Source of the DNA: a virus | DNA: 60,189 nt | Direction: 5' to 3' (one strand) | Virus record (IMG/VR): IMGVR_UViG_3300037247_001852 | Coordinates: 1-60,189 of that record | In this document: positions 1-60,189 of the stretch, piece by piece | Layout: each line of letters starts with the position of its first letter | How positions within the stretch are numbered: position 1 is the stretch's first letter | Made by a program: the position numbers and the translations under genes | Notes under the pieces: generated by a model | What the model saw: the letters and a program-made list of their open reading frames with translations, nothing else | The model's database searches: none | Told to the model about the DNA's origin: nothing

Positions 1-1
1 C

Positions 2-382
2 GCCGGCGCGATCTCCTCGCAGAAGTCCGAGGAGACCGGCAAGCCGAAGAGCTGGTGGCGCTGGCCGCTGGTCGTCCTGCTCGTCGTCCTGGCCGTGGTC
101 GCCGTGGTCTGGATCTGGCGGCTCTCGAGCAAGGAGCGGCGCGAGCTCGCCAGGCTGCGCCACGAGAGGAACGTCCTGGAGATCCAGGCCGAGCAGGCGC
201 AGATCGACAGCGCCGTGGCCCGCGACCGCGCGGTGATCGCGGACCGCCGCCGGCTCATCGCCGAGTCGGCCGCGCGAGTCAGGGAGATCGACCGCGAGAT
301 CGCCGAGGGGAACAGACGCCATGACGAAGTGCTTGCCGACATCGATCGCATTCGCGTTGTTGACCTGCCTCGCGGCGACTAG
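2..382 (+). CDS. N-terminally truncated membrane protein with coiled coil (inner-membrane spanin candidate)
   Basis: The reading frame enters from the left edge, so the true start lies outside the window. A Trp/Val/Leu-rich transmembrane helix (first ~20-40 visible residues) is followed by a charged helical stretch rich in Arg, Glu and Ala that should form a coiled coil. That is the layout of an inner-membrane spanin or other lysis accessory protein. The next gene starts inside it in another frame (61-nt overlap), as Rz/Rz1 pairs do. Family not recognised; the function is inferred from topology and the nearby endolysin. Confidence 0.55.
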   Translation, partial: AGAISSQKSEETGKPKSWWRWPLVVLLVVLAVVAVVWIWRLSSKERRELARLRHERNVLEIQAEQAQIDSAVARDRAVIADRRRLIAESAARVREIDREIAEGNRRHDEVLADIDRIRVVDLPRGD

Positions 383-815
383 CGCCGCGGACCCGTACCG
401 GCCGAAGGTCGTCCCGCAGTGCGAGGTCTACGACCTGGCCGACGGCCGCGCGGTCTGCGGCTACGTCGTCGAGCAGGCAGACGGGACCGAGACGCTGGAC
501 CAGTGGAAGGAGGTCTTGCGGGTGGACGCCGAGCTCGTCGTCCTCCGGCACCAGGACGGCCTCAGACGCCGCAAGCTCGCGGAGCTGTCCGTTCAGGCGT
601 CCGCGGCCGTCGCCGCTCTGGCGGCCGCTGAGCGCGCCCTCGAGGTCGTCGAGCTCCGCAACGCGGACCTGACCCGTCAACTCATCGAGACGGATCGTAA
701 GTACCAGAACGAGCGGGTGAAACCACGGATCGGCGGGGGCGGGGGCTGGGGCTGGGCCGCCGCGGGCCTGTTCGCGGTCGGGCTCGCCGGCTACGTCGCC
801 GCCGACCAGTTGTAA
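321..815 (+). CDS. Secreted protein with C-terminal transmembrane helix (unimolecular spanin-like candidate)
   Basis: 164 residues. An N-terminal signal sequence (residues 1-22) contains Cys16 after Leu-Leu-Thr, a poor lipobox, with an alternative AxA cleavage near residue 22. A mid-region helix (about 95-140) could form a coiled coil. A Gly-rich linker leads to a C-terminal hydrophobic segment (about 143-160). N-terminal export signal plus C-terminal membrane anchor is the topology of unimolecular spanins such as T1 gp11. It overlaps the preceding gene out of frame. Lipidation is doubtful because Thr sits at -1. Confidence 0.55.
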   Translation: MTKCLPTSIAFALLTCLAATSAADPYRPKVVPQCEVYDLADGRAVCGYVVEQADGTETLDQWKEVLRVDAELVVLRHQDGLRRRKLAELSVQASAAVAALAAAERALEVVELRNADLTRQLIETDRKYQNERVKPRIGGGGGWGWAAAGLFAVGLAGYVAADQL

Positions 816-839
816 GTCCGCAGGCGCTCGTCTAAAGTG

Positions 840-867
840 TTGACTTTATGCGCGGGATAGTTACGAT
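840..867 (+). promoter_or_regulatory. Sigma-70-type promoter
   Basis: TTGACT (840-845), 16-nt spacer, TACGAT (862-867). It lies in the intergenic gap after the spanin-like gene and reads toward the terminator at 921-947 with no gene in between. Confidence 0.5.
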
Positions 868-872
868 CCAAG

Positions 873-955
873 CATGCGAGTAGGGCGTTCTTCCCCCCAG
901 ACGAAGTCGACGCCAACCTGAAAGCCCGGACTAGCTATCCGGGCTTTCGCTTTGT
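873..955 (+). ncRNA. Candidate small RNA between promoter and terminator
   Basis: A transcript from the promoter at 840-867 would start near 873 and end at the hairpin at 921-947, giving about 80 nt without a plausible reading frame. It occupies the 248-bp gap between the genes at 321 and 1065. The ends are predicted only from the promoter and terminator patterns. Confidence 0.4.
921..955 (+). terminator. Intrinsic terminator
   Basis: A perfect 10-bp stem, AAAGCCCGGA (921-930) with TCCGGGCTTT (938-947), and a 7-nt loop, followed by a short T-rich stretch (CGCTTTGT). Confidence 0.65.
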
Positions 956-1001
956 CAGGGGTCGGTGCTATCTTGCGGGTGCATCGTGAGTTTGCGTTTT
1001 A

Positions 1002-1038
1002 GAACGCCCCGGCCTGACGCTCCGGGGCGTTCGCCTTT
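1002..1038 (+). terminator. Intrinsic terminator
   Basis: An 11-bp stem, GAACGCCCCGG (1002-1012) with CCGGGGCGTTC (1022-1032), 9-nt loop, followed by GCCTTTTC. It is the second terminator in tandem, insulating the genes from 1065 onward. Confidence 0.65.
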
Positions 1039-1049
1039 TCGGTCCCTGC

Positions 1050-1055
1050 TACAGT
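1050..1055 (+). promoter_or_regulatory. -10 hexamer of a probable leaderless promoter
   Basis: TACAGT lies 9 nt before the GTG at 1065. No Shine-Dalgarno is present and no clear -35 is visible. It matches the TANNNT spacing seen at the next three genes, slightly longer. Confidence 0.4.
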
Positions 1056-1064
1056 AGGCAAGGC

Positions 1065-1403
1065 GTGGCTGGCAGTATCAGGCTTAGCGAACTCGACGCG
1101 GAGTTTTTCGTTATCGAATCGCCGACCCTGTTTCGGCGCGTCGACATACTCACAGGCTCCAACGGCCTGATGTTTTTATGCCCGAAGTGCTACGCTGAGA
1201 AGGGCGACACGATCGGCGTCCACCGCGTGATCTGCTGGTTCGTCGGCGTAGATCCGGCGATCGATCCGAAGCCCGGCCGCTGGAACCCGTCAGGCACCGG
1301 CATCGACGACATCACCTTCGTCGGCCCGGGCGCGGCGAGCGTGTTGCTGACGGCCGGCTGCCGCTGGCACGGCTTCATCCGCAACGGCGCGGCTACGTTA
1401 TAG
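1065..1403 (+). CDS. Conserved phage protein of unknown function, Cys/His-bearing
   Basis: 112 residues, GTG start chosen from the upstream TACAGT and lack of any Shine-Dalgarno. A CPKC pair in the first half and a later C-x-W-H-G-F motif (CRWHGFIRNG) near the C-terminus suggest one metal site. The pattern 'PGRWNPSGTG...' between them is typical of a family I have seen in many phages without assigned function. It precedes the endolysin cluster. Confidence 0.7.
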   Translation: MAGSIRLSELDAEFFVIESPTLFRRVDILTGSNGLMFLCPKCYAEKGDTIGVHRVICWFVGVDPAIDPKPGRWNPSGTGIDDITFVGPGAASVLLTAGCRWHGFIRNGAATL

Positions 1404-1404
1404 T
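1399..1404 (+). promoter_or_regulatory. -10 hexamer of a leaderless promoter
   Basis: TATAGT, then exactly 6 nt, then ATG at 1411. It overlaps the stop codon of the preceding gene. No Shine-Dalgarno precedes the ATG. Confidence 0.55.
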
Positions 1405-1410
1405 ACAGCG

Positions 1411-1659
1411 ATGGCCCAGAAGCGGTTTGACTGCGCGCCGAACGACGAGAAGTGGCCGGCGCGCGGTCAGTGGAAGCGCGTGAAGATGTTCGACGACACG
1501 ATCACGGCGCGCCTCAAGTGCCCCGACTGCGGTTGCATCGCGTTGCTGACCGGTCACGAGATCGCCGCGGGCGGCGCGGTAACGCCGAGCGTCGACTGCC
1601 CGCGTCCAGACTGCGACTACCATGAGTCCGGCGTAATACTCGTCGGCTGGCTCGACTAG
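1411..1659 (+). CDS. Small zinc-ribbon protein
   Basis: 82 residues. CPDCGC in the middle and CPRPDC later make a likely four-Cys zinc ribbon. The start is set by the TATAGT hexamer 6 nt upstream, so translation is probably leaderless. Function unknown; it sits between a conserved phage gene and the endolysin unit. Confidence 0.65.
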   Translation: MAQKRFDCAPNDEKWPARGQWKRVKMFDDTITARLKCPDCGCIALLTGHEIAAGGAVTPSVDCPRPDCDYHESGVILVGWLD

Positions 1660-1680
1660 CAGTCGTCCCGTCCCGCAGCG

Positions 1681-1686
1681 TATTAT
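1681..1686 (+). promoter_or_regulatory. -10 hexamer of a leaderless promoter
   Basis: TATTAT, 6 nt, then GTG at 1693; no Shine-Dalgarno. Confidence 0.55.
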
Positions 1687-1692
1687 CGCTCG

Positions 1693-1947
1693 GTGGCAGA
1701 CGACGTGCTGGAGAAGCTGACCGTGAGCGTGCTGGAGGGCAGGGTCGGGGTCGAGGAGTCGTGGCGTACCAAGGACGCCCGAGGGAAGGTGGCCCGCTGC
1801 GCGCTCCGCTGGGCCGTGGGGGAGCTCGACGACGACGAGGCGCTCGCGCTCGTAGGAGAGCTGATAGACGCGGCCGAGCCCGACGGGGTAGCATCGGACG
1901 ATGGCGGCGAGGAAGTGGAAGCATTGGCCAAACCAGTCCGGCGATAG
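1693..1947 (+). CDS. Small acidic protein of unknown function
   Basis: 84 residues, GTG start fixed by the TATTAT hexamer 6 nt upstream. It is rich in Glu, Asp and Ala and probably helical; no family recognised. Its last 47 nt overlap the endolysin start in another frame, and the -10 hexamer for the endolysin lies inside it. Confidence 0.55.
   Translation: MADDVLEKLTVSVLEGRVGVEESWRTKDARGKVARCALRWAVGELDDDEALALVGELIDAAEPDGVASDDGGEEVEALAKPVRR
1889..1894 (+). promoter_or_regulatory. -10 hexamer of the leaderless endolysin promoter
   Basis: TAGCAT, 6 nt, then ATG at 1901. It lies inside the preceding coding sequence. Confidence 0.5.
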
Positions 1948-2779
1948 CCCGCTCGCCCAGCGCCTCGACGACGACGTCGACGACTTCCGCGGCGGCCGCG
2001 AGCGGACGAAGAAGAAGCCGGTGTCGCGGCTCGTCATCCACATGACGGGCCGGACGATCGTCGGCAGCGCGATCAAGGAGGGGCTCGACCCGATCGAGAA
2101 GTGCCTATCGTACTACACGACGAAGCTGACCAGCTCCCACTTCCTCCAGGGCTTCGGCGGCGAGCTGTGGCAGATGACCGACGAGCGCATCCGCGTCGGG
2201 CACGTCAACACGAACGACGGCACGAAGTTCGAGCGGCCCCTCTACCTGGACGGCAGCTGGGCTCGAGGCGCGCCCGGCGAGAAGGGTGACGTGATCTCGC
2301 CGTTCACGGTCAAGACCTGGAAGAGCTATTGGCCGCACTACAAGTCGCCGCAGCATTTGTTCCCCGGCTTCTCGGTCAACGACACGTCGGTCGGCGCCGA
2401 GAACATCCCGTGCTTGACCGGGTCGACGTACCTGGCCGAGCCGCTCCGCCCGGGCCTGTGGCACACGGCCGCGCAGCACGTGGGGATGGCGCTGCTCGCG
2501 TGCGACCTGGCCGATCGCTGGAGCTGGCTGGGCCAGTGGTGGCGTGACCCGAAGGGCGGACCGCGCGCGCCGACCCTGCCCGGGCACGAGGACGTCGATC
2601 TCTACGGCCGGGCACAGAAGAGCGGCGGATGGGATCCGGGCGCGCTACGGACGGCGCCGCGCTGGGACTGGCCGTTCGTGACGAACATGATCGTCCTGCG
2701 GCTCACCGTCGGCGAGCATCTCGGGTTCCTGCGCCGGGCGGCCGACGTCGTCGGCAGGACCGCGGTCGCGCTGTTCTAG
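1901..2779 (+). CDS. Endolysin, N-acetylmuramoyl-L-alanine amidase (Amidase_2/PGRP type)
   Basis: 292 residues. It should hydrolyse the amide bond between muramic acid and L-Ala in peptidoglycan. Visible zinc-ligand candidates are His47 (VIHMTG), His229 (GHEDVD) and Asp245 (WDPG), in the order used by Amidase_2 enzymes. The 'GRAQKSGGWDPG' stretch is characteristic. The domain runs from about 40 to 250. No signal sequence is seen, so export would need a holin not identified here. It is longer than minimal amidases because of an insertion around residues 105-185. The ATG is chosen from the TAGCAT hexamer 6 nt upstream. Confidence 0.85.
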   Translation: MAARKWKHWPNQSGDSPLAQRLDDDVDDFRGGRERTKKKPVSRLVIHMTGRTIVGSAIKEGLDPIEKCLSYYTTKLTSSHFLQGFGGELWQMTDERIRVGHVNTNDGTKFERPLYLDGSWARGAPGEKGDVISPFTVKTWKSYWPHYKSPQHLFPGFSVNDTSVGAENIPCLTGSTYLAEPLRPGLWHTAAQHVGMALLACDLADRWSWLGQWWRDPKGGPRAPTLPGHEDVDLYGRAQKSGGWDPGALRTAPRWDWPFVTNMIVLRLTVGEHLGFLRRAADVVGRTAVALF

Positions 2780-2783
2780 GTCG

Positions 2784-3101
2784 CTAGTATTCCGAGCACG
2801 CGACCACGCGCGGCGCGGTGTTGCGCTTCCACTCGTCCAAGAGCGGAACCTCCGCGTTCTCGTCCTCGTCGAAAAACGTCTGCTCGCGCGCTTCGTTCTG
2901 GTCCAGGACCTCGGCGGAGAGCTCGTCGTCCCACGGCAGGCCGTCGAGGTGGTCACCCTCCGCGGCGAGCACGATCGCCTGCACGTGGTTGCGGGCCGAG
3001 ACGGTGATGGTCACGTTTCCGCCGAAGGTGATGGTCCAGAGCATGGTCCCGTGATCGAGCGATCGCCGGGCGCCGTTGAGGTCGATTCCGTAGTCGGTCA
3101 T
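2784..3101 (-). CDS. Hypothetical phage protein
   Basis: 105 residues, last gene of the long minus-strand block and convergent with the endolysin (4-nt gap). The start is placed at the ATG preceded by AAAGGGACAG. A beta-rich first half (ITFGGNVTITVSA) is followed by a strongly acidic second half. Family not recognised. Confidence 0.6.
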   Translation of the reverse strand: MTDYGIDLNGARRSLDHGTMLWTITFGGNVTITVSARNHVQAIVLAAEGDHLDGLPWDDELSAEVLDQNEAREQTFFDEDENAEVPLLDEWKRNTAPRVVACSEY

Positions 3102-3115
3102 TAGCTGTCCCTTTC

Positions 3116-3499
3116 CTAACTCGGTCGCCCGCCCCAGACCTCGCCGCGGTACTGTCCCAGCAGCGAGACTAGGTTGTCGACCGCGCGCGGCGACTTGAAC
3201 CGCAGCGCCATCGGCGGCAGGCCCGCCATGTTCAGGATGAAGTGGATCTGCGTCGCGGGGATCGTTCCCGGCACGGGGTGGGGGCTCCACGCGCAGACGT
3301 TGTAGCCCTCGAAGTAGCGTGTGCTCTCGGGCTCGGTGCTCGGCGGCAACTCGACCCGCTCGGTGCTCGGGCCGATCGCGACGTCGGCCGCGGTGATCGC
3401 CTCCTCGACGCGGCCCTCCTGCAGCATGTCGCGGACGTTCCTGAGATTGAGCCGTAGGTCATGAACTTCGCGCTTCCAGTCGTCGCGTGACTTCTTCAT
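3116..3499 (-). CDS. Conserved phage protein of unknown function
   Basis: 127 residues. An N-terminal charged helix is followed by a C-terminal region 'ALRFKSPRAVDNLVSLL' that is recurrent in phage proteins without an assigned role. ATG start; it runs in line with its neighbours with 2-14 nt spacing, so probably one operon. Confidence 0.7.
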   Translation of the reverse strand: MKKSRDDWKREVHDLRLNLRNVRDMLQEGRVEEAITAADVAIGPSTERVELPPSTEPESTRYFEGYNVCAWSPHPVPGTIPATQIHFILNMAGLPPMALRFKSPRAVDNLVSLLGQYRGEVWGGRPS

Positions 3500-3501
3500 G
3501 T

Positions 3502-3819
3502 CTAGTCACCGATGTCGATGTTGTTGAGCAACAGCAAGGCGTACTTGCAGCCTAAGCTGTACTGCCATCCCGGCGCGGTGAGCGTCCACACGGTATTCCC
3601 GCCTGGTTCGTCGTCCGCTGTCGCCGCGCGCTCTTTGATGTACCCCGCTTCTATGAGGCGGTTCAGCTGCTCCGTCAGGCGCTCTCTGTTTTTGTGGTTG
3701 TCGGGCCAGCCAAGATCGCTCCCCAGCATCGTCTTCGTGACGCCGCCCGGCCATCGCCGAAGAACCGCGGCGACGACGACGTACAGCGCGTCGTTGACGC
3801 CTATCTTTCGAATCTTCAT
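3502..3819 (-). CDS. Winged-helix DNA-binding-like protein
   Basis: 105 residues, starting at the ATG whose first codons overlap the stop of the upstream gene. Residues ~10-70 read as a winged helix: 'DALYVVVAAVL...TKTMLGSDLG', then 'LTEQLNRLIEAGYIKERA', then a short wing. It may be a small transcription regulator of the early block; target unknown. Confidence 0.6.
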   Translation of the reverse strand: MKIRKIGVNDALYVVVAAVLRRWPGGVTKTMLGSDLGWPDNHKNRERLTEQLNRLIEAGYIKERAATADDEPGGNTVWTLTAPGWQYSLGCKYALLLLNNIDIGD

Positions 3820-4088
3820 AGTCCTAGCCCCCCCATCCCCGGCAACTCCGCCTGCCGCTCCTCGAGGCGAGCGTGCGGCGGGCAGAGGTCGCGGTCGGGC
3901 CCGACGTTCTTCGCGCACCGCGCGCACATCGGCCGGTCGCAGGTCTTCCCGTTCTTGAGCACGTAGTCGCAGAGCTTGCTCGCCGGCCGGTCGCAGTTCG
4001 CGGTCGAGCAGGAGCGCCGACGTTTGCCGCGTGAGCACACGACTCCAATGAGGTTGCCGTCATCGTCACGGAACTCTTCGCAGGGCAT
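3816..4088 (-). CDS. Cys-rich zinc-binding phage protein
   Basis: 90 residues with about ten Cys and several His, including CSTANC, CDRPxCxRC and CPPH. This is a likely multi-site zinc protein of a type common in phage early regions. Overlaps with both neighbours (4 nt and 1 nt) suggest translational coupling. Confidence 0.7.
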   Translation of the reverse strand: MPCEEFRDDDGNLIGVVCSRGKRRRSCSTANCDRPASKLCDYVLKNGKTCDRPMCARCAKNVGPDRDLCPPHARLEERQAELPGMGGLGL

Positions 4089-4291
4089 CAGGCGGTCCGC
4101 CGTTTCCGCGCGGCCCGCCGCTCAGCCTGACGCTTCGCCGCGATGTCGCGGAGTCGTTTTTCCGCGAACTTGACGAGGATCTTCGTCGTGCGCGTGTCGC
4201 GCAGCCCGCGCTCCGTTCGCCGCGCCGGCTTGCCGCCCTTGTAGCGGCCCGGGTAGCTGATGCGGCCCTTCTTCTTGTCTCGTCGTCTCAT
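4088..4291 (-). CDS. Small highly basic protein
   Basis: 67 residues, over one third Arg/Lys, probably nucleic-acid binding. It is preceded by the extended ribosome site AGGAGGACAGG directly before the ATG. No family recognised. Confidence 0.6.
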   Translation of the reverse strand: MRRRDKKKGRISYPGRYKGGKPARRTERGLRDTRTTKILVKFAEKRLRDIAAKRQAERRAARKRRTA

Positions 4292-4301
4292 CCTGTCCTC
4301 C

Positions 4302-4637
4302 TCAAAACGGTATCATGCTGGTGTCGAGCCGGTGGTCCTCCCACCGCTTCTGCGTGGCGGCGATCGCGCCGCCGAGCCACGCCGTCCGTCTCACCTTCTC
4401 CTCCTTCGTGCGACCGCGGAAGAACCCCTTGGAGCCGGTGCGCTGCTGATGGTGATGACGACAGAGCGGAATCGTTTCGCGGTCGGGACACTTGTGAGAG
4501 TACGCCCGATCGCCAGCGTGGTCGGCCTCGCGCCATGGGCCTCCGTCGCAGTCGCCGAGGTGGCGCAGCAGGCAGGGCTGCTGCTTGACCCACTCCATGT
4601 ACGCGAAGTCGCGCTCACGCTCGGAGTACTTTGTCAC
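4302..4637 (-). CDS. HNH-like nuclease, putative recombination endonuclease
   Basis: 111 residues. The core 'ADHAGDRAYSHK', then 'IPLCRHHHQQRTG', gives paired His, Cys and acidic residues typical of small phage HNH proteins of the NinG/DUF968/Ref type. Full catalytic assignment is not possible by eye. It overlaps the upstream gene by 23 nt. Confidence 0.55.
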   Translation of the reverse strand: MTKYSERERDFAYMEWVKQQPCLLRHLGDCDGGPWREADHAGDRAYSHKCPDRETIPLCRHHHQQRTGSKGFFRGRTKEEKVRRTAWLGGAIAATQKRWEDHRLDTSMIPF

Positions 4638-5505
4638 AGGTTCTCACGTTGTGGCCGACCCCGAGCTCGCCGCAACCGCTGCAGCGCCGCGATCCGGCGG
4701 TCCGCTTGACGCACCCGCAGTCGTCCGCGGTCAAGCAGCACTGGCCGCAGATCGCGCGCGGCTTCGTCGGCCGGTCCTCGGGCATCAGGCCGCCGACGCC
4801 GCGACGATACAGTCCCCGGACGACGCGGCCGACGTGAGGGTTGTAACAGTCGAAGTACGCCGCCACCGCGTTGTAGCTCTCGCCGCCGGCGACCAGCGAC
4901 AGCATCTCGTCGCACTCCTCGACGCCGAACCGGTGCTTGTCAACCGCCCTCCAGCCGCTGCTGCCGTGCCGCGGCGGACGCGGCACGCCGGGCTCGCGGT
5001 AGTTGTAGCCGTTAGCGACCCCGTAGATCGCGCCCTGGCTCACGCCGTAGCGCTCGGCCAGCGGCATCAAGTTCAGCTTGGCCGCGCGCCTCTTGCGGAT
5101 CACCGTCACCTGTCGCGGGCTCAGCTTGGCGTGGGACCGCGCGAGCGGGCTCGCACGTAGCGCGTCGGAGAGCCGCTGCCGGGCCACCTCGGAGACGATC
5201 AGGCCGTGCCCGGACAGGACGAGATGGCGCAGGCACCGATGGTTACCGCACGACCGCTTGACGTCGAGCCCGTCCGGGACGAACTCGCGCCGGTGCCAGC
5301 GGACGAACATCCAAACCACGCGCTGGACGGACTCGAGCCAGTAGTGGCCCGGGACGCAAACGCGGACTTGAGGAGTAGCGCCGTTGAGCGGCCCAGTCCA
5401 TTCGATGCAGTCGCCGACGGTCCGGGTCCGCGCCATGATGCGCGCGGGCGCCGTCCCCCATCCGTGGACGGCGATCAGTTCGCGCCAGTTGCCCGGTCTC
5501 GCCAC
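4615..5505 (-). CDS. HNH-type homing endonuclease-like protein with zinc-finger tail
   Basis: 296 residues, GTG start 4 nt after the ParB-like gene. Residues ~30-105 look like an HNH_3 domain ('CIEWTG', 'GNHRCLRHL'). Residues ~125-165 look like a recognition helix-turn-helix ('LAERYGVSQGAIYGVANG'). The C-terminal ~45 residues carry CGQCC, CGC and CSGCGE, probably zinc binding. Free-standing endonucleases of this design often spread between phage genes; it may instead be a domesticated nuclease. Confidence 0.6.
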   Translation of the reverse strand: MARPGNWRELIAVHGWGTAPARIMARTRTVGDCIEWTGPLNGATPQVRVCVPGHYWLESVQRVVWMFVRWHRREFVPDGLDVKRSCGNHRCLRHLVLSGHGLIVSEVARQRLSDALRASPLARSHAKLSPRQVTVIRKRRAAKLNLMPLAERYGVSQGAIYGVANGYNYREPGVPRPPRHGSSGWRAVDKHRFGVEECDEMLSLVAGGESYNAVAAYFDCYNPHVGRVVRGLYRRGVGGLMPEDRPTKPRAICGQCCLTADDCGCVKRTAGSRRCSGCGELGVGHNVRTCDKVLRA

Positions 5506-5509
5506 GGCC

Positions 5510-7084
5510 CTACTTCTTGGCCCTGGTCTTCTTCGCCGCCGGCTTCTTGGCCTTGGCCTTCTTCTTCGGCTTGGCGGCGGCCTTCTTCTCGTCGGCGATC
5601 TCCTTCTCGATCGCGAGGACGTCGACGCCCAGGTGCTCGCACGCCGTGATGAACTCGCTGCCGTAGCCCTTGTAGCCGAAGTCGTGGAACCAATCGAACA
5701 GCGCGCCCTCGAGGATGTACTTGAGTAGCTTGTAACCGTCGGGCTCGGACAGGAGCGACCTGGCGAAGTCCTTCTCCTTCTCGTCGTGAAGCTGGGCGAC
5801 CTCGGTATGGTGAGCCGAGTTGCCCAGGTACGCGAGCACCTGCAGCAGCTTCGAGTCTTTCCCGAAGGTCGTCGTCGCGGCCTTGAGGCCGAGTTGCTCG
5901 ATGATCTTCTTCGCCGTCTCCTTCTTGATCAGTCGGGTCTTGCGCGCCTGCTTGCCCTGCGCCGCCGGCGACGTCGCCTTCTTCTCGGTCTTGACGAGGC
6001 CGACCTTTCGCAGCGCTCGCTCGGCGGCCTTACGGTTCACCAGTCGGCGCGGCGAGCCGCCCGGGTCCTTCGCGAGCGTGATCTCCGGCAGGGCGTCGCC
6101 GAGCAGCTTCGCCCAGCTCTTGTTGAGGTTCTTGTCCTTGAGGCGGTAGTCGACCGTCTCAGCGTCGGCGTCGACGAAGCCGCTATTGTAGGCGAGGCCA
6201 TAGTAGCTGTCGGCCCCTCCGTGATGATAGGCGTTGAACGCGTCCTTGCTGTCCTTCACGCCGAGCACCTTGAGGCCGTCCTTCCGGGCCGCCGCGGACT
6301 TGATTTTCCACGCGGCGGCTGCCTTGTCGGCCCAGCACTTCGGGTCGAGGCACAGGTCGTCGCGCTTCTTGATCTCGCCGAACAACTCGCGCTGTTGGCC
6401 GGTCCGCTCGGGGCAGGACGCGCACGACTTCATCTTCGGCACCAGGCCGCCGTCGGCGACGTCGAACGGAGCCGACCGCAGATCGAGCATGTACTCGCGG
6501 CGCACGAGCCGGCGCGCCTCGTCGACGTCGATCGGCATGTGACGGTTGGTCATGTCGTCGGCCGCCTTCTTCTGCAGCTTGGGGTCGGGGATCCGGGCGA
6601 TGACGAACGCGACCTCGGCGCCGAACTTCCCCCCGACGAACATCTTGCGGACCGGCTTGGCCAGCGACAGCAGCTTCGTCCGCGAGCGCACGTACTCCTG
6701 CTCGCAGCCGCGCCGGTTGGCGATGTCCTCGACCGAGAGCTTGCGCTCGAGGAGCTGGCCGAACAGCTCGGCCTCGTCCATCGGGTGCATGTCCTCGCGC
6801 TCGATGTTCTCGGTGATCTGCGCGTCGATGACGTCGTCGTCCGTCATCCTGCAGACGATGACCGGCAGCTTCGGGATCCCGGCCTCGACCGCGGCGGCGA
6901 GCCGGCGGTGTCCGAAGACGAGCTCGTAGTAACCGTTGACCTTGCGGACGCGCAGCGGCTGGAGAACGCCCTCGCGCGCCAGCGATTCTCCGAAGGTCTT
7001 GAGGTTCCCGTAGTGCTCGCGCCGGTTGAACGGCGACGGCCTGAGCTCCTTGACGTCGACTAGTTCGAGTTCTCCGTAGTTCAT
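5510..7084 (-). CDS. ParB/RepB-like DNA-binding protein with histone-like tail
   Basis: 524 residues. Residues ~5-100 are a ParB/Srx-type nuclease-fold domain ('LRPSPFNRREHYGNL', 'YYELVFGHRRLAAA'). Residues ~105-200 form a HTH ('LSVEDIANRRGCEQEYVR'). A CASCP...CLDPKCW motif follows, then a long region of unknown fold. The last ~30 residues are Lys/Ala-rich. It may organise or partition phage DNA, or regulate genes; no ParA is seen. The leader carries two hairpins. The start is the ATG after GAGACAGGATC. Confidence 0.75.
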   Translation of the reverse strand: MNYGELELVDVKELRPSPFNRREHYGNLKTFGESLAREGVLQPLRVRKVNGYYELVFGHRRLAAAVEAGIPKLPVIVCRMTDDDVIDAQITENIEREDMHPMDEAELFGQLLERKLSVEDIANRRGCEQEYVRSRTKLLSLAKPVRKMFVGGKFGAEVAFVIARIPDPKLQKKAADDMTNRHMPIDVDEARRLVRREYMLDLRSAPFDVADGGLVPKMKSCASCPERTGQQRELFGEIKKRDDLCLDPKCWADKAAAAWKIKSAAARKDGLKVLGVKDSKDAFNAYHHGGADSYYGLAYNSGFVDADAETVDYRLKDKNLNKSWAKLLGDALPEITLAKDPGGSPRRLVNRKAAERALRKVGLVKTEKKATSPAAQGKQARKTRLIKKETAKKIIEQLGLKAATTTFGKDSKLLQVLAYLGNSAHHTEVAQLHDEKEKDFARSLLSEPDGYKLLKYILEGALFDWFHDFGYKGYGSEFITACEHLGVDVLAIEKEIADEKKAAAKPKKKAKAKKPAAKKTRAKK

Positions 7085-7117
7085 GATCCTGTCTCTCCGT
7101 GGTGTGAAGGGGAAGGT

Positions 7118-7173
7118 GGAGCCACCGGGCGGTGTAGAGGTGCCCGGCGGCTCCGGTTGTCGGAGGGACAACC
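7118..7173 (-). promoter_or_regulatory. Two hairpins in the ParB-like gene leader
   Basis: Hairpin A has arms 7118-7130 and 7142-7154, 13 bp in minus-strand RNA with one G-U pair and an 11-nt loop. Hairpin B has arms GGTTGTC (7155-7161) and GACAACC (7167-7173) with a 5-nt loop that reads CCTCC in minus-strand RNA. A second GTTGTC copy just upstream offers an alternative partner. Confidence 0.5.
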
Positions 7174-7190
7174 CCGACAACGAACTTGTA

Positions 7191-7358
7191 TCACTCGCCC
7201 AGCAGTGCGAGCAGCCGTCGAGTCATCTCTTTCGCCTCGAGCGCGACGGCGTTCGCCGACAGGTCGTGGCCGCAGTTCCTCAGCAGCGCGACCGTCTCCA
7301 GCCGTCCCTGGATCGCCGACGGTAACCCCTGGGCCCTCTTGAGCTCCGCGTCCGTCAT
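7191..7358 (-). CDS. Small hypothetical protein
   Basis: 55 residues, predicted all-helical with Leu and Ala predominating and one Cys. Its ATG overlaps the stop of the upstream gene (ATGA), suggesting coupled translation. It ends about 100 nt before the ParB-like gene start. No family recognised. Confidence 0.5.
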   Translation of the reverse strand: MTDAELKRAQGLPSAIQGRLETVALLRNCGHDLSANAVALEAKEMTRRLLALLGE

Positions 7359-7708
7359 GCCCGCCGGATCGGGATGCGGGCCTGCGTGGCGCCGGGCACG
7401 TCGACCGTCGCGCGCTCGGCGTCCGTGGCGTCCCGGTCGGCTGAGCGCGCGACCAGGCGGAGCCGGTCGAACTCGACGTCGACGCAGTCGACCGAGCGAG
7501 TCCCGGTCTTGCGGTCGCGCCGGACCTCCGTGAAGGCGTCGGCCATCGGGTGGGCCTGGAGGGCGCCGAGCTCCTCGCGGTCCAGGTCGACGATCTTCAG
7601 CTCCGCGCGCAGCCACGCACCCGACTTGAGGCGGACCCTCTTGCAGTGGGCGTCGATCGCACCCACGACGTGAATCAACCCGTTGACGGTGTTGACCGGT
7701 GTAATCAT
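7355..7708 (-). CDS. Hypothetical phage protein, first gene of a minus-strand unit
   Basis: 117 residues. The start ATG is preceded by AAGGAGGGACAG, an excellent ribosome site. A beta-rich region with 'VDCVDVEFDRLRLVAR' is visible; family not recognised. It is directly downstream of a good promoter and a TTCCGG dyad, so it should be well expressed. Confidence 0.65.
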   Translation of the reverse strand: MITPVNTVNGLIHVVGAIDAHCKRVRLKSGAWLRAELKIVDLDREELGALQAHPMADAFTEVRRDRKTGTRSVDCVDVEFDRLRLVARSADRDATDAERATVDVPGATQARIPIRRA

Positions 7709-7721
7709 CTGTCCCTCCTTA

Positions 7722-7767
7722 TTCCGGCGATACCGGAAAAGTATCCCAGCGCTATGACGGTTGTCTA
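7722..7767 (-). promoter_or_regulatory. Promoter with dyad operator at the start site
   Basis: On the minus strand: TAGACA (7767-7762), 18-nt spacer, TACTTT (7743-7738), then the perfect dyad TTCCGG-N5-CCGGAA (7738-7722) covering the expected start of transcription. A TTGACA also occurs 10 nt further upstream. Confidence 0.55.
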
Positions 7768-7794
7768 GCCTTGTCAATTTCCGGGCTTCCATCG

Positions 7795-8181
7795 CTACGC
7801 CTCCGTGCTGGCACGCTCCCTCGCGACCCAGAGATCCCAGAGAATCCGCGCGTCCTCGTCGTCGGCGATCAGCCGCGCGAAGGCTACGAGCCCGGCGGCC
7901 GTCAGCTGGCCGCCCGCTCCGCCCCGGTCGTGGCAGCGGGACGCGAGCGCCTCGCTGACCCGGACCTCCTCATCACGCTGACGCGTGAGTTCGCTCTGTC
8001 CCTCAGCGTTGATCACGACCCTGACTCGGCGATTCTGCCGCTCACCGATTTCCTCCATGACATCGATGAGTCCGAGCTCGGCGAGTCGCTCGAGAACCAC
8101 GACCGGTCTAGACGGGATGCCTCCCTGGGGGCCGAGGTTCTTGACGGCTCGGAGCGCGATGGTCTGCTCGTGGTTGATCAC
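7795..8181 (-). CDS. Hypothetical protein, winged-helix-like
   Basis: 128 residues, GTG start overlapping the stop of the upstream gene. The first 60 residues read as a helix-turn-helix with a wing ('VVVLERLAELGLIDVMEE', then basic strands), as in MarR/ArsR-like folds, with an Ala/Leu-rich helical C-terminus. Possibly a regulator; weak assignment. Confidence 0.55.
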   Translation of the reverse strand: MINHEQTIALRAVKNLGPQGGIPSRPVVVLERLAELGLIDVMEEIGERQNRRVRVVINAEGQSELTRQRDEEVRVSEALASRCHDRGGAGGQLTAAGLVAFARLIADDEDARILWDLWVARERASTEA

Positions 8182-8702
8182 GATGTCGCTCTCTCGAAGT
8201 AGTGCCGGCCCGGTTTCTCGTAGGGCTGGATCTCGAGCTTCTCGAGTTCCTCCGCTGTCGGTTCGCGGTGGCGGCTCGCCTCGATGCGAGGATAGCCCGG
8301 GACGCGCGCGTCATCGATCGCGATGTAACCGCTCTCCCTCGAGCTCGTCGATATCCAGGTCTCGACCGTCGCCTTCGGGTACGCTTCGACGAGCTGCTCG
8401 GGCGTCACGCCGTTCAGGGTGATCGTGAGCGGCCTGACGTCGGCCGCCTCGAGCGCGGCGATTAGCCGATCGACTCGGTCTCGTAGTTTCCCGGTGTCCA
8501 TGGTGTCCCTCCTGGTTGTCTTGATGCACCCCGGGCACATCGTCGCGTCCTCGGGCACTGGATCGAACGGCTCGTCGCACTCGTCGCACTGCGTCCACCG
8601 GCAGACCGCGCAAGGCGTCTTCCCGCTGATGCGGTTCCGGCCGGTCCCGAGGCAGCCGTAGCAGTCCGGAGTTATCAGTCGCTGTCCCAGCGCCTCGTCC
8701 AT
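8178..8702 (-). CDS. Zinc-finger protein with possible internal second start
   Basis: 174 residues read from the ATG at 8702. The first ~65 residues hold CYGC, CAVC, CDEC and CPGC, a DnaJ-like pair of zinc sites. An in-frame ATG at 8501 is preceded by AGGAGGGACACC, the phage's strong ribosome site. A separate 107-residue product without the zinc domain is therefore likely. The second part has a beta-rich region and an acidic C-terminus of unknown function. Confidence 0.6.
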   Translation of the reverse strand: MDEALGQRLITPDCYGCLGTGRNRISGKTPCAVCRWTQCDECDEPFDPVPEDATMCPGCIKTTRRDTMDTGKLRDRVDRLIAALEAADVRPLTITLNGVTPEQLVEAYPKATVETWISTSSRESGYIAIDDARVPGYPRIEASRHREPTAEELEKLEIQPYEKPGRHYFERATS

Positions 8703-9082
8703 TAGACGCTCCGCCGCCGCGCCCACGCGGCGCGCTGCTCGGCTTCCCTGCGCTCCCTGGCCTCGTCGTCCTTGCGTCGCGCCTCCTTCGCTTCGCGGTA
8801 GCCGGGCGTGCGCTGGTTCTGTCGGATGGCGAGCGTCAGCGACTCGACGAGGTCCGGGTCGTCCGTGTCGATGTTGAACACGCCGGAGAGCTCGAAGAAG
8901 TTGCCGAAGAAGCGGGTGACTCCCTCGGGGATCGCCGGGTCCGGGTCGTCGAAGACGAAGTTGCCGTAGGCCTCGAAGCGGGGATCGAGCGCGTACTCCG
9001 CGAGCCGCTCGAACAGCTTCTCGATCGGGTCGGGGTCTTCGCCCAGCCACTTGGATCCGTTGCTGTGGATCGTGGTCGTCAC
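8702..9082 (-). CDS. Conserved phage protein of unknown function
   Basis: 126 residues, GTG start overlapping the upstream stop (GTGA). The segments 'IHSNGSKW', 'DPDPIEKLFERL' and 'FFGNFFELSGVF' are hallmarks of a conserved phage family without known activity. The C-terminus is a charged helix. Confidence 0.75.
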   Translation of the reverse strand: MTTTIHSNGSKWLGEDPDPIEKLFERLAEYALDPRFEAYGNFVFDDPDPAIPEGVTRFFGNFFELSGVFNIDTDDPDLVESLTLAIRQNQRTPGYREAKEARRKDDEARERREAEQRAAWARRRSV

Positions 9083-9795
9083 GACTGGTCCTCCCACCCG
9101 AACAACTCGCGGGCCATTCGCTTCGCGGCGTAGACGCCGGCGTTGTTGAGCTGGCGCTGCCACGCACCGACGGAGCGCGCCCAGCGGAACCCGGCGCTCT
9201 TCATCTTGCGGCACGTCTCCTTGTCGGGCCGCGCGTCGAAGTAGAACCGGACGCGGTTGTCGCCCTTGTCCTCCTCGATGCGGAAGCCGTCGCCCTCGAC
9301 GGGCTCGGACTCGACGCGCTCGGAGGCCTTCTCCAGCCCCTCCAGCCGCTTGCGGTAGCGCCGGATGTTGCCGCCGAGGTTCTTGAGCACGTAGGACGGA
9401 AGCTGGTCCCCGCCCTCGGCGCGGGCCTTCTTGTTGTGGGCCTTGTACCGGTCGCGCTCCGCCTCGAGCTCCGCGAGCTTGGCGCGCAGCTTGACCACGG
9501 CCTCCGGGTCGTCGGAGCTGACCCCGTGGGTGCCGTAGTTCTCGGCCTTGTCCGCGTAGTAGGCGGCGGTCCTGTCCGCGTCGATGGCCTTGCGCGTGTT
9601 GCGATCGACCCGCTCGAGGTCGCGGCGGTGACGCCGCTCGCTATGGTGGCCGACGAGCACGGGCTGCCCCATCGGGATGTGGTCGAGGATCCCGCGCGCC
9701 GCGTCGTTCGCGGCCTTGGCCTCGCCCCGCTTCTTCTCCGCGCGCCTCGCGTGGCGCTCGCGGCGCCGTTCGATTCGCTCCTCGTATTCCGTCAT
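9079..9795 (-). CDS. DUF3560-type protein
   Basis: 238 residues. The N-terminal helical region includes 'PMGQPVLVGHHSERRHRRD', the signature of DUF3560 proteins found on phages and plasmids. A central coiled coil (about 100-165) and a C-terminal 'KSAGFRWARSVGAWQRQL' motif complete the family architecture. Function unknown. ATG start preceded by AAGGAGGTAAACGC. Confidence 0.75.
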   Translation of the reverse strand: MTEYEERIERRRERHARRAEKKRGEAKAANDAARGILDHIPMGQPVLVGHHSERRHRRDLERVDRNTRKAIDADRTAAYYADKAENYGTHGVSSDDPEAVVKLRAKLAELEAERDRYKAHNKKARAEGGDQLPSYVLKNLGGNIRRYRKRLEGLEKASERVESEPVEGDGFRIEEDKGDNRVRFYFDARPDKETCRKMKSAGFRWARSVGAWQRQLNNAGVYAAKRMARELFGWEDQS

Positions 9796-9832
9796 GCGTT
9801 TACCTCCTTGCGGTAGTGCGGCGGGCCGGCGG

Positions 9833-10108
9833 TCACTGGCGCCACGCTTCCCGGTTGAAGCCGAGGTCGGCGCCCATCTGCCAACAGCCGTACCCCTCGT
9901 AATCGTCCCGCGAGAGATCGCCGACTATGCGGGTAGCCTCGACGTATGAGACTCGGTAGCCGACCCAGGCGCTCACGAGGTCAGCGACACATCGCTCCCA
10001 AGCTGCGCGCCCCGCCTTCCACCCCCGGAAGTCAGCGTGGCTCTGTAGCCCCGTGGACTTGGCGTACTCGGCACCGATGCGCCGCGCAACGTGGTTGGGC
10101 GCGGTCAT
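9833..10108 (-). CDS. Hypothetical protein
   Basis: 91 residues, ATG overlapping the upstream stop. It has several Trp/Tyr residues and a mostly helical prediction. No recognised motif. Confidence 0.5.
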   Translation of the reverse strand: MTAPNHVARRIGAEYAKSTGLQSHADFRGWKAGRAAWERCVADLVSAWVGYRVSYVEATRIVGDLSRDDYEGYGCWQMGADLGFNREAWRQ

Positions 10109-10578
10109 CGGGACATCTCCGCACTCTCGCAGATCGACTCGACCTCCCACCATAGGCCGTGCTTGTCCTGCCCGTGATTCGTCACGCGAACGTCATAGCG
10201 GCGGAAGAGGTCGTCCCAGTCGGCGCACGGCACGGCAAAAGACGCCCAGCCCGTAGACCGACGGCTCATCAGATACGGCACGCCGCGCTGGAAGCGGACG
10301 CAGCCAACCCCGAGGAGTTTTGTACCACGGTACGGCGGAATCTTGGCGCGGGCCTCAGCTAGTTCCTCGGCAAGCCTCGTGTTCTGCGTGCGCTGTTCAT
10401 CGATGACGCGACGCGACCGCGCCAGCTCACTCGCCAACGCGAAGGAGGCCTCCGTGGATTCCGCGCCAGATCCTACGACGCGCACGGTGAGTCCGTCGAC
10501 CTTGAATGATGACATCCTCGACCCGTCTGGCGCGGCGCCGAAGGTGACGATGGACGATGTTTCGTTACGCGGTGTCAT
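10105..10578 (-). CDS. Hypothetical protein with central coiled coil
   Basis: 157 residues. GGAGGTGTCCC precedes the ATG. Helical residues ~45-75 (Ala/Glu/Arg heptads) are followed by a compact C-terminal region rich in aromatic residues. Family not recognised; it overlaps both neighbours by 4 nt. Confidence 0.55.
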   Translation of the reverse strand: MTPRNETSSIVTFGAAPDGSRMSSFKVDGLTVRVVGSGAESTEASFALASELARSRRVIDEQRTQNTRLAEELAEARAKIPPYRGTKLLGVGCVRFQRGVPYLMSRRSTGWASFAVPCADWDDLFRRYDVRVTNHGQDKHGLWWEVESICESAEMSR

Positions 10579-10766
10579 CGGGACACCTCCTCGATCTCCG
10601 AGCAGTCCGCCAAATGGAACCCGCGACCACCGCACTCGGGGCAGGGGTCGCCGTGGTACACGCCGCAACCGACGCAGCAATCTTCGTCGTCGAGCCGGCA
10701 GTCGGCGTCGGTCGCGTGTCTCTGACGGGTTTCTTCGCCCATCGTCTTCTCCCTCGCCCGAGTCAT
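10575..10766 (-). CDS. Small Cys-rich protein
   Basis: 63 residues with CCVGCG and CPECGGRG, a likely zinc ribbon. The ATG at 10766 overlaps the upstream stop; a second in-frame ATG at 10742 has its own GGGAGAAGACG ribosome site, so the shorter 55-residue form is also possible. Confidence 0.55.
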   Translation of the reverse strand: MTRAREKTMGEETRQRHATDADCRLDDEDCCVGCGVYHGDPCPECGGRGFHLADCSEIEEVSR

Positions 10767-10975
10767 CGGGCCATCGCTGTGTAGGTAAACCGCGTCGCGG
10801 AGTTGCGGCCCATCGAGCTGCGCAGTCGCGCTGCCTCGGCCTCGGCCTCCTCGCGCGTGCCGTACTCGACGACCTCGTCGTCGCTCTTCAGCCACGCCTG
10901 TCGGCTGCCGGTGACTCCACCGCTGACGGTGCAGTAGACGCCCCACGTGCCGGGCTCGGAGTTGGTGGTGGTCAT
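10763..10975 (-). CDS. Hypothetical protein
   Basis: 70 residues. An aromatic beta segment 'WGVYCTV' is followed by an alpha-helical 'TREEAEAEAARLRSS', the shape of small phage proteins that recur in early regions. AGGAG lies upstream of the ATG. Function unknown. Confidence 0.55.
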   Translation of the reverse strand: MTTTNSEPGTWGVYCTVSGGVTGSRQAWLKSDDEVVEYGTREEAEAEAARLRSSMGRNSATRFTYTAMAR

Positions 10976-11181
10976 AGGGTCGTCTCCTCTCTGAGTTGAG
11001 CAGCGTCGAACGCCGCGTTTAGGAATGCTGTGGTCGGCTTGTCGTCGAACCATTCGCCCCAGTCGAAGCAACCGAGGACGTTGTCGTCGATGAAGAGCCC
11101 GAGGTCGACCCACCTGAGGGCGTCGGCCCACGCGCGCCCGGCGGCGCGCTCTCGCTCTTGCGTCCGTTGACGGCTCGCCAT
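10972..11181 (-). CDS. Hypothetical protein
   Basis: 69 residues, Arg-rich N-terminus followed by an acidic, aromatic segment (LGLFIDDN, FDWGEWFDD). ATG at 11181 shares one base with the upstream stop. No family recognised. Confidence 0.45.
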   Translation of the reverse strand: MASRQRTQERERAAGRAWADALRWVDLGLFIDDNVLGCFDWGEWFDDKPTTAFLNAAFDAAQLREETTL

Positions 11182-11465
11182 TAGTACGCATCCAGCGCAT
11201 CGCAGCGGTGGATCTTCGGCGAGCCGTACTCGCCGAAGTGGCGATGCCGCTTGATGATGACGCTCGGCAGCTGGCGCGCGGGGTAGCCGCGGCGCTCGAA
11301 CTCCGCGCTGGACCGCGTGCAAACTTCGCTCGCGGCGACGTAGGTGTCGGCGCTGTCGAGGCCCGTCCACCGGGACTCGTTGACGGAGATCTGGGGGATC
11401 CACTCGTCCCGCGCGTCTCCATCCCAACACGTAACTACGTGCGCGACTCGAAGCCTGATCGTCAT
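11181..11465 (-). CDS. Hypothetical protein
   Basis: 94 residues, ATG start just downstream of the 11469 gene's stop. Mixed alpha/beta with several His and two Cys; no motif I can assign. Confidence 0.5.
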   Translation of the reverse strand: MTIRLRVAHVVTCWDGDARDEWIPQISVNESRWTGLDSADTYVAASEVCTRSSAEFERRGYPARQLPSVIIKRHRHFGEYGSPKIHRCDALDAY

Positions 11466-11468
11466 GGT

Positions 11469-11951
11469 CTACGCGACCTCCGGTCGGCCGTAGCCGCGGG
11501 GGGTCTCCGATCGGCGCAGGCACTCGCCTGTCACCGAACGGCCGGCGGTCTGCCGGTTCGCCTCGCCCTTACAGCAGGGGCACCATTCCTCGTGCTGCGC
11601 GCGGTAGGGAGCGGAGGCGAACACGTGGCGCTCTAACTCGCGGGCGGACAGCGGTCCATGCAGGCGCACGCCATCCCAGAAATACAGACCTCGTGTGTCC
11701 TCGAAGATGTCGATGATGCAGCGGACGGCGGCGATCGCGTCGCGGCCGAACTCGCCGTAGTTCGCATCCGTGTCACACCACACAAGGTGGGTGCCACAAT
11801 CCCGGACGATCCACACGAAGGGGTGACCGGGGTTCCGGTCGATCGCCCTACGATCGTGATGGATCAGGTCCGAGCGAAAACTGGCAAGGCACTCCGTCGT
11901 GCGCGCGACGTTGAGTAGCGCGGCGTACGCGGGGTTGCGGGTTCTCTTCAT
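11469..11951 (-). CDS. Hypothetical protein with C-terminal Cys pair
   Basis: 160 residues. An alpha/beta body containing 'FVWIVRDCGTHLVWCDTD' is followed by a CPCCKGE motif that probably binds zinc. Directly abuts the upstream gene. Family not recognised. Confidence 0.55.
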   Translation of the reverse strand: MKRTRNPAYAALLNVARTTECLASFRSDLIHHDRRAIDRNPGHPFVWIVRDCGTHLVWCDTDANYGEFGRDAIAAVRCIIDIFEDTRGLYFWDGVRLHGPLSARELERHVFASAPYRAQHEEWCPCCKGEANRQTAGRSVTGECLRRSETPRGYGRPEVA

Positions 11952-12575
11952 TTATCGAGTCGCCTCCTTCTCCGCGCAGCCGCGGCAAGTATTCTCGGGC
12001 GACCCGTCAGCCAGAATCACCAACTCCAGCGACTCCGCGGGGTCCCCGCAGCGTTCGCACCAATCGGCATCGGCCTTCTCCTCGGACCAGATCAGCCCGA
12101 AGCTGACGTCGTAGACTTCGATCTGCTCCTCGTCTCCGTCGTCCGTCGGGATCATGATCCCTTCCGGGCCGCAGGCGGAGGGCTCGTCCTCCGGTTTGCC
12201 GTCGTACATCGACTGCATCCACAGTCGGTCGCCCTCGAACCAAATCTTGAAGGAGTCGCCGCCGCCGTCGGTCCACCACTTCACGACCTTCTCGGCGGTC
12301 GTGCGGTTCACGAGCGGCTTGGCCCACCCGTTCCAGCGGTGCCCGTCGGTCCAGCCGGAGATCCGGCTGTCCTCGTCGTCTTCGATCTGGAAGTCTGTCG
12401 TGTAGTACTTGGTCAGCTCTTCCGCCGTGACGAACTCCGCGCTGTCGCGCGGGACGCGGAGGTGGAAGCCGCCGCCGGCCTTGTTAATGCCGAGAGTCGT
12501 GGGGTCGGTGTCGTCGTTGACCTCGTAGGCCGTTGCCCATGTCTTCGGCGATCCCTTCTTGACGATGTATTTCAT
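11952..12575 (-). CDS. Hypothetical protein with C-terminal zinc site
   Basis: 207 residues. Trp- and Asp-rich body; the last ~45 residues carry CERCG and CRGC, a likely zinc ribbon. The GGAGGGACAC ribosome site precedes the ATG. It is the first gene after a 278-nt structured leader with its own promoter, so it heads a separate transcription unit. Confidence 0.6.
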   Translation of the reverse strand: MKYIVKKGSPKTWATAYEVNDDTDPTTLGINKAGGGFHLRVPRDSAEFVTAEELTKYYTTDFQIEDDEDSRISGWTDGHRWNGWAKPLVNRTTAEKVVKWWTDGGGDSFKIWFEGDRLWMQSMYDGKPEDEPSACGPEGIMIPTDDGDEEQIEVYDVSFGLIWSEEKADADWCERCGDPAESLELVILADGSPENTCRGCAEKEATR

Positions 12576-12586
12576 GTGTCCCTCCG

Positions 12587-12771
12587 ATAGGCGACCGGCC
12601 CGGTGGCCGTCGCGTTTAGGGGCCCTCTACTGCCCCGACTCCTTCCGGCGTAGCCTCTCGGCGAGGGCTGGTGTCGGTCTCGTTCGAGACGTCAACCGTT
12701 ACTCGGAGGGCCGCCGGTCGCGTTTTAGGGGGGGCTCTCTAGCCACCCCTCTCCTATTTCCCTCTCTATAT
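12587..12771 (-). promoter_or_regulatory. Structured leader RNA with two imperfect direct repeats
   Basis: Between promoter and the 12575 gene. The repeats are at 12602-12629 and 12709-12741; both read TAGAG-GCCCC, then TAAA and CGCGAC on the minus strand. Short hairpins are visible, for example GGCT-AGAG-AGCC near the 5' end, GTCTC-GAAC-GAGAC, and GGGGC paired with GCCCC. No reading frame is supported here. Confidence 0.45.
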
Positions 12772-12773
12772 AC

Positions 12774-12802
12774 AATGTAAGCATTATTACGGGGTTACGC
12801 CA
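12774..12802 (-). promoter_or_regulatory. Promoter with GTAA-N6-TTAC dyad
   Basis: The minus strand reads TGCTTACATT with -10 TACATT at 12779-12774. The dyad GTAA-N6-TTAC spans 12777-12790. The same core, CGTAAT-N2-TGCTTACATT, recurs at 51109-51126 on the plus strand. The -35 is poor here (TGGCGT at 17 nt). Confidence 0.45.
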
Positions 12803-12810
12803 TAGGCTAG

Positions 12811-12840
12811 CCTCCGAAATCCTCCGAAATCCTCCGAAAT
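12811..12840. repeat. Three tandem copies of a 10-bp repeat
   Basis: CCTCCGAAAT repeated three times without interruption, 31 bp upstream of the -10 of the minus-strand promoter. The period of one helical turn suits a protein-binding array. Confidence 0.75.
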
Positions 12841-12853
12841 GCCCGCAATCATA

Positions 12854-13303
12854 TCAGCTAGTTGCGGACACGCGGCGGCTACTCCGGAGCGCCCGGAGGA
12901 CCCTGCGGGCCCGAAGTCGGTTCGCGGGGGAGTTGTACCAGCGGTTGACCCCGGACGGGTGCGGGACGACGACGGCCCAGCGACCGCGCAGCTTGAACCA
13001 CCTTAGATAGGGCTCGCGTCCCGCGCCGAACGCGGCGGCCACTCCGTGCCCGAGCAGGACCACGTGGTCTCCCCGGAGCCGCGACCGTCGTGCCGCTTCC
13101 CTCGCGACGGCGGCCGGGAACGCGTCCCCCTTCTCCGCCTTGCCGGGGAACTCGCGCAGCAGGTTGCGCGGCCGGAGCAGCTCGAGCGCGGCGTCCAGGT
13201 CGAGCCCCATCAGCTTCGCGATCCGTTGGCCGCTGTCGCCGCGCAGCGGTCGGCTCCTCGGCGTGTTCGGTCCGGGCGCCTGCCCGATCGTGGTGACGAT
13301 CAC
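12854..13303 (-). CDS. Uracil-DNA glycosylase superfamily-like protein
   Basis: 149 residues, GTG start. 'IGQAPGPN' near the N-terminus and 'VPHPSGVNRWYN' near residue 115 match the two conserved motifs of the UDG superfamily as seen in short phage members. It could remove a base from DNA, or act in regulating modified bases. It is shorter than cellular UDGs (about 200+ residues). It lies next to the cytosine methyltransferase genes. Confidence 0.6.
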   Translation of the reverse strand: MIVTTIGQAPGPNTPRSRPLRGDSGQRIAKLMGLDLDAALELLRPRNLLREFPGKAEKGDAFPAAVAREAARRSRLRGDHVVLLGHGVAAAFGAGREPYLRWFKLRGRWAVVVPHPSGVNRWYNSPANRLRARRVLRALRSSRRVSATS

Positions 13304-13324
13304 CGGCCTACCGTGTCGCGACGC

Positions 13325-14812
13325 TCAGCGTTCGTCCAGCTTGCGGAGGATCTCGTCGCGGACCACGCGCGCGACGTGCGACATCATCACCGGGGGCACG
13401 GCGTTGCCGAGCCGGTGCCACTGCTGGCCGTAGGTGCCGACGAGCTCGTAGTCGTCGGGGAACCCGCAGATGCGGCGCAGCTCCGCGATCGTGAACTTGC
13501 GCCAGCCGTCCGGGTGCACGACGGCCGCGGTGCCCCTGTGCGATCCGCCCACCGCGGACACGGTCGGGCTGGGAGCGTCGGGGTGCGGCCTCGAGAGGTT
13601 GAAGTACTTGTCCGACGTCTCGCCCGGCCCCAACTTCTTGGCCTCCTCGGCGAGCATCGTCCCCTCGAGGGTCTCGTCCTCGTAGACCTGGAAGTGGTGC
13701 TCCGCGGCCCCGCCGCTGATCGTGATCGCCGGCGAGGGCTTGTCGAGCACGTCTCCCTGGCTGAACAGCCCGCTGGTGTCGTGGACGACGCGGCGGATCT
13801 TCGTCGCGCCGTGGTTGCCGCCGCTGATGCCCTGCGCGCAGATCGCCGGCGACGGAAGGTCCGCGTGCACCTCGCCCCGTTGCTCCGGGCGGACCTTGAC
13901 GCGCTCGACCTCGATGCCGCGCTCGAGGCGGCCCTGGGCCATGTCCCCGATCGCGTCCCGGATCGAGTAGTAGTACGGTAGCGGCTTCGGGTGCGCCGGC
14001 TCGACGCCGAGGTCCTCGCGGACGCCGACGAAGATCACCCGGGTTCTCGACTGCGGGACGCCGAGCCACTTGGCGTCGAGCAGCTTGACCGCGACGCGGT
14101 AGCCGGCGTCTTCGAGCCGCTTCAGGATGATCTTGAAGTAGCCCTTGGCCACGCCCTTGACCAGGCCGGAGACGTTCTCGGCGACGAACACGCGCGGCTG
14201 GATCTCCTCGACCAGGCGCGCGTACTCGAGGAACAGGTCGTCGTCGCGCTGCACGCCGTCGGAGGTCTGGCGCTCCTTGCCCCAGCCCTTGGCCCGCGCG
14301 CCGGCGGTCGAGAACGGGGTGCAGGGCGGCGAGCCGTCGAGCAGGTCGAGCTCGCCGCGCTCGAGGCCGCACGCGCCGAGGACTTCGGCGCCCGTCACCT
14401 CGCGGATGTCGCGGCCGTCGAGCACCGAGCGCGGGTGGTTCGCCTCGTACGAGTCGCGCGCCTCGGCGAGGAACTCGTTGGCCCACGCCACGCGGAAGCC
14501 CGCCATCCGATAGCCCAGGCACGACCCACCGCCGCCGGAGAACGTCGACGCCACGGTGTAGCCGTTCCACGGGATCGCCTCGATCTCGGCCATCGACGGG
14601 ACGCGGTACGGCGGCCGACCGTTCACGGAAGCCACCTTGGCGTTCACGGATCGGGGCCTTTTGTTCACGCGCTCGCGAACCCAGCCGCCGGTCTTCCGGT
14701 CGGACGCCTGCGTCTTGATCGTCGGCGCCGGCTCGTCCGGGGACAACTCGCGCGGCGTGTGGTTGGAGTGCGAGCCGACGGCCGCGATGACCCTCCGTGA
14801 CTTGAAGCCCAT
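13325..14812 (-). CDS. DNA (cytosine-5-)-methyltransferase
   Basis: 495 residues. Motif I at ~90-104 (FSGGGGSCLGYRMAGF), catalytic Cys164 in SPPCTPFS (motif IV), ENV at 212-214 (VI), QSRTR at 254-258 (VIII) and GNAVPP at 469-474 (X): all key motifs are present, so it is probably active. The target-recognition region (~275-430) has three PSPAI/PSPTV repeats, and a fourth copy, PAPTI, sits at residues 29-33 before motif I. It overlaps the second methyltransferase gene (ATGA). Target sequence unknown. Confidence 0.9.
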   Translation of the reverse strand: MGFKSRRVIAAVGSHSNHTPRELSPDEPAPTIKTQASDRKTGGWVRERVNKRPRSVNAKVASVNGRPPYRVPSMAEIEAIPWNGYTVASTFSGGGGSCLGYRMAGFRVAWANEFLAEARDSYEANHPRSVLDGRDIREVTGAEVLGACGLERGELDLLDGSPPCTPFSTAGARAKGWGKERQTSDGVQRDDDLFLEYARLVEEIQPRVFVAENVSGLVKGVAKGYFKIILKRLEDAGYRVAVKLLDAKWLGVPQSRTRVIFVGVREDLGVEPAHPKPLPYYYSIRDAIGDMAQGRLERGIEVERVKVRPEQRGEVHADLPSPAICAQGISGGNHGATKIRRVVHDTSGLFSQGDVLDKPSPAITISGGAAEHHFQVYEDETLEGTMLAEEAKKLGPGETSDKYFNLSRPHPDAPSPTVSAVGGSHRGTAAVVHPDGWRKFTIAELRRICGFPDDYELVGTYGQQWHRLGNAVPPVMMSHVARVVRDEILRKLDER

Positions 14813-16431
14813 CAGTCCGTCTCCATCTGCGCCCGCACGGCGCGCGCCACCGGCTCGGCCAGCCCGGGCGGCATCGCCTGGCCGAGCATCGAGGAGCGTC
14901 CCGTCTTGGTCGGCGACAGCAGTTGCCAGTCCTCCGGGAAGGACTGCAGGACCAGCCGAGCCTTCTCCGACAACTTCACGCCGCGCGACATGTACGAGCC
15001 GCCGTCGTGGTGGCCTGGCGGTGAGATTCGATCGTCCTTCGTCACGGTCGTCGACGGGCGAGCCCACGGCCACTCGTCCGCGGCCTCCGCTAGTACGCTG
15101 GACGCGACCGATGATGACGACGCCTGGAGGCGAGCGGGCTCCGTTGCACGACTGACAGGCCATTTGCCATCGGCCTGGCGGGATTCCTCCATCACACCAG
15201 ATGTCGCCCCGGTAGCACTTGTTTGGACGAGCGCAGGCTCGTCGGCACGGCTGGGCATGTGGCTGCCTTTGGACGGCCACTGGCCGACACGGCGGGACTC
15301 AGAGAGCACTCCGTCGGGGCGGTGGTGCGACTCCTGGGTGATCGTCTGCGCCGGCTTGTCGACGTCGCTGGGCGGATGGAGATCGCGTGACATCGCCAGC
15401 ACGGCGCCGTCGTTCGGTAGCGCGACCTGCGTCCTGGCCGGTCGGTCGTCGTGCGACGCGTGGCGCCTCGACACGGCGAGCACGTGCGTCGAGTCCTGCC
15501 GGTTCCCGGTCAGCGTCCGCGCCGGCCGGTCCGGCTCGTGCGGTCGCATCATGGCGCGCGGTCCGTCGCCGACGCTCAGGATCGCGCACGGCGGGCTGGT
15601 CCCATTCCCGTGTATCTGCGTTCGAGCCGGCGCGTCCAGGTCGCTGGGCGGGTGCTTGGGGTGCACGACGAGCAGGGACGGGCTCTGAATGCCCGGGCGC
15701 GACCCTAACTGAGTTCGCGCCGGCTTGTCCGTGCGCGAGGCGCGCGCGTCAGGATTGCGCCATCGCAGCCGCACCGGCGTGCCGAGCTCCTCGAGCGACA
15801 GGTGCCGGAGCGCGTCGCGGCACGTCACCCACGGCTCGAGCGGCTCGATCCCCGGCAGCGGCAGCGTCGCCATCCTCGCCGGGTCTCCGTGCGTCGGCGC
15901 CGGCCAGCGGATGCACTCGGTTCCGATTTTATGGGCGAACCAGAACGGCCTCACTCGCGTCTGCGGGACGCCGTAGTTCGCCGCGTTGAGCGACGCGTAG
16001 TCGACGCAGTACCCGAGTCGCGCCGCGGTCTCCCCGATCACCGGCTTGACGACCGAGTCCCAGTGGCTCGAGTCGTCGAGGCCGGGGACGTTCGCGATCA
16101 TCCAGCACTCGGGCAGCAGCAGCTCGATGACCCCCATCGTCGTCGCGAGCATGTCGCGCTCGTCGGCCTGCCCCTTGCGCTTGCCGGCGCGGCTCCAGGG
16201 CGTGCATGGAGGGTCGGCGACGAGGAGGCCGACCCGCTCGGCCGGCCGCCACCCGTCCTGCAGCGAGCGCAGGAAGTCCCTCACGTCCACCTGCGTGGGG
16301 CGGTGGCCGAGGTTCGCCTCGTAGCTCGCGACCGCGTGCGGGTCGGCGTCGATGACCATGTCGAACTCGACGCCGGCGCGGCGGAACCCGAGCGCCATCC
16401 CGCCGCTGCAGCCGAACAACTCGACGTTCAC
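14812..16431 (-). CDS. DNA (cytosine-5-)-methyltransferase homologue with repeat-rich recognition region and altered ENV motif
   Basis: 539 residues, GTG start overlapping the upstream stop. Motif I is at 6-20, Cys76 in DPPCTPWS (IV), QTRVR at 157-161 (VIII) and GQAMPP at 517-522 (X). Motif VI reads ANV (residues 113-115) instead of ENV, so the conserved glutamate is Ala, a one-base change. Residues ~230-465 contain eight degenerate PARTQ-type repeats about 28-39 residues apart. It may be a multispecific enzyme with weakened catalysis, or a DNA-binding derivative. Confidence 0.85.
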   Translation of the reverse strand: MNVELFGCSGGMALGFRRAGVEFDMVIDADPHAVASYEANLGHRPTQVDVRDFLRSLQDGWRPAERVGLLVADPPCTPWSRAGKRKGQADERDMLATTMGVIELLLPECWMIANVPGLDDSSHWDSVVKPVIGETAARLGYCVDYASLNAANYGVPQTRVRPFWFAHKIGTECIRWPAPTHGDPARMATLPLPGIEPLEPWVTCRDALRHLSLEELGTPVRLRWRNPDARASRTDKPARTQLGSRPGIQSPSLLVVHPKHPPSDLDAPARTQIHGNGTSPPCAILSVGDGPRAMMRPHEPDRPARTLTGNRQDSTHVLAVSRRHASHDDRPARTQVALPNDGAVLAMSRDLHPPSDVDKPAQTITQESHHRPDGVLSESRRVGQWPSKGSHMPSRADEPALVQTSATGATSGVMEESRQADGKWPVSRATEPARLQASSSSVASSVLAEAADEWPWARPSTTVTKDDRISPPGHHDGGSYMSRGVKLSEKARLVLQSFPEDWQLLSPTKTGRSSMLGQAMPPGLAEPVARAVRAQMETD

Positions 16432-16964
16432 GACGGCTTGCCCGACCACGTGTACTGGCACTTGGGGCACTCGTAGTCGACGGTCACGTTGCGATCGAAG
16501 CTCGGGAAGTCCGGCGGCGGCGTGAGCTGCTTGGGCGACACCGACGCGAGCAGCGCGTCGAGCCGCATCCCGCCGAACGCGGCCTTGCCGATCCCCCTGG
16601 AGACCTGGCCGAGGAGAACCGTCACGTCGCCGGTGAACCGGCCCTGGATCTCCGGGTTGTTCAGCGTGGCGTTGAGCCCCTTCTCGTCCGCCGGCTTCAG
16701 GTCGACGATCACGACCGGGCACTTCTCGACCCCCGCGGCCTGCAGCACCTTGAGCCGCTGGTGACCGCCGACGACGAACCCCGTCCGCTTGTTGTAGACG
16801 ATCAGGTCGACCAGGCCGTAGCGCTCCATCGCGGCCTGGAGCCCGGCCAGCGCGTCCTCGGTGATCTCGCGGGGGTTGTACGCCGCCGGCTTCAGGTCGG
16901 CGACTTCCATCACGGCGATCTCCGGGATGACGATCGCCAGCTTCTTCTTCCTCTTGCCTGCCAC
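16428..16964 (-). CDS. ParB/Srx-domain protein with zinc ribbon
   Basis: 178 residues, GTG start. The N-terminal ~100 residues form a ParB/Srx-like domain ('LKPAAYNPREI', 'GFVVGGHQRLKVL'). The C-terminus has a CPKC motif. Such short ParB-domain proteins commonly accompany phage DNA methyltransferases. It overlaps the methyltransferase gene by 4 nt, so it may cooperate with it; the activity is unknown. Confidence 0.75.
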   Translation of the reverse strand: MAGKRKKKLAIVIPEIAVMEVADLKPAAYNPREITEDALAGLQAAMERYGLVDLIVYNKRTGFVVGGHQRLKVLQAAGVEKCPVVIVDLKPADEKGLNATLNNPEIQGRFTGDVTVLLGQVSRGIGKAAFGGMRLDALLASVSPKQLTPPPDFPSFDRNVTVDYECPKCQYTWSGKPS

Positions 16965-16973
16965 CGCTCTACC

Positions 16974-17720
16974 TTACAACGGTTTGAGCAGCTTGATCGG
17001 GAACGGTCGCTCGTCCGTCGGCGCCTGCGGCGTGTCGAACGGCAGGACCTTCCACCACGACTTCGCCCGGCCGCACTCCTCGCCGGACGCGTCCCACCGG
17101 AACCCGTGCTGCTTGGCGAGCTCGTTGTCCTCGAACCGCTGCTGGCCCTGGAAGACCGCCCGCGGCTTGAGAGCCCGGGCGACCTGGTCCTCGAGGTCGT
17201 CCACCTGCTTGAGCAGCTCGACGATCATCATCACGTCGGCGAGCGCGCGGTGCTGCGTGCCGACCGGGATCCCGTGGTCCAGGCACAGGTGCGCGAGGTG
17301 CCGGCACGGCCGCCGGTCCTTCATCTTCGGCCAGGTGATGTCCTGCTCGGTGCAGACCCAAGGGATCGCGACGCCGTCGTTGTCGGACAGGGGCTCTTCG
17401 AAGAAGGCCTCGACGAACCCTTGATCGAACTTCGCGACGTGGGCGACCAGCGCGGCCACTGGCGTCTGCCGCAGCACGTCCAGGAACGGCTCGAGCAGGC
17501 CGGTGCCGAGGTCCTCGGCGACCGCGCACATGCTGGCGAGCAACTCAGGACTGATGCCGTTGATGTGCGCCGCCTCGTTGCTCGTCCCGGGGATCAGCGT
17601 CGAGAACGCCCAGAGCAGGCCGCGGTTCTCGACGTCGAAGAGCGCGCACCCGAACTCGACCATCGGGTCTTTGCCGGTCTCGAGGCCACCGGTCTCCACG
17701 TCTAGGATCATCAGGTTCAT
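16974..17720 (-). CDS. DnaQ-like 3'-5' exonuclease (DEDDh)
   Basis: 248 residues. Asp7/Glu9 (LDVETGG), Asp99 (HVAKFD) and His157/Asp162 (HRALAD) are the expected DEDDh residues. A C-terminal 'KQHGFRWDASGE...KSWWKVLP' module resembles the short extension of phage and bacterial exonucleases. It is likely to trim DNA 3' ends in recombination or replication. It overlaps the RecT-like gene stop. Confidence 0.85.
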   Translation of the reverse strand: MNLMILDVETGGLETGKDPMVEFGCALFDVENRGLLWAFSTLIPGTSNEAAHINGISPELLASMCAVAEDLGTGLLEPFLDVLRQTPVAALVAHVAKFDQGFVEAFFEEPLSDNDGVAIPWVCTEQDITWPKMKDRRPCRHLAHLCLDHGIPVGTQHRALADVMMIVELLKQVDDLEDQVARALKPRAVFQGQQRFEDNELAKQHGFRWDASGEECGRAKSWWKVLPFDTPQAPTDERPFPIKLLKPL

Positions 17721-18793
17721 CGGTCGTCGCCTCCTTCCAGGTCGAGCTCGGCCTGGGCCCGCTCCTCCGCGAGCGCCTCGGCCTTCTCATCGGCCGTCAT
17801 GTCGCCGCCGTTTATCGGGACGACCTCGGCCACTTCCTCTTCTTCGGGCTCGGTCGAGACCTCGGGCGTCTTCATCCAGTCGGGCTCGCCGCCGCCGGGC
17901 TCCTCCTCGGCCGGCTCCTCCTCGACGATCTCCGCGTCCTCGACGTCGTCGGCGTTGAACACCTCCTCCGGCGGCCGCGTCGGGACCGTGTCCGGGTCCA
18001 CCGCCTGCGACTCGCGCCCGGCCTCGGCCTTCGCGCGCATCCGGTCCTTGAGCGACGTCGCCTTCTCGACCGCGTCCTCAGGCGTGTCCACGACGACGGC
18101 CGGGCCCATGTCGATCTCGTCGACCTGCTCGCTGACCTCGCCGAAGTCGTACAGGCCCATGACGACGTCCGGGTACTCGCGCCGGCCGAGTTCGGCCTGG
18201 GCGCGCCGTTCGCACATGTTCAACTCGAACTTATGCCAGTTGTTGTTCTCGCGCTTCCACTCAGTGTCGCCCTTGTCGTAGAGCTTCGCGTCGATCGCGC
18301 GCTGGCGATCCCACGTGCAGGCCGCCTCCCTCCCCTCCGGCCAGCCCTTGCGGCGCGTGACGTACGTGGCGAAGGCTTCGCCCTCGTCGTCGTAGCCTGA
18401 CTCCTTGCAGTAGAAGTACTCGGCCTTGCCGGACTTCAGGATCATCGCGCCGATCAGATGCGCGCCGGCCTCGGCCTTGCCCTCGATAAGGTGGATATTC
18501 CCGATCGCCTGGAGCGGCGTGAGCCCCAACTCGCGGCCCTTGAGGATGACGAGCAGGGTGTTGTACGGCTTGCCGCGCAGGTCCTTCGGCACGAGCGTGG
18601 CCGAGGAGATGTACCTCGCGAGCCGGAGCGACTCGGTCACGTCCTTCGGCTCGAACGGCACCGGCAGCAGCGACGACGGCGCTGGTGTTCCGTTGGCCGC
18701 CTTCGGCTCCTCGGGCTTGGGCTCCTCGCGCCCCTCGACGGGCTCTGGCTCTACCTCGGGGGCGGGGTTCTCGTTGTCGGTCTGCTCGGTCAT
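17717..18793 (-). CDS. RecT-like single-strand annealing protein
   Basis: 358 residues; ATG at 18793 preceded by AAGGAGATCCCC. The core (about 60-230) contains 'LLVILKGRELGLTPLQAIGN', the RecT family signature. The N-terminal 50 residues are Pro/Glu-rich and the C-terminal ~110 are very acidic, probably disordered. It should anneal complementary strands made single-stranded by the neighbouring YqaJ-like exonuclease. Confidence 0.8.
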   Translation of the reverse strand: MTEQTDNENPAPEVEPEPVEGREEPKPEEPKAANGTPAPSSLLPVPFEPKDVTESLRLARYISSATLVPKDLRGKPYNTLLVILKGRELGLTPLQAIGNIHLIEGKAEAGAHLIGAMILKSGKAEYFYCKESGYDDEGEAFATYVTRRKGWPEGREAACTWDRQRAIDAKLYDKGDTEWKRENNNWHKFELNMCERRAQAELGRREYPDVVMGLYDFGEVSEQVDEIDMGPAVVVDTPEDAVEKATSLKDRMRAKAEAGRESQAVDPDTVPTRPPEEVFNADDVEDAEIVEEEPAEEEPGGGEPDWMKTPEVSTEPEEEEVAEVVPINGGDMTADEKAEALAEERAQAELDLEGGDDR

Positions 18794-18844
18794 GGGGATC
18801 TCCTTGAGCAATTGGTTCGGATCAGACACCTCGCGCGAGGCGAG

Positions 18845-19948
18845 CTATTTGATCCCGCGCGTCCACGCGGGGGTATAGAGCTGGCGGTAGTCGGGGAGAG
18901 CGTACTCGGCCTCGAGGTCGGCGCGTTCGCGGGCGTGCAGGTCGAGCCGGTCGTACAGGTGCTCGCGCAGCTCCTTGTCGCGGAACTTCCCGGACCGGCG
19001 CTGCTTCCACTGGAGCTTGCCGACCTCGGTGTGGACGCCGAGGTGCTCGCCGATCTCCCCCTTGAGGAGGTTCTCCAGCTCCTTCTTCCGGTCCTCGAGC
19101 CTCTTGCGGGCGATCTTGACGTCCTTCAGCTCGAGCGCCCACTCCTCGATCGACGCGGTCGGCGCGATCATCTCCGCGTCGTGGAGCGTGAAGCGCGCGT
19201 TGAGGTAGCGGGTGAACGACTCCGTCCCGTCCGGGTCCGGCTGGACGCCGGCCAGCACGTGCTTGGTCCAGAAGCGCTCGGCCTCCTCGAGCATGTACGC
19301 CTCCATCTCGCGGTCGCGCGGGATGTCGAAGATCCGGTGCTGGTGGGTGTCGATGAGCGCGGCGGCCTTCCACGAGTCGAGGTCCGTCAGCGACTGGTAC
19401 CACGCGCACTGGATGCGGACGCGGCCGGGAACCGGGTCTTCGCCCTGGCGCTGGTAGTCGAGCCCGGCGTAGTGGCCGTGGCTCTTGATCTCCACGCCGC
19501 CGGTCGGGCCGATCCGACGCAGCTCCTCGGCGAGCGTCGCGTGGTGATGCTCGGCCTCGGTCCGCGCCTCGAGGGCGGCTCCCTCGGCCGTGTAGAAGTA
19601 GCCGTTCCAGTCGCCGGGTTCGTCCGCGGCGTGCTCGCCCTCGACCAGGCCGACGTCGTAGACGAGGCGGTCCGGGGATCCGAGCTGCCACGGCCTGTCC
19701 GCGTGCCGGAAGGAGAGCGGGTCGCTCGGCAGCAGGATCACCCCGAGCTTCACCGCGGTCCGCTGCGCGATGATCGGCTCGAGGATGTTCCCCCACTCGG
19801 TGCGCTCGTTGCCGGCGAAGTCGTCGCCCTCGCCCGTCTTGTCCAGGAACACGTCGATCGGGCCGCGACCGGAGACCTCTCCGAACAGCTTGGCGACGTC
19901 GGTGCCGCCGAGCCCTGACCGTCGAAACTCCTTGCGTTCTGCGTCCAT
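18845..19948 (-). CDS. YqaJ-type recombination exonuclease
   Basis: 367 residues, first gene of the minus-strand block. ACAGGAGGGATAGGC precedes the ATG. N-terminal 'GLGGTDVAKLFG', a central 'PWQLGSPDRLV' (catalytic Asp candidate) and 'GVEIKSHG' (E-x-K) match the YqaJ/lambda-exonuclease nuclease fold. The C-terminal ~110 residues are helical and basic. It pairs with the RecT-like protein as a Red-type system. Confidence 0.8.
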   Translation of the reverse strand: MDAERKEFRRSGLGGTDVAKLFGEVSGRGPIDVFLDKTGEGDDFAGNERTEWGNILEPIIAQRTAVKLGVILLPSDPLSFRHADRPWQLGSPDRLVYDVGLVEGEHAADEPGDWNGYFYTAEGAALEARTEAEHHHATLAEELRRIGPTGGVEIKSHGHYAGLDYQRQGEDPVPGRVRIQCAWYQSLTDLDSWKAAALIDTHQHRIFDIPRDREMEAYMLEEAERFWTKHVLAGVQPDPDGTESFTRYLNARFTLHDAEMIAPTASIEEWALELKDVKIARKRLEDRKKELENLLKGEIGEHLGVHTEVGKLQWKQRRSGKFRDKELREHLYDRLDLHARERADLEAEYALPDYRQLYTPAWTRGIK

Positions 19949-19998
19949 GCCTATCCCTCCTGTTGTTGAGATCCCTCTTGTACGTCGCCGGTATGACT

Positions 19999-20019
19999 TT
20001 CCCGCCGGACCCGGAATAA
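19999..20019 (-). promoter_or_regulatory. Possible start-site dyad of the leftward early promoter
   Basis: The minus strand reads TTATTCC, then an imperfect TTCC...GGAA dyad (20016-19999) containing CCGG-GT-CCGG. It resembles the clearer dyad at 7722-7738. No convincing -35 is visible. Confidence 0.3.
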
Positions 20020-20020
20020 G

Positions 20021-20050
20021 TTGCCCGCGCCGCGCGCGCCGTGTTGTAGT
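20021..20050 (+). promoter_or_regulatory. Promoter of the leaderless Cro/CI-like gene
   Basis: TTGCCC (20021-20026), 18-nt spacer, TGTAGT (20045-20050), then 6 nt to the GTG at 20057. It lies in the divergent region between the two long transcription blocks. Confidence 0.45.
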
Positions 20051-20056
20051 GGCCTC

Positions 20057-20326
20057 GTGGCGACGAACGGCAAGCGGCGGCGCGGGCGACCGCGCGTCCA
20101 TCCGATCTCCCCGACCGAGTTCGGCCGGTGGGTCGACGCGCGGGGGCTGAACACTCCGGACGTACTCCGGATCTTCGCGGAGACCGCCGCGGCGATGGAG
20201 CTCGACGTCGAACTGCGCAAGACCGCCTACTACGACTTGCGCAACGGGCAGTACTCGCCGGCGATCCCGACGATGAAGGTCATCAAGCGGATGACCTCCG
20301 GAGCGATCTCCGTCGACCAGTGGTGA
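20057..20326 (+). CDS. Cro/CI-like helix-turn-helix regulator
   Basis: 89 residues; the GTG is chosen from the hexamer 6 nt upstream. The N-terminus is basic (GKRRRGRPR). Residues ~20-80 look like a small XRE/Cro fold: 'FGRWVDARGLN', 'RKTAYYDLRNGQYSPAIPTM', 'VIKRMTSGAISVDQW'. Its position between divergent early blocks is where a phage switch protein would be. It may bind the TTCCGG or GTAA-N6-TTAC dyads; that is inference. Confidence 0.65.
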   Translation: MATNGKRRRGRPRVHPISPTEFGRWVDARGLNTPDVLRIFAETAAAMELDVELRKTAYYDLRNGQYSPAIPTMKVIKRMTSGAISVDQW

Positions 20327-20348
20327 AAAATAAACATGATTTCGGGGG

Positions 20349-20378
20349 TTCCCAAGTCGCTCCGCGATCCGGTATAGA
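20349..20378 (+). promoter_or_regulatory. Possible rightward replication promoter
   Basis: TTCCCA (20349-20354), 18-nt spacer, TATAGA (20373-20378), 8 nt before a GTG at 20387. Confidence 0.35.
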
Positions 20379-20386
20379 GAATCCAC

Positions 20387-20527
20387 GTGACGAGACCGGG
20401 CCCCTCTGAGCTCTCCAGCGAGCGCGCGACGCCCGCGTCGTCGTTGTTCCTGCCCGGTCCGACGTTCGTCGCGGTTCGTTCGCGCGTTCTCTGGAGGGTT
20501 CCGGGGTCGTCGGGGTGGAGTTCGTAG
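20387..20527 (+). CDS. Possible leaderless 46-residue leader reading frame
   Basis: GTG 8 nt after TATAGA. It encodes a Pro/Ser-rich 46-residue product without a recognised family. Its stop overlaps the start of the replication gene at 20515, whose own Shine-Dalgarno is too distant (GGAGGG about 15 nt away), so it could couple translation. It may equally be untranslated leader. Confidence 0.3.
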   Translation: MTRPGPSELSSERATPASSLFLPGPTFVAVRSRVLWRVPGSSGWSS

Positions 20528-21375
20528 CCGTCAACGTAGCCGGAACTACCGGCCCGGACTGGCTGCGGAGGGACCCCGCGCTGCGCGGCCACTGGCACGC
20601 GCTCATCTCGTTCTGCGCGCTACGCGAGAACGGCGGGACCGTCGTCGGCGCCGCGACCTGGACGAACCGCGACTGGGACCGCACCGCCGGCGTCACCAAG
20701 GCCGCGCTCCGGAAGCTGGCGGCCGGTGACGAGCCGCTCGTGCGGTGGGACGGCGACGACCTGGTCGTGCTGGGGTACGACCGAGGGCGGGAAGCCGCCG
20801 CTCTCGCCGCCCGTGAGCGGGGCCGGAACGCGGCCTTGGCGCGCTGGCACGGCGACCAAAAACCAGAGGAGACTCTACCGGAATCATTAGGTTCAGAGGA
20901 TGCGTCCGTAGATGCACCCGCATCTGCTATCGGAGATGCCGGTGCAGATGCCGTCGGCACTACAGATCAGAGTAGAGAAGATCAGAGCAGAGAAGAACCT
21001 GTCAGCGGCTCCGCCGCGACCGGGCCGGAGATTCCGGAGTTGGCGTGGCGGTGCGCCGACTACCTGCGCAAGCACGTCCTCCGGAGCAACCCGACGAACA
21101 AGCTGTCCAAGGTCGACCCGTGGGAGGGCTCCAAGAACCGGAAGGACTGGGCCGACACGTTCCGGCTAATGGTCGAGCGCGACCCGGCCGACCGGACCTA
21201 CGCCGCGATCAAGGACTCTGTCTGCTGGCTGTTCACGCAGCCGAACAACTTCGTGGTCTGGAGCGCTGGATCACTCCGGAAGAAGTGGGACAACGTGCGC
21301 CACGCGATGAACAGACCGGTCGACCGCAAGCCGGACTCCGGCGCGGGCGGGCCCAAGCTCAAGGCGATCCAATGA
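20515..21375 (+). CDS. Replication initiator / helicase-loader-like protein
   Basis: 286 residues, GTG start. The N-terminal ~110 residues read as a winged helix. A disordered linker rich in Ser, Asp and Gln follows. The C-terminal ~85 residues, 'WADTFRLMVERD', 'NNFVVWSAGSLRKKWDNV', match the C-terminus of phage replication proteins that load DnaB (DnaD/O-protein style). It overlaps dnaB by 4 nt, as expected for such a pair. Confidence 0.65.
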   Translation: MEFVAVNVAGTTGPDWLRRDPALRGHWHALISFCALRENGGTVVGAATWTNRDWDRTAGVTKAALRKLAAGDEPLVRWDGDDLVVLGYDRGREAAALAARERGRNAALARWHGDQKPEETLPESLGSEDASVDAPASAIGDAGADAVGTTDQSREDQSREEPVSGSAATGPEIPELAWRCADYLRKHVLRSNPTNKLSKVDPWEGSKNRKDWADTFRLMVERDPADRTYAAIKDSVCWLFTQPNNFVVWSAGSLRKKWDNVRHAMNRPVDRKPDSGAGGPKLKAIQ

Positions 21376-22790
21376 GCGAGCGCGTCCTGCCCCACAGCGC
21401 CGAGGCCGAGCGCTCCCTCTTGGGCGCGGTCTTCCTCCGCGAGGAGATCGTGAAGTGGGCGAACGTCGAGCCGCGGCAGTTCTACGACCCGCGCCACCGC
21501 GCCGTCTGGGAAGCGATGCGCACCCTCGCGGCCAAGGACGTCGGGATCGACGCGACCACCATGGAGACGGAGCTGCGGCGGGCGGAGAAGCTGGAGGCGA
21601 TCGGCGGGCTCGCGTACTTGTCCGAGGTCGTCGTCCACGTCCCCACGGCCGACAACGTCGAGCACTACATCAAGATCATCCGGGACAAGTACGTCTCGCG
21701 CGAGGTCATGCTCCGGCTCGCGGACGCCTACAAGCTCGCGGACTCCAAGGAGGCCGAGGGCGACGAGCTCCTCAACCGCGTCACGGAGCTGATCGGGTCG
21801 ATCGAGCCGAGCGCGAGGCCGGCCGGCGAGCGCATCGGTGACATCGTCATGCGCGAGGCCATCGAGACCGCCAAGCTAGCGGACCGCCGGGCCAGGGGCG
21901 AGGACGTGTACGTCGGCGTGCCGACAGGGTACCCGAAGCTCGACCGCCTCACCGGCGGCATCCCGTTCGGGATCCTCACCGTGCTCGCCGCTCGGCCCGC
22001 GATGGGCAAGACGACGCTCGCGATGAACATCGCTGACAACGTCGACGCGGCGGGGTACGACGTGGACTACTTCACGCTCGAGGACCTCAAGCGCAGCTTC
22101 GCGCACCGGAAGATAGCGTCCGGCGCGCGGGTCTCCGGCGAGGCCATACGGAACCTGTCGCTGTCGCCGGGCGAGTGGTCGCGCGCGATGGCCGCGGCCA
22201 ACCGGATCAAGGCCGAGGGGAACTGGTGGCTGGAGGAGGCCGCCGGGATGACCGCGGACGACATCATCCGGTCGGCGCGGTCGCGCAAGCGCACCGGCAG
22301 CAAGGGGCGCCTGATGATCGTGGACTACGTCCAACTCCTGGAGTGGCCGCCGCACGCCAGGAGCGAGAACGACGCGATCACGTACTCGGTGCGCAAGTTC
22401 AACAGGTACGCCGCCGAGGGCAACGCCGTGATCCTGCTGTCGCAGCTCAACCGCGAGCCGGAGAAGCGCGAGGACCACCGGCCGCGGCAGTCGGACCTGC
22501 GAGGATCGGGCGAGCTCGAGCAGCAGGGCAAGCTGATCCTGATGAACTACCACGAGGCGAGCTACAAGGACGCCGACGAACTGCCGCCGGACGAGCGCGA
22601 GGCCTACGTGTCGAAGCTCGAGGTCATCGTCCGCAAGAACCACAACGGCGAGAACAACCTCTACGCCGAGCTCCACTGGGACCGGCCGACCTACCGGATC
22701 GTCAACTCGTGGTCCGATGTTCCACGTAGCACATACGAGCAACAGGAACCGCCGGCGCCACCGCCGCCGGACGGCGACGTACCGTTCTAG
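21372..22790 (+). CDS. Replicative DNA helicase, DnaB family
   Basis: 472 residues. The N-terminal DnaB_N domain is at ~5-100. The RecA-like core has Walker A at ~207-215 (ARPAMGKTT), Walker B 'LMIVDYVQLL', and 'SQLNRE' (H4) with 'DLRGSGELEQ'. It unwinds DNA ahead of the phage replisome. The Pro-rich C-terminus ends in DVPF, possibly a contact peptide. It overlaps the initiator gene by 4 nt. Confidence 0.95.
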   Translation: MSERVLPHSAEAERSLLGAVFLREEIVKWANVEPRQFYDPRHRAVWEAMRTLAAKDVGIDATTMETELRRAEKLEAIGGLAYLSEVVVHVPTADNVEHYIKIIRDKYVSREVMLRLADAYKLADSKEAEGDELLNRVTELIGSIEPSARPAGERIGDIVMREAIETAKLADRRARGEDVYVGVPTGYPKLDRLTGGIPFGILTVLAARPAMGKTTLAMNIADNVDAAGYDVDYFTLEDLKRSFAHRKIASGARVSGEAIRNLSLSPGEWSRAMAAANRIKAEGNWWLEEAAGMTADDIIRSARSRKRTGSKGRLMIVDYVQLLEWPPHARSENDAITYSVRKFNRYAAEGNAVILLSQLNREPEKREDHRPRQSDLRGSGELEQQGKLILMNYHEASYKDADELPPDEREAYVSKLEVIVRKNHNGENNLYAELHWDRPTYRIVNSWSDVPRSTYEQQEPPAPPPPDGDVPF

Positions 22791-22802
22791 GGAGGGACAA
22801 CC

Positions 22803-23336
22803 GTGAAGAAGAGATACAAAGTCGTGCTCGCGGACCCGCCGTGGAAGTTCCGCAACCAGGGCAACCGATCGAGCCCGGCCTACCAGGGGCACTACGAGCC
22901 GATGACGGTCGATCAGATCATGGCGCTGGGCCTGTTCGTCCAGGGCGTCTGCCGCCCGGACGCGGCGCTGTTCCTGTGGACGCCGGCGTCGATCCTGCTC
23001 GACGGCGACGCGACGGCGGTCGCCCGGGCGTGGGGGTTCGAGCCCAAGCAGATCATCCCGTGGGAGAAGACGACCGCCGACGGCGAGCGGCCGGCGATCG
23101 GGATGGGCAACTACACCCGGGTCTGCGCCGAGTACATGATCCTCGCGGTCCGCCGCCGCCCGCCGGTGCTCGACCACGGCGTGCCCGGGGTCATCCGCTC
23201 GCCGCGCCGGGGCCACAGCGAGAAGCCGCCCGAGAGCTACCAGCTGATCGAGCGACTCTTCGCCGGCCCGTACCTCGAGATGTTCGCGCGCCGCAAGTAT
23301 TCGGCCGCCTGGGACACCTGGGGCGACGAGTGCTAG
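22803..23336 (+). CDS. MT-A70-family adenine-N6 methyltransferase
   Basis: 177 residues, GTG start after GGGAGGGACAACC. The catalytic DPPW is at 11-14 and the MT-A70 pattern continues with 'ALFLWTPASI', 'GNYTRVCAEYMI' and 'PPESYQLIERLF'. It should methylate adenine in DNA, as phage MT-A70 proteins do, giving protection or marking. It is in the replication operon directly after dnaB. Confidence 0.9.
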   Translation: MKKRYKVVLADPPWKFRNQGNRSSPAYQGHYEPMTVDQIMALGLFVQGVCRPDAALFLWTPASILLDGDATAVARAWGFEPKQIIPWEKTTADGERPAIGMGNYTRVCAEYMILAVRRRPPVLDHGVPGVIRSPRRGHSEKPPESYQLIERLFAGPYLEMFARRKYSAAWDTWGDEC

Positions 23337-23470
23337 CGCCGTGGGTCATCTTCTTCGTGGGCTTCCTGCTGGGCGCCGCGTGCGGAGCGCGAAGCGAGCG
23401 GCGCCGGAGGACCGGGCCGCCCAAACTCGTGGACCGGAACGGCCGGCCGATCGGACGCCGCCGTGGGTAA
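23330..23470 (+). CDS. Small single-pass membrane protein
   Basis: 46 residues, GTG start overlapping the methyltransferase stop. One hydrophobic helix (residues ~4-18) is followed by a strongly basic tail. No family recognised; too short for firm support. Confidence 0.4.
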   Translation: MLAPWVIFFVGFLLGAACGARSERRRRTGPPKLVDRNGRPIGRRRG

Positions 23471-23522
23471 CGGTTGTCATGCGGTCGGTGTAGCTTTCTT
23501 CTTCACGTGAGGAGAAGGTTTC

Positions 23523-24263
23523 ATGCCGTACAGGGATCCCGTGAAAGCACGAGAGTGGGCGCGACGCCGACGAGAGCGCGTCAGGGCCGTGAAGATCGCG
23601 AATGGTTGGGTCGATAGGCGCGGCCGCCACAACAATCATGCGCGCGGATCGAGTCATCCACGCTGGAACGACGGGATTATGACGAATAGCCAGGGCTACG
23701 TCTTGATTCGCGTTCCGGAAGATCACTACCTTCGCTGCAGGGACGGTTACGCGCGCGAGCACCAGGTCGTCGCCGAGAAGAAGATCGGTCGACGACTGAG
23801 GCCTGACGAGATCGTCCACCACAAAAACGACGATAGGACCGATAACCGCCCCGAGAATCTAGAGGTGAAAACCCGATCAGAACACTCGCGAATCCATTGC
23901 CAAGAGCGCTGGGACACGGGCGTTCTTTCTTATAACAAAGGAGATAAAAGTCACATGTCGAAGGCGAAGAAGAAACAGACCGAGATGGTCGGCACCCAGG
24001 CCGACAAGCTGCCCGCGCTGGAGAACGCGATCTGCGACTGGCGCGAGACGGTCGACGAGAGGATGTCGCTCACGGAGCGCGAGATCGAGAGGCGGGACGT
24101 CGTCGACGGCCTCCTGAAGAAGCACGGCTTCACGAGCGGCAAGCCGTACATCTACTCGGACGGGGAGGAGCGCTACAAGGTCTTCCTGCCGACGAGCGAG
24201 GTCCACGCCAAGTGCAAGCGGATCTCGAAGAAGAAGGCCAAGGGCGACGAGGACAACGAGTAG
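23523..24263 (+). CDS. HNH homing-endonuclease-like domain fused in frame to a phage gene
   Basis: 246 residues read through. Residues ~1-144 carry an HNH_3 nuclease ('REHQVVAEKKIG', 'VHHKNDDRTDNRPENLEV'). The frame continues without a stop into a 102-residue segment whose own ATG at 23955 has a strong AAAGGAGAT ribosome site. The HNH part is visibly poorer in G+C than its neighbours, suggesting recent insertion. Products are probably the 102-residue protein plus a longer HNH form. The ATG at 23523 follows GAGGAGAAGG. Confidence 0.65.
   Translation: MPYRDPVKAREWARRRRERVRAVKIANGWVDRRGRHNNHARGSSHPRWNDGIMTNSQGYVLIRVPEDHYLRCRDGYAREHQVVAEKKIGRRLRPDEIVHHKNDDRTDNRPENLEVKTRSEHSRIHCQERWDTGVLSYNKGDKSHMSKAKKKQTEMVGTQADKLPALENAICDWRETVDERMSLTEREIERRDVVDGLLKKHGFTSGKPYIYSDGEERYKVFLPTSEVHAKCKRISKKKAKGDEDNE
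23955..24263 (+). CDS. Ancestral downstream gene inside the HNH reading frame
   Basis: 102 residues, Lys/Glu-rich, mostly helical, with basic ends; no family recognised. AAAGGAG (23937-23943) lies 11 nt before the ATG, which supports independent translation. It overlaps the RusA gene by one base. Probably the resident gene, with the HNH unit inserted upstream. Confidence 0.5.
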   Translation: MSKAKKKQTEMVGTQADKLPALENAICDWRETVDERMSLTEREIERRDVVDGLLKKHGFTSGKPYIYSDGEERYKVFLPTSEVHAKCKRISKKKAKGDEDNE

Positions 24264-24994
24264 TGAGCTCGCCCGTCAGGTTCTTCGTCCCCGGGGTGGC
24301 GGCGCCGCAGGGCTCGAAGTCCGCCTTCCCGGGGATGAAGCGCGGCGGCCCGTGCCGCTGCCGGCGCCAGAGCGCCAGCGGCAAGCCGAAGTTCAAGTGC
24401 CGCAAGTGCCTCGGCTTCGGTACCGAGATCAACCTGTGGGTGAACCAGACCGAGTCGTCCAAGCGCGTCGGCCCGTGGCGCGACACCGTGGCCACCGTCG
24501 CGCTGCGGTATCGCGGCCGCAAGTTCAGCTCGCGCGTCCCGCTGCGGCTCGTCCTGGTCTTCGCGTTCTGCCGCCCCCCGAGCCACTTCGGCGCGAGCGG
24601 GCTCTCCAAGGCCGGCAGGTCGATGCCCCGGCCGCAGGGGAAGACGAGCCACGGCGACTACGAGAAGCTCGCTCGGGCCGCTGGCGACGCGCTCACCGGC
24701 GTGCTGTACGCCGACGACGCCGACATCTGCTCGGGGGCGCAGGAGAAGTACTGGACGACCGGACCGACGGGCATGTACGTGAGCATCGGCACGGCCGCGC
24801 GGAACCGCGAGACGCCCGAGACGCTGCTGAGCGCGTTCGGGATGGGCGAGAGCGAGGTCGGTCTGGACGCGGACGACCAGCGACTCGTGCGCGTGGGCGA
24901 CACCGAGCACGGCTACGACCCGACCGACGACGTCGCCGTGATCGCGGCACCCGCGCCGGCGCCGCAGGGATCGCTGTTCGAAGGGGGCGCCTGA
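24263..24994 (+). CDS. RusA-like Holliday junction resolvase with zinc insertion
   Basis: 243 residues, GTG start overlapping the upstream stop. 'FFVPGVAAPQGSK' at the N-terminus and the acidic cluster Asp132, Asp142 and Asp151/152 (HGDYEKL, GDALTGVLYADDADI) match RusA. A CRC...CRKC insertion at residues 31-49 and a long C-terminus make it larger than classical RusA (~120). It should cleave four-way junctions before packaging. Confidence 0.75.
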   Translation: MSSPVRFFVPGVAAPQGSKSAFPGMKRGGPCRCRRQSASGKPKFKCRKCLGFGTEINLWVNQTESSKRVGPWRDTVATVALRYRGRKFSSRVPLRLVLVFAFCRPPSHFGASGLSKAGRSMPRPQGKTSHGDYEKLARAAGDALTGVLYADDADICSGAQEKYWTTGPTGMYVSIGTAARNRETPETLLSAFGMGESEVGLDADDQRLVRVGDTEHGYDPTDDVAVIAAPAPAPQGSLFEGGA

Positions 24995-25452
24995 TGGGCT
25001 GGGCGCTCCTGCTACTCGCGATGACGTTCGGGGGCGAGCCCGAGCGGTGCGTGGCGTCGAACTTCGGCGGCGCGGCGGACAAGCACCGCGGTGGCAAGAC
25101 GCCCTGCTTCCGGCCGATGCGGCGTGTTCGGGCCGACGACCACGGCATCGCGCACCGAACACTGAAGTGCGGAACCCGCGTACTCATTGTGAATCCCCGG
25201 ACGGGGGACTATTCGGTCACGCGGGTGATCGACCATGGCCCGTACGGCGCCATCCACGAGGGGCGCTGGCTGGTCAAGAAGAGGAGGAGCGACCCCGGTC
25301 GCTGGCGAGGCTGCGCCGACCTGACGTGGCCGGTCGCGCGAGAGCTGGGACACAATGGATTCGAGCCGGTCATCGTGGTACCGCTCGGCACCGAAGGGAC
25401 AGGACATGAGAATCAAAGCAGTAGAAATCGAGAACGTCCAGGCGATCCGTAA
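24994..25452 (+). CDS. RlpA-like double-psi beta-barrel protein
   Basis: 152 residues, ATG overlapping the RusA stop. A short hydrophobic N-terminus (signal peptide or anchor). The DPBB signature 'GIAHRTLKCGTRVLIVNPRTG' with 'VIDHGPYG' holds His54 and Asp80, which correspond to the acidic/His catalytic pair of RlpA lytic transglycosylases. It probably acts on peptidoglycan in the periplasm, yet lies inside a recombination operon. Its end overlaps the ATPase gene by 47 nt. Confidence 0.7.
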   Translation: MGWALLLLAMTFGGEPERCVASNFGGAADKHRGGKTPCFRPMRRVRADDHGIAHRTLKCGTRVLIVNPRTGDYSVTRVIDHGPYGAIHEGRWLVKKRRSDPGRWRGCADLTWPVARELGHNGFEPVIVVPLGTEGTGHENQSSRNRERPGDP

Positions 25453-26671
25453 GGTCCTCATCGAGCCAGGCGGGCGGATGGTGACGGTCATCGGCGGTCG
25501 GAACCGCCAGGGCAAGAGCAGCATACTCAAGGCGCTGGAGATCGCGATCCGCGGCAAGCGCGCCGCGCCGCCGGAGCCCGTGCGCCACGGCGAGAAGGCC
25601 GCGCACATCCTCGTCGATCTAGAGAGCGATCCCGGCGACGATCTCGGCGATCTGGTCATCAAGCGCAGGATCTCCGCCGCCGGCAGCTACAGCCTCGAGG
25701 TCACCGAGAACGGCGTCAAGCAGCGGAGCCCGCAGGAGTTGCTCAACGAGTTGGTCGGCGCTCGGTTCCTCGACCCGCTCAAGTTCAAGAACGCGTCGGC
25801 GAAGGAGCAGCGCGCGATCCTCCTGCGGTGCGTGAAGGTCGAGCTGGACCTCGACCAGAACGCGGCTGACCGCTCCGCCGCCTTCGAGCGCCGGACGGAG
25901 CTCAATCGCGAGTTGAAGCGCCAGAAGGCCGAGCAGGAGAACCTCGGCCCGAAGGAGGACGCGCCCGAACCCATCTCCGTACAGTCGACCATCGACCAGA
26001 TCGACGCTCTCAAGAACGAACGGCGCGACCACGACGACGCTAAGACGAGATTCGCCGCGGTCGACGCCGAGGGCAAGGACGTCCACGCGAAGCTCGCCGA
26101 GCTCACCCGACGGCAAGTCGAGTTGAAGAACGAGTGGCGCGCGCTCAACGACCGGGTCGCGTCGGTCGACGAGGCGACGCTCGACGCCGACATCAAAGCC
26201 GAGGAGCACCGGCTGTCGTCCTCGCAGGAGACGAACACCCAGGCGGAGTTGATCGCCGACCGGAATGAGCGCCGCTCCAAGGTCGCGATGAAGGTCGCGG
26301 AGCTCGACGTCGACGTCGACGAGTGCTGCGAGAAGATCGAGAAGCTCGACGGCGAGCGAGCCGAGGCACTCGGCGCGGCGGAGATGCCGATCGCCGGGCT
26401 GGAGATCGGCGACGAGCATCTCGTGTACAACGGTGCGCCGTTCGAGCAGGCCGCGGACTCCGAGCAACTCCAGGCCTCGTTGGCGATCGCCGCCGCGCTG
26501 TCGCCGGACCTGCGCGACGTGTGGATTCGAGACGGCGCGCTGCTCGACGACGAGAGCTTCGAGGCCGTCCGCCGGTTCGCGGAGGACACGGACCACCCCG
26601 TCTGGATCGAGCGGGTCGGCGATGACGACGCCGGCGCGGTGATCATCGAAGAGGGGCAGGTCCGCGGCTGA
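25406..26671 (+). CDS. SMC/RecF/SbcC-like ATPase
   Basis: 421 residues; the ATG at 25406 follows AAGGGACAGGAC. Walker A is at ~30-38 (GGRNRQGKSS). A short coiled-coil region of ~200 residues sits in the middle, and the C-terminal 'VWIRDGALLDDES' is a Walker-B-like strand. The ABC signature is degenerate. Phage relatives act with nucleases in DNA end processing. No SbcD partner is seen nearby. Confidence 0.75.
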   Translation: MRIKAVEIENVQAIRKVLIEPGGRMVTVIGGRNRQGKSSILKALEIAIRGKRAAPPEPVRHGEKAAHILVDLESDPGDDLGDLVIKRRISAAGSYSLEVTENGVKQRSPQELLNELVGARFLDPLKFKNASAKEQRAILLRCVKVELDLDQNAADRSAAFERRTELNRELKRQKAEQENLGPKEDAPEPISVQSTIDQIDALKNERRDHDDAKTRFAAVDAEGKDVHAKLAELTRRQVELKNEWRALNDRVASVDEATLDADIKAEEHRLSSSQETNTQAELIADRNERRSKVAMKVAELDVDVDECCEKIEKLDGERAEALGAAEMPIAGLEIGDEHLVYNGAPFEQAADSEQLQASLAIAAALSPDLRDVWIRDGALLDDESFEAVRRFAEDTDHPVWIERVGDDDAGAVIIEEGQVRG

Positions 26672-26708
26672 GGCCAAGTAGGGCGTTTACTTCGAAGGAG
26701 GGATCTCA

Positions 26709-28499
26709 TTGAGCGACGACTACATCAAGCTCGTCAAGAAGAGCGGCAAGCACTATCCGCTGCCGAAGCAGGTGGTGTCCGAGGTCACGGCGATCATGGG
26801 TATCACCGGCTCGGGGAAGACCTACGCCGGCGGTCGCTGGGCCGAGGAGATGAACCGGCTCCGTGCGCAGTTCGTCGCCATCGAGCCGGTCGGCAACTGG
26901 TGGGGGCTGCGCGTCAAGGCCGACGGGAAGGGGCGCGGGATCGACATCCCGATCTTCGGGGGCGAGCACGGCGACCTGCCGCTGCCGGTCGAGTCCGGCG
27001 CCGAAGTCGCGCGGCTGGTCGTCGCCCAGCGGCTCTCGGCCGTGCTCGACGTCTCGGGCTTCAGCAAGCGCGGGATGCGAAAGTTCTCGGCCGACTTCGC
27101 CGAGACGTTCTTCCAGCTCAAGAAGCGAAACAAGTCGCCGGTCAACCTGATCGTCGAGGAGGCGCGCGTCTTCATCCCGCAGAAGATCCACAAGGGTGAC
27201 GAGGGGGCGGCGCGGCTGCTCGGCGCGTTCGAGGACATCGGCCGACGCGGTCGGAACTACGGGATCGGGATGTGCCTGCTCGACCAGCGGCCGCAGTCGG
27301 TCAACAAGGACGTGCTGAGCCAGGCGCAGAATCTGATCGTCCTGCAGCTCATCGGCGCCCACGAGACGAAGGCCGTTCGAGAGTGGGTCAAGGAGAACGC
27401 CCGCGCGACGGACGGCTCGCAGTGGTGGGAGGATCTCGACGGGCTCGCCCAGGGCGAGGCATTCCTCTGGTCGCCGCGGCGCCAGATCTTCGAGCGCGTC
27501 AAGGTCACGAGGAAGTGGACCTACGACGCGAGCGCGACGCCGGACTTCGACGACAACACGCCGGCGCCGACGCTGTCGCAGATCGACGTCGGCAAGATTC
27601 GCGACGCGCTCGAGGCGACCATCGAGAAAGCGAAGGAAACCGATCCGAAGGAGCTGACCAAGAAGATCAAGGCGCAGGCCAAGGAGATCGCACGACTAAA
27701 CCGCGAACTGGTAACCCGGCCCGCGGAGGTTACTACCGAGACGGTCGTCGAGCATCACCCGCCGCCCGCCATCGTGGCCAGGCTCGCGGCGGAGGTGAAG
27801 GTCACGGCCGACGATCTCACCGACATGATGGGTTCGACGCGAGAACATATGCATGCGATTGAGGCGGTGCTGTTGCCCCGGCTCGGGGTCGTGTACGATG
27901 AGCTGCGCGCGGCGGCCGCGCAGAAGCCGACATCGGCGGCCAAGGTAAAGAAGCCGCCCAAGGCGAAGATGTTCCGCGCGCCGCCCGCGGCCGACGCCGT
28001 GCCGATCAACGGGGAGGTGACCGTCTCGCACCGGCGCCTGCTCGACGCCTTGGCGAAGCTGGAGAACATCGGCCTCGAGGTGGCGACCAACCAGCAGGTC
28101 GGCTTCGTCTCCGGCTACAAGCTGAGCGGCCGGTTCCACAACTTGCGCGGCGAGCTCCGCAAGCTCGGGCTGGTGGAGTACGTCGCCGGCGCGAACACCA
28201 GGCTCACGGACGCCGGCCGCGCGATCGCCGACGCGCCCGACGCGCCGCTCACGACCGAGGACCTGCACGAGACGGTGTTCTCGATGATCACGTCGTCGCA
28301 GCGTAAGCTGCTCGAGGTCCTGATTGAGGCCTATCCCGATCCGCTGACCAACGAGGAGCTGGGCGAGAAGACCGACTACCGGCTCTCGGGCCGGTTCCAC
28401 AACCTGCGCGGCGAGCTCAAGAGCATGGGGCTCGTCGACTACCCAGCTGGCGCACAGACCGCGGCGTCGTCGATGCTGTTCCTGGAGGACCGAACATGA
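26709..28499 (+). CDS. HerA-like DNA translocase with duplicated winged helix
   Basis: 596 residues, TTG start after AAGGAGGGATCTCA. Walker A at ~31-38 (GITGSGKT) and a Walker-B-like 'NLIVEEARVF' at ~147-155 match the HerA/FtsK-type ATPase fold. After a coiled-coil region (~300-340), two copies of a winged helix share 'LSGRFHNLRGEL' (about 475-500 and 560-585). It should form a hexamer pumping DNA. The ATPase gene upstream may supply a partner; no NurA is visible. Confidence 0.8.
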   Translation: MSDDYIKLVKKSGKHYPLPKQVVSEVTAIMGITGSGKTYAGGRWAEEMNRLRAQFVAIEPVGNWWGLRVKADGKGRGIDIPIFGGEHGDLPLPVESGAEVARLVVAQRLSAVLDVSGFSKRGMRKFSADFAETFFQLKKRNKSPVNLIVEEARVFIPQKIHKGDEGAARLLGAFEDIGRRGRNYGIGMCLLDQRPQSVNKDVLSQAQNLIVLQLIGAHETKAVREWVKENARATDGSQWWEDLDGLAQGEAFLWSPRRQIFERVKVTRKWTYDASATPDFDDNTPAPTLSQIDVGKIRDALEATIEKAKETDPKELTKKIKAQAKEIARLNRELVTRPAEVTTETVVEHHPPPAIVARLAAEVKVTADDLTDMMGSTREHMHAIEAVLLPRLGVVYDELRAAAAQKPTSAAKVKKPPKAKMFRAPPAADAVPINGEVTVSHRRLLDALAKLENIGLEVATNQQVGFVSGYKLSGRFHNLRGELRKLGLVEYVAGANTRLTDAGRAIADAPDAPLTTEDLHETVFSMITSSQRKLLEVLIEAYPDPLTNEELGEKTDYRLSGRFHNLRGELKSMGLVDYPAGAQTAASSMLFLEDRT

Positions 28500-29065
28500 A
28501 GAAAATCGTGAGGCTGAGCCTCGTCCTAGCCGCCGGCATCGGCGGCATGATCGCCATCTGGCAACTCAAGCAGTGCCCCGCGTCGCAGGACGCCGGCTTC
28601 AAGACGGAGCGCTGGCTCTGGGCCGAGCCGCGGATCCCGCTGGAGGTGACCGGGTTCGACGACGACGGCGTGCGCGAAGGGCTCGCGCACTTCAACGGCA
28701 AGATCGGCTGCAAGCTGGTCAAGTGGGTGGACGCCGGGCCGGCCGACGTCATCATCGAAGAGGGCTCGATCTCCCCGGGCGAGGTCGGGCCCGACGGTAG
28801 GGTCGACGCGGAGCGGGCCTTCCTGAAGTTCGACCCGACCGCCGAACGCTCGCCCTACGGCATCATCGAGGTCCGGAACGTGGTCGGCCCCCACCGGCGG
28901 ATGCTCGCGGTCGGCCACGGGTTCACGCACATCTTCGGGCTCGCGCACGACCGGGCGACCAACTCGCTCGCGCACCAATACGTGCTCGACTACGCCGAGT
29001 CGTTCCCGATGCCCGTGCTCAGCGACCAAGATGCGGATCTTCTCCGAGAGGAGTACTGCCCGTAA
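28496..29065 (+). CDS. Membrane-anchored metzincin-like protein lacking the catalytic glutamate
   Basis: 189 residues, ATG overlapping the HerA stop. A transmembrane helix/signal at ~4-22. Residues 141-152 read HGFTHIFGLAHD: the three His and the Gly of HExxHxxGxxHD are kept, but Glu is replaced by Gly. It should bind zinc but not hydrolyse peptides by the usual mechanism. Possible role: a binding protein or a pseudo-protease. The matrixin assignment rests on this motif only. Confidence 0.65.
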   Translation: MKKIVRLSLVLAAGIGGMIAIWQLKQCPASQDAGFKTERWLWAEPRIPLEVTGFDDDGVREGLAHFNGKIGCKLVKWVDAGPADVIIEEGSISPGEVGPDGRVDAERAFLKFDPTAERSPYGIIEVRNVVGPHRRMLAVGHGFTHIFGLAHDRATNSLAHQYVLDYAESFPMPVLSDQDADLLREEYCP

Positions 29066-29124
29066 CGGAGCACGAATTCGAGCATCTAGTTCGCGCAACC
29101 ATCTACAGCGAGGAGACAGCTACC

Positions 29125-29427
29125 ATGAGCGCAGAGAACGAACGCAACGAGATCGCGCAGGATATTTTCGAGAACAAGTGCGGCCGGTTCCCGACCTTCG
29201 CGGTCATGGAAGGCGAGGCCGACCCGAGAATCCCGACCAAGCTCAACGTCCCGCTCGCTCGCGCGTGGGCGCGCGCGGCGGCCGAGCAGTCCTACGTCGA
29301 AGCTGACGTGTTCCTCGAGGAGCGCTCGCGGCGCTATGCCAGCGGCGCGGCGGGGGCCAAGCCCAAGCGCGCGAAGAAGCCGATCGCCCCGCCGCCCGAT
29401 CCGAACAAGGGGCCGGTGATCACGTGA
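29125..29427 (+). CDS. Hypothetical protein with basic, Pro-rich tail
   Basis: 100 residues, ATG after GCGAGGAGACAG. A helical body is followed by a Lys/Ala/Pro-rich end (KPKRAKKPIAPPP). First gene of the small-protein block; family not recognised. Confidence 0.55.
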   Translation: MSAENERNEIAQDIFENKCGRFPTFAVMEGEADPRIPTKLNVPLARAWARAAAEQSYVEADVFLEERSRRYASGAAGAKPKRAKKPIAPPPDPNKGPVIT

Positions 29428-29714
29428 CGCCGGCGGGGGACGGGCACGACGCGTCGCCGCACCTCATCGAGAACGGCGTGCTGTGGGCGCTGCTGATCTA
29501 CGCGATGGACGCGGCGCTCAACGAGGACATCGTCGCGGGCCGCGCGCGGCTCGAGCGCGTCCGGCAGGCGATCATGCGGCACCGGGTCGGCGTCGACGTG
29601 ACCCAGCGCGAGGACCCGCGCGTGCGCCAGGTGCTCGTGATGGCCGAGCGCATGCTCGACGAGTCGGAGGTGGCCGGTGCCGGTCAAGCACGGTCCCAAG
29701 GGAATGAGCGCTAA
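29424..29714 (+). CDS. Hypothetical helical protein
   Basis: 96 residues, GTG overlapping the upstream stop. Predicted helices with 'LLIYAMDAALNED' and an Arg-rich stretch. No family recognised. Confidence 0.5.
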   Translation: MTPAGDGHDASPHLIENGVLWALLIYAMDAALNEDIVAGRARLERVRQAIMRHRVGVDVTQREDPRVRQVLVMAERMLDESEVAGAGQARSQGNER

Positions 29715-30135
29715 GGTGGCGGAACGTCTCGACGCCGTCATCCCGAACGTCGACTGGGACATGGTCGAGTGCCTGGCGAGCTACGTCCGCGGCTGTGGCC
29801 AACTGCAGACGCTCGACGACGACTTTCCCGATCTCCAGCACCCGCTCTGCAAGTCGGACATCTCGGTCGGCCAACTGCTCGCGGCGGTCGCGTCCTACGT
29901 CGACGAGGCCGTGCGAGTCAGCGCAGACTTCGGCCCGGCGCTGCCGACGGAGAAGGAGCTGCTCGAGCTGCTCAACCAGCTCGCGACGGGTGAGGGCGGT
30001 CGCTGCACCGGCGAACTGAAGCGCCGCGGCTGGATCGACTGGAAGCTCACCGAGGACGGCGTTAAGGCGCTCGCGGCCTCGATGGACTTCTCGACGCAGG
30101 AGCCACAGGAGGACACCGATGCCGACGTGCGGTAA
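29677..30135 (+). CDS. Hypothetical protein
   Basis: 152 residues. The GTG at 29677 has CGGAGG 6 nt upstream; an ATG at 29704 is an alternative. A Cys-containing N-terminal half and a C-terminal winged-helix-like stretch ('LKRRGWIDWKLTEDGVKAL') suggest DNA binding, weakly. Confidence 0.5.
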   Translation: MPVKHGPKGMSAKVAERLDAVIPNVDWDMVECLASYVRGCGQLQTLDDDFPDLQHPLCKSDISVGQLLAAVASYVDEAVRVSADFGPALPTEKELLELLNQLATGEGGRCTGELKRRGWIDWKLTEDGVKALAASMDFSTQEPQEDTDADVR

Positions 30136-30301
30136 CTGCGGCGCCGAACTTAAGCGTTGCCCGATGGGCTGCGGCGAGCTCCGCTGCCCGGACGTCTGCG
30201 ACGCCGAGGACGAAGTCGACCACGAGCGCGAGCACAAAGACTCCGACGACATGGAGTACCAGCGCCGGGTCGACGAGCTCGACGAGGAGTTCGGGCGATG
30301 A
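30119..30301 (+). CDS. Small zinc-binding acidic protein
   Basis: 60 residues: CGNCGAELKRC, CGELRC and C at the front make a treble-clef-like site; the C-terminal half is Asp/Glu-rich. GGAGGACACCG precedes the ATG. Confidence 0.55.
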   Translation: MPTCGNCGAELKRCPMGCGELRCPDVCDAEDEVDHEREHKDSDDMEYQRRVDELDEEFGR

Positions 30302-30723
30302 CCAGCGAACCGAAGAAGATAGGCGAGTTGAAGCCGCTCGTGCTCGACTGCCCGTGCGGTGAGCGGGCTACGCACGCGGTCGTCTTCGTGGTCAGGGTCG
30401 CGGGCAAGGACGTCCAACGCTCGACGCCGGCGTGCGAGGAACACGTGGGCACCGCGGCGATCACCGCGGCGAGGGGCGCGGTGCTGCCGACGCACGAGCA
30501 CGTCTTCGTCCGGCGCGCGAAGGACTTCCCGCCCCAGAAGACGGAGATCCACGCCGCCCCGCTGATGGTCTGCTGCCCGCGCTGCAGCGGCATGGCGTCG
30601 CTCGACCCTGACGCGTTCACGCTGAGCGAACGCGGCCTGGACCCGTCGTTCGTCTGCCCGCAGTGCGGCCTCCACGCGTGGTTGCGGTTCGAGGAGACTT
30701 GCAGGGAGGGCACAGCCAAGTGA
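30298..30723 (+). CDS. Zinc-ribbon protein
   Basis: 141 residues, ATG overlapping the previous stop. CPCGE, CCPRCS and CPQCG pairs suggest two zinc sites separated by a beta-rich domain (about 20-80). Function unknown. Confidence 0.55.
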   Translation: MTSEPKKIGELKPLVLDCPCGERATHAVVFVVRVAGKDVQRSTPACEEHVGTAAITAARGAVLPTHEHVFVRRAKDFPPQKTEIHAAPLMVCCPRCSGMASLDPDAFTLSERGLDPSFVCPQCGLHAWLRFEETCREGTAK

Positions 30724-31151
30724 CCGAAGAGCAAGCGAACGTTCGATACCTCGGCCCCGGTGCCGACCACGACGTGCCGTGCCCGCTGCGCGGCTGCCCG
30801 AACCCGGCGGTGCTGAACCTGGGCACCGGCGTCTTCGAGCCGTGCTGGCGGCACCAGTCCGAGGGTTGGAAGACGAACCTGGTCAAGGTCAAGAACCCGG
30901 CGTGGCCCGGCATCATCGGCGTGCTGGCCGTCGCCGGTTGTATATCGGGCGTGGTCCACGGGTGGTGGTTTCTCGCGGCCATCAACGGCCTGCTGGCGGT
31001 CGGCGGCGGGTTGGGTCTCTGGGTTCGGCACGAGACCCGAGAGCTGCAGATCGCAATCCGCCGCCGCGCCGAACTCGCCGGCCAGGTCGAGCACGAGGGT
31101 CCGCCCGTGCTGCCGGCGGCGCGGACGATGCCGGAGAAGGAGAAGAGCTAG
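30720..31151 (+). CDS. Membrane protein with N-terminal Cys motif
   Basis: 143 residues, GTG start. CPLRGC near residue 20 is followed by two transmembrane helices (about 62-80 and 85-105) and a charged C-terminal helix. It could sit in the inner membrane with both ends inside. Family not recognised. Confidence 0.55.
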   Translation: MTEEQANVRYLGPGADHDVPCPLRGCPNPAVLNLGTGVFEPCWRHQSEGWKTNLVKVKNPAWPGIIGVLAVAGCISGVVHGWWFLAAINGLLAVGGGLGLWVRHETRELQIAIRRRAELAGQVEHEGPPVLPAARTMPEKEKS

Positions 31152-31435
31152 TGCCCAAACCGGAAGAGAGCGTCTTCACCTGCGTCGTTTGCGGGCGAAC
31201 CATTAACATGGCTGGTGGCGAGGGCGCGCACTTTCCGTGTTATTGGGGCTGCCCGGAACCCCTGCGGACACTCCGAGAGACACGACCCGGCGAACCCGTC
31301 TGCGTGGATTGCCTTCCAGACGGATTCAAGAGGGGCAACGCGCATTGGAAACCAATACTTTGCCGGGACGATCTACCTAAGATCGGTGAACGGCTGCCAC
31401 CCAACGTGAAATGCGTTGAGGAGGTGCCGGACTGA
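31151..31435 (+). CDS. Cys-rich hypothetical protein
   Basis: 94 residues, GTG start. CVVCG, CYWGC, CVDC and a late Cys point to zinc binding. Slightly lower G+C than its neighbours. No family recognised. Confidence 0.5.
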   Translation: MPKPEESVFTCVVCGRTINMAGGEGAHFPCYWGCPEPLRTLRETRPGEPVCVDCLPDGFKRGNAHWKPILCRDDLPKIGERLPPNVKCVEEVPD

Positions 31436-31674
31436 TGGGCAGGGCACGAGACCCGATGGCCGGAGCCGAGACGCTGGTCTTCGACGAACTGCCGGGCGCC
31501 ACCGGGCGCGTCCGCGTCGAGCGCTGGGGCGGCGAGCTCTGGGTAGCAGACTGGGCACTGGCCGAGGACTGCGGACGCCGGGCGAACGGCTCGGTTATCG
31601 ACCAGTCAGCCGAGGACGCCCGCGACAGCGCCAACGAGTTGATACGGGCGCTCGTCAAGAGGTGGTACGCATGA
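31435..31674 (+). CDS. Hypothetical protein
   Basis: 79 residues, ATG overlapping the previous stop. Trp-rich beta segment 'RWGGELWVADWALAED', then a helix. No motif. Confidence 0.5.
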   Translation: MGRARDPMAGAETLVFDELPGATGRVRVERWGGELWVADWALAEDCGRRANGSVIDQSAEDARDSANELIRALVKRWYA

Positions 31675-31859
31675 TCGCCTTCAACCGAGCGCTCGCCGTC
31701 ATCGCCTGGGCCGCGCAGTTCTGCCCGACGTGTCGTGACCCGCGCCATCGCGAGCCCCGGTTCGGCTGTCTCATCCGAGCGCCGGGGATCGCGAGCCTCG
31801 TCACCGAGCACGTCCTGCGGAGCCTCGTCCCGTCGCCGCTGCTCCGGGGGATGAACTGA
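31671..31859 (+). CDS. Small Cys-containing protein
   Basis: 62 residues. A hydrophobic N-terminal helix (FNRALAVIAWAAQF) precedes a CPTC motif. It could be membrane associated. Overlaps both neighbours. Confidence 0.45.
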   Translation: MIAFNRALAVIAWAAQFCPTCRDPRHREPRFGCLIRAPGIASLVTEHVLRSLVPSPLLRGMN

Positions 31860-32134
31860 TGCCCCTGTTTAGGTGCTCGCAGTGCGGCTGCGTGGAGAAC
31901 ACCGCGACCTCTCGCTACTGGGTCGCGACCGGGCTCGACCACGAGGCGCCGCTGTGCTCGGAGTGCGACCCGAAGATCGGCGAGTGGCACGGGAAGTTCG
32001 AGAAGACCAGCGCGGACGGGAAGGTCCTGTCGTCGGAGGGGTTCCTGTACTCGCGCCAGGAGTGGGACTCGAACGTGCCGAACCACGGCGACGCGACCAT
32101 CGTGGAGGTCGTCGGCGAAAAGGAGAGCGCTTGA
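31859..32134 (+). CDS. Rubredoxin-like zinc-ribbon phage protein
   Basis: 91 residues. CSQCGC...CSECDPKIGEWHGKF is a recurrent signature of small phage zinc proteins. The ATG shares its A with the upstream stop. Function unknown. Confidence 0.6.
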   Translation: MPLFRCSQCGCVENTATSRYWVATGLDHEAPLCSECDPKIGEWHGKFEKTSADGKVLSSEGFLYSRQEWDSNVPNHGDATIVEVVGEKESA

Positions 32135-32469
32135 AAGCCGGCGAGATAATCCGCGGCGAGGGCTACATCTCGGGCACGTGCTGCACCTGCGAACTCGTGG
32201 ACACCATCGCCGAGCAGTACCTGCTCGTGGCCTACGGCTGCCCGATCCACTGCCCCCAGCTCCCGGACCCGGTCTTCACCGGGGTCACCGTCCACGGCAC
32301 CGGTGAGGTAATCCTGCGCGGCTACGACCAGCTGTCGCACGCGACCTACGAGTTGTCGGTAGAGAGGGAGATGCCCGGCCTCGCGGTCGTCGTCCGGGAC
32401 AACGTGCTCAACCGGATGGAGCTCACGCCGCTGTTCCGCGCACTAGTCTGTAGGAAGTTCGGTACTTAA
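32131..32469 (+). CDS. Hypothetical Cys-containing protein, TTG start
   Basis: 112 residues. AAAAGGAGAGCGC precedes a TTG overlapping the upstream stop. CCTC and CPIHC near the N-terminus may bind metal. The beta-rich body is not recognised. Confidence 0.5.
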   Translation: MKAGEIIRGEGYISGTCCTCELVDTIAEQYLLVAYGCPIHCPQLPDPVFTGVTVHGTGEVILRGYDQLSHATYELSVEREMPGLAVVVRDNVLNRMELTPLFRALVCRKFGT

Positions 32470-32534
32470 ACGATTTGTCCGGGGCGCGCGGGCTTTCCGC
32501 GTCAAACCGGCGACACCCCCAAAGGAGGACAGGA

Positions 32535-32732
32535 ATGCCGAAGAGAAACATACACATGGTCGGCTCGCTGATAGGCTGCGCTGGCGGCCAGGTATCGTTC
32601 GCGATGCCGCCGAGGCCAGGCGAGGTGATGACCAAGGCCGAGGCGCTGGAGTTCGCGGCGTGGATCGTCGCGGCGGCGATGCCGGAGGACGGCGAGTTCG
32701 AGCGCGTGCTCGAGGAGGTGAGGAACACATGA
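32535..32732 (+). CDS. Small hypothetical protein with strong ribosome site
   Basis: 65 residues. AAAGGAGGACAGGA precedes the ATG, identical to the cassette at 44763. A Gly/Pro-rich start and a helical end; family not recognised. Confidence 0.55.
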   Translation: MPKRNIHMVGSLIGCAGGQVSFAMPPRPGEVMTKAEALEFAAWIVAAAMPEDGEFERVLEEVRNT

Positions 32733-33931
32733 GCGACCGAACCGAGTTGATAGCCGACCTCCGCACCGCAGCCGAGGGCAACTTCGCGATCATCGGGGAG
32801 CCCGGGTCGCTCGTCGCGCATCGCCACCTGCTCGGCGCCGCCGCCGCGGAGTTGGAGCAATCGCAGGCTGACGTGAGCCCGAGCGAGGCGCTCTTCGCTT
32901 TCATGGGCTGGCTCACGTGCCGCAAGAAGGTCTCGGGGCCATTCAGTTTTATTCACGACGCCGCCGGCGCCGCCGATCTCGTCCGCGACTTTTGCCTGTC
33001 GCAGGAGTTCGCCGAGCCGCGCGACGGCTACACGCTGCGGATGAAGGCCTACCCGGACAACCTGGCCCCGGACGTCATCGTGTCGAGGGCACCCGCGCCG
33101 GCGACCAAGGGGCCGCACGCCGAGGTCGTTATCATTGACGACCCGGTCACGCCCGAGCCCGGACTCACCGTTGAGGACGCGCCGAAGAACCCCGCACCAT
33201 GGCCGGACCCGACGCCGGCGATGCGCGACAGCCCCATATTCGAGGCCATCTGGCAAACGATCAAGCGGTGGGACGTCAACGTGCCCGACGTCTACGCCGG
33301 TTACTGCGGCGCGACCGGGAACCATGTTCGAGCGATTCTCGACGCGCTGCCGTCGCGCGCGGTGGAACTTGACGGCCCGCTGTGGACCGAGTATCTCGAC
33401 ATCGTCATCGACGGCCCGCCCGGACCCGAGGCCGGCCGTTTCGTCGAGGTCGAGAACGACCAAGGCAAGAGCGTCAGCGTTGGCAACTGGACGAAGCGCG
33501 ACGGGGTCTATTGGGCGCTGCGGCTCCGGGTCGCGGACCAGAGCGCGAGAGCGCCGGAGCCGCCCGAGCGCAAGCCGGCGCCGCCGCTAAAGCATCAACT
33601 CTGCGTTACCGCGGATCGTCTTTGGGCGAAGCACGGGCCCGCTACCGACGAGCCGCATCCTGGCCGGGCGATCACCGTAGGGATCCTGCGACAGCTCGCC
33701 TTCACGCTGGAGGACCTGGAGGCGCAGGCCGTTCGTCGTCTCGAGGAGCTCGGCGTGGAGCTTCCGCTTGTGGATGACAGTCCGCACCGGATGCCGTTGT
33801 CGGAGGAGTGCCGGCGATCCGCCGCACGCGACGAGACGTCGCAGAGCACGGCCGCCGGCCTGGTCCTAATGGCGGACATGCTTGAGGGCCTCGAGCGTCG
33901 GGCGCGCGAGCTGCTTAGGATGGTGAGCTAA
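32729..33931 (+). CDS. Multi-segment hypothetical phage protein
   Basis: 400 residues, the largest product in the small-gene block. Residues ~50-110 ('FAFMGWLTCRKKVSGPFSFIHDAAGAADLV') resemble a segment common in phage hypotheticals. A Pro-rich linker at ~140-165 and a charged helical C-terminus (~295-400) suggest several domains. ATG overlaps the upstream stop. Confidence 0.6.
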   Translation: MSDRTELIADLRTAAEGNFAIIGEPGSLVAHRHLLGAAAAELEQSQADVSPSEALFAFMGWLTCRKKVSGPFSFIHDAAGAADLVRDFCLSQEFAEPRDGYTLRMKAYPDNLAPDVIVSRAPAPATKGPHAEVVIIDDPVTPEPGLTVEDAPKNPAPWPDPTPAMRDSPIFEAIWQTIKRWDVNVPDVYAGYCGATGNHVRAILDALPSRAVELDGPLWTEYLDIVIDGPPGPEAGRFVEVENDQGKSVSVGNWTKRDGVYWALRLRVADQSARAPEPPERKPAPPLKHQLCVTADRLWAKHGPATDEPHPGRAITVGILRQLAFTLEDLEAQAVRRLEELGVELPLVDDSPHRMPLSEECRRSAARDETSQSTAAGLVLMADMLEGLERRARELLRMVS

Positions 33932-34266
33932 TGGACACCGTCAAGAACGCGATCATCGAGTCGACGTTCCTGGGCATCGAACACGGCACGCTGACCGCGA
34001 CGGTCCACGTCGCATATGACGGGCACGCCCAGGGCTTCGGCGGCTACAACCTCCAGGGCTGGACCGGCCCCGAGAGCCAGCTCAGCGCCGCGAACGTCTT
34101 CATCTGCGGCGTCCTACGTGCCGTCGGCGCTAGCTCGTGGGAGGCGCTGAAGGGGAAGTACGTCCGCATCAAACACGGCGAGGCCAGCGAGGCCGGACCG
34201 ATCATCGCGATCGGCCACATCACCGAGGACGTCTGGTTCGACGCCGTAGCGGAGATGGGGAACTAA
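33931..34266 (+). CDS. Conserved phage protein of unknown function
   Basis: 111 residues. 'IIESTFLGIEHGTLTATVHV', 'GQGF-like GFGGYNLQGW' and 'WEALKGKYVRIKH' follow the pattern of a widespread phage beta-sandwich-like family. Function unknown. Confidence 0.7.
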   Translation: MDTVKNAIIESTFLGIEHGTLTATVHVAYDGHAQGFGGYNLQGWTGPESQLSAANVFICGVLRAVGASSWEALKGKYVRIKHGEASEAGPIIAIGHITEDVWFDAVAEMGN

Positions 34267-34514
34267 TGGCCGGTCGCGAGCTAGTCAACGTCGTCAAGAA
34301 CCCGCGGACCGTGCTGCTGGCTGCGGAGTTGGGCAACCAGCTCGGCGAGCCGCACGTCGGTGGCGTGATCCTGATGTTCGTCCACGACGACGGCACGGTC
34401 GAGGTCGGTGGCTCTGACCGCACCCACGACACAGAGCAACCGTACCTCCGCGAGCACATCGAAGACATCGAGGCCGCGTTCGAAGCGTGGGCCTCGCGCT
34501 ACAGGAGGCACTGA
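34266..34514 (+). CDS. Hypothetical protein
   Basis: 82 residues; a beta-rich middle (HVGGVILMFVHDDGTVEVGG) followed by an acidic helix. Single-base overlaps with both neighbours. Confidence 0.5.
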   Translation: MAGRELVNVVKNPRTVLLAAELGNQLGEPHVGGVILMFVHDDGTVEVGGSDRTHDTEQPYLREHIEDIEAAFEAWASRYRRH

Positions 34515-34849
34515 TGCCGACACCGAGCCGATACGAGAACTGGCACAGCGGCGTCTGCTACGCGACGATCATGTCCGGCTGCGTGGTGCGCTGGAAGCAC
34601 CTGGAGATGCCCTACGAGATCAGCGCATCCCGCAACGGCGTGACCGGCGACCTGCCCGTAATGGCGATCGCGCAGATCGACGAGACCATCGAGCTCCTGT
34701 CCGAGGCGCGCTCCGTCCACGTCGTGCTGTCCCAGGACCGCGGGATGAGGCACGCCAACCGCGTGGCCATCGAGCAAATCTACTCGTCGGCGCCGTTCCC
34801 GAGCGGCGGTCCGTGCCCGTGCGCGGCCTGCGTGAAGGCGGTGGCGTGA
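34514..34849 (+). CDS. Hypothetical protein with C-terminal CPCAAC motif
   Basis: 111 residues. The C-terminal 'CPCAAC' could bind zinc or be redox active. The body contains conserved-looking His/Arg residues, but the family is not recognised. Confidence 0.5.
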   Translation: MPTPSRYENWHSGVCYATIMSGCVVRWKHLEMPYEISASRNGVTGDLPVMAIAQIDETIELLSEARSVHVVLSQDRGMRHANRVAIEQIYSSAPFPSGGPCPCAACVKAVA

Positions 34850-34986
34850 TCGAGCAGTGGCAGACGTTCAGCCACGACTACCCGCTCTACGCGCGGATCA
34901 CGTGGTGGTGGACCGAGGACGTCGGCGCCGCCCCGATCGACGGCCCGGCCCCGAGCGCGGAGACATGGGAAGCGTGGGCGTCGTGA
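34846..34986 (+). CDS. Very small Trp-rich protein
   Basis: 46 residues, GTG start. Eight Trp/Tyr residues in the first 25. No family. Overlaps the upstream gene by 4 nt. Confidence 0.4.
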   Translation: MIEQWQTFSHDYPLYARITWWWTEDVGAAPIDGPAPSAETWEAWAS

Positions 34987-35213
34987 TCGAGAAGCCTGAG
35001 CGGATGCCCGCCGAGCAGTACGAGCAGTGGAAGCTCGCGGTCGAGCACGAGATGAAGCAGCTCGACGACGCGACCGCGGAGTACTCGGGCAACCACTGCC
35101 ACGTCCGCGCCGACGTCGTCGTCGGCGGCGAGCCCTACATCACGGTGGGCGCGACGTTCACGGGGCCGATGACCGGCCGAGTCTGGGCGCGACCGTGGAG
35201 GCCGAGGCCGTGA
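34983..35213 (+). CDS. Hypothetical protein
   Basis: 76 residues, GTG overlapping the previous stop. N-terminal helix, then a beta-rich half with one Cys. An in-frame ATG at 34965 is an alternative start. Confidence 0.45.
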   Translation: MIEKPERMPAEQYEQWKLAVEHEMKQLDDATAEYSGNHCHVRADVVVGGEPYITVGATFTGPMTGRVWARPWRPRP

Positions 35214-35359
35214 CGTTCACCGACCTCAACCGCGCCCTCCGAGCGTCGGGCATCTCCGCGCGAGCGGCGATGGAGGCGCTCGACAAGTTGCCAAAGGCGC
35301 CGCCCGCGCCCGCGCCGCTGCCGATCGCCCGCACCGTGAAGAGACCGTGCCGCCGGTGA
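35210..35359 (+). CDS. Very small protein
   Basis: 49 residues, GTG overlapping the previous stop. A helical start (LNRALRASGISARAAMEALDKL) and a Pro-rich, basic end. It may bind nucleic acid; unproven. Confidence 0.4.
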   Translation: MTFTDLNRALRASGISARAAMEALDKLPKAPPAPAPLPIARTVKRPCRR

Positions 35360-35595
35360 TGGCCCCGGTCACGGTCGGCAGCGAGATATACGGCGACAGC
35401 ACCGCGGTCGCCACGGCCGTGTCGGACCGTTGGATTACGGTGAAGGAACTCTACGATCCGCCGCCCTTGCGGTCGGTGGTCACCGTAGACTTCTCCGGGA
35501 TGGTCGCCCGCGCCGAAGTCAAGCGGCTCTACCGGCTCCAGGCGAGCGACGGCGTCTGGGCCGGCATAGGGCTCCGCGTACTCGAGTGGCTCTGA
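35359..35595 (+). CDS. Hypothetical beta-rich protein
   Basis: 78 residues. The ATG shares a base with the upstream stop; GTG at 35347 is possible. Strands dominate (VVTVDFSGMVARAEVKRLYRL). No motif. Confidence 0.45.
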   Translation: MAPVTVGSEIYGDSTAVATAVSDRWITVKELYDPPPLRSVVTVDFSGMVARAEVKRLYRLQASDGVWAGIGLRVLEWL

Positions 35596-35867
35596 GACGC
35601 ACCCGACGCCGTCGCGACCAGCCGTGGCGGCCGCAGCCCGGGATCGCTCACGTCTGGTGCGCGGCCGGTCCGATCTGCGAGGAGATCGTCCCCCGGGACG
35701 CCGGCATCACGGACGGGATGCTGGCGATGTTCGACGAGCAGCGGACCGAGCGGAAGACCTGCCCGCTCTGCCTGGCGCTCGTCCACGACTTCTTCGGCGT
35801 CGAGGCGCTCCACAACGCCATCCGCACGCGTCACGGCCGTGCTCCGGAGTACGAGGACGATGATTAG
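35586..35867 (+). CDS. Hypothetical Cys-containing protein
   Basis: 93 residues, GTG start overlapping the previous gene by 10 nt. CAAGPIC and CPLC may form a zinc site. Last gene before a promoter-bearing gap. Confidence 0.45.
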   Translation: MALRRTRRRRDQPWRPQPGIAHVWCAAGPICEEIVPRDAGITDGMLAMFDEQRTERKTCPLCLALVHDFFGVEALHNAIRTRHGRAPEYEDDD

Positions 35868-35878
35868 TCAGACCGTGC

Positions 35879-35903
35879 TAGCATTATTCCGGCTGGGCCG
35901 GTA
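35879..35903 (+). promoter_or_regulatory. Promoter with TTCCGG dyad
   Basis: TAGCAT (35879-35884) or CATTAT (35882-35887), followed by TTCCGG-N5-CCGGTA (35887-35903). The sequence CGTGCT-N2-CATTAT matches the promoter at 51116-51128. It precedes the zinc-finger gene by 27 nt. Confidence 0.45.
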
Positions 35904-35929
35904 AAAGAAGACGGAGGGACAGGAAACGA

Positions 35930-36634
35930 ATGGCGACGACGAAGGACGAGATCGCGCTGCTCACGGACGAGATCGTCGAGCTCGTGAAGCGCGCTAGATA
36001 CGAAGCCCAAGTCGCGGTGCTCGAGGGCCTCCGCGACATCTTGGAGAAGGAGGTCGACGGTGGTCTCTCTGGAGCCGATCCGACGAAGGCTGTTCGAGCT
36101 AAGCCTAAGCGAGGCGGAACGAAACAAACTCGCTCACGCGTCAACGGCCGCGCTCGAGACGACCTCGCGGACGACGAGTTCCTCGGAGCCGTCGGAGCCG
36201 GCCACGTCTGCGGGATCGACGAGTGCCAGTTCGTCGGCAGGACCGGCCAGGGGCTCGCGAACCATCGCTCGCGAAAGCACAAGGGCGTCGGCGACTTCCC
36301 GTGCTCCATCGAGGGCTGCGACCATGTTAGCCAGACGAAGAGCGGCCTCGTTATCCACGACCGGCGCAAGCACCGCGGCGGCGGCGCGGTCTTCGACGAG
36401 GCCGACCGCTGGAAGGATCCCGGCGAGGCGGGCGTCTGCGACGTCAAGGACGGCCAGTGCGACGGCGGCGTCTCCGAGTGGTCGTGCAAGTACGAGCGCA
36501 CCGCTGGCTGCAAGTTCGTCGCCCGCCGCTGCCAGACCCACCGCGGCGACTCGAGCTGCCGGATGGTCCTCGGCCACCATCACAAACACCACGACAAAGC
36601 CGGCCACGACGCGCCCATCACCTTCGACGCGTGA
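35930..36634 (+). CDS. C2H2 zinc-finger protein
   Basis: 234 residues, ATG after GGAGGGACAGGAAACGA. A helical N-terminal domain (~5-45) and a basic linker (55-75) lead to two fingers with identical spacing: Cys94-Cys99-His112-His117 and Cys125-Cys130-His143-His148 (C-x4-C-x12-H-x4-H). A third Cys/His cluster lies at ~186-223. This eukaryote-like tandem C2H2 layout is rare in phages. Probably a DNA- or RNA-binding regulator. It heads its own transcription unit. Confidence 0.7.
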
Positions 36635-36635
36635 C

Positions 36636-37297
<662 letters not shown>

Positions 37298-37298
<1 letters not shown>

Positions 37299-37471
37299 TG
37301 GGACGGCCGCGCGCCTACTCCTTCGCGAAGCGGCGCTGCAAGCGCGACCCCGAGTGCCTGAGCATCGACGGCCACTACGGGCGGTGCATACTGCCGACCG
37401 AGCGGACCCGCACGGAGATGGCGAAGATAAAGAAGAAGAGCAGGCAACTCGACCTGCTCGGAGGGGATTAG
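37298..37471 (+). CDS. Small basic Cys-containing protein
   Basis: 57 residues, ATG overlapping the upstream stop. Three Cys, a Lys-rich C-terminus (KIKKKSRQLDLL). No family; conserved gene spacing supports it. Confidence 0.45.
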
Positions 37472-37473
37472 CC

Positions 37474-37953
37474 ATGATCGACACACCCGTATCCGAAGTA
37501 GAGATCGCTCACCTGTTGAGGATGGGAGAGAAGGCCACGGGGCGCCCGTGGAAACCCTGTACCGCCAACGACGGCGCGTGCTCGTGCGGCCTGATCTGGT
37601 CGGTGCCGACGGACGTGAGCGTAGCTATCACGCATGCCCCAGAGGATGACGAGGAGATCCATTCCGAGGTCAACGACAACAACCGCTACATCGTCGCCTC
37701 CGCCAACCTCGCGCTCCGCCTCGCCATGCAACTCAGAGAAGCGCGGGCGGCGATTGAATTGCTGGCGAACGCGGTGGACACCGAGCTTATCGAGACGCTC
37801 GACACCAGCGAGGTCGTGCACGTGCACGCCCGTGACTGCCCCGGCTTCTGTGACTACGCCTGCAACGACTACCGCAACAAGCGCGTTCTGACGCTCGTCG
37901 TAGAAGCTGTGGCCGCCTCACGAGGAAAGGAGTCCGATGGAGAAACTGGCTGA
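37474..37953 (+). CDS. Ead/Ea22-like hypothetical protein
   Basis: 159 residues. CSCG and 'YIVASANLALRLAMQLREARAAIELL' follow the pattern of Ead/Ea22-like early phage proteins: a small globular front and a helical tail. Two late Cys (CPGFC) add a metal site. Role unknown. Confidence 0.5.
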   Translation: MIDTPVSEVEIAHLLRMGEKATGRPWKPCTANDGACSCGLIWSVPTDVSVAITHAPEDDEEIHSEVNDNNRYIVASANLALRLAMQLREARAAIELLANAVDTELIETLDTSEVVHVHARDCPGFCDYACNDYRNKRVLTLVVEAVAASRGKESDGETG

Positions 37954-38119
37954 AGAGATCGTCGACGCCGTGCTCGAGGAGATCGCGCGCTCGCCGGAGA
38001 TGGACAGGTGCGGGCTCCGGCGGGACCGGATGGTCGGCAAGGTCAAGGGGCTCATCGAGACGAGCCCGCGCGTCCGGGTGCGCGTCCGGCGCGGACAGGC
38101 GGACGGAGCTGGGCTGTGA
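37937..38119 (+). CDS. Small helical basic protein
   Basis: 60 residues. AGGAAAGGAGTCCG precedes the ATG. Acidic helical front, Arg-rich end. No family. Confidence 0.45.
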   Translation: MEKLAEEIVDAVLEEIARSPEMDRCGLRRDRMVGKVKGLIETSPRVRVRVRRGQADGAGL

Positions 38120-38406
38120 GCGTCGACTGTCACTGCAACGCGGGCGGTATGTGCGGCTGTACCGCGGACGAGCACGGCGTCATCTATGACCGCGACGGCA
38201 AGATGCTCATGAGCTACGCGAACCGCTGTCGCTTCTACGAGGAGGTCGAGAAGCCGAAGCTGCTCGCTAACGGAGAGAGAGTCGCCGAGTTGGAGCAGCG
38301 GCTGGGGCGCGTCGAGCAAGCGGCCGAGGTCCTCGAGGCGCAACTCGATCGCCCGACTTGCAAGCGATGCGGTCGCTTTATGGACATGATCACGGAGGAC
38401 GACTGA
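38116..38406 (+). CDS. Coiled-coil protein with Cys motifs at both ends
   Basis: 96 residues, GTG start. CHCNAGGMCGC at the front, a heptad helix (~45-80) and CKRC at the end. Likely zinc binding and oligomeric. Confidence 0.5.
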   Translation: MSVDCHCNAGGMCGCTADEHGVIYDRDGKMLMSYANRCRFYEEVEKPKLLANGERVAELEQRLGRVEQAAEVLEAQLDRPTCKRCGRFMDMITEDD

Positions 38407-38681
38407 TGGGCTTCAAGGCGCGAGAGCGCGTCGTGACCGTCTACTACGAGGACATCGCCACGCTCCAGGGCTGGCATATACTCGACGCGGCCGGGCGCGA
38501 CCGGACGCTGGAGTGCGCGGTGTCGGGCTTCCTCGTCGACCGCGACAGCGAGCGGATCCGCGTCGCCCATCACGCGTGCGAGGACGACGGCGAATACGCC
38601 GAGCTCACTTCGATCCCGATGGGCTGCGTCCGGCGCATCGTCTACCACGGGACCGCGGGAAGGAAGAAGGTGACGTCATGA
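38406..38681 (+). CDS. Hypothetical protein
   Basis: 91 residues. Mixed strands with a few Cys/His; no motif. Single-base overlap with the gene before. Confidence 0.5.
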   Translation: MGFKARERVVTVYYEDIATLQGWHILDAAGRDRTLECAVSGFLVDRDSERIRVAHHACEDDGEYAELTSIPMGCVRRIVYHGTAGRKKVTS

Positions 38682-38715
38682 CGGAGAGCCACCCCGTGAG
38701 CGGTAGGAGGACGAC

Positions 38716-38922
38716 ATGGGCATGAAGCCGAGGCCGAGGAAGGACCCAGAGTACACACCAGAGGCACGGCGGATGGTCGCCCACGGCTTAGTGCAGGGCT
38801 ACCTGAACGATTGCCGTGAAGAGTGGTGTGGTTTCGAAATGGGCGAAGCCGAAGAGGCATTGGTCATCGGGATCTCCATCGCCCTGGGCCACGCGCACTC
38901 TCTGAGGAAGGCCACCCCATGA
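38716..38922 (+). CDS. Hypothetical helical protein
   Basis: 68 residues, ATG after GGAGGACGAC. Basic front, then helices with two Cys. Family not recognised. Confidence 0.5.
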   Translation: MGMKPRPRKDPEYTPEARRMVAHGLVQGYLNDCREEWCGFEMGEAEEALVIGISIALGHAHSLRKATP

Positions 38923-39365
38923 CTAGCCAGCCCACGAAGCACCCACACCCCGGGCCAATGGACCCGCTGGTCTGCCCGAAATGCGGCGTCCCCAAGATGC
39001 GCCCAGGCGGTGGCGTTGTTCGCGGTTGCGACTGCCCACCGGACACCCGGACCACCCGACCTACTACGCCAGAGGAGCGGGAAGCGGCGTACCTGGACCA
39101 CCAAGGCGACCCCGCGTGGGAGTGGGAACGTCGCCTGCTCGACGACATCGAGGAGCGGGATGTGTTGCTGGAGCGAGCAATGGGACCTTGCTCAGCCACG
39201 GACATGAAGCTGCGCAACGACATCCGCGCCCTACTCGCTACATCCAGTAGCGGTACAGAGGGGGATAGCGATCGGGTGTCGGTCTGTCCGGCATGTAGCT
39301 TCAGGGGCGGCATGCACACGCCTTCGTGTCCTCGTCCCGACAAAGGGGATAGCGATGCCGGGTAA
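38919..39365 (+). CDS. Zinc-ribbon protein with helical middle
   Basis: 148 residues. CPKCG...CDC at the front and CPAC...C at the end flank a Glu/Arg-rich helix. Overlaps neighbours; function unknown. Confidence 0.5.
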   Translation: MTSQPTKHPHPGPMDPLVCPKCGVPKMRPGGGVVRGCDCPPDTRTTRPTTPEEREAAYLDHQGDPAWEWERRLLDDIEERDVLLERAMGPCSATDMKLRNDIRALLATSSSGTEGDSDRVSVCPACSFRGGMHTPSCPRPDKGDSDAG

Positions 39366-39693
39366 GCCCTGCGTTCACGGACATGTCACCGACGACGCCG
39401 GCCAGAGGCCGTGTGTGAACTGCCTCCGGGCGAAACTGAGCACGCGCGACCTCCAAGTCCGCTCCCTCGAACGTGAGCGGGACAAGCTGCGCACCTGCAT
39501 GACGCTGGACCGGAAGACGATTGCCAGGCGCACCGAGCAACGAGATCGCTACAAGGAGGCGCTGGAGGCAATCTGCGGCAAGAGTTCCGCGGACAAGTCG
39601 CCACGACAACGGTTGATCGACATTAACCACGCTTTGAAGCGCCTCGCACGTGCCGCCCTAGCCTCCATCCCGAAGGGGGATACCGATGGCTGA
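39355..39693 (+). CDS. Coiled-coil protein with N-terminal Cys/His site
   Basis: 112 residues. AAAGGGGATAGCG precedes the ATG. CVHGH...CVNC, then a basic coiled coil (~28-70). No family. Confidence 0.5.
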   Translation: MPGKPCVHGHVTDDAGQRPCVNCLRAKLSTRDLQVRSLERERDKLRTCMTLDRKTIARRTEQRDRYKEALEAICGKSSADKSPRQRLIDINHALKRLARAALASIPKGDTDG

Positions 39694-40003
39694 CATCACG
39701 CCCATTTTCGTAACCGGACAAGCACCGGAGTGGATGGTCTGCAAGCAAAAGGACGGCACGTTCGTCTACGGCGAGGGCTGGTCAGCCGAGACCGTGATCG
39801 AAGAACTCGCTACACGCCTCACCGATCGAGATCGCCGTATAGCGGAGGCGCGAGAGTTGGTGGAGCGGCTACTGGGCGACCTGGAGTCGTGTATTCAGTG
39901 GCACAGCAAGGCAGACGCCTACCGCCCGGACACGCGAGTTTGGACCCGTGACTACATCCGTAAGTGGCTCGCTACCGCAGACAAGGAGCCGGCTGGTGGG
40001 TAA
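39686..40003 (+). CDS. Hypothetical protein with amphipathic helix
   Basis: 105 residues. AAGGGGGATACCG precedes the ATG, nearly identical to the ribosome site of the gene before it. A helical 40-80 region and Trp-rich ends; no family. Confidence 0.5.
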   Translation: MADITPIFVTGQAPEWMVCKQKDGTFVYGEGWSAETVIEELATRLTDRDRRIAEARELVERLLGDLESCIQWHSKADAYRPDTRVWTRDYIRKWLATADKEPAGG

Positions 40004-40166
40004 GCGGGTATTGTGTGCGCTGTGCCGCCGAGTGTTACCACAAAAGGACCGGCCCAAACTCAAGGGTGCTCGACGCTATGTCCATGAGATATGCGACCTG
40101 CGAGCAGCTGAGTGGGTCAAGGACAGCTGGGAATCCCTGCCCGACCCGAGGACGTTCCGCAAATGA
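39996..40166 (+). CDS. Small zinc-finger protein
   Basis: 56 residues, GTG start with AAGGAG 8 nt upstream. CALC and a later His/Cys pair (VHEIC) make a compact metal site. Confidence 0.5.
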   Translation: MGKRVLCALCRRVLPQKDRPKLKGARRYVHEICDLRAAEWVKDSWESLPDPRTFRK

Positions 40167-40202
40167 CGGGACCCCGCATGACCGGGCAGGAGAGGTGCTG
40201 AT

Positions 40203-40718
40203 ATGGACGTCAACGGCCATCCCTACGATCTGTTTTCGCAAGCGTGTGTCGACGCCCTCCGCCTACAGCTAGAGAGAGCGGAGGCGGAACGGGACGAGGC
40301 TAGGAAGACGTTGGCGCACGGCTACGAAGAAGCGTTGCGGGCGATGGACCGTAGTGCCCTCGTTGCTGCGGAGCAGGAAACACTCAAGGCGCAAGAGAAC
40401 TCCGCCGCCGCCGAGGAGCGGGTAGCGACCCTGGCGCCGTTCGTGGAGGAGATAGCGAAGCGGCCGTGTCGGCGTGTGACTTGCCGGCAAGGGCGAGAGA
40501 ACCCGCCCTGCGACTCCTGCCGCGCCCGCGCCCTCGCTTCCCCCGGGGAGGTTGGGACGCGGCTCACCGATGAAGTGATCAACAAGTGCCTCGAAGGCGC
40601 GGCCGACGTCGCGAGGGAAGTAGCGGAGCAACTCAAAGGGACCGACAGCATCCCGGGCAGCCTGAGCGGGATGCGGATACGTGGTGCGCCCCCGGAGCCA
40701 GAGGAGAGTGACTCGTGA
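40203..40718 (+). CDS. Coiled-coil hypothetical protein with Cys cluster
   Basis: 171 residues. Helical heptads at ~15-85, then C-x3-C...CDSC, then an acidic end. AGGAGAGGTGCTGAT precedes the ATG. No family. Confidence 0.5.
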   Translation: MDVNGHPYDLFSQACVDALRLQLERAEAERDEARKTLAHGYEEALRAMDRSALVAAEQETLKAQENSAAAEERVATLAPFVEEIAKRPCRRVTCRQGRENPPCDSCRARALASPGEVGTRLTDEVINKCLEGAADVAREVAEQLKGTDSIPGSLSGMRIRGAPPEPEESDS

Positions 40719-41470
40719 GCGCAAGTGAGATGGAAGCGATCATTGGCTGCCCCGGCTGTGATGCGCTGACCGCGCGCATCCGCGACCTGGAGCAGCGCCT
40801 AGAGGCTGCGACCAAGACACACGCCGAGGAGGACGGTCTCCGCCGGCTCGCCCAACAACACGCAGCCACAGCCGAGCGGCGCTGTACCGAGCTGACGGCA
40901 GCAAACCAAGGCTGGCAGATGGTCGAAGACGAGCGAGTAAAGTTCATCGCTGGTCTCGAGGAGCGCTGTACCGAGCTCGAGGCGCTGCTGGGGCGGGTCC
41001 AGAAAGAACTCGGCGCTGGATGGGCCAACAAGGGGATCGCCGCCGACCTCTCGCTCCTTGCCGACATCCGCGCAGCCCTCACCTCCGACAGTGCGCTACC
41101 CAACGAGCCGCGGCGGGTCCGGAGCCTCGACGCCATCAAGGCCGGAACCCTCGTCGAAATCCACGGTAAGGGCCTCGGTGGTGGATGGCGGTGCACGGGG
41201 TGCGACTGGGCTATTACCAAGGGGCTGCCTCCGTGGCACGAGTGCAAGCCTACATCGCTACCCGATGAGCCGCCGCCCGCCCCTCTCCAGCCCGGCGCCA
41301 AGTGCAGCAACGGCGACGAGTTCTGGTGCTCGATCCACTGCCCGCTCGACCGAGCGACGAGCGGCGTCGGCCAGCTCCTCTATCACAACTGCAACGCCGG
41401 CACGGCGTGCTGCTCGGAGCACTGCGCTCCGCAAGAAACACGACAAACCAAAGGAGACCAGCATGGCTAA
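40715..41470 (+). CDS. Coiled-coil protein with three Cys sites
   Basis: 251 residues, GTG overlapping the upstream stop. CPGC at the front, long coiled coil (~18-110), then CTGC...HEC and a C-terminal Cys/His cluster. Perhaps an adaptor; not recognised. Confidence 0.5.
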   Translation: MSASEMEAIIGCPGCDALTARIRDLEQRLEAATKTHAEEDGLRRLAQQHAATAERRCTELTAANQGWQMVEDERVKFIAGLEERCTELEALLGRVQKELGAGWANKGIAADLSLLADIRAALTSDSALPNEPRRVRSLDAIKAGTLVEIHGKGLGGGWRCTGCDWAITKGLPPWHECKPTSLPDEPPPAPLQPGAKCSNGDEFWCSIHCPLDRATSGVGQLLYHNCNAGTACCSEHCAPQETRQTKGDQHG

Positions 41471-41807
41471 GTTCCGCAAGAAGCCCATCGTCATCGAGGC
41501 CACGCAGTGGTTCAAGAACGGCGACCATCCTGACGACGCCTGCGTCACGATGTCACCAGAACCAACACCGGCGGGATGCGATCCGGTGCTGTCAGAAGGA
41601 AGGGTGGTTCGTTACTTCCGTCGCCCAGACGTCTCGGGGGATCGGGCTTGCGAGAAGTGCGACCGCACCATGCACGACCACGGCTGGATCGACACTCTCG
41701 AAGGTGCCCACATCGTCTGCCCGGGTGACTGGGTCATCACCGGCGTACAGGGCGAGCGATACCCGTGCAAGCCCGACATCTTCGAGGCCACCTACGAGCC
41801 GGTCTAA
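41463..41807 (+). CDS. Conserved phage protein with zinc-like motif
   Basis: 114 residues. 'KFRKKPIVIEATQWF' at the start, CEKC...HDHGWIDTLEG and 'CPGDWVITGVQGERYPCKPDIFEATYE' at the end are the hallmarks of a very widespread phage protein family of unknown function. Confidence 0.8.
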   Translation: MAKFRKKPIVIEATQWFKNGDHPDDACVTMSPEPTPAGCDPVLSEGRVVRYFRRPDVSGDRACEKCDRTMHDHGWIDTLEGAHIVCPGDWVITGVQGERYPCKPDIFEATYEPV

Positions 41808-41811
41808 GAAC

Positions 41812-42267
41812 GTGAGCGACAAGAGAATGGAAGCGGTCGGCCACGCGGCCCTGGCCGTCATGGAGTTAAAGTCGGCGCTCGAGAACGCCGAAGAGGTCAC
41901 CGGCGCCGCGGTGGCCGACCGCAGCATCGTGGAACTGATCGCGCCGGCGGCGACGGACGCGGCGGCGGCGTTCGCCCACCTGAAGAACGCGATGGACTGC
42001 GCCAACGCGGACGAGGAGGCGAGCTACGGGGTCGCCGGCATGGGCCCGGGCGAGTGGGAGAAGATCGCCCGCTTCCTTTGGGGCTTGCTCGACAACATCG
42101 ACACGCTCGACGACGCGTGCAAGGGGAACGACGGCGCGTTCCGAAAGCAGGCCCGCGCGCAGCAGAAGAAGCGCTGGCTGATCAGCGACAGCGACGGCCA
42201 CGAGCTGACGTTCAGGCCGCTGCCGCACACGTTCACGGAGGAGCCCGATGCTGCCGGTCCCGTCTAG
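41812..42267 (+). CDS. Helical hypothetical protein
   Basis: 151 residues, GTG start, Ala-rich helices in the first 100 residues and a short beta segment at the end. No family. Confidence 0.5.
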   Translation: MSDKRMEAVGHAALAVMELKSALENAEEVTGAAVADRSIVELIAPAATDAAAAFAHLKNAMDCANADEEASYGVAGMGPGEWEKIARFLWGLLDNIDTLDDACKGNDGAFRKQARAQQKKRWLISDSDGHELTFRPLPHTFTEEPDAAGPV

Positions 42268-42529
42268 CACCTGGCGCCTGTTCCGCAACGAGTCGCCGCA
42301 CCTCCGCGTCGAGCGGACCGACGTCGTCGAGGTCGAGGAGCTCGCGCCGATCAAGCCCGGGTCGATCCCGGACCAGGTCCTCACGCTGCTGACCAAGCGC
42401 CCGATGCGGGTCGCCGAGATCCACGTCGCCATCGGCCGGACGTACGGCACGGCGACCGACGCGGTCCAGCGGCTCCGCCGGCGCGGGCTCATCAAGAAGG
42501 GCGGGCAGTGCCAGTGGCGGGTAGCGTGA
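42248..42529 (+). CDS. Winged-helix DNA-binding protein
   Basis: 93 residues. CGGAGGAGCCCG precedes the ATG. Residues ~38-90 are a clear winged helix: 'DQVLTLLTKRPMRVAEIHVAIGR', 'DAVQRLRRRGLIKK', then a wing. Probably a transcription regulator; target unknown. Confidence 0.65.
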   Translation: MLPVPSSTWRLFRNESPHLRVERTDVVEVEELAPIKPGSIPDQVLTLLTKRPMRVAEIHVAIGRTYGTATDAVQRLRRRGLIKKGGQCQWRVA

Positions 42530-42717
42530 AGAACTGCCAGCATCCACTCGCTGGGCTCCGCGTTCTGGAGAGCGCCGACCGCCGTATATGGTGGTGCGGT
42601 ACCTGCGGCGCTATCGCGTCGTTCGACGGTGGCGGGCTCATCGTCGTCCGGCCTCGATCGAAGATACCGCCAGGGCAGACCGCCTGGGTTCGACCCGGGC
42701 CCGACTGGGATAACTAA
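42526..42717 (+). CDS. Small zinc-ribbon protein
   Basis: 63 residues, GTG overlapping the previous stop. C-x-H at the start and CGTCG later form a probable zinc site; a beta-rich end. Family common in phages without known role. Confidence 0.5.
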   Translation: MKNCQHPLAGLRVLESADRRIWWCGTCGAIASFDGGGLIVVRPRSKIPPGQTAWVRPGPDWDN

Positions 42718-42737
42718 GCCGTAAGAAAGGGATACCT

Positions 42738-43055
42738 ATGCTCACGTGGAACTACCGCTGCTGCGCGACTGAGTGCGGCGCCAAGGCGATGGACCTCAAG
42801 AAGCTGCCGCCCGGGTGGGGAAGCATCTACGCGTCCGTCACGCTCGAGGACGCCGATGACGACCAGCACATCGAGAACAAGACGCTATACTTCTGCCCGG
42901 ACCACGTCACCGCCGAGGCGATCACGCCGCCGCTCGACCGTCTGCTCAAGAAGGTCCGGGCCGCCGCTGACGAAGCGGTTAGGAGTACCGCCGCCGAACG
43001 TCGCCGCTCCCCGAAGTGGAAGCAGCCCCGCCAGCTCGACGACGACCAGGGATGA
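42738..43055 (+). CDS. Cys-containing hypothetical protein
   Basis: 105 residues. CCATEC near the start and a C-x2-H later, then a basic helix. AAAGGGATACC precedes the ATG. Confidence 0.5.
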   Translation: MLTWNYRCCATECGAKAMDLKKLPPGWGSIYASVTLEDADDDQHIENKTLYFCPDHVTAEAITPPLDRLLKKVRAAADEAVRSTAAERRRSPKWKQPRQLDDDQG

Positions 43056-43345
43056 CGAATCCCGGGCTGCTGGCCTATACGCACCAGGCCCGCCAGCTCG
43101 CGGCCGCCGCCGAGTTCGGCGCCGCCGACTGGGCCGACTGCGACTGCGACGGGCCCTTCGCTGACGGCGCCGAGCCCGAGTACTATGACGACCGCCAGAC
43201 CGCGCTCCGGCGCTACTTCCGTCACAAGCTGCTCGGGACGCGCTACTGGGCGGTCCACTGCCGCTGGCGTCACCTCCTCCACGTCCACTCCACGCTGTTG
43301 AGCCTCTGCCCAGAGTGCCGGCGCCGGCACGCTGCGGCGGCCTGA
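43052..43345 (+). CDS. Hypothetical protein with Cys/His tail
   Basis: 97 residues. Acidic middle with CDCD and a C-terminal CPECRRRH. Overlaps the previous gene by 4 nt. Confidence 0.5.
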   Translation: MTNPGLLAYTHQARQLAAAAEFGAADWADCDCDGPFADGAEPEYYDDRQTALRRYFRHKLLGTRYWAVHCRWRHLLHVHSTLLSLCPECRRRHAAAA

Positions 43346-43346
43346 G

Positions 43347-43364
43347 TTTTCCGGTACCAGCGGA
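43347..43364 (+). promoter_or_regulatory. Imperfect TTCCGG dyad
   Basis: TTTTCCGG, GTACC core and CGGA; resembles the dyads at 7722 and 35887. No good -35. It lies 26 nt before the ATG at 43390, which has AAAGGAG. Confidence 0.3.
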
Positions 43365-43389
43365 CTAAAAAAAGGAGTACAACCGAACT

Positions 43390-44079
43390 ATGTCCACCAC
43401 GTTTTCCATCCAGACCTCAGAAGTTCGCCGCCGCGTCGTGGAGCTCACCCACGCGATCACCGAGATCACGCAGGCCCGCGTGCGCATGGCCGCCGAGAAC
43501 CCGCTCGACGGGGGGATCGAGGAGTGCGTAGCTCAGACCGTCGCGTTCGGCGCGATGTTCCACGCCGCCGCGCTGCAGCTGCCCCCGGACGAGTCGGTCC
43601 GCGACTACATCAAGGATCTCGTGAGCGAGACGCTCCGGGACATGGTCGGAGGGAACGACAAGCCGCTCATCTACGGCGCGAACAACGAGATCGCGAATGC
43701 GTCGACTCCGCCGATGCTGGACGACGTCCGCGCTCGTCTCGAGGAGGCGCTGCCCGAGCCCGACACGAGCGACTGGACCTGCCTGATCTGCGGCTGCGCC
43801 GACGACCGGCCGTGCCCGCGCGGCTGTCGCTGGGTCGCCGAGAAGATCTGCTCGACCTGCGCGCCGCAGAACCAGATCAAGATCGGCACGCTCAAGGACT
43901 TCGTCGGCGAGACCGTCATGCTGACCGATCAGGGAGCCGTCACCGTCACGTCCGTCGAGGGCGCCGTCGCCGTCGTCGTCGGCGCGACCCCACGGACGGA
44001 CACTGAACCACCAAGAACGCTCTGGGCAGGAACCGGTTGCATCCTGTTCACCGGGGAGTCTATCTATGGCGACGATTAA
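43390..44079 (+). CDS. Hypothetical protein with central zinc cluster
   Basis: 229 residues. Helical first 120 residues; CLICGCADDRPCPRGC and CSTC at ~134-162 form a zinc cluster seen in phage hypotheticals; a beta-rich end. ATG after AAAAGGAGTACAACCGAACT. Confidence 0.6.
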   Translation: MSTTFSIQTSEVRRRVVELTHAITEITQARVRMAAENPLDGGIEECVAQTVAFGAMFHAAALQLPPDESVRDYIKDLVSETLRDMVGGNDKPLIYGANNEIANASTPPMLDDVRARLEEALPEPDTSDWTCLICGCADDRPCPRGCRWVAEKICSTCAPQNQIKIGTLKDFVGETVMLTDQGAVTVTSVEGAVAVVVGATPRTDTEPPRTLWAGTGCILFTGESIYGDD

Positions 44080-44353
44080 CGAGGCCATAGCGCGGTGCTC
44101 GGATTGCGACCCGGGCCGGGTGGCGACGTCGGGTGGCTGCTTCGGCTCGCGGATGCAGCAGCGCCTCGAGCGCTACCGCGGCTGGCCGATGGACGACCGG
44201 TTCTGGGCGCTGTGGACCGCGGAGCTGATCGACCTGTACTGCCGAGAGGGACTGTGCGGGAAGCACTCGGCGATCTTCGCGGCGCACTCCGTGATGGAGG
44301 TGCGCCGGCGGAAGCCCGCACCGTTCGCGCAGCCCGACATTATCCTCCGCTAG
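44066..44353 (+). CDS. Cys-containing hypothetical protein
   Basis: 95 residues. CSDCD at the front; CREGLCGKH later; helical. No family. Last gene before a strong promoter. Confidence 0.5.
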   Translation: MATINEAIARCSDCDPGRVATSGGCFGSRMQQRLERYRGWPMDDRFWALWTAELIDLYCREGLCGKHSAIFAAHSVMEVRRRKPAPFAQPDIILR

Positions 44354-44357
44354 TTAG

Positions 44358-44387
44358 TTGACCTTTGTCCGACCCTGGCTGTAAATT
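44358..44387 (+). promoter_or_regulatory. Strong promoter for a leaderless transcript
   Basis: TTGACC (44358-44363), 18-nt spacer, TAAATT (44382-44387), 6 nt to the GTG at 44394. The 8-mer CTAGTTAG sits directly upstream (44350-44357). This probably drives the packaging genes. Confidence 0.65.
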
Positions 44388-44393
44388 AGTCGC

Positions 44394-44777
44394 GTGGAGG
44401 TGCAGCCCCAGGGAACGCCGAAGATCCGCGCGCCGGCCACGGCCACGGTCGAGTTGGCCGCACTGAAGCGCGTCGCGAACCCGTACATCACAGCGATGAC
44501 GCAGGCCGACCGGTCGGTCCTGAAGCGCGTCATGCTCGAGGCTGGCTATCACCAGGAGTACGCGGAGTTGGCGATCCGCGACCGGTCCCGGGCGATGGTC
44601 CGCGCCGAGCAGCTCATCGTCTGGCTCGGCCACGTCCCGCCGCTCAAGCGCATCGACGAGCTCGTCGCGGCCGGGCTAGAGTACCTGCCGAACGACTTGC
44701 GCCAGAAGGAGAGCATTCAACACCTTCTGCGCGCGGTCGCGGCCATGATAGAAACCGCAACAGGAGGACAGGAATGA
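44394..44777 (+). CDS. Hypothetical helical protein, first gene of the packaging unit
   Basis: 127 residues, GTG with no leader. Helical throughout, basic middle (RAMVRAEQLIVWLGH). Family not recognised; it overlaps the Acb2/Tad1-like gene by 4 nt, so both are expressed together. Confidence 0.6.
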   Translation: MEVQPQGTPKIRAPATATVELAALKRVANPYITAMTQADRSVLKRVMLEAGYHQEYAELAIRDRSRAMVRAEQLIVWLGHVPPLKRIDELVAAGLEYLPNDLRQKESIQHLLRAVAAMIETATGGQE

Positions 44778-45106
44778 GCCCAGAAGGAAACTTGAGCGAG
44801 CTGAAACGCATGGAGTTGGAAGCGATGTCGGATGGGAACGCTGAGAAGGTAGCCCCTACGACCAAGCCCAAGCCGGCGCCGCCGGCGTACGACGAGCTGC
44901 TCGACGCGCTCTTCACGTACCACAAGCCGGACGAGTACCAGATTGCGCACTATGCCGCGGTCCGCGAGAAGGCCCGCGAGATGGCGCAGGTCATCCACGA
45001 CTCGTGCCCGCCGTCGGCCGACCGGACCGCCGCGATGCGGCAGCTCCAGGACACCGTGATGACCGCGAACCGGGCCATCGCGCTCCAGGGCCGCAGCTAC
45101 CGCTAA
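44774..45106 (+). CDS. Acb2/Tad1-like cyclic-nucleotide sponge candidate
   Basis: 110 residues, ATG after GGAGGACAGGA. Residues ~43-105, 'ALFTYHKPDEYQIAHYAAVREK...CPPSADRTAA...VMTANRAIALQ', have the shape and key words of the Acb2/Tad1 helical-hairpin domain (YHxP, CPxS, mxAnxAIA). Family members form hexamers that trap CBASS or Thoeris signal nucleotides, blocking host defence. The 42-residue N-terminal extension is longer than classical Acb2 (~94 residues total). Ligand unknown. Confidence 0.65.
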   Translation: MSPEGNLSELKRMELEAMSDGNAEKVAPTTKPKPAPPAYDELLDALFTYHKPDEYQIAHYAAVREKAREMAQVIHDSCPPSADRTAAMRQLQDTVMTANRAIALQGRSYR

Positions 45107-45121
45107 CTAGTCGCTAGTTAG
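45103..45121. repeat. Palindrome CTAACTAG-TCG-CTAGTTAG
   Basis: Perfect 8-bp arms over a 3-nt centre, starting inside the stop codon of the sponge-like gene. The right arm's 8-mer also occurs next to the promoter at 44350-44357. Confidence 0.55.
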
Positions 45122-45131
45122 CAACTAAGTA

Positions 45132-45512
45132 GTGCCCTGGAAGATCGTCATCGCCGTCGCGGTCCTCGCCGCGATCGGCGCCGGCCTGCTCTGGTTCCGG
45201 CGCCGTGCCCTGCTCCACGTCGAAGCGGAGGAGGCGCGCCGGCTACTGATCGACCCGCCACCTACCGAGCAGTCCGCGTTCCTCACGATCCGGATGTCGG
45301 TCGGCGCCGTCGGCGGCCATGTCGTCTTCCCGAAGGGGCAGCTGATCTTCGGCCCGCCCGGCGTGGTCTACGAGATCAAGGAAGAGACGCGGAGCCGCCC
45401 GGGCCACGACGCGGTCGACGTCCCGGTCGAGCGGCTCACCCAGGCGCAGCAGGAGATCCGACGGGCGAAGCTCGAAAAGGAGAGGAGACGGCGTGCACGA
45501 GCAGGATCTTGA
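45132..45512 (+). CDS. Membrane protein with one N-terminal helix
   Basis: 126 residues, GTG start. A transmembrane helix at ~4-22, beta-rich middle and a basic C-terminal helix (KLEKERRRRARAG). Probably inner membrane with the tail in the cytoplasm or periplasm; unrecognised. Confidence 0.55.
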   Translation: MPWKIVIAVAVLAAIGAGLLWFRRRALLHVEAEEARRLLIDPPPTEQSAFLTIRMSVGAVGGHVVFPKGQLIFGPPGVVYEIKEETRSRPGHDAVDVPVERLTQAQQEIRRAKLEKERRRRARAGS

Positions 45513-45747
45513 CGGCCGCGTCCAAGCCACGCCGCGCAAGATCGCCGCCCCCGAGAGGCTCGGGGACTGCGTCGCCGGCGACGTCGTCGAGATCTGCTCG
45601 GAGAAGCACGGCGCCGAGGAGGTCGTCGTCGCGAACGCGACGCTATCGGGTGGCGTGTGGGTCCGGCCGTTGGACTGCGACGGTCGCGAGGGCGAGTTCC
45701 AGCATCGCTCGCCCGAGCTCCGTGTCACGATGGTGAGGATGAGATAG
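45493..45747 (+). CDS. Small beta-rich hypothetical protein
   Basis: 84 residues, GTG after AAAAGGAGAGGAGACGGC. Strands with conserved-looking Cys; likely a small barrel. Role unknown. Confidence 0.5.
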   Translation: MHEQDLDGRVQATPRKIAAPERLGDCVAGDVVEICSEKHGAEEVVVANATLSGGVWVRPLDCDGREGEFQHRSPELRVTMVRMR

Positions 45748-45748
45748 C

Positions 45749-46501
45749 GTGACGGCCCCGAGGAAGAACCGCGACACCAAGCCGGCGAAGAAGGTCGCGC
45801 GGAAGAAGCCAGCGAAGAAGGTCGCGAAGTCGTCCACGGCCAAACCCGCGAAGAAGAAGGTGAAAGCGGCGAAGCGGACGACGAAGAAGAAGCCCGCCGC
45901 GAAGAAGCCCGCCGCGAAGCCGGCCCCGAAGAAGAAGAGGGCCGCCCGCAAGAAGGCGCCTAAGCGCAAGATCAAGAAGCTGGTCGACGACGCGCCTTCG
46001 AAGCCGACCGGCGCGAAGAAGAAGAAGGACCGACCGAAGACTACCTCGGGCCCCTTCGAGATGTGGCAGCGGATCGTCCAGGTCGAGGCGCTCATCTCCG
46101 CCGGCCGGACCCCGAACGAGATCATCGAGTGGTGCGGCAACGGCGAGCTCGAGGGCAAGAACTGGACGGTCGAGCAGCGCCAGGCCGAGGAGTACATGCG
46201 CCGCGTCCGCGACCGCTGGAAGGAGGAGGAGGTCGAGCTCCGGCCCGACCGCCGGCGCGAGATGCGCTCGCAGTTCAAGCTGGTCTACCGGGTGGCGATG
46301 GAGAGGAACAAGCTGCACGAGGCGGTCCGCGCGCTCGACCGGCTTTGCAAACTCGACGGACTGTACGAGCCCGAGCGGGTCATCTTCGAGGTCGAGGACA
46401 TGGCCGACGACGAGGCGCGCGCCTACATCGAGCACGCCTACGACACGCTGCAGCTGATCGAGGAGGAGCGCGAGCGGATCGACGGTGAGCGTGTCCATTA
46501 A
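45749..46501 (+). CDS. Terminase small subunit with histone-H1-like N-terminus
   Basis: 250 residues, GTG start. Residues 1-95 are Lys/Ala/Pro repeats (KPAKK, KKPAA) as in histone H1 or bacterial Lys-rich DNA-binding tails. Residues ~100-250 ('ISAGRTPNEIIEWCG', 'FKLVYRVAMERNKLHEAVRALDRLCKLDGLY') match small terminases. It should recognise or condense DNA during packaging; directly before the large subunit. Confidence 0.75.
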   Translation: MTAPRKNRDTKPAKKVARKKPAKKVAKSSTAKPAKKKVKAAKRTTKKKPAAKKPAAKPAPKKKRAARKKAPKRKIKKLVDDAPSKPTGAKKKKDRPKTTSGPFEMWQRIVQVEALISAGRTPNEIIEWCGNGELEGKNWTVEQRQAEEYMRRVRDRWKEEEVELRPDRRREMRSQFKLVYRVAMERNKLHEAVRALDRLCKLDGLYEPERVIFEVEDMADDEARAYIEHAYDTLQLIEEERERIDGERVH

Positions 46502-46524
46502 AGTGGACGCGGGGGACCAGTAAA

Positions 46525-47982
46525 GTGACCGAGCCTAGCCGCTACGTCGCCGAGGCCAAGCGCGTCCAGAGCGCCCGCCCGTCGATGATCCGCTGGGCGC
46601 GCAAGTCGTCGGCGGTCTTCTCGCAGTACGTCATCAAGGACGAGGAGGACGGCGGCCCGATCCGGCTGTCGTCGACGCACAAGGCGTGGCACCAGCTCTG
46701 CGACGACCACCGGAACATCCTGATCTGGTCGCACGTCGAGTCCGGGAAGACGTGGCAGATGCTCTCGCGGACGCTCTGGGAGATCGGCCACAACCCGAAC
46801 GCCCGCTGGATCATCCTGTCGAACACGAAGCTCCAGGCGGCGAAGTGGGTCACGACGCTCAAGGACTACATCGACAAGTCCGAGGAGGTCCACCATGTCT
46901 TCCCGAAGCTGCGCCGCGGCAACGTCTGGGGCGAGTACCGGTTCACGGTCGAGCGGACGTCGATCGCCAAGGACCCGACGGTCCAGGCCTCGGGCGTCTA
47001 CGGCAACGTGATGGGCTCGCGCGCCGACGGCGTCATGCTCGACGACGTCCTCGACCTCGAGAACACGATGACCAAGGTCCAACGCGAGAAGCTGTGGAAG
47101 TGGCTCAAGGCCACGATCCACGGCCGGCTCACGCGCAAGTCGGTGATGCGCGTGATCGGGACGGCGTTCCACCCGCAGGACGCGATGCACAGCTACGCGC
47201 GTCAGCGGAACTTCTCGGCGTTCCGGTACCCCGCGATCGACGACAACGGCAACCCGCGGTGGCCCGAGAGGTTCGACCTCGAGCGCATCGAGGAGAAGCG
47301 CGAGGACCTCGGCCCCATCGAGTTCGCGCGCCAGATGATGTGCGTGGCGCGCGACGACTCGACCGCGCGGTTCAAGAAGGCGTGGATCGACACGTGCCTC
47401 GCCCTGGGCAACGGCAAGACCCTGTGTCACGCGCTCAAGAAGGTGCCGGCCGGCTACCGCATCATCACCGGCGTCGACCTGGCCGTGTCCAAGAAGGACG
47501 CGGCCGACCTCACCTCGTTCTTCACGCTCGCCGTGCGGCCCGACGGCAAGCGCGAGGTGCTCTCCATTGAGAGCGGGCACTGGTCCGGGCCCGAGATCGT
47601 CACCCGCTGCTTCGACGTCCACGAGCGGTACGACTCGATCCTGATCGTCGAGAACAATGCGGCGCAGGACTTCATCCTGCAGTTCGCGCGCGACCGCGGC
47701 TCCATACCGATCCGTCCGTTCACGACGACCGCGGCCGCCAAGCACTCGGTCGAGTTCGGCGTCGAGTCCATCGCCGCGGAGATGTCCGCCGGCGCCTGGG
47801 TGATCCCGAACCACGACGGAGTGATGCACCCCGAGGTAGCCGAGTGGGTCGACGAGATGCTCTACTACGACCCGCGCGCCCACACGGGCGACAGGCTGAT
47901 GGCGAGCTGGTTCGCGCGCGAGGGCGTGCGGCTCGGCGCGATCACGGCGGAGACAGGACGACTTGACCTCATGAGGAGATGA
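46525..47982 (+). CDS. Terminase large subunit
   Basis: 485 residues, GTG start. ATPase: Walker A at ~69-76 (SHVESGKT), Walker B at ~170-174 (VMLDD). Nuclease: Asp318 in GVDLAVSKKDAAD, Glu376 in LIVENNAAQD and a late Asp (TGDRLMA). It pumps DNA into the prohead and cuts it. Length is usual for the family. Confidence 0.95.
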   Translation: MTEPSRYVAEAKRVQSARPSMIRWARKSSAVFSQYVIKDEEDGGPIRLSSTHKAWHQLCDDHRNILIWSHVESGKTWQMLSRTLWEIGHNPNARWIILSNTKLQAAKWVTTLKDYIDKSEEVHHVFPKLRRGNVWGEYRFTVERTSIAKDPTVQASGVYGNVMGSRADGVMLDDVLDLENTMTKVQREKLWKWLKATIHGRLTRKSVMRVIGTAFHPQDAMHSYARQRNFSAFRYPAIDDNGNPRWPERFDLERIEEKREDLGPIEFARQMMCVARDDSTARFKKAWIDTCLALGNGKTLCHALKKVPAGYRIITGVDLAVSKKDAADLTSFFTLAVRPDGKREVLSIESGHWSGPEIVTRCFDVHERYDSILIVENNAAQDFILQFARDRGSIPIRPFTTTAAAKHSVEFGVESIAAEMSAGAWVIPNHDGVMHPEVAEWVDEMLYYDPRAHTGDRLMASWFAREGVRLGAITAETGRLDLMRR

Positions 47983-47984
47983 CG

Positions 47985-48740
47985 ATGAGCGACACCGATC
48001 CCCAGACCACCCCGACCAGCGCGGTCAGCCAGGCCGAGTTCCTCGCGAGCGCGCGGCGCAAGTCAATGACGCCCGACTCCGATCCCGGCGCCGGCCCGCT
48101 GGTCCGCTGCCCGCGCTGCCGACACGAGCAGCGCTGGGACGACCTCGACAAGCACATGGTCATGAAGGCGGGCGACAGTGCCTACCGTCACTGCTCGAAC
48201 CGCGACTGCTCATCGATCTTCTCGCTAGACGAGGGGCTCGAAGCGCGCGAGCTATTCCGGGTTAACACGGGCGTGCCCGAACCCGAGCCTGACGGACCAG
48301 ACGACGGCACGCGTCCGGAGCCCGGGCCAGAGCCGGAGCGCGAGCCCTACGAGACGCCGTCGCTCACGGAGATCAACATCGGCGCCGCCGACGCGCTCAT
48401 CGCGCACCACGCCAAGGAGCTCGCGCTCAAACTGCTCCGGGTCGCGGACTCCGTCGTCGCCGAGATCCCCAAGGTGAAGTCGGGCGGCGAGACGCGCGGC
48501 CTGCTCGACGCGATCAAGTACTCGCTCGACCTCGCCGGCCAGGCGGACATGCTCGGGGACAAGGCGGTGCTCAGGACGCCGATCCTCGGACTTACCCCTG
48601 AGTGGCCGGCCAACGCCAAGTGTCTGAGCTGCGAGCATGTCTTCACGACGCACTTCAAGCACGGCATCATCCGCTGCCCGGCCTGCGACTCGAATCAGGA
48701 CAGCGGACAAGCGAGAGAGAACCACACGCGGTCGTGTTAG
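47985..48740 (+). CDS. Zinc-binding protein between terminase and portal
   Basis: 251 residues; GAGGAGATGACG precedes the ATG. CPRC...CSNRDC at ~42-75 and CLSC...CPAC near the C-terminus are two zinc ribbons with a Pro/Glu-rich linker (~95-125). Possible packaging accessory protein; inference from position. Confidence 0.55.
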   Translation: MSDTDPQTTPTSAVSQAEFLASARRKSMTPDSDPGAGPLVRCPRCRHEQRWDDLDKHMVMKAGDSAYRHCSNRDCSSIFSLDEGLEARELFRVNTGVPEPEPDGPDDGTRPEPGPEPEREPYETPSLTEINIGAADALIAHHAKELALKLLRVADSVVAEIPKVKSGGETRGLLDAIKYSLDLAGQADMLGDKAVLRTPILGLTPEWPANAKCLSCEHVFTTHFKHGIIRCPACDSNQDSGQARENHTRSC

Positions 48741-48743
48741 GCT
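48738..48743 (+). promoter_or_regulatory. -10 hexamer of a leaderless portal promoter
   Basis: TAGGCT overlapping the stop of the preceding gene, 6 nt before the GTG at 48750. No Shine-Dalgarno. Confidence 0.5.
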
Positions 48744-48749
48744 AGGCGC

Positions 48750-50651
48750 GTGAGCAGCGCCACCCGGTACCAGCCCGACGCGATGCGGAACATGCAGGGC
48801 GCGCTCGCCCAGGAGACGATGCGCCGCATCAACAACCTGGGGATGTCGCCGCGCCAGCAGATGCTCAACCGGCTCTGGTCGTACTACATGACCGCGCAGT
48901 ATGACCATTGCGGTCTTGACTGGGACGGCACCGCGCACTCCGGCATGGTCGAGAAGACGCTCATCTCGACGGGCTCGTTCATCCCGCCGGGTCACTACGA
49001 CGCCGCCAACCAGATGGGCGAAGTGCCGCTCAAGTACCGGCGGCCGCGCGCGCCGTACCACCTCGGCCGCGTGATCGTGAACCGGTTCACCGGGCTGCTG
49101 TTCTCGAAGTCGCGCCACCCGACGTTCGCCGTGGCCGACGACAAGGACACGGAGGAGTTCGTCCGCGGGATCGCGGAGGCCGGCCGGCTGTGGCCGTCGA
49201 TGATCCTCGCGCGGACCTATGGCGGGGCGATGGGGTCGGTCGCCGTCGGCTTCAAGTTCGTCAGGGGCAAGCCGGAGATCGAGGTCCACGACCCGCGCTG
49301 GCTGCGACCGACCTTCAGGGACCGTAACTCGGCGTCCCTCGAGCTCGCCTCCCTGGAGAAGCGCTACATGTACTTCGTCGAGATGTTCGACGGCGAGAAG
49401 GGCGAATGGGTCCAGGTGCCGTTCTGGTACCGGCGCTTCATCGACGACAAGATCGACGCGCTGTGGCCGCGCGTCCCCGTGGGCGACGGCACCGAGCCGG
49501 ACTGGGACGGCTACCTGACCGAACAGAACGTCGTCCAGCACGACTTCGGCTTCGTCCCCGCGCAATGGATCCAGAACGTCCCGATCCAGGACGACATCGA
49601 CGGCGAGCCCGACTGCGCCGGCATCTACGACACCATCGAGGAGATCGACGCGCTCCAGTCCCAGGCCGGCCACGGCACGATCGCGAACTGCGACCCGACC
49701 TTGCTGCTCATCACGGACCAAGAGTTGGGCGAGATCAAGAAGGGCTCGGACAACGCCATCAAGCTGCCCATCGGAAGCAGCGGCAACTATCTGGAGATCA
49801 GCGCCGCCGGCATCGCCGCCGCGCGCGATCTAGCCAAGGACCTCCGCGCCCAGGCGCTCGAGGTCGCGCAGGTCGTCCTCGAGCATCCCGACGTCGCCGG
49901 CGGCCGGACCGCGACCGAGGTCGAGCGCATGTACAGTTCGATGTTCGAGAAGGCCGACGTCCTCCGCGAGCAGTACGGCGAGCGCGGACTGAAGCCGCTG
50001 ATGGAGAAGATGCTCGAGGGCATCCGCAAGCTCGACGGAGGCACGGTCGTCGACGGCCAGCGCCAGCGTTCGCAGGTCTTCATCCCGCCGCTCGTCAAGG
50101 ACGGCAAACTCCAGGACCGTCAACTCGGCAAGGGCAAGCTCGTCGAAGCGCAGTGGCCGCCGTATGTCTCATCCTCGGTCGAAGACGCGGCGAAGGCGAC
50201 GACCGCCGCCTCGACCGCGAAGGCCGCCGGCCTCATCGGCACCGAGGACGCGACGAAGTACACCGCGCCGCACTTCGGGATCGACGACCCGGCCGCCACC
50301 GTCGCGGCCATTCGGAAGGAGGCGAAGGAAGAGCAGCAGTTCCTCACGTCGTCGCTGATGGGCGGCATGGGTGGCATGGGCGCCGACCAGCCCGAGCTCC
50401 AGCCTGACCAGGGCGACGACGAGATGATCCCGATAGGTGCGATGGAGGCTGGGCTCTTCACCATGAACGAGTACCGGAAGTCGCGCGGTTTCCCGGCCAT
50501 GACCGACGGCGAGCTCACGCTGCCGGAGTACCGCGCGAAGTACCCGGAGAAGTTCCTGACGACCGCCGCCTTGAAGGAGGGCAACGCGAAGGACGTCATC
50601 GCCGCGATGGGAGACGCGCGGCCAAAGCCGCCCAAGGTACCCGGTAAGTAA
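48750..50651 (+). CDS. Portal protein
   Basis: 633 residues. 'YHLGRVIVNRFTGLLFS' near residue 100, a long beta-rich clip region (~180-290) and 'GGRTATEVERMYSSMFEKADVLREQYG' (~385-415) match SPP1-gp6/DUF4055-like portals. It forms the dodecameric DNA channel of the head. The C-terminus (~480-633) is Ala/Gly- and Met-rich, unusually long. GTG start fixed by the TAGGCT hexamer. Confidence 0.85.
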   Translation: MSSATRYQPDAMRNMQGALAQETMRRINNLGMSPRQQMLNRLWSYYMTAQYDHCGLDWDGTAHSGMVEKTLISTGSFIPPGHYDAANQMGEVPLKYRRPRAPYHLGRVIVNRFTGLLFSKSRHPTFAVADDKDTEEFVRGIAEAGRLWPSMILARTYGGAMGSVAVGFKFVRGKPEIEVHDPRWLRPTFRDRNSASLELASLEKRYMYFVEMFDGEKGEWVQVPFWYRRFIDDKIDALWPRVPVGDGTEPDWDGYLTEQNVVQHDFGFVPAQWIQNVPIQDDIDGEPDCAGIYDTIEEIDALQSQAGHGTIANCDPTLLLITDQELGEIKKGSDNAIKLPIGSSGNYLEISAAGIAAARDLAKDLRAQALEVAQVVLEHPDVAGGRTATEVERMYSSMFEKADVLREQYGERGLKPLMEKMLEGIRKLDGGTVVDGQRQRSQVFIPPLVKDGKLQDRQLGKGKLVEAQWPPYVSSSVEDAAKATTAASTAKAAGLIGTEDATKYTAPHFGIDDPAATVAAIRKEAKEEQQFLTSSLMGGMGGMGADQPELQPDQGDDEMIPIGAMEAGLFTMNEYRKSRGFPAMTDGELTLPEYRAKYPEKFLTTAALKEGNAKDVIAAMGDARPKPPKVPGK

Positions 50652-50679
50652 GGGTTCTGCGGACCTCGACGCTACACGC

Positions 50680-50685
50680 TACACT
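50680..50685 (+). promoter_or_regulatory. -10 hexamer of a leaderless promoter
   Basis: TACACT, 7 nt before the GTG at 50693; the first of several independent units downstream of the portal. Confidence 0.5.
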
Positions 50686-50692
50686 GGTCAGC

Positions 50693-50971
50693 GTGAGACT
50701 CGCCATCGTCCTGGGATTGATCCTGACCGGCTGCATGCCGCCGGACAAGCCCGCGGAGCCCGACGCCGGACCACCCGTCGCGGTCGACGACGGCTGGTGC
50801 ATCGACACGCCGCCACCGCAGCCCGTGCCCGGCACCGGGCAGGAGGCGCCGGAGTACCCGGAGGAGTTCGCGATCTGCCTGCACGAGGAGGAGCGCTGGC
50901 TGCTGGTCCTCTACATCACGAGCCTGCGCGACTGGTCCGAGGACCTGTACGCGGCGCGCCGCTGCGACTAG
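50693..50971 (+). CDS. Small lipoprotein
   Basis: 92 residues. Signal sequence with lipobox Leu-Thr-Gly-Cys14 (VLGLILTGC). A Pro-rich stretch follows (~17-50), then a helical end. Predicted to be anchored to a membrane facing the periplasm; might be an outer-membrane spanin subunit or superinfection-exclusion lipoprotein. GTG start, leaderless. Confidence 0.6.
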   Translation: MRLAIVLGLILTGCMPPDKPAEPDAGPPVAVDDGWCIDTPPPQPVPGTGQEAPEYPEEFAICLHEEERWLLVLYITSLRDWSEDLYAARRCD

Positions 50972-51021
50972 AGCGGACTTCACGCAGCGGGAACCGGGAC
51001 CGCCGCTACCCAGAGAGCAAT

Positions 51022-51067
51022 CCGGAGTAACGTCAAGAATCGCTCCGGAGTAACGTCAAAAATCGCT
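51022..51067. repeat. Two tandem 23-bp direct repeats
   Basis: 51022-51044 and 51045-51067, each beginning CCGGAGTAACGTCAA and differing at one base (G or A). They lie 31 bp upstream of the promoter at 51098. Confidence 0.8.
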
Positions 51068-51097
51068 CTAAATACGCGGAATTCCCCCGATTACCCC

Positions 51098-51128
51098 TGG
51101 ACAACGGTCGTAATCGTGCTTACATTAT
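51098..51128 (+). promoter_or_regulatory. Promoter with GTAA-N6-TTAC dyad
   Basis: TGGACA (51098-51103), 17-nt spacer, TACATT (51121-51126). GTAA-N6-TTAC spans 51110-51123. CGTAAT-N2-TGCTTACATT is shared with the minus-strand promoter at 12774-12791. Confidence 0.6.
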
Positions 51129-51134
51129 AAGTAA

Positions 51135-51213
51135 GGGAGAGAGAGGAGCCAGTCGGGACCTCAGCCCCTCCACGGAGGCATCTGATGACGATCGACTGGC
51201 TCCTCTCTCTCCC
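51135..51213 (+). promoter_or_regulatory. Leader RNA hairpin, perfect 21-bp stem
   Basis: Arms 51135-51155 and 51193-51213 are perfectly complementary; loop 37 nt. The left arm starts at the predicted transcript start and is almost all purine. The loop holds GGAGG (51174-51178), the ribosome site of a leader peptide, and CCCTCC (51166-51171), complementary to that site and to the SD GGAGGG at 51222. Confidence 0.75.
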
Positions 51214-51235
51214 TTGTGTCTGGAGGGACGCATGA
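51185..51235 (+). CDS. Leader peptide (16 residues)
   Basis: ATG with GGAGG 6 nt upstream in the hairpin loop; encodes MTIDWLLSLPCVWRDA, with two Trp and one Cys. Its coding region runs through the right arm of the 21-bp stem, so a translating ribosome would open it. Its TGA overlaps the ATG of the next gene (ATGA). Confidence 0.5.
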   Translation: MTIDWLLSLPCVWRDA

Positions 51236-51489
51236 CCTACGAGAAGATCAACCGCCGCCACGTCCGCCGGATCGAGCGCCTGCTCCGTGGCGCGAAGCGA
51301 ATCCATCACTGCGTCGCGCCCGTCGGCTCTCCGGATCCCTACGTGCCGGCATCAGCGACGGTCGAGGAAGTGCTCGAGGCGATTAGGAATGGTTGGGCGC
51401 GCGAAGTCGTGTTGCTCGACGACGATCTCGACGGTCGCCGATTGATCGTGCAGCGATACTCGACTGACTGCTACCGGGCCGTCCTGTAA
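51232..51489 (+). CDS. Hypothetical protein under hairpin/leader-peptide control
   Basis: 85 residues, ATG after GGAGGGACGC. Basic helical front (RRHVRRIERLLRGAKR), then 'TVEEVLEAIRNGWAREVVLLDDD'. Family not recognised. It has its own promoter, leader and terminator, so it is an autonomous unit inserted after the portal gene. Confidence 0.65.
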   Translation: MTYEKINRRHVRRIERLLRGAKRIHHCVAPVGSPDPYVPASATVEEVLEAIRNGWAREVVLLDDDLDGRRLIVQRYSTDCYRAVL

Positions 51490-51513
51490 GGGCCGCAAAG
51501 TGGCGGTGCACAG

Positions 51514-51536
51514 AGCCCCCTCGTCGGGGGCTTTTG
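51514..51536 (+). terminator. Intrinsic terminator
   Basis: AGCCCCC (51514-51520), 5-nt loop, GGGGGCT (51526-51532), then TTTG. Confidence 0.75.
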
Positions 51537-51572
51537 TCGTAGTTGGCGTACGGCTGCGATCCGTGACGGCTG

Positions 51573-51615
51573 GGCCCGAGTAATATTCTACTCGGGCCGA
51601 GTACTATGTTACTCG
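51573..51615. repeat. Two tandem palindromes with CGAGTA half-sites
   Basis: GGCCCGAGTA-N6-TACTCGGGCC (51573-51598) and CGAGTA-N6-TACTCG (51598-51615), centres 21 bp apart. The second contains the stop codon of the minus-strand gene. This may be an operator pair or a terminator for that gene. Confidence 0.7.
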
Positions 51616-52112
51616 AAGAAGTCGGCGACGCGATCCTCGGCGCGCCGCACGTCGTCCGGCTTGCGGAGTGCGTCGGCGTAGGCGTCGACCGTCCGCCGGC
51701 GCACGCTCATCGGGCCCACGCCGATCTCGTCGTCGGGGTCCCGGACCGGCTCGACGAACGGCTCGGCGACGTTCCCGCGCCCGCGTCGGCCGTGCTGGTG
51801 GGTGTTGAAGTCGGACCGGAGCCCGCGTAACTCGCGCTCGAGGCCGGCGACGTCGCGGGCGCACTCGTCGATCCGCCAGCTCAGCTTCTTGTACATGGCG
51901 CGCGCGGCGTCCCGGAGCTCGGACTCTCGGAAGGTCGCGGTCTGCGCCTGGCCGGCGCCGGCGGCCGCCTGCGTCTGCGCGGCCTGCGTCTGCTGGTACT
52001 GGAGGAACATCATCAGGGCCACGCCGATCCAGCCGCCGCCCTTGGCGTATGGTAACAAGGCCCCGACGGCTTCGGCCGCGACGCGCTTCTTCTTCTCTTC
52101 ACAGTTCGGCAT
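51609..52112 (-). CDS. Membrane-anchored coiled-coil protein, opposite to its neighbours
   Basis: 167 residues; ATG at 52112, 8 nt after a TACACT hexamer, no Shine-Dalgarno. A hydrophobic segment at ~20-40 ('GGWIGVALMMFLQYQQ'), Gln/Ala-rich linker, then a coiled coil (~60-110) and an acidic/basic tail. The only minus-strand gene in the structural region; probably an accessory (moron) gene. Confidence 0.6.
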   Translation of the reverse strand: MPNCEEKKKRVAAEAVGALLPYAKGGGWIGVALMMFLQYQQTQAAQTQAAAGAGQAQTATFRESELRDAARAMYKKLSWRIDECARDVAGLERELRGLRSDFNTHQHGRRGRGNVAEPFVEPVRDPDDEIGVGPMSVRRRTVDAYADALRKPDDVRRAEDRVADFFE

Positions 52113-52120
52113 CAGACACC

Positions 52121-52130
52121 AGTGTAAACT
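52121..52130. promoter_or_regulatory. Divergent overlapping leaderless promoters
   Basis: The 10 bp AGTGTAAACT read TAAACT on the plus strand (52125-52130, 7 nt before ATG 52138) and TACACT on the minus strand (52126-52121, 8 nt before ATG 52112). The two hexamers overlap by two bases. Confidence 0.55.
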
Positions 52131-52137
52131 ACCCGCC

Positions 52138-52314
52138 ATGGAGCAGCCGATCGAATACGAGGACTTGACCGACGGCGTCGACCTGGAGCGTCAAGGACAC
52201 CGAACGGACGACGACGCGGAGCGGTGCTGGTGCGACCCCGAGGTCGAGGTCGTCCGCAACGACGACGGAGAGTACGTCGGCGAGCTCGTGATACACCGCG
52301 GCTTCGAGGAGTAG
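52138..52314 (+). CDS. Small acidic protein
   Basis: 58 residues, about one third Asp/Glu, with a CWC motif. The start is supported by the TAAACT hexamer. Next gene follows after 3 nt. No family. Confidence 0.5.
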   Translation: MEQPIEYEDLTDGVDLERQGHRTDDDAERCWCDPEVEVVRNDDGEYVGELVIHRGFEE

Positions 52315-52317
52315 CCC

Positions 52318-52776
52318 ATGATCCTGGCAATCGATTTCGACGGCACCGTGGTCGTGCAGGACCATTCGATCCCCTACGACGACGTCGAGACGCCGCTCCG
52401 CTTCATGCACGGCGCGAAGGAGACGCTCGAGGCGCTCAAGAACGCCGGCCACGTCCTGCTGCTCTGGAGCGCCAGGGCGAGCCACGCGCTCCGCTTCGAC
52501 CCGCAGAAGGACCCGCTCGTCCGCGCCGGCGTCCGGCAGTGGTACCCGGAAGTCTGGGAGGCGAGCCGCGAGGTCAACGAGGCCCGCTACCAGCAGATGC
52601 TCGACTTCGTCGCGGCCGAGCTCCCCGGCGTCTTCGACGCGATCGACGACGGCTCGGGCTCGAAGCCGATCTGCGACCTGTTCGTGGACGACAAGGCCGT
52701 GTCGTTCGGGAAGGGCTTGAACGGGATGAGCTGGTACGATATTGCTTCGGTGTACGGAGAACCGGGACAGCCCTAG
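52318..52776 (+). CDS. HAD-superfamily phosphatase-like protein
   Basis: 152 residues. Motif I DFDGT (6-10), motif II 'LLLWSAR' (~47-53), and acidic C-terminal 'DLFVDDKAV' (~119) are HAD motifs. It may act on nucleotides or DNA ends. No SD is obvious other than GAGGAG 6 nt upstream. Confidence 0.75.
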   Translation: MILAIDFDGTVVVQDHSIPYDDVETPLRFMHGAKETLEALKNAGHVLLLWSARASHALRFDPQKDPLVRAGVRQWYPEVWEASREVNEARYQQMLDFVAAELPGVFDAIDDGSGSKPICDLFVDDKAVSFGKGLNGMSWYDIASVYGEPGQP

Positions 52777-52791
52777 ACAGGAGGGACGGCC

Positions 52792-53283
52792 GTGAGCGGG
52801 AAGCAGGAGAAGAAGAAGCGCGACGGGGAGGCGCAGCGTGCGCGCGCCGAGGAGATCGCGGACGAGCGCGTCGCGTCGATGCCGAGACCGAGACCGAGCG
52901 AAAAGATCCGCCACATGCGCCGGCTCTTCGGCGGGCAGACGACGGCCGAGCAGTATCACTCCGCCGCGCTCGCGGCCAAGGGTCACCGCTGCATGCTCTG
53001 CGGCGGGCCGCCGCTGATCACCTACCGATCGATGGCGACCCACGCCGACCTCGAGCGCGAGGCGCCGCAGTACCTCGTCGCGATCAAGGAGTCGAACCCC
53101 CACGGCCCGTACGTGCCGACGTTCCCGTCGAAGCACGGCGCGATGGTAGTCGTCTCCTCGGCGCACGCCTGCAAGATGTGCGAGAAGCGCGCCGACCACG
53201 TCGCCGCCCAGCACCCGTCGTGGATGACCGTCGAGATCAACCGCGGCCCGGGCGCGGACAAGCCGATCGTCGGGGTGGCGTGA
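52792..53283 (+). CDS. Basic protein with zinc site
   Basis: 163 residues, GTG after GGAGGGACGGCC. Lys/Arg-rich N-terminal ~50 residues, then CMLC...CKMC with spacing suitable for zinc. Unknown function. Confidence 0.5.
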   Translation: MSGKQEKKKRDGEAQRARAEEIADERVASMPRPRPSEKIRHMRRLFGGQTTAEQYHSAALAAKGHRCMLCGGPPLITYRSMATHADLEREAPQYLVAIKESNPHGPYVPTFPSKHGAMVVVSSAHACKMCEKRADHVAAQHPSWMTVEINRGPGADKPIVGVA

Positions 53284-53501
53284 TGCCGTCGCGAATCACC
53301 GTCGATGGTCAGGTCGTAATCGAGTCAACCGACGAACCCATCTCCGATGTCGAGATGCCGGCGTACGTGACCCGGAAGCATCTCAGGCTGTACGATCCGA
53401 ACGAGTATACCTGCTGGTGCGGACCGAGACTCGTCACCGACGGTCGGGGCTATCAATACTACGAGCACAACTTATACGCACCAGGCAAGGGCGGCAACTG
53501 A
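53283..53501 (+). CDS. Hypothetical protein
   Basis: 72 residues. Beta-rich; CWCG and several Tyr. ATG overlaps the previous stop by one base. Confidence 0.5.
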   Translation: MPSRITVDGQVVIESTDEPISDVEMPAYVTRKHLRLYDPNEYTCWCGPRLVTDGRGYQYYEHNLYAPGKGGN

Positions 53502-53767
53502 TGGGCGCGGAGAGCTACAGCTCGGTTCGCTACACCGATACGTTGTTCACGTACCCACTGTGTCGCGAGGTTCGCGGCTGCCACAGCGCGATCAACGGCC
53601 GCGAGTTGCCTGACGAGATCGGCTGGGTCACCTGTAAGATGGGCTCGGCGACCGCGTACCAGAACCGCCGGACGATGTCCGACGAGTTGAGCAAGGCCGT
53701 CCGCGCGTTCGAGAAGAAAGAGCGCCGCCGCCAGCGGATGCACCGCAAGAAACGGCGAGGTTACTGA
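53501..53767 (+). CDS. Small protein with basic tail
   Basis: 88 residues. CREVRGC motif; last 20 residues strongly basic. Coupled to both neighbours by one-base overlaps. Confidence 0.5.
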   Translation: MGAESYSSVRYTDTLFTYPLCREVRGCHSAINGRELPDEIGWVTCKMGSATAYQNRRTMSDELSKAVRAFEKKERRRQRMHRKKRRGY

Positions 53768-54207
53768 TGCCGACACCCGAGGAGCTCGCCGGCTACGCCG
53801 GGAACCCGAAACCGAAGTCGAAACTGCCGATGGCGTGGGGCGTTCTGTACGCCGCGCCGAACCCCGACGGCTCTCGCAAGAGCTGCGATGACTGCATGAT
53901 GTGGTCACTGGACAACCGATGCTCGATCCACGACGAAGCTCTCGAAATCACCGCGAACCACACGTGCGGCTACCACGTCTACGGCGTCCCGATGGACGCG
54001 AGGATGGAGCACGAGGGGCTGATGCCGGTCGACCCGAAGATGAGCGGGCTGGAAGTCGTCGCCGGCGGGACGAGCTGCGACACCTGCAGGCATATTATCG
54101 GCGACGAAGAGGATGGCGCGAATGCGTGCGCGGTCGTCGCGACGCCCGAGGGGGCACCTCAGCCGGTCGCACCGCTCGGCTGCTGCGCTCGCTGGGAGAA
54201 GCCTTGA
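53767..54207 (+). CDS. Cys-rich protein, probably metal or cluster binding
   Basis: 146 residues with about ten Cys, including CDDC...C...C and CDTC...C...CC. The pattern resembles small iron-sulfur (HiPIP-like) or zinc virion proteins seen next to head genes; ligand unknown. Confidence 0.55.
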   Translation: MPTPEELAGYAGNPKPKSKLPMAWGVLYAAPNPDGSRKSCDDCMMWSLDNRCSIHDEALEITANHTCGYHVYGVPMDARMEHEGLMPVDPKMSGLEVVAGGTSCDTCRHIIGDEEDGANACAVVATPEGAPQPVAPLGCCARWEKP

Positions 54208-54287
54208 ACGAAAACGGCGGGCTCGCGGGCATCGGGCTCATCGCACTCGTGATCGCCGGCCTCGCCATCGCCGTTGCCGCTATGTAG
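54204..54287 (+). CDS. Tiny single-helix membrane peptide
   Basis: 27 residues, TTG start overlapping the previous stop (TTGA), GGGAGA upstream. Gly/Ala/Leu/Ile helix across nearly its full length. Could be a minor membrane or virion peptide; low support because of size. Confidence 0.35.
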   Translation: MNENGGLAGIGLIALVIAGLAIAVAAM

Positions 54288-55223
54288 ATGCCGCGCCGCG
54301 TCCCGCCAGAGTACAAGATCGTCCTTGAGCGCCACCAGCGCCAGCTCGAGCGGCTCGTCCGCCGCCGCGGCGCCGCGCAGATGAAGAAGCTCTACGACCA
54401 GGCCACCGACGAGTTGATGCGAAAGCTCGCGCGCCAGGCCGGCCGCGGCGGCGCGACGTTCACCACGACGACGAGGCGATCCCTCCTCATGCAGTTGCGA
54501 TCCGGAATGATCCAACTCACGCAAAGACTCAGGGGCGAGCTCGGGGACGCCAGCCTCGCCACACAGGTCGAGTCGATACGGACGCTCGCGCGGTCGGTGG
54601 CGCAGCTCGAGCGCAAGTTCACGGGCGCGATCATCTCGCTGCCCGTCGAGGAGGCCGGGCGGTTCGCCGGCGTGATCGACAAGAGCCGGACGTCGCTGTT
54701 GCGCGCGCACGACACGTCGATGGCGCGCTACGGCTTCACGATGGTGCGGGGCTTCGAGAGGGATATGTCGATGTCGCTGCTCACCGGGCAGACGACGTCG
54801 CAGGCGATCGACCGGCTTCGCGAGCGCGCGGAACTGGAGTGGTACCAGGGCGAGCGCATCGTGCGGACCGAGTTGGCGTGGGCGTACAACGCGAGCCAGG
54901 CCGACGCCATCGAGGACGCCACGAAGATCGCGCCCGACCTCATGATGCGCTGGAACGAGCACGTCTCGGAGGGCGGCACGCCGCTCGACGACCGCGTGGG
55001 CGACGACTCGATCGCGATGCACGGCCAGGTCGCCCCCGCCGGCGGCGTGTTCACGATGCCGCCGCGGACGAAGGCGGGCGTGGCCGTGTCGCGGACGCTC
55101 GTTGGCGACACGTGGTCCCACCCGCCCAACCGACCGAACGACCGCGCCGTCCTGGCGCCGTGGCGACCGCACTGGGGCGTGCCCGGGTGGATCTGGAAGG
55201 GACGACGCGTTCCTGTTGGTTGA
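54288..55223 (+). CDS. Head morphogenesis / minor head protein (Mu gpF-like)
   Basis: 311 residues, ATG adjacent to the previous stop. Helical N-terminal two thirds; 'RIVRTELAWAYN' (~190-201) and 'SHPPNRPNDRAVLAPW' (~278-293) are hallmarks of minor head proteins. It likely connects portal and capsid. Position just after portal and accessory genes fits. Confidence 0.8.
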   Translation: MPRRVPPEYKIVLERHQRQLERLVRRRGAAQMKKLYDQATDELMRKLARQAGRGGATFTTTTRRSLLMQLRSGMIQLTQRLRGELGDASLATQVESIRTLARSVAQLERKFTGAIISLPVEEAGRFAGVIDKSRTSLLRAHDTSMARYGFTMVRGFERDMSMSLLTGQTTSQAIDRLRERAELEWYQGERIVRTELAWAYNASQADAIEDATKIAPDLMMRWNEHVSEGGTPLDDRVGDDSIAMHGQVAPAGGVFTMPPRTKAGVAVSRTLVGDTWSHPPNRPNDRAVLAPWRPHWGVPGWIWKGRRVPVG

Positions 55224-55248
55224 CGCCGTCGTTCGCTGCGAGTAGAGT
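55220..55248 (+). promoter_or_regulatory. Promoter of the acidic protein gene
   Basis: TTGACG (55220-55225), 17-nt spacer, TAGAGT (55243-55248). A GGGGG-N4-CCCCC hairpin (55260-55273) lies in the leader, then GGAGGACGACCG before the ATG. Confidence 0.6.
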
Positions 55249-55293
55249 CTGGGTGTTCAGGGGGAGATCCCCCCGCCACCCGGAGGACGACCG

Positions 55294-55671
55294 ATGGAGA
55301 TGAATCCCGAGGCCCTGGCCTCATTCGGAAACGCTGGCGAGACCGAAGCGCCCGCCGAAGAGACCGCCACCGAGGAGACGCCAGAGGAGACTCCGGTCAC
55401 CGAAGGCGAGGAGTGGGCGGCCGCCCAGAAGAAGGCCGCCGACAAGGGCGAGGAGTTCTCCGTCGCCGCGGAGGAGGCCGTCGCCCTCGGCGAGATCTGC
55501 GAGGAGTGCGACGACGACACGCTCAAGGCGGCGGAGTCGCTGGCCGAGGAGGCCAAGGTGTTCTCCGAGGACGCGGTCGAGATCGCGGCCGTCGCCGAGG
55601 AGAAGGTCGAGGAGGCCGCCGTCGAGATGGCCGCGGAGATGGGCGACGAGGAGCCCGCCGCAAACCCTTAG
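55294..55671 (+). CDS. Acidic head-region protein, possible frameshift donor
   Basis: 125 residues, Glu/Ala-rich, probably helical. The stop is immediately preceded by A-AAC-CCT (55662-55668), an X-XXY-YYZ heptamer in the correct phase. A -1 shift there would join it to the frame at 55669-55922 for a 209-residue protein. Possibly a scaffold-like or protease-associated protein. Confidence 0.6.
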   Translation: MEMNPEALASFGNAGETEAPAEETATEETPEETPVTEGEEWAAAQKKAADKGEEFSVAAEEAVALGEICEECDDDTLKAAESLAEEAKVFSEDAVEIAAVAEEKVEEAAVEMAAEMGDEEPAANP

Positions 55672-55709
55672 CAGGCGGCGACGTCGACGCAGCCGCCGCC
55701 GCGGAAGAA

Positions 55710-55922
55710 GTGGAGAACGGGGAGGCGAACCCCGAGACGATGGCCCTGATGGAGGGCTACGACCCGGACCTCGACGGGAACCCGCCGGCCTGGGTCGCCG
55801 ACGAGGGCACGTGGGACCGCGCGAAGAGGGCGGTCGACCCGACCGGCAAGGGCGCTGACTACATGGAGCCCTGGGCAGTCGTCGCGCACGTTTACGAAAA
55901 GATGGGGGGCGGCAAGAAGTAG
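55710..55922 (+). CDS. Phage C-terminal domain, separate gene or -1 frameshift product
   Basis: GTG 55710 (or ATG 55740) to 55922. Contains 'PPAWVADEGTWDRAKRAV' and 'YMEPWAVVAHVYEKMGGG', a common C-terminal module of phage structural proteins. No good ribosome site precedes it, while the upstream acidic frame can reach it by a -1 slip. The domain is real; the expression route is uncertain. Confidence 0.6.
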   Translation: MENGEANPETMALMEGYDPDLDGNPPAWVADEGTWDRAKRAVDPTGKGADYMEPWAVVAHVYEKMGGGKK

Positions 55923-56010
55923 CTACACCAAATGCGGCGGTCGCCGGTAGACCGCGCATCCGCCGGCGGCCGTCCATACGATCTACTTGCGCGCGCTCAC
56001 GTTCGCGCGG

Positions 56011-56016
56011 TAGCAT
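56011..56016 (+). promoter_or_regulatory. -10 hexamer of a possible leaderless promoter
   Basis: TAGCAT, 8 nt before the ATG at 56025. No Shine-Dalgarno precedes that ATG. Confidence 0.4.
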
Positions 56017-56024
56017 TCCAACAG

Positions 56025-56237
56025 ATGGCCGAACGCGATCCCATCCTCCGACCCGAAGACGGCGTCATCGACGCCGACGCCGAACTGCCCGGCAACGCGT
56101 CGGTGATCCACAAGCCGCCGACGCACCCGTCGCGCCAGGCGAAGGGGGATCTGCCGCAGGAAGTCCCGAAGCTCGGTCGCGGCCTCACGAAGTCTGGCCT
56201 GTCGCACGCCGGGCCGCCGTTCAAGAACCTCAAGTAG
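56025..56237 (+). CDS. Small disordered protein ending in PFKNLK
   Basis: 70 residues, low complexity and polar; ends in GPPFKNLK. First of four consecutive small genes sharing a Pro-Phe-(Lys/Arg) terminal motif. Possible virion or capsid-targeted peptide; inference from position. Confidence 0.6.
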   Translation: MAERDPILRPEDGVIDADAELPGNASVIHKPPTHPSRQAKGDLPQEVPKLGRGLTKSGLSHAGPPFKNLK

Positions 56238-56244
56238 GAGCGCC

Positions 56245-56439
56245 ATGCCCGGTAAAGTCAGAGAGCAAGCAGAGAAGCACGGCATCGCGGGCAACCGCGA
56301 CGAGGGCATCTCCTACGACGGGCCCAACGGCGTCCCCGAGGGCCCCGACGCGCAGAACCAGCCGTACAAGCAGGGCGGCGCCCCGTCGACCACGCCCAAG
56401 CCGAGCCCCCACACCACCCCGTTCAAGAACCTGAAGTAA
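56245..56439 (+). CDS. Small disordered protein ending in PFKNLK
   Basis: 64 residues, Gly/Pro/Gln-rich. The last six residues are identical to the previous protein although the bodies differ. AGTAGGAGCGCC precedes the ATG. Confidence 0.6.
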   Translation: MPGKVREQAEKHGIAGNRDEGISYDGPNGVPEGPDAQNQPYKQGGAPSTTPKPSPHTTPFKNLK

Positions 56440-56451
56440 GGAGCGTCCGCG

Positions 56452-56700
<249 letters not shown>

Positions 56701-56725
56701 TCGCGCGACCGCGGAGGTAGAGAAC

Positions 56726-56944
56726 ATGCCCACCAAGAACGAAGAGAACGCCAACAGCATCGGCCAGGAGCGTCAGCACAACGACGCGACCCAGCAGTAC
56801 GACGCCGAGCACGGAGCTCACCGCGACAACGTCGAGGGGATGCCCCAGGACGACAAGCTGCCGACGGGCGAGCTGCCCCAGGCGCCCGACCCGAGCCCGT
56901 TCCGCATCGGCCCGCTGGGCGGCGGCGCCGACGGCGGCCGCTAG
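56726..56944 (+). CDS. Small protein with SPFR motif and Gly-rich tail
   Basis: 72 residues, Asn/Gln/Asp-rich body, ending 'PDPSPFRIGPLGGG...'. Fourth member of the run. CGGAGGTAGAGAAC precedes the ATG. Confidence 0.6.
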   Translation: MPTKNEENANSIGQERQHNDATQQYDAEHGAHRDNVEGMPQDDKLPTGELPQAPDPSPFRIGPLGGGADGGR

Positions 56945-56962
56945 CACCGACCCCGGGGAACG

Positions 56963-57352
56963 TTGGCGGACCAGGCGAAGCTGATCGGAACCCTCACGGT
57001 GGACCCGCTCTCGGGTCAGCCGTCGGGGAGCCCGTCGATCGACATCCCGATCGAGGAGCTGCTCCAGCTCAAGCGGTCTGGCCACGTCACGCAGGTCGAC
57101 CTCGAGACCGACGCCCCGGAGTCCGTCAACTTCGGCGACCTCGCCCAGGCCGAGGTCGTCTACATCCGCGCGTTCGGCGGCAAAGTCAAGGCGAGCTTCA
57201 CCAGCGCGGACGGCGCCGCTCAGACTATTCCGGTCGATCCGACCTGCATCCTGTTCTGCTCGCGAGAACCGATCACCGCCTTAGACTTGACGCGAGTCGC
57301 GGGCGCAGGTACCACTGTAAAGGTCAAAGTGCTGCTAGGCGAGAAGGTCTAG
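56963..57352 (+). CDS. Structural (decoration/fibre-like) protein
   Basis: 129 residues, TTG start after GGGGAACG. Strand-rich with 'EPITALDLTRVAGAGTTVKVKVLLGEKV' at the end, typical of small phage head-surface proteins. Function by resemblance and position. Confidence 0.6.
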   Translation: MADQAKLIGTLTVDPLSGQPSGSPSIDIPIEELLQLKRSGHVTQVDLETDAPESVNFGDLAQAEVVYIRAFGGKVKASFTSADGAAQTIPVDPTCILFCSREPITALDLTRVAGAGTTVKVKVLLGEKV

Positions 57353-57370
57353 CGCGGAGGAACCCCGACA

Positions 57371-57784
57371 ATGGCGACAGTCACCGAAACCGAAGACATC
57401 CAGAAGATCCTCAACCAGGGCCGCGCCGACCAGGTGCCCGACGCCCTCAACCTGATCGACTTCGGCGACATGCTCGAGGCGGTCGAAGAGGAGATCGACA
57501 AGAGCGACGCCGTCGCGGTCATCACCCTCGGTGACGACACGGCGCTCGACGCGGCCAAGGGTCGCGGTGCGCTGATGGTCCAGTCCGTCGAGGTCCTCAC
57601 CGGGTCGGCAGCCGCCGGCAGCCGCATCGTCGTCCCGTCCACCGACGCCGCCTCGGCCACCGAGGTCGTGCTGTCGGCCGACGGCACCACCCTCACGTTC
57701 GAGGCCAACGTCGGCACGGTCCAGGTCCGCTGGATCCCGGCACCCAAGGTCGCGTTGTCCACCAAGTTCGCCCCGACCTCCTAG
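57371..57784 (+). CDS. Structural protein, putative head decoration
   Basis: 137 residues, ATG after GCGGAGGAACCCCGACA. Helical acidic N-terminal half and a beta-rich C-terminal half ending 'VQVRWIPAPKVALSTKFAP'. It sits between the small disordered proteins and scaffold. Family not firmly recognised. Confidence 0.55.
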   Translation: MATVTETEDIQKILNQGRADQVPDALNLIDFGDMLEAVEEEIDKSDAVAVITLGDDTALDAAKGRGALMVQSVEVLTGSAAAGSRIVVPSTDAASATEVVLSADGTTLTFEANVGTVQVRWIPAPKVALSTKFAPTS

Positions 57785-57790
57785 CCCGAG

Positions 57791-57807
57791 CATTTTCCCG
57801 GACCAGG
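57791..57807 (+). promoter_or_regulatory. Possible promoter with TTCC/GGAA dyad
   Basis: AGCATTTT, then an imperfect dyad (TTCC at 57795-57798 to GGAA at 57806-57809 region), similar to 35879-35903. The 158-nt leader to the scaffold ATG holds no supported gene. Confidence 0.3.
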
Positions 57808-57942
57808 AACGGAGCCCAACCCAAGCGCGCTCATGCACCGCTACTCGGACCATAGCCCTGCTGTTCTCCGCCACCACGCGACGGCGGCGGAATCAACAGT
57901 CGGATCGGCCCGGAGGAAGCAGCGCACAGCGAAGAGGACACG

Positions 57943-58959
57943 ATGCCGAACGCGCCAGCCGAGAATGGGGCGGCCAAGCCGACCGAGAATCCTCCTGACG
58001 GAGGAGAGACCGGCAGCAACGGCGTAGCCCAAGGAGCCAACGGAGAAGTCCAAGCACAGCCGCCGCCAGATCCGCCGCACGGCCAACAGCCGCCGGTAGG
58101 AGACGACGACGCTGCCCTCGGGATCACTTCAGACGGCAAAGTTCACTCGGTTCCGCAAGAGGCGTTCTCCAAGCTCAAGGAGCGAGAGCGCGAAAGGGGA
58201 AGGGAAGAAGCACAGCAGGCACACCAACGATGGCTCGACGAGCAAGCCAAAGCGCAAGGGTTCGACTCCTTCGCGGCCTTCATGGCCGCGGCGAAGCCGC
58301 CCGAGCCGCCGCCGCAAGCCGCCGCGCCACCGCCGCCTGTTAAGCCAGAGCCCGATCCACCGAAGGAGGAACCAGTGCCGCCCGTAGAGACCCCCAAGGG
58401 ACAGGAACCCACGCCCGACCCCAAGCCGTCACGCACCGGCATGACCGCGCGCGCTCGAATCCGCTTCCGCAAGGAGCGCAGCAAGCACGCGTCGAACATG
58501 CAGAAGATGCGCGGCCGCAACAAGAAGCTGGAGGGAGAGCGCAACGCGCTCAAGGGCCAGCTCGCTCAGCAGCAGACGGAGACGGAGCTACGAGAGATCG
58601 CGATCAAGACCGGGGTAACGGACCTCGACTACGCGATGACGCTGCTCCGTCGAGAGCTGAAGGGGAAGACCGCGGAGGACCTCAAGGACTTCAAGCCGAA
58701 CGACTTCTTCGAGGGGTTGCGGGAACCACGCCCCCACCTCTTCTCGGAAGTGAAGGTGCCGGCGACCACCGGGACCGAGGACGGAGCGGAGACCCCGCCA
58801 CCACAGACCCCAGCGGCGGCTGCTCAACAGGTGGCCGACGGTGCGAGGATCGACGCGACGAAGATGACGGACGAGGAGTTCAAGGCCTACCTGCGCAAGC
58901 GCGGGTGGAGCCAGAACGCCACGACTCCGGGCGGCGACCGAGCGACTCGCTCGGGCTAG
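57943..58959 (+). CDS. Scaffold protein
   Basis: 338 residues, ATG after GAAGAGGACACG. Pro-rich disordered front (~1-55), helical 'FSKLKERERERGREEAQQ', Pro-rich linker (~115-165), a long basic coiled coil (~170-210) and a C-terminal 'MTDEEFKAYLRKRGW' helix. Directly precedes the major capsid gene, as scaffolds do. Confidence 0.75.
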   Translation: MPNAPAENGAAKPTENPPDGGETGSNGVAQGANGEVQAQPPPDPPHGQQPPVGDDDAALGITSDGKVHSVPQEAFSKLKERERERGREEAQQAHQRWLDEQAKAQGFDSFAAFMAAAKPPEPPPQAAAPPPPVKPEPDPPKEEPVPPVETPKGQEPTPDPKPSRTGMTARARIRFRKERSKHASNMQKMRGRNKKLEGERNALKGQLAQQQTETELREIAIKTGVTDLDYAMTLLRRELKGKTAEDLKDFKPNDFFEGLREPRPHLFSEVKVPATTGTEDGAETPPPQTPAAAAQQVADGARIDATKMTDEEFKAYLRKRGWSQNATTPGGDRATRSG

Positions 58960-58965
58960 CCGATC

Positions 58966-59020
58966 TTCTGCGCTTCGTACCTTCGCTCCGCCCTGGACTA
59001 ACCCACAACGGAGCGCAGAA
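58966..59020 (+). promoter_or_regulatory. Hairpin in the major capsid leader
   Basis: TTCTGCGCT (58966-58974) is complementary to AGCGCAGAA (59012-59020). The right arm overlaps the ribosome site GGAG (59010-59013). GCTCCG (58985-58990) can alternatively pair with CGGAGC (59009-59014). Confidence 0.45.
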
Positions 59021-59022
59021 CC

Positions 59023-60189
59023 ATGCCGGACTTTTCAGTCATCCTGCAGACCCCCGAGATTCGGGACATCGTCCAGGAGCGGATCCTCGAGCGCGCGTTT
59101 CACGATGCGCTCTTCCCTCGGTTGCTCTACCGCGGCGAGGCCGCCCCCGAAGAGTGGCCGGCCAACGTCGGCGACTCGATGGTGTTCACGGGCGTCGGCC
59201 TCATCAAGCCGAAGCTCAAGCCGCTGAGGCCGGGCGAGGACCCGCTCCCCAGCGACTACGAGAAGGAGCAGTGGGAGGCGACGATCCAGCAGTGGGCGGA
59301 CACGATCGACTCCCACATGCCGTCGTCCATCAACGCGGTGGCGAGCCTGTTCATGCGCAACGCGCAGCAGCTCGGGCTCAACGCGGGCCAGGTGCTCAAC
59401 CGCCTCGTCCGCAACCGGCTGTTCAACGCCGGGCTCGGCGGCCACACCGTGACCAGCGCGTCCGTCGCCGCGGCGAACGCGGTGCCGGTCCAGCGGCTCA
59501 ACGGGTTCACCAAGGCGCGACGGCCGGACCTGCCGGCGGGATCGGCCGTCCGCTTCGACACCGTGTCGGCGGCGAACCCGCTCGCGGTCCAGGTGTTCGA
59601 CACCGGCGTCGGCGACTTCGTGCAGCGCAACGTGATCGCGTTCGTGGCCGACGCCGCCGGCGACGAGGAGGGTCCCGGGACGCTCACCGTCGATGGCGCC
59701 GCCGTCACCATGGCGGCCCGCGGAGCCGTCATCGCGGACGACCGCACCAACCTGGTCCGCGTCGGCGGCGGGTTCTCGGTCGACTCGATCGGCTCGAACG
59801 ACCTGCTCCGCCTCGCGGACATCCGGTCGGCGGTCGCTCGGTTCTGGCAGCAGAACGTGCCCGCCCACCCGGACGGCAGGTTCCACTGCCACCTCGACCC
59901 GACGTCGCAGGCCCAGGTCTTCGCGGACCCGGAGTTCCAGCGGCTGCTCACCGCGTTGCCGGACCACTACATGTACCGCGAGTTCGCCCTGGGCGAGCTG
60001 CTCGGGACGGTGTTCTTCCGCAACTCGGAGAACCCGCTGGCCGAGACGGTCGGCGACGGCGACGTGACCATCTTCGACGAGGACGACCCGTTCGCGGGCG
60101 AGCTCACGAGCGACGGCACCGCCGCCGGCGTCCCGATCCACCGGCCGCTGTTCACGGGCCAGGCCGCGATCTACGAGTACTACCAGGAG
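59023..60189 (+). CDS. Major capsid protein (N4-gp56-like), C-terminus beyond window
   Basis: At least 389 residues from the ATG after ACGGAGCGCAGAACC; the frame runs off the right edge. 'WPANVGDSMVFTG', 'FHCHLDPTSQAQVFADPEF' (~285-305) and 'GTVFFRNSENPLAETV' are typical of the N4-gp56 capsid group, an HK97-fold protein that builds the shell. Start follows the scaffold gene by 63 nt. Confidence 0.85.
   Translation, partial: MPDFSVILQTPEIRDIVQERILERAFHDALFPRLLYRGEAAPEEWPANVGDSMVFTGVGLIKPKLKPLRPGEDPLPSDYEKEQWEATIQQWADTIDSHMPSSINAVASLFMRNAQQLGLNAGQVLNRLVRNRLFNAGLGGHTVTSASVAAANAVPVQRLNGFTKARRPDLPAGSAVRFDTVSAANPLAVQVFDTGVGDFVQRNVIAFVADAAGDEEGPGTLTVDGAAVTMAARGAVIADDRTNLVRVGGGFSVDSIGSNDLLRLADIRSAVARFWQQNVPAHPDGRFHCHLDPTSQAQVFADPEFQRLLTALPDHYMYREFALGELLGTVFFRNSENPLAETVGDGDVTIFDEDDPFAGELTSDGTAAGVPIHRPLFTGQAAIYEYYQE

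What the first reader, a model, noticed from the sequence alone, without database searches (positions are those of the whole stretch)
51098..51535. Self-contained leader-peptide/hairpin switch controlling an unknown 85-residue gene
Promoter, then a perfect 21-bp hairpin starting at the predicted +1. Its loop holds a ribosome site (GGAGG) for a 16-residue peptide. The peptide's codons run through the right arm and its stop overlaps the start of the main gene, and an intrinsic terminator ends the unit. All parts are visible in sequence. Translation of the peptide would melt the stem and feed ribosomes to the ATGA overlap. This matches translational-attenuation logic but not any phage leader I know.
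Basis: partly seen in the sequence, partly recalled or inferred. Interest (0 to 1): 0.85.

Follow-up and report, generated by a model that had tools for sequence, protein, structure and literature searches.

The report
Phage mini-gene hairpin ahead of orphan gene
An uncultured phage carries a small stand-alone gene whose message begins with an unusually long perfect hairpin, and the hairpin's loop and right arm encode a 16-residue peptide that ends exactly where the main gene starts; the anatomy is real, but how, or whether, it controls the gene is still inference because no relative of the gene was found.

Summary
The anatomy is confirmed, with corrections. The stem is 23 bp and perfect (26 pairs with flanking G·U), not 21. 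It is the longest perfect short-range stem in about 1 Mb of this and related phages; shuffles reach 16 bp at most. In its loop lie GGAGG and the ATG of a 16-codon ORF. That ORF's stop overlaps the ATG of an 85-codon gene (ATGA), and a terminator follows.

First, the 85-codon gene has its own SD (GGAGGG, 51222-51227) outside the long stem, and folding calculations show the stem barely changes access to it. Second, the peptide's own ribosome site is locked in the loop (about 28 kcal/mol to clear a 30S footprint), so peptide translation cannot readily open the stem once it has formed. This inverts erm/cat attenuation.

Best reading: a self-contained accessory (moron-like) gene in a variable portal-downstream slot, with a short-ORF translational-coupling leader. 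Coupling would work mainly on nascent RNA, with RNase III processing as the main rival.

No relative of the gene, hairpin or peptide was found, so covariation and conservation could not be tested. The right arm is also identical over 23 nt, in frame, to a lon protease gene; probably coincidence.

The parts
51021..51066 (+). Tandem 23-bp direct repeat (two copies, 22/23 identical) just upstream of the promoter; candidate activator/operator site
   Evidence: found nowhere else in the window, 0 expected in shuffles; the only tandem repeat of period 16-39 at this identity. Function inferred.
51098..51126 (+). Sigma-70-like promoter TGGACA-17-TACATT; predicted +1 about 51133
   Evidence: 9/12 matches. 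The only exact TATAAT in the window lies on the opposite strand at 51124-51129, so the site may be bidirectional.
51133..51155 (+). Left arm of the 23-bp perfect hairpin; purine-rich, contains SD-like AGGAG
51174..51178 (+). Leader SD GGAGG in the hairpin loop
51185..51235 (+). 16-codon leader ORF MTIDWLLSLPCVWRDA plus TGA; its codons run through the right arm
   Evidence: Sequence; chance rate 0.6-4% for a 5-nt SD, depending on definition
51193..51215 (+). Right arm of the hairpin
51216..51231 (+). 6-bp hairpin GTGTCT-GGAG-GGACGC that carries the main gene's own SD (GGAGGG 51222-51227)
   Evidence: -6.1 kcal/mol alone; formed in MFE folds
51232..51489 (+). 85-codon orphan gene; start overlaps the leader stop (ATGA 51232-51235)
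   Evidence: G+C by codon position 0.69/0.44/0.80 is a coding pattern with lower GC3 than neighbouring genes; no relatives found
51513..51535 (+). Intrinsic terminator-like stem-loop with T tract
   Evidence: stem 51517-51530; extension read from the sequence

Best explanation
The unit is a self-contained accessory (moron-like) gene: promoter, 5'-terminal hairpin, short upstream ORF, orphan gene, terminator. It sits in a variable slot between the portal gene and a minus-strand gene shared with the nearest relative. Most likely the short ORF acts as a ribosome-delivery (translational-coupling) leader. A ribosome that loads on nascent RNA before the right arm is made, possibly helped by the purine-rich left arm as a standby site, translates the 16 codons. 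This keeps the stem and the small SD hairpin open, and the ribosome terminates on the AUGA overlap where it can re-initiate. Once the stem closes, the leader start is locked in the loop, and the orphan gene depends on its own SD with a stable stem abutting the 30S footprint, giving low output. Shown: the anatomy, the computed energetics, and the rarity of the stem. Inferred: transcription start, leader translation, coupling, and all function.
For: Perfect 23-bp stem beginning at the predicted +1. Strong SD plus ATG in the loop and a stop overlapping the main start, 0.6-1.8% by chance for the ATG/5-nt-SD definition. Leader SD/AUG cost only 3-4 kcal/mol to open before position 51198 is transcribed and about 11 afterwards. 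The main 30S footprint costs about 19 kcal/mol with the stem, 15 without it, 10-13 when the transcript starts in or after the right arm. Four-nt overlaps are common in this phage (15/88). The main ORF has a coding composition. Known precedents: phage f1 VII/IX, coupled with -4 spacing and a long hairpin ending just upstream of gene IX (PMC12548453); short ORFs that deliver ribosomes to coupled genes (same review).
Against: The main gene has its own good SD outside the stem, and its access hardly changes with the stem. The time window for nascent loading is short (about 10-20 nt of RNA). The leader shows no coding bias of its own (log-odds -1.1). A 16-codon ORF can arise by chance (4-10% on looser definitions). 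No relatives exist to test conservation.
Confidence: 0.42

Rival explanations
1. The hairpin is an RNA-processing or stability element. RNase III cuts the long perfect duplex, or the 5'-terminal stem shields the message from 5'-end-dependent decay. The orphan gene is translated from its own SD and the 16-codon ORF is accidental.
For: The stem is longer than one turn of A-form helix, perfect and at the 5' end. A 5' end within the right arm lowers the cost of clearing the main 30S footprint from about 19 to 13 kcal/mol. The main SD needs no leader. RNase III sites at leader peptides, and 5' hairpins that block RNase E, are known in E. coli (PMC5371410).
Against: It does not explain the SD-ATG-ATGA coincidence. 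10 of 10 other E. coli leader-peptide transcripts were not RNase III substrates in vitro (PMC5371410). The host is unknown.
Confidence: 0.33
2. Classical translational attenuation (erm/cat type): a stalled leader ribosome frees the main gene's SD from the stem.
For: Leader peptide plus long stem plus downstream gene.
Against: The long stem does not cover the main SD, and its access is the same with and without the stem. The leader's RBS is in the loop rather than free upstream.
Confidence: 0.06
3. The 83-bp inverted-repeat unit is a small mobile or recently duplicated DNA element (MITE- or MIRU-like) that landed at the start codon and kept the gene expressed through the -4 overlap. The arms are perfect because they are recent.
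For: Perfect terminal inverted arms. MIRUs are mobile elements whose internal ORF becomes coupled with -4 spacing at start codons (PMC12548453). Absent from relatives.
Against: No second copy in the genome, in plasmids or phages. Arm k-mers in viral contigs are never in a comparable hairpin. No flanking target-site duplication is evident by eye. The unit would have to start exactly at the predicted +1.
Confidence: 0.1
4. Early/late transcript switch of the T4 type: read-through RNA folds the stem, while a transcript starting inside the unit escapes it.
For: T4 I-TevI, segB and Aeh1 mobE use hairpins with nested late promoters. Aeromonas phage 25 seg43 has a very stable hairpin immediately upstream of an unsequestered RBS (PMC2988022).
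Against: The only promoter-like site on the + strand lies upstream of the stem, so its transcript includes the stem. The RBS is not sequestered by the long stem.
Confidence: 0.09

Closest known systems
Phage f1 genes VII/IX translational coupling (as described in PMC12548453)
   Same: -4 nt stop/start overlap; [quoted passage not shown]
   Different: There the upstream ORF is a real gene that starts upstream of the hairpin; here it is a 16-codon ORF whose start is inside the loop
seg43 of Aeromonas phage 25 (as described in PMC2988022)
   Same: Very stable hairpin directly upstream of an RBS that is not itself sequestered, in a phage accessory gene
   Different: No leader ORF is mentioned there; our gene is not recognisably a homing endonuclease; the function of that hairpin was said to be undetermined
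erm/cat translational attenuation (PMC5118997 and general knowledge)
   Same: Short leader ORF plus hairpin in front of a gene
   Different: There the leader RBS is free and the stem hides the main SD; here the leader RBS is trapped in the loop and the main SD lies outside the long stem
MIRU elements of mycobacteria (as described in PMC12548453)
   Same: Short unit with a small ORF coupled to the downstream gene through a -4 overlap
   Different: No other copies found; no sequence comparison with MIRUs was made
Lambda N leader with RNase III hairpin (general knowledge; cited in PMC5371410)
   Same: Phage leader hairpin upstream of a gene's RBS that may be processed by RNase III
   Different: No nut/boxA site was examined; a leader ORF is present here

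Membership tests
erm/cat-type translational attenuator | Main gene's SD is base-paired in the leader stem and freed when the stem opens | tested here: not met
   SD 51222-51227 lies outside arms 51133-51155/51193-51215; SD opening cost is 5.4 kcal/mol with or without the stem on transcripts to 51260 and 51489
erm/cat-type translational attenuator | Leader ORF has an accessible ribosome site on folded RNA | tested here: not met
   Leader SD/AUG costs about 11 kcal/mol and its 30S footprint 28 once the stem is complete
erm/cat-type translational attenuator | Inducer-dependent ribosome stalling on the leader peptide | not testable with these tools
   Needs toeprinting or ribosome profiling
Translational coupling through a -4 (ATGA) overlap | Upstream stop overlaps downstream start | tested here: met
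   ATGA 51232-51235
Translational coupling through a -4 (ATGA) overlap | Upstream ORF is translated and the downstream gene depends on it | not testable with these tools
   SD-ATG present; chance rate 0.6-4%; conservation untestable
T4-type hairpin sequestration of a late-gene RBS | Stable stem contains the RBS, with a late promoter nested so that late RNA lacks the stem | tested here: not met
   RBS outside the long stem; promoter-like site upstream of the stem
MITE/MIRU-like mobile element | Multiple copies at unrelated sites, or target-site duplication | tested here: not met
   Single copy in the genome; no copy in phages or plasmids; arm matches in other contigs not in hairpins
Any Rfam family | Score at or above the gathering threshold | tested here: not met
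   0 matches in the window
RNase III leader substrate (lambda N type) | Double-stranded stem of about 20 bp or more that is cut in vivo | tested here: inconclusive
   Stem length met; cleavage not testable here

The most novel reading that the evidence does not exclude
A 'loop-start' translational latch: the start site of a short ORF is enclosed in the loop of a stem made of the ORF's own codons. Only nascent transcripts caught by a ribosome before the right arm emerges express the coupled downstream gene, and mature RNA is largely shut. I know of no characterised natural phage leader with the leader RBS in the loop and the leader codons forming the stem.
Probability: 0.22. Interest if true: 0.65.

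Novelty: new variant of a known kind. Interest (0 to 1): 0.42.

Why it matters
If the leader works as inferred, expression of the accessory gene would be restricted to RNA still being transcribed under active ribosome loading, using one short stem and no protein regulator. It would be a compact, testable case of co-transcriptional translation control in a DNA phage. If the RNase III rival holds, it is an ordinary processed 5' leader on an orphan moron gene.

Tried and rejected
Relatives of the 85-residue protein: viral contigs, phages, genome contigs (22), plasmids, 50 related phage records (65), Pfam/PHROGs/NCBIfam/PADLOC (only a sub-threshold CBS hit in Pfam, E 0.014, and a meaningless NCBIfam one), PDB sequences (26, best E 0.059). 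None convincing. AlphaFold without an alignment gave pLDDT 62.6, and Foldseek found no match at E <= 0.001, so no fold is claimed.

Hairpin relatives: exact arm patterns in viral contigs and genomes gave only coincidental non-hairpin matches; no comparable stem in the portal-to-downstream-gene slot of 22 related loci.

Leader-peptide pattern in viral contigs: 0.

Terminator reading of the long hairpin: rejected, since no T tract follows on the + strand. Assembly fold-back artefact: considered unlikely, because the sequences outside the arms are not complementary, as a fold-back chimera would need.

Lon-mimic idea from the 23-nt match to a lon gene: not adopted. By my estimate exact 20-mer hits of this kind are expected about 0.5-0.8 times in that collection, and similarity stops outside the 23 nt. 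PDB and Pfam scans of the extended leader found no Lon.

Papers: no described phage leader with this layout was found, in a partial open-access library.

Full report
What is there. The window is a 60,189-base virus record with terminase, portal and head genes around 45.7-55.2 kb. Between the portal gene (ends 50651) with a small lipoprotein-like gene (50693-50971) and a minus-strand gene (51609-52139) lies a self-contained unit: a tandem 23-bp repeat (51021-51066), a sigma-70-like promoter (51098-51126), a hairpin (51133-51215), a 16-codon ORF (51185-51235), an 85-codon ORF (51232-51489) and a terminator-like stem (51517-51530 plus T tract).

The hairpin is far beyond chance. It has 23 perfect pairs (not 21) with a 37-nt loop, extending to 26 pairs with G-U. 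Sixty Markov re-simulations of the window give at most 16, and nothing in 1.04 Mb of related phage DNA and this window exceeds it. Folding gives -68 kcal/mol, z -6.3.

The upstream ORF is plausible but less secure. It has GGAGG at 51174-51178, 6 nt before ATG 51185, and its TGA overlaps the main ATG. By chance this happens in 0.6-1.8% of leaders for an ATG with a 5-nt SD, and in 4-10% under looser rules. Its codon log-odds are slightly negative, but a 16-codon ORF gives little signal. The main ORF has a coding composition (0.69/0.44/0.80 G+C by codon position, GC3 lower than neighbours), consistent with recent acquisition.

Mechanism. On transcripts to 51260 and 51489 the cost of opening that SD is 5.4 kcal/mol with or without the long stem (within about 1.6 at other end points), and SD plus AUG is 8-10 in all cases. 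Only the full 30S footprint is affected: about 19 with the stem, 15 without it, 10-13 if the RNA begins in or after the right arm. The leader's start costs 3-4 kcal/mol on RNA ending before 51198, about 11 after 51201, and 28 for a full footprint on complete RNA. So the stem mainly controls the leader, not the main gene, and leader translation can open the stem only if it begins before the stem closes. This gives the preferred model (nascent-only leader translation coupled through AUGA) and its main rival (RNase III processing or 5' stabilisation, leader accidental). The data do not separate them.

Relatives. Seventy-five loci encode terminase relatives at 25-58% identity. None encodes the 85-residue protein or a comparable hairpin in the corresponding slot, whose cargo differs from phage to phage. 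The nearest, L013, shares the minus-strand neighbour (45% identity by tblastn; 49% in the alignment) but has other genes in the slot. The unit therefore behaves like a moron: an accessory gene with its own promoter and terminator. With no homologue, covariation and peptide conservation cannot be assessed; the searches would have missed very diverged relatives.

Known systems. The layout is nearest to phage f1 VII/IX coupling and to the unexplained hairpin of Aeromonas phage 25 seg43 (PMC12548453; PMC2988022). It fails the defining features of erm/cat attenuation and of T4-type RBS sequestration. A MIRU-like mobile element is possible in principle, but no further copies were found.

Oddity. The right arm plus two bases (ATCGACTGGCTCCTCTCTCTCCC) is identical to part of a lon gene of a Geobacter MAG, in the leader's reading frame (IDWLLSLP). 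A degenerate pattern for that motif occurs in 21 of 297 genomes of the phylum against 1 reversed-control match; that these 21 are all lon was not checked. I treat this as probable coincidence and record it.

Noticed in passing
window 51191-51213; L125 5181-5203 (minus): Hairpin right arm identical over 23 nt, in the same reading frame, to a lon protease gene of a Geobacter MAG (IDWLLSLP, within the conserved YIDWLLSLPW stretch of that Lon). The left arm would be antisense to such a lon mRNA. Probably chance, but odd.
   Followed up: partly
window 51124-51129 minus strand: The only exact TATAAT in the window is on the minus strand, overlapping the + promoter's -10 region; possible bidirectional promoter.
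   Followed up: partly
window 51578-51614: Two tandem GAGTA-N6-TACTC-type palindromes at the 3' end of the minus-strand gene, overlapping a minus-strand promoter-like site (51612-51585) that would read antisense through the unit.
   Followed up: partly
window 51021-51066: Tandem 23-bp direct repeat, unique in the window, upstream of the promoter; candidate activator site.
   Followed up: partly
window 20403-20506: Second-strongest stem in this genome (27-bp span with mismatches/G-U, 50-nt loop), in a stretch without a called gene between two gene blocks.
   Followed up: no
window 1170-1403 and L013 8136-8462 (minus): Related small proteins (shared stretch CWFVGVDPA.DPKPGRW.PSGT) occur near the left end of the window but in the portal-downstream slot of L013, suggesting exchange of accessory genes between slots.
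   Followed up: no
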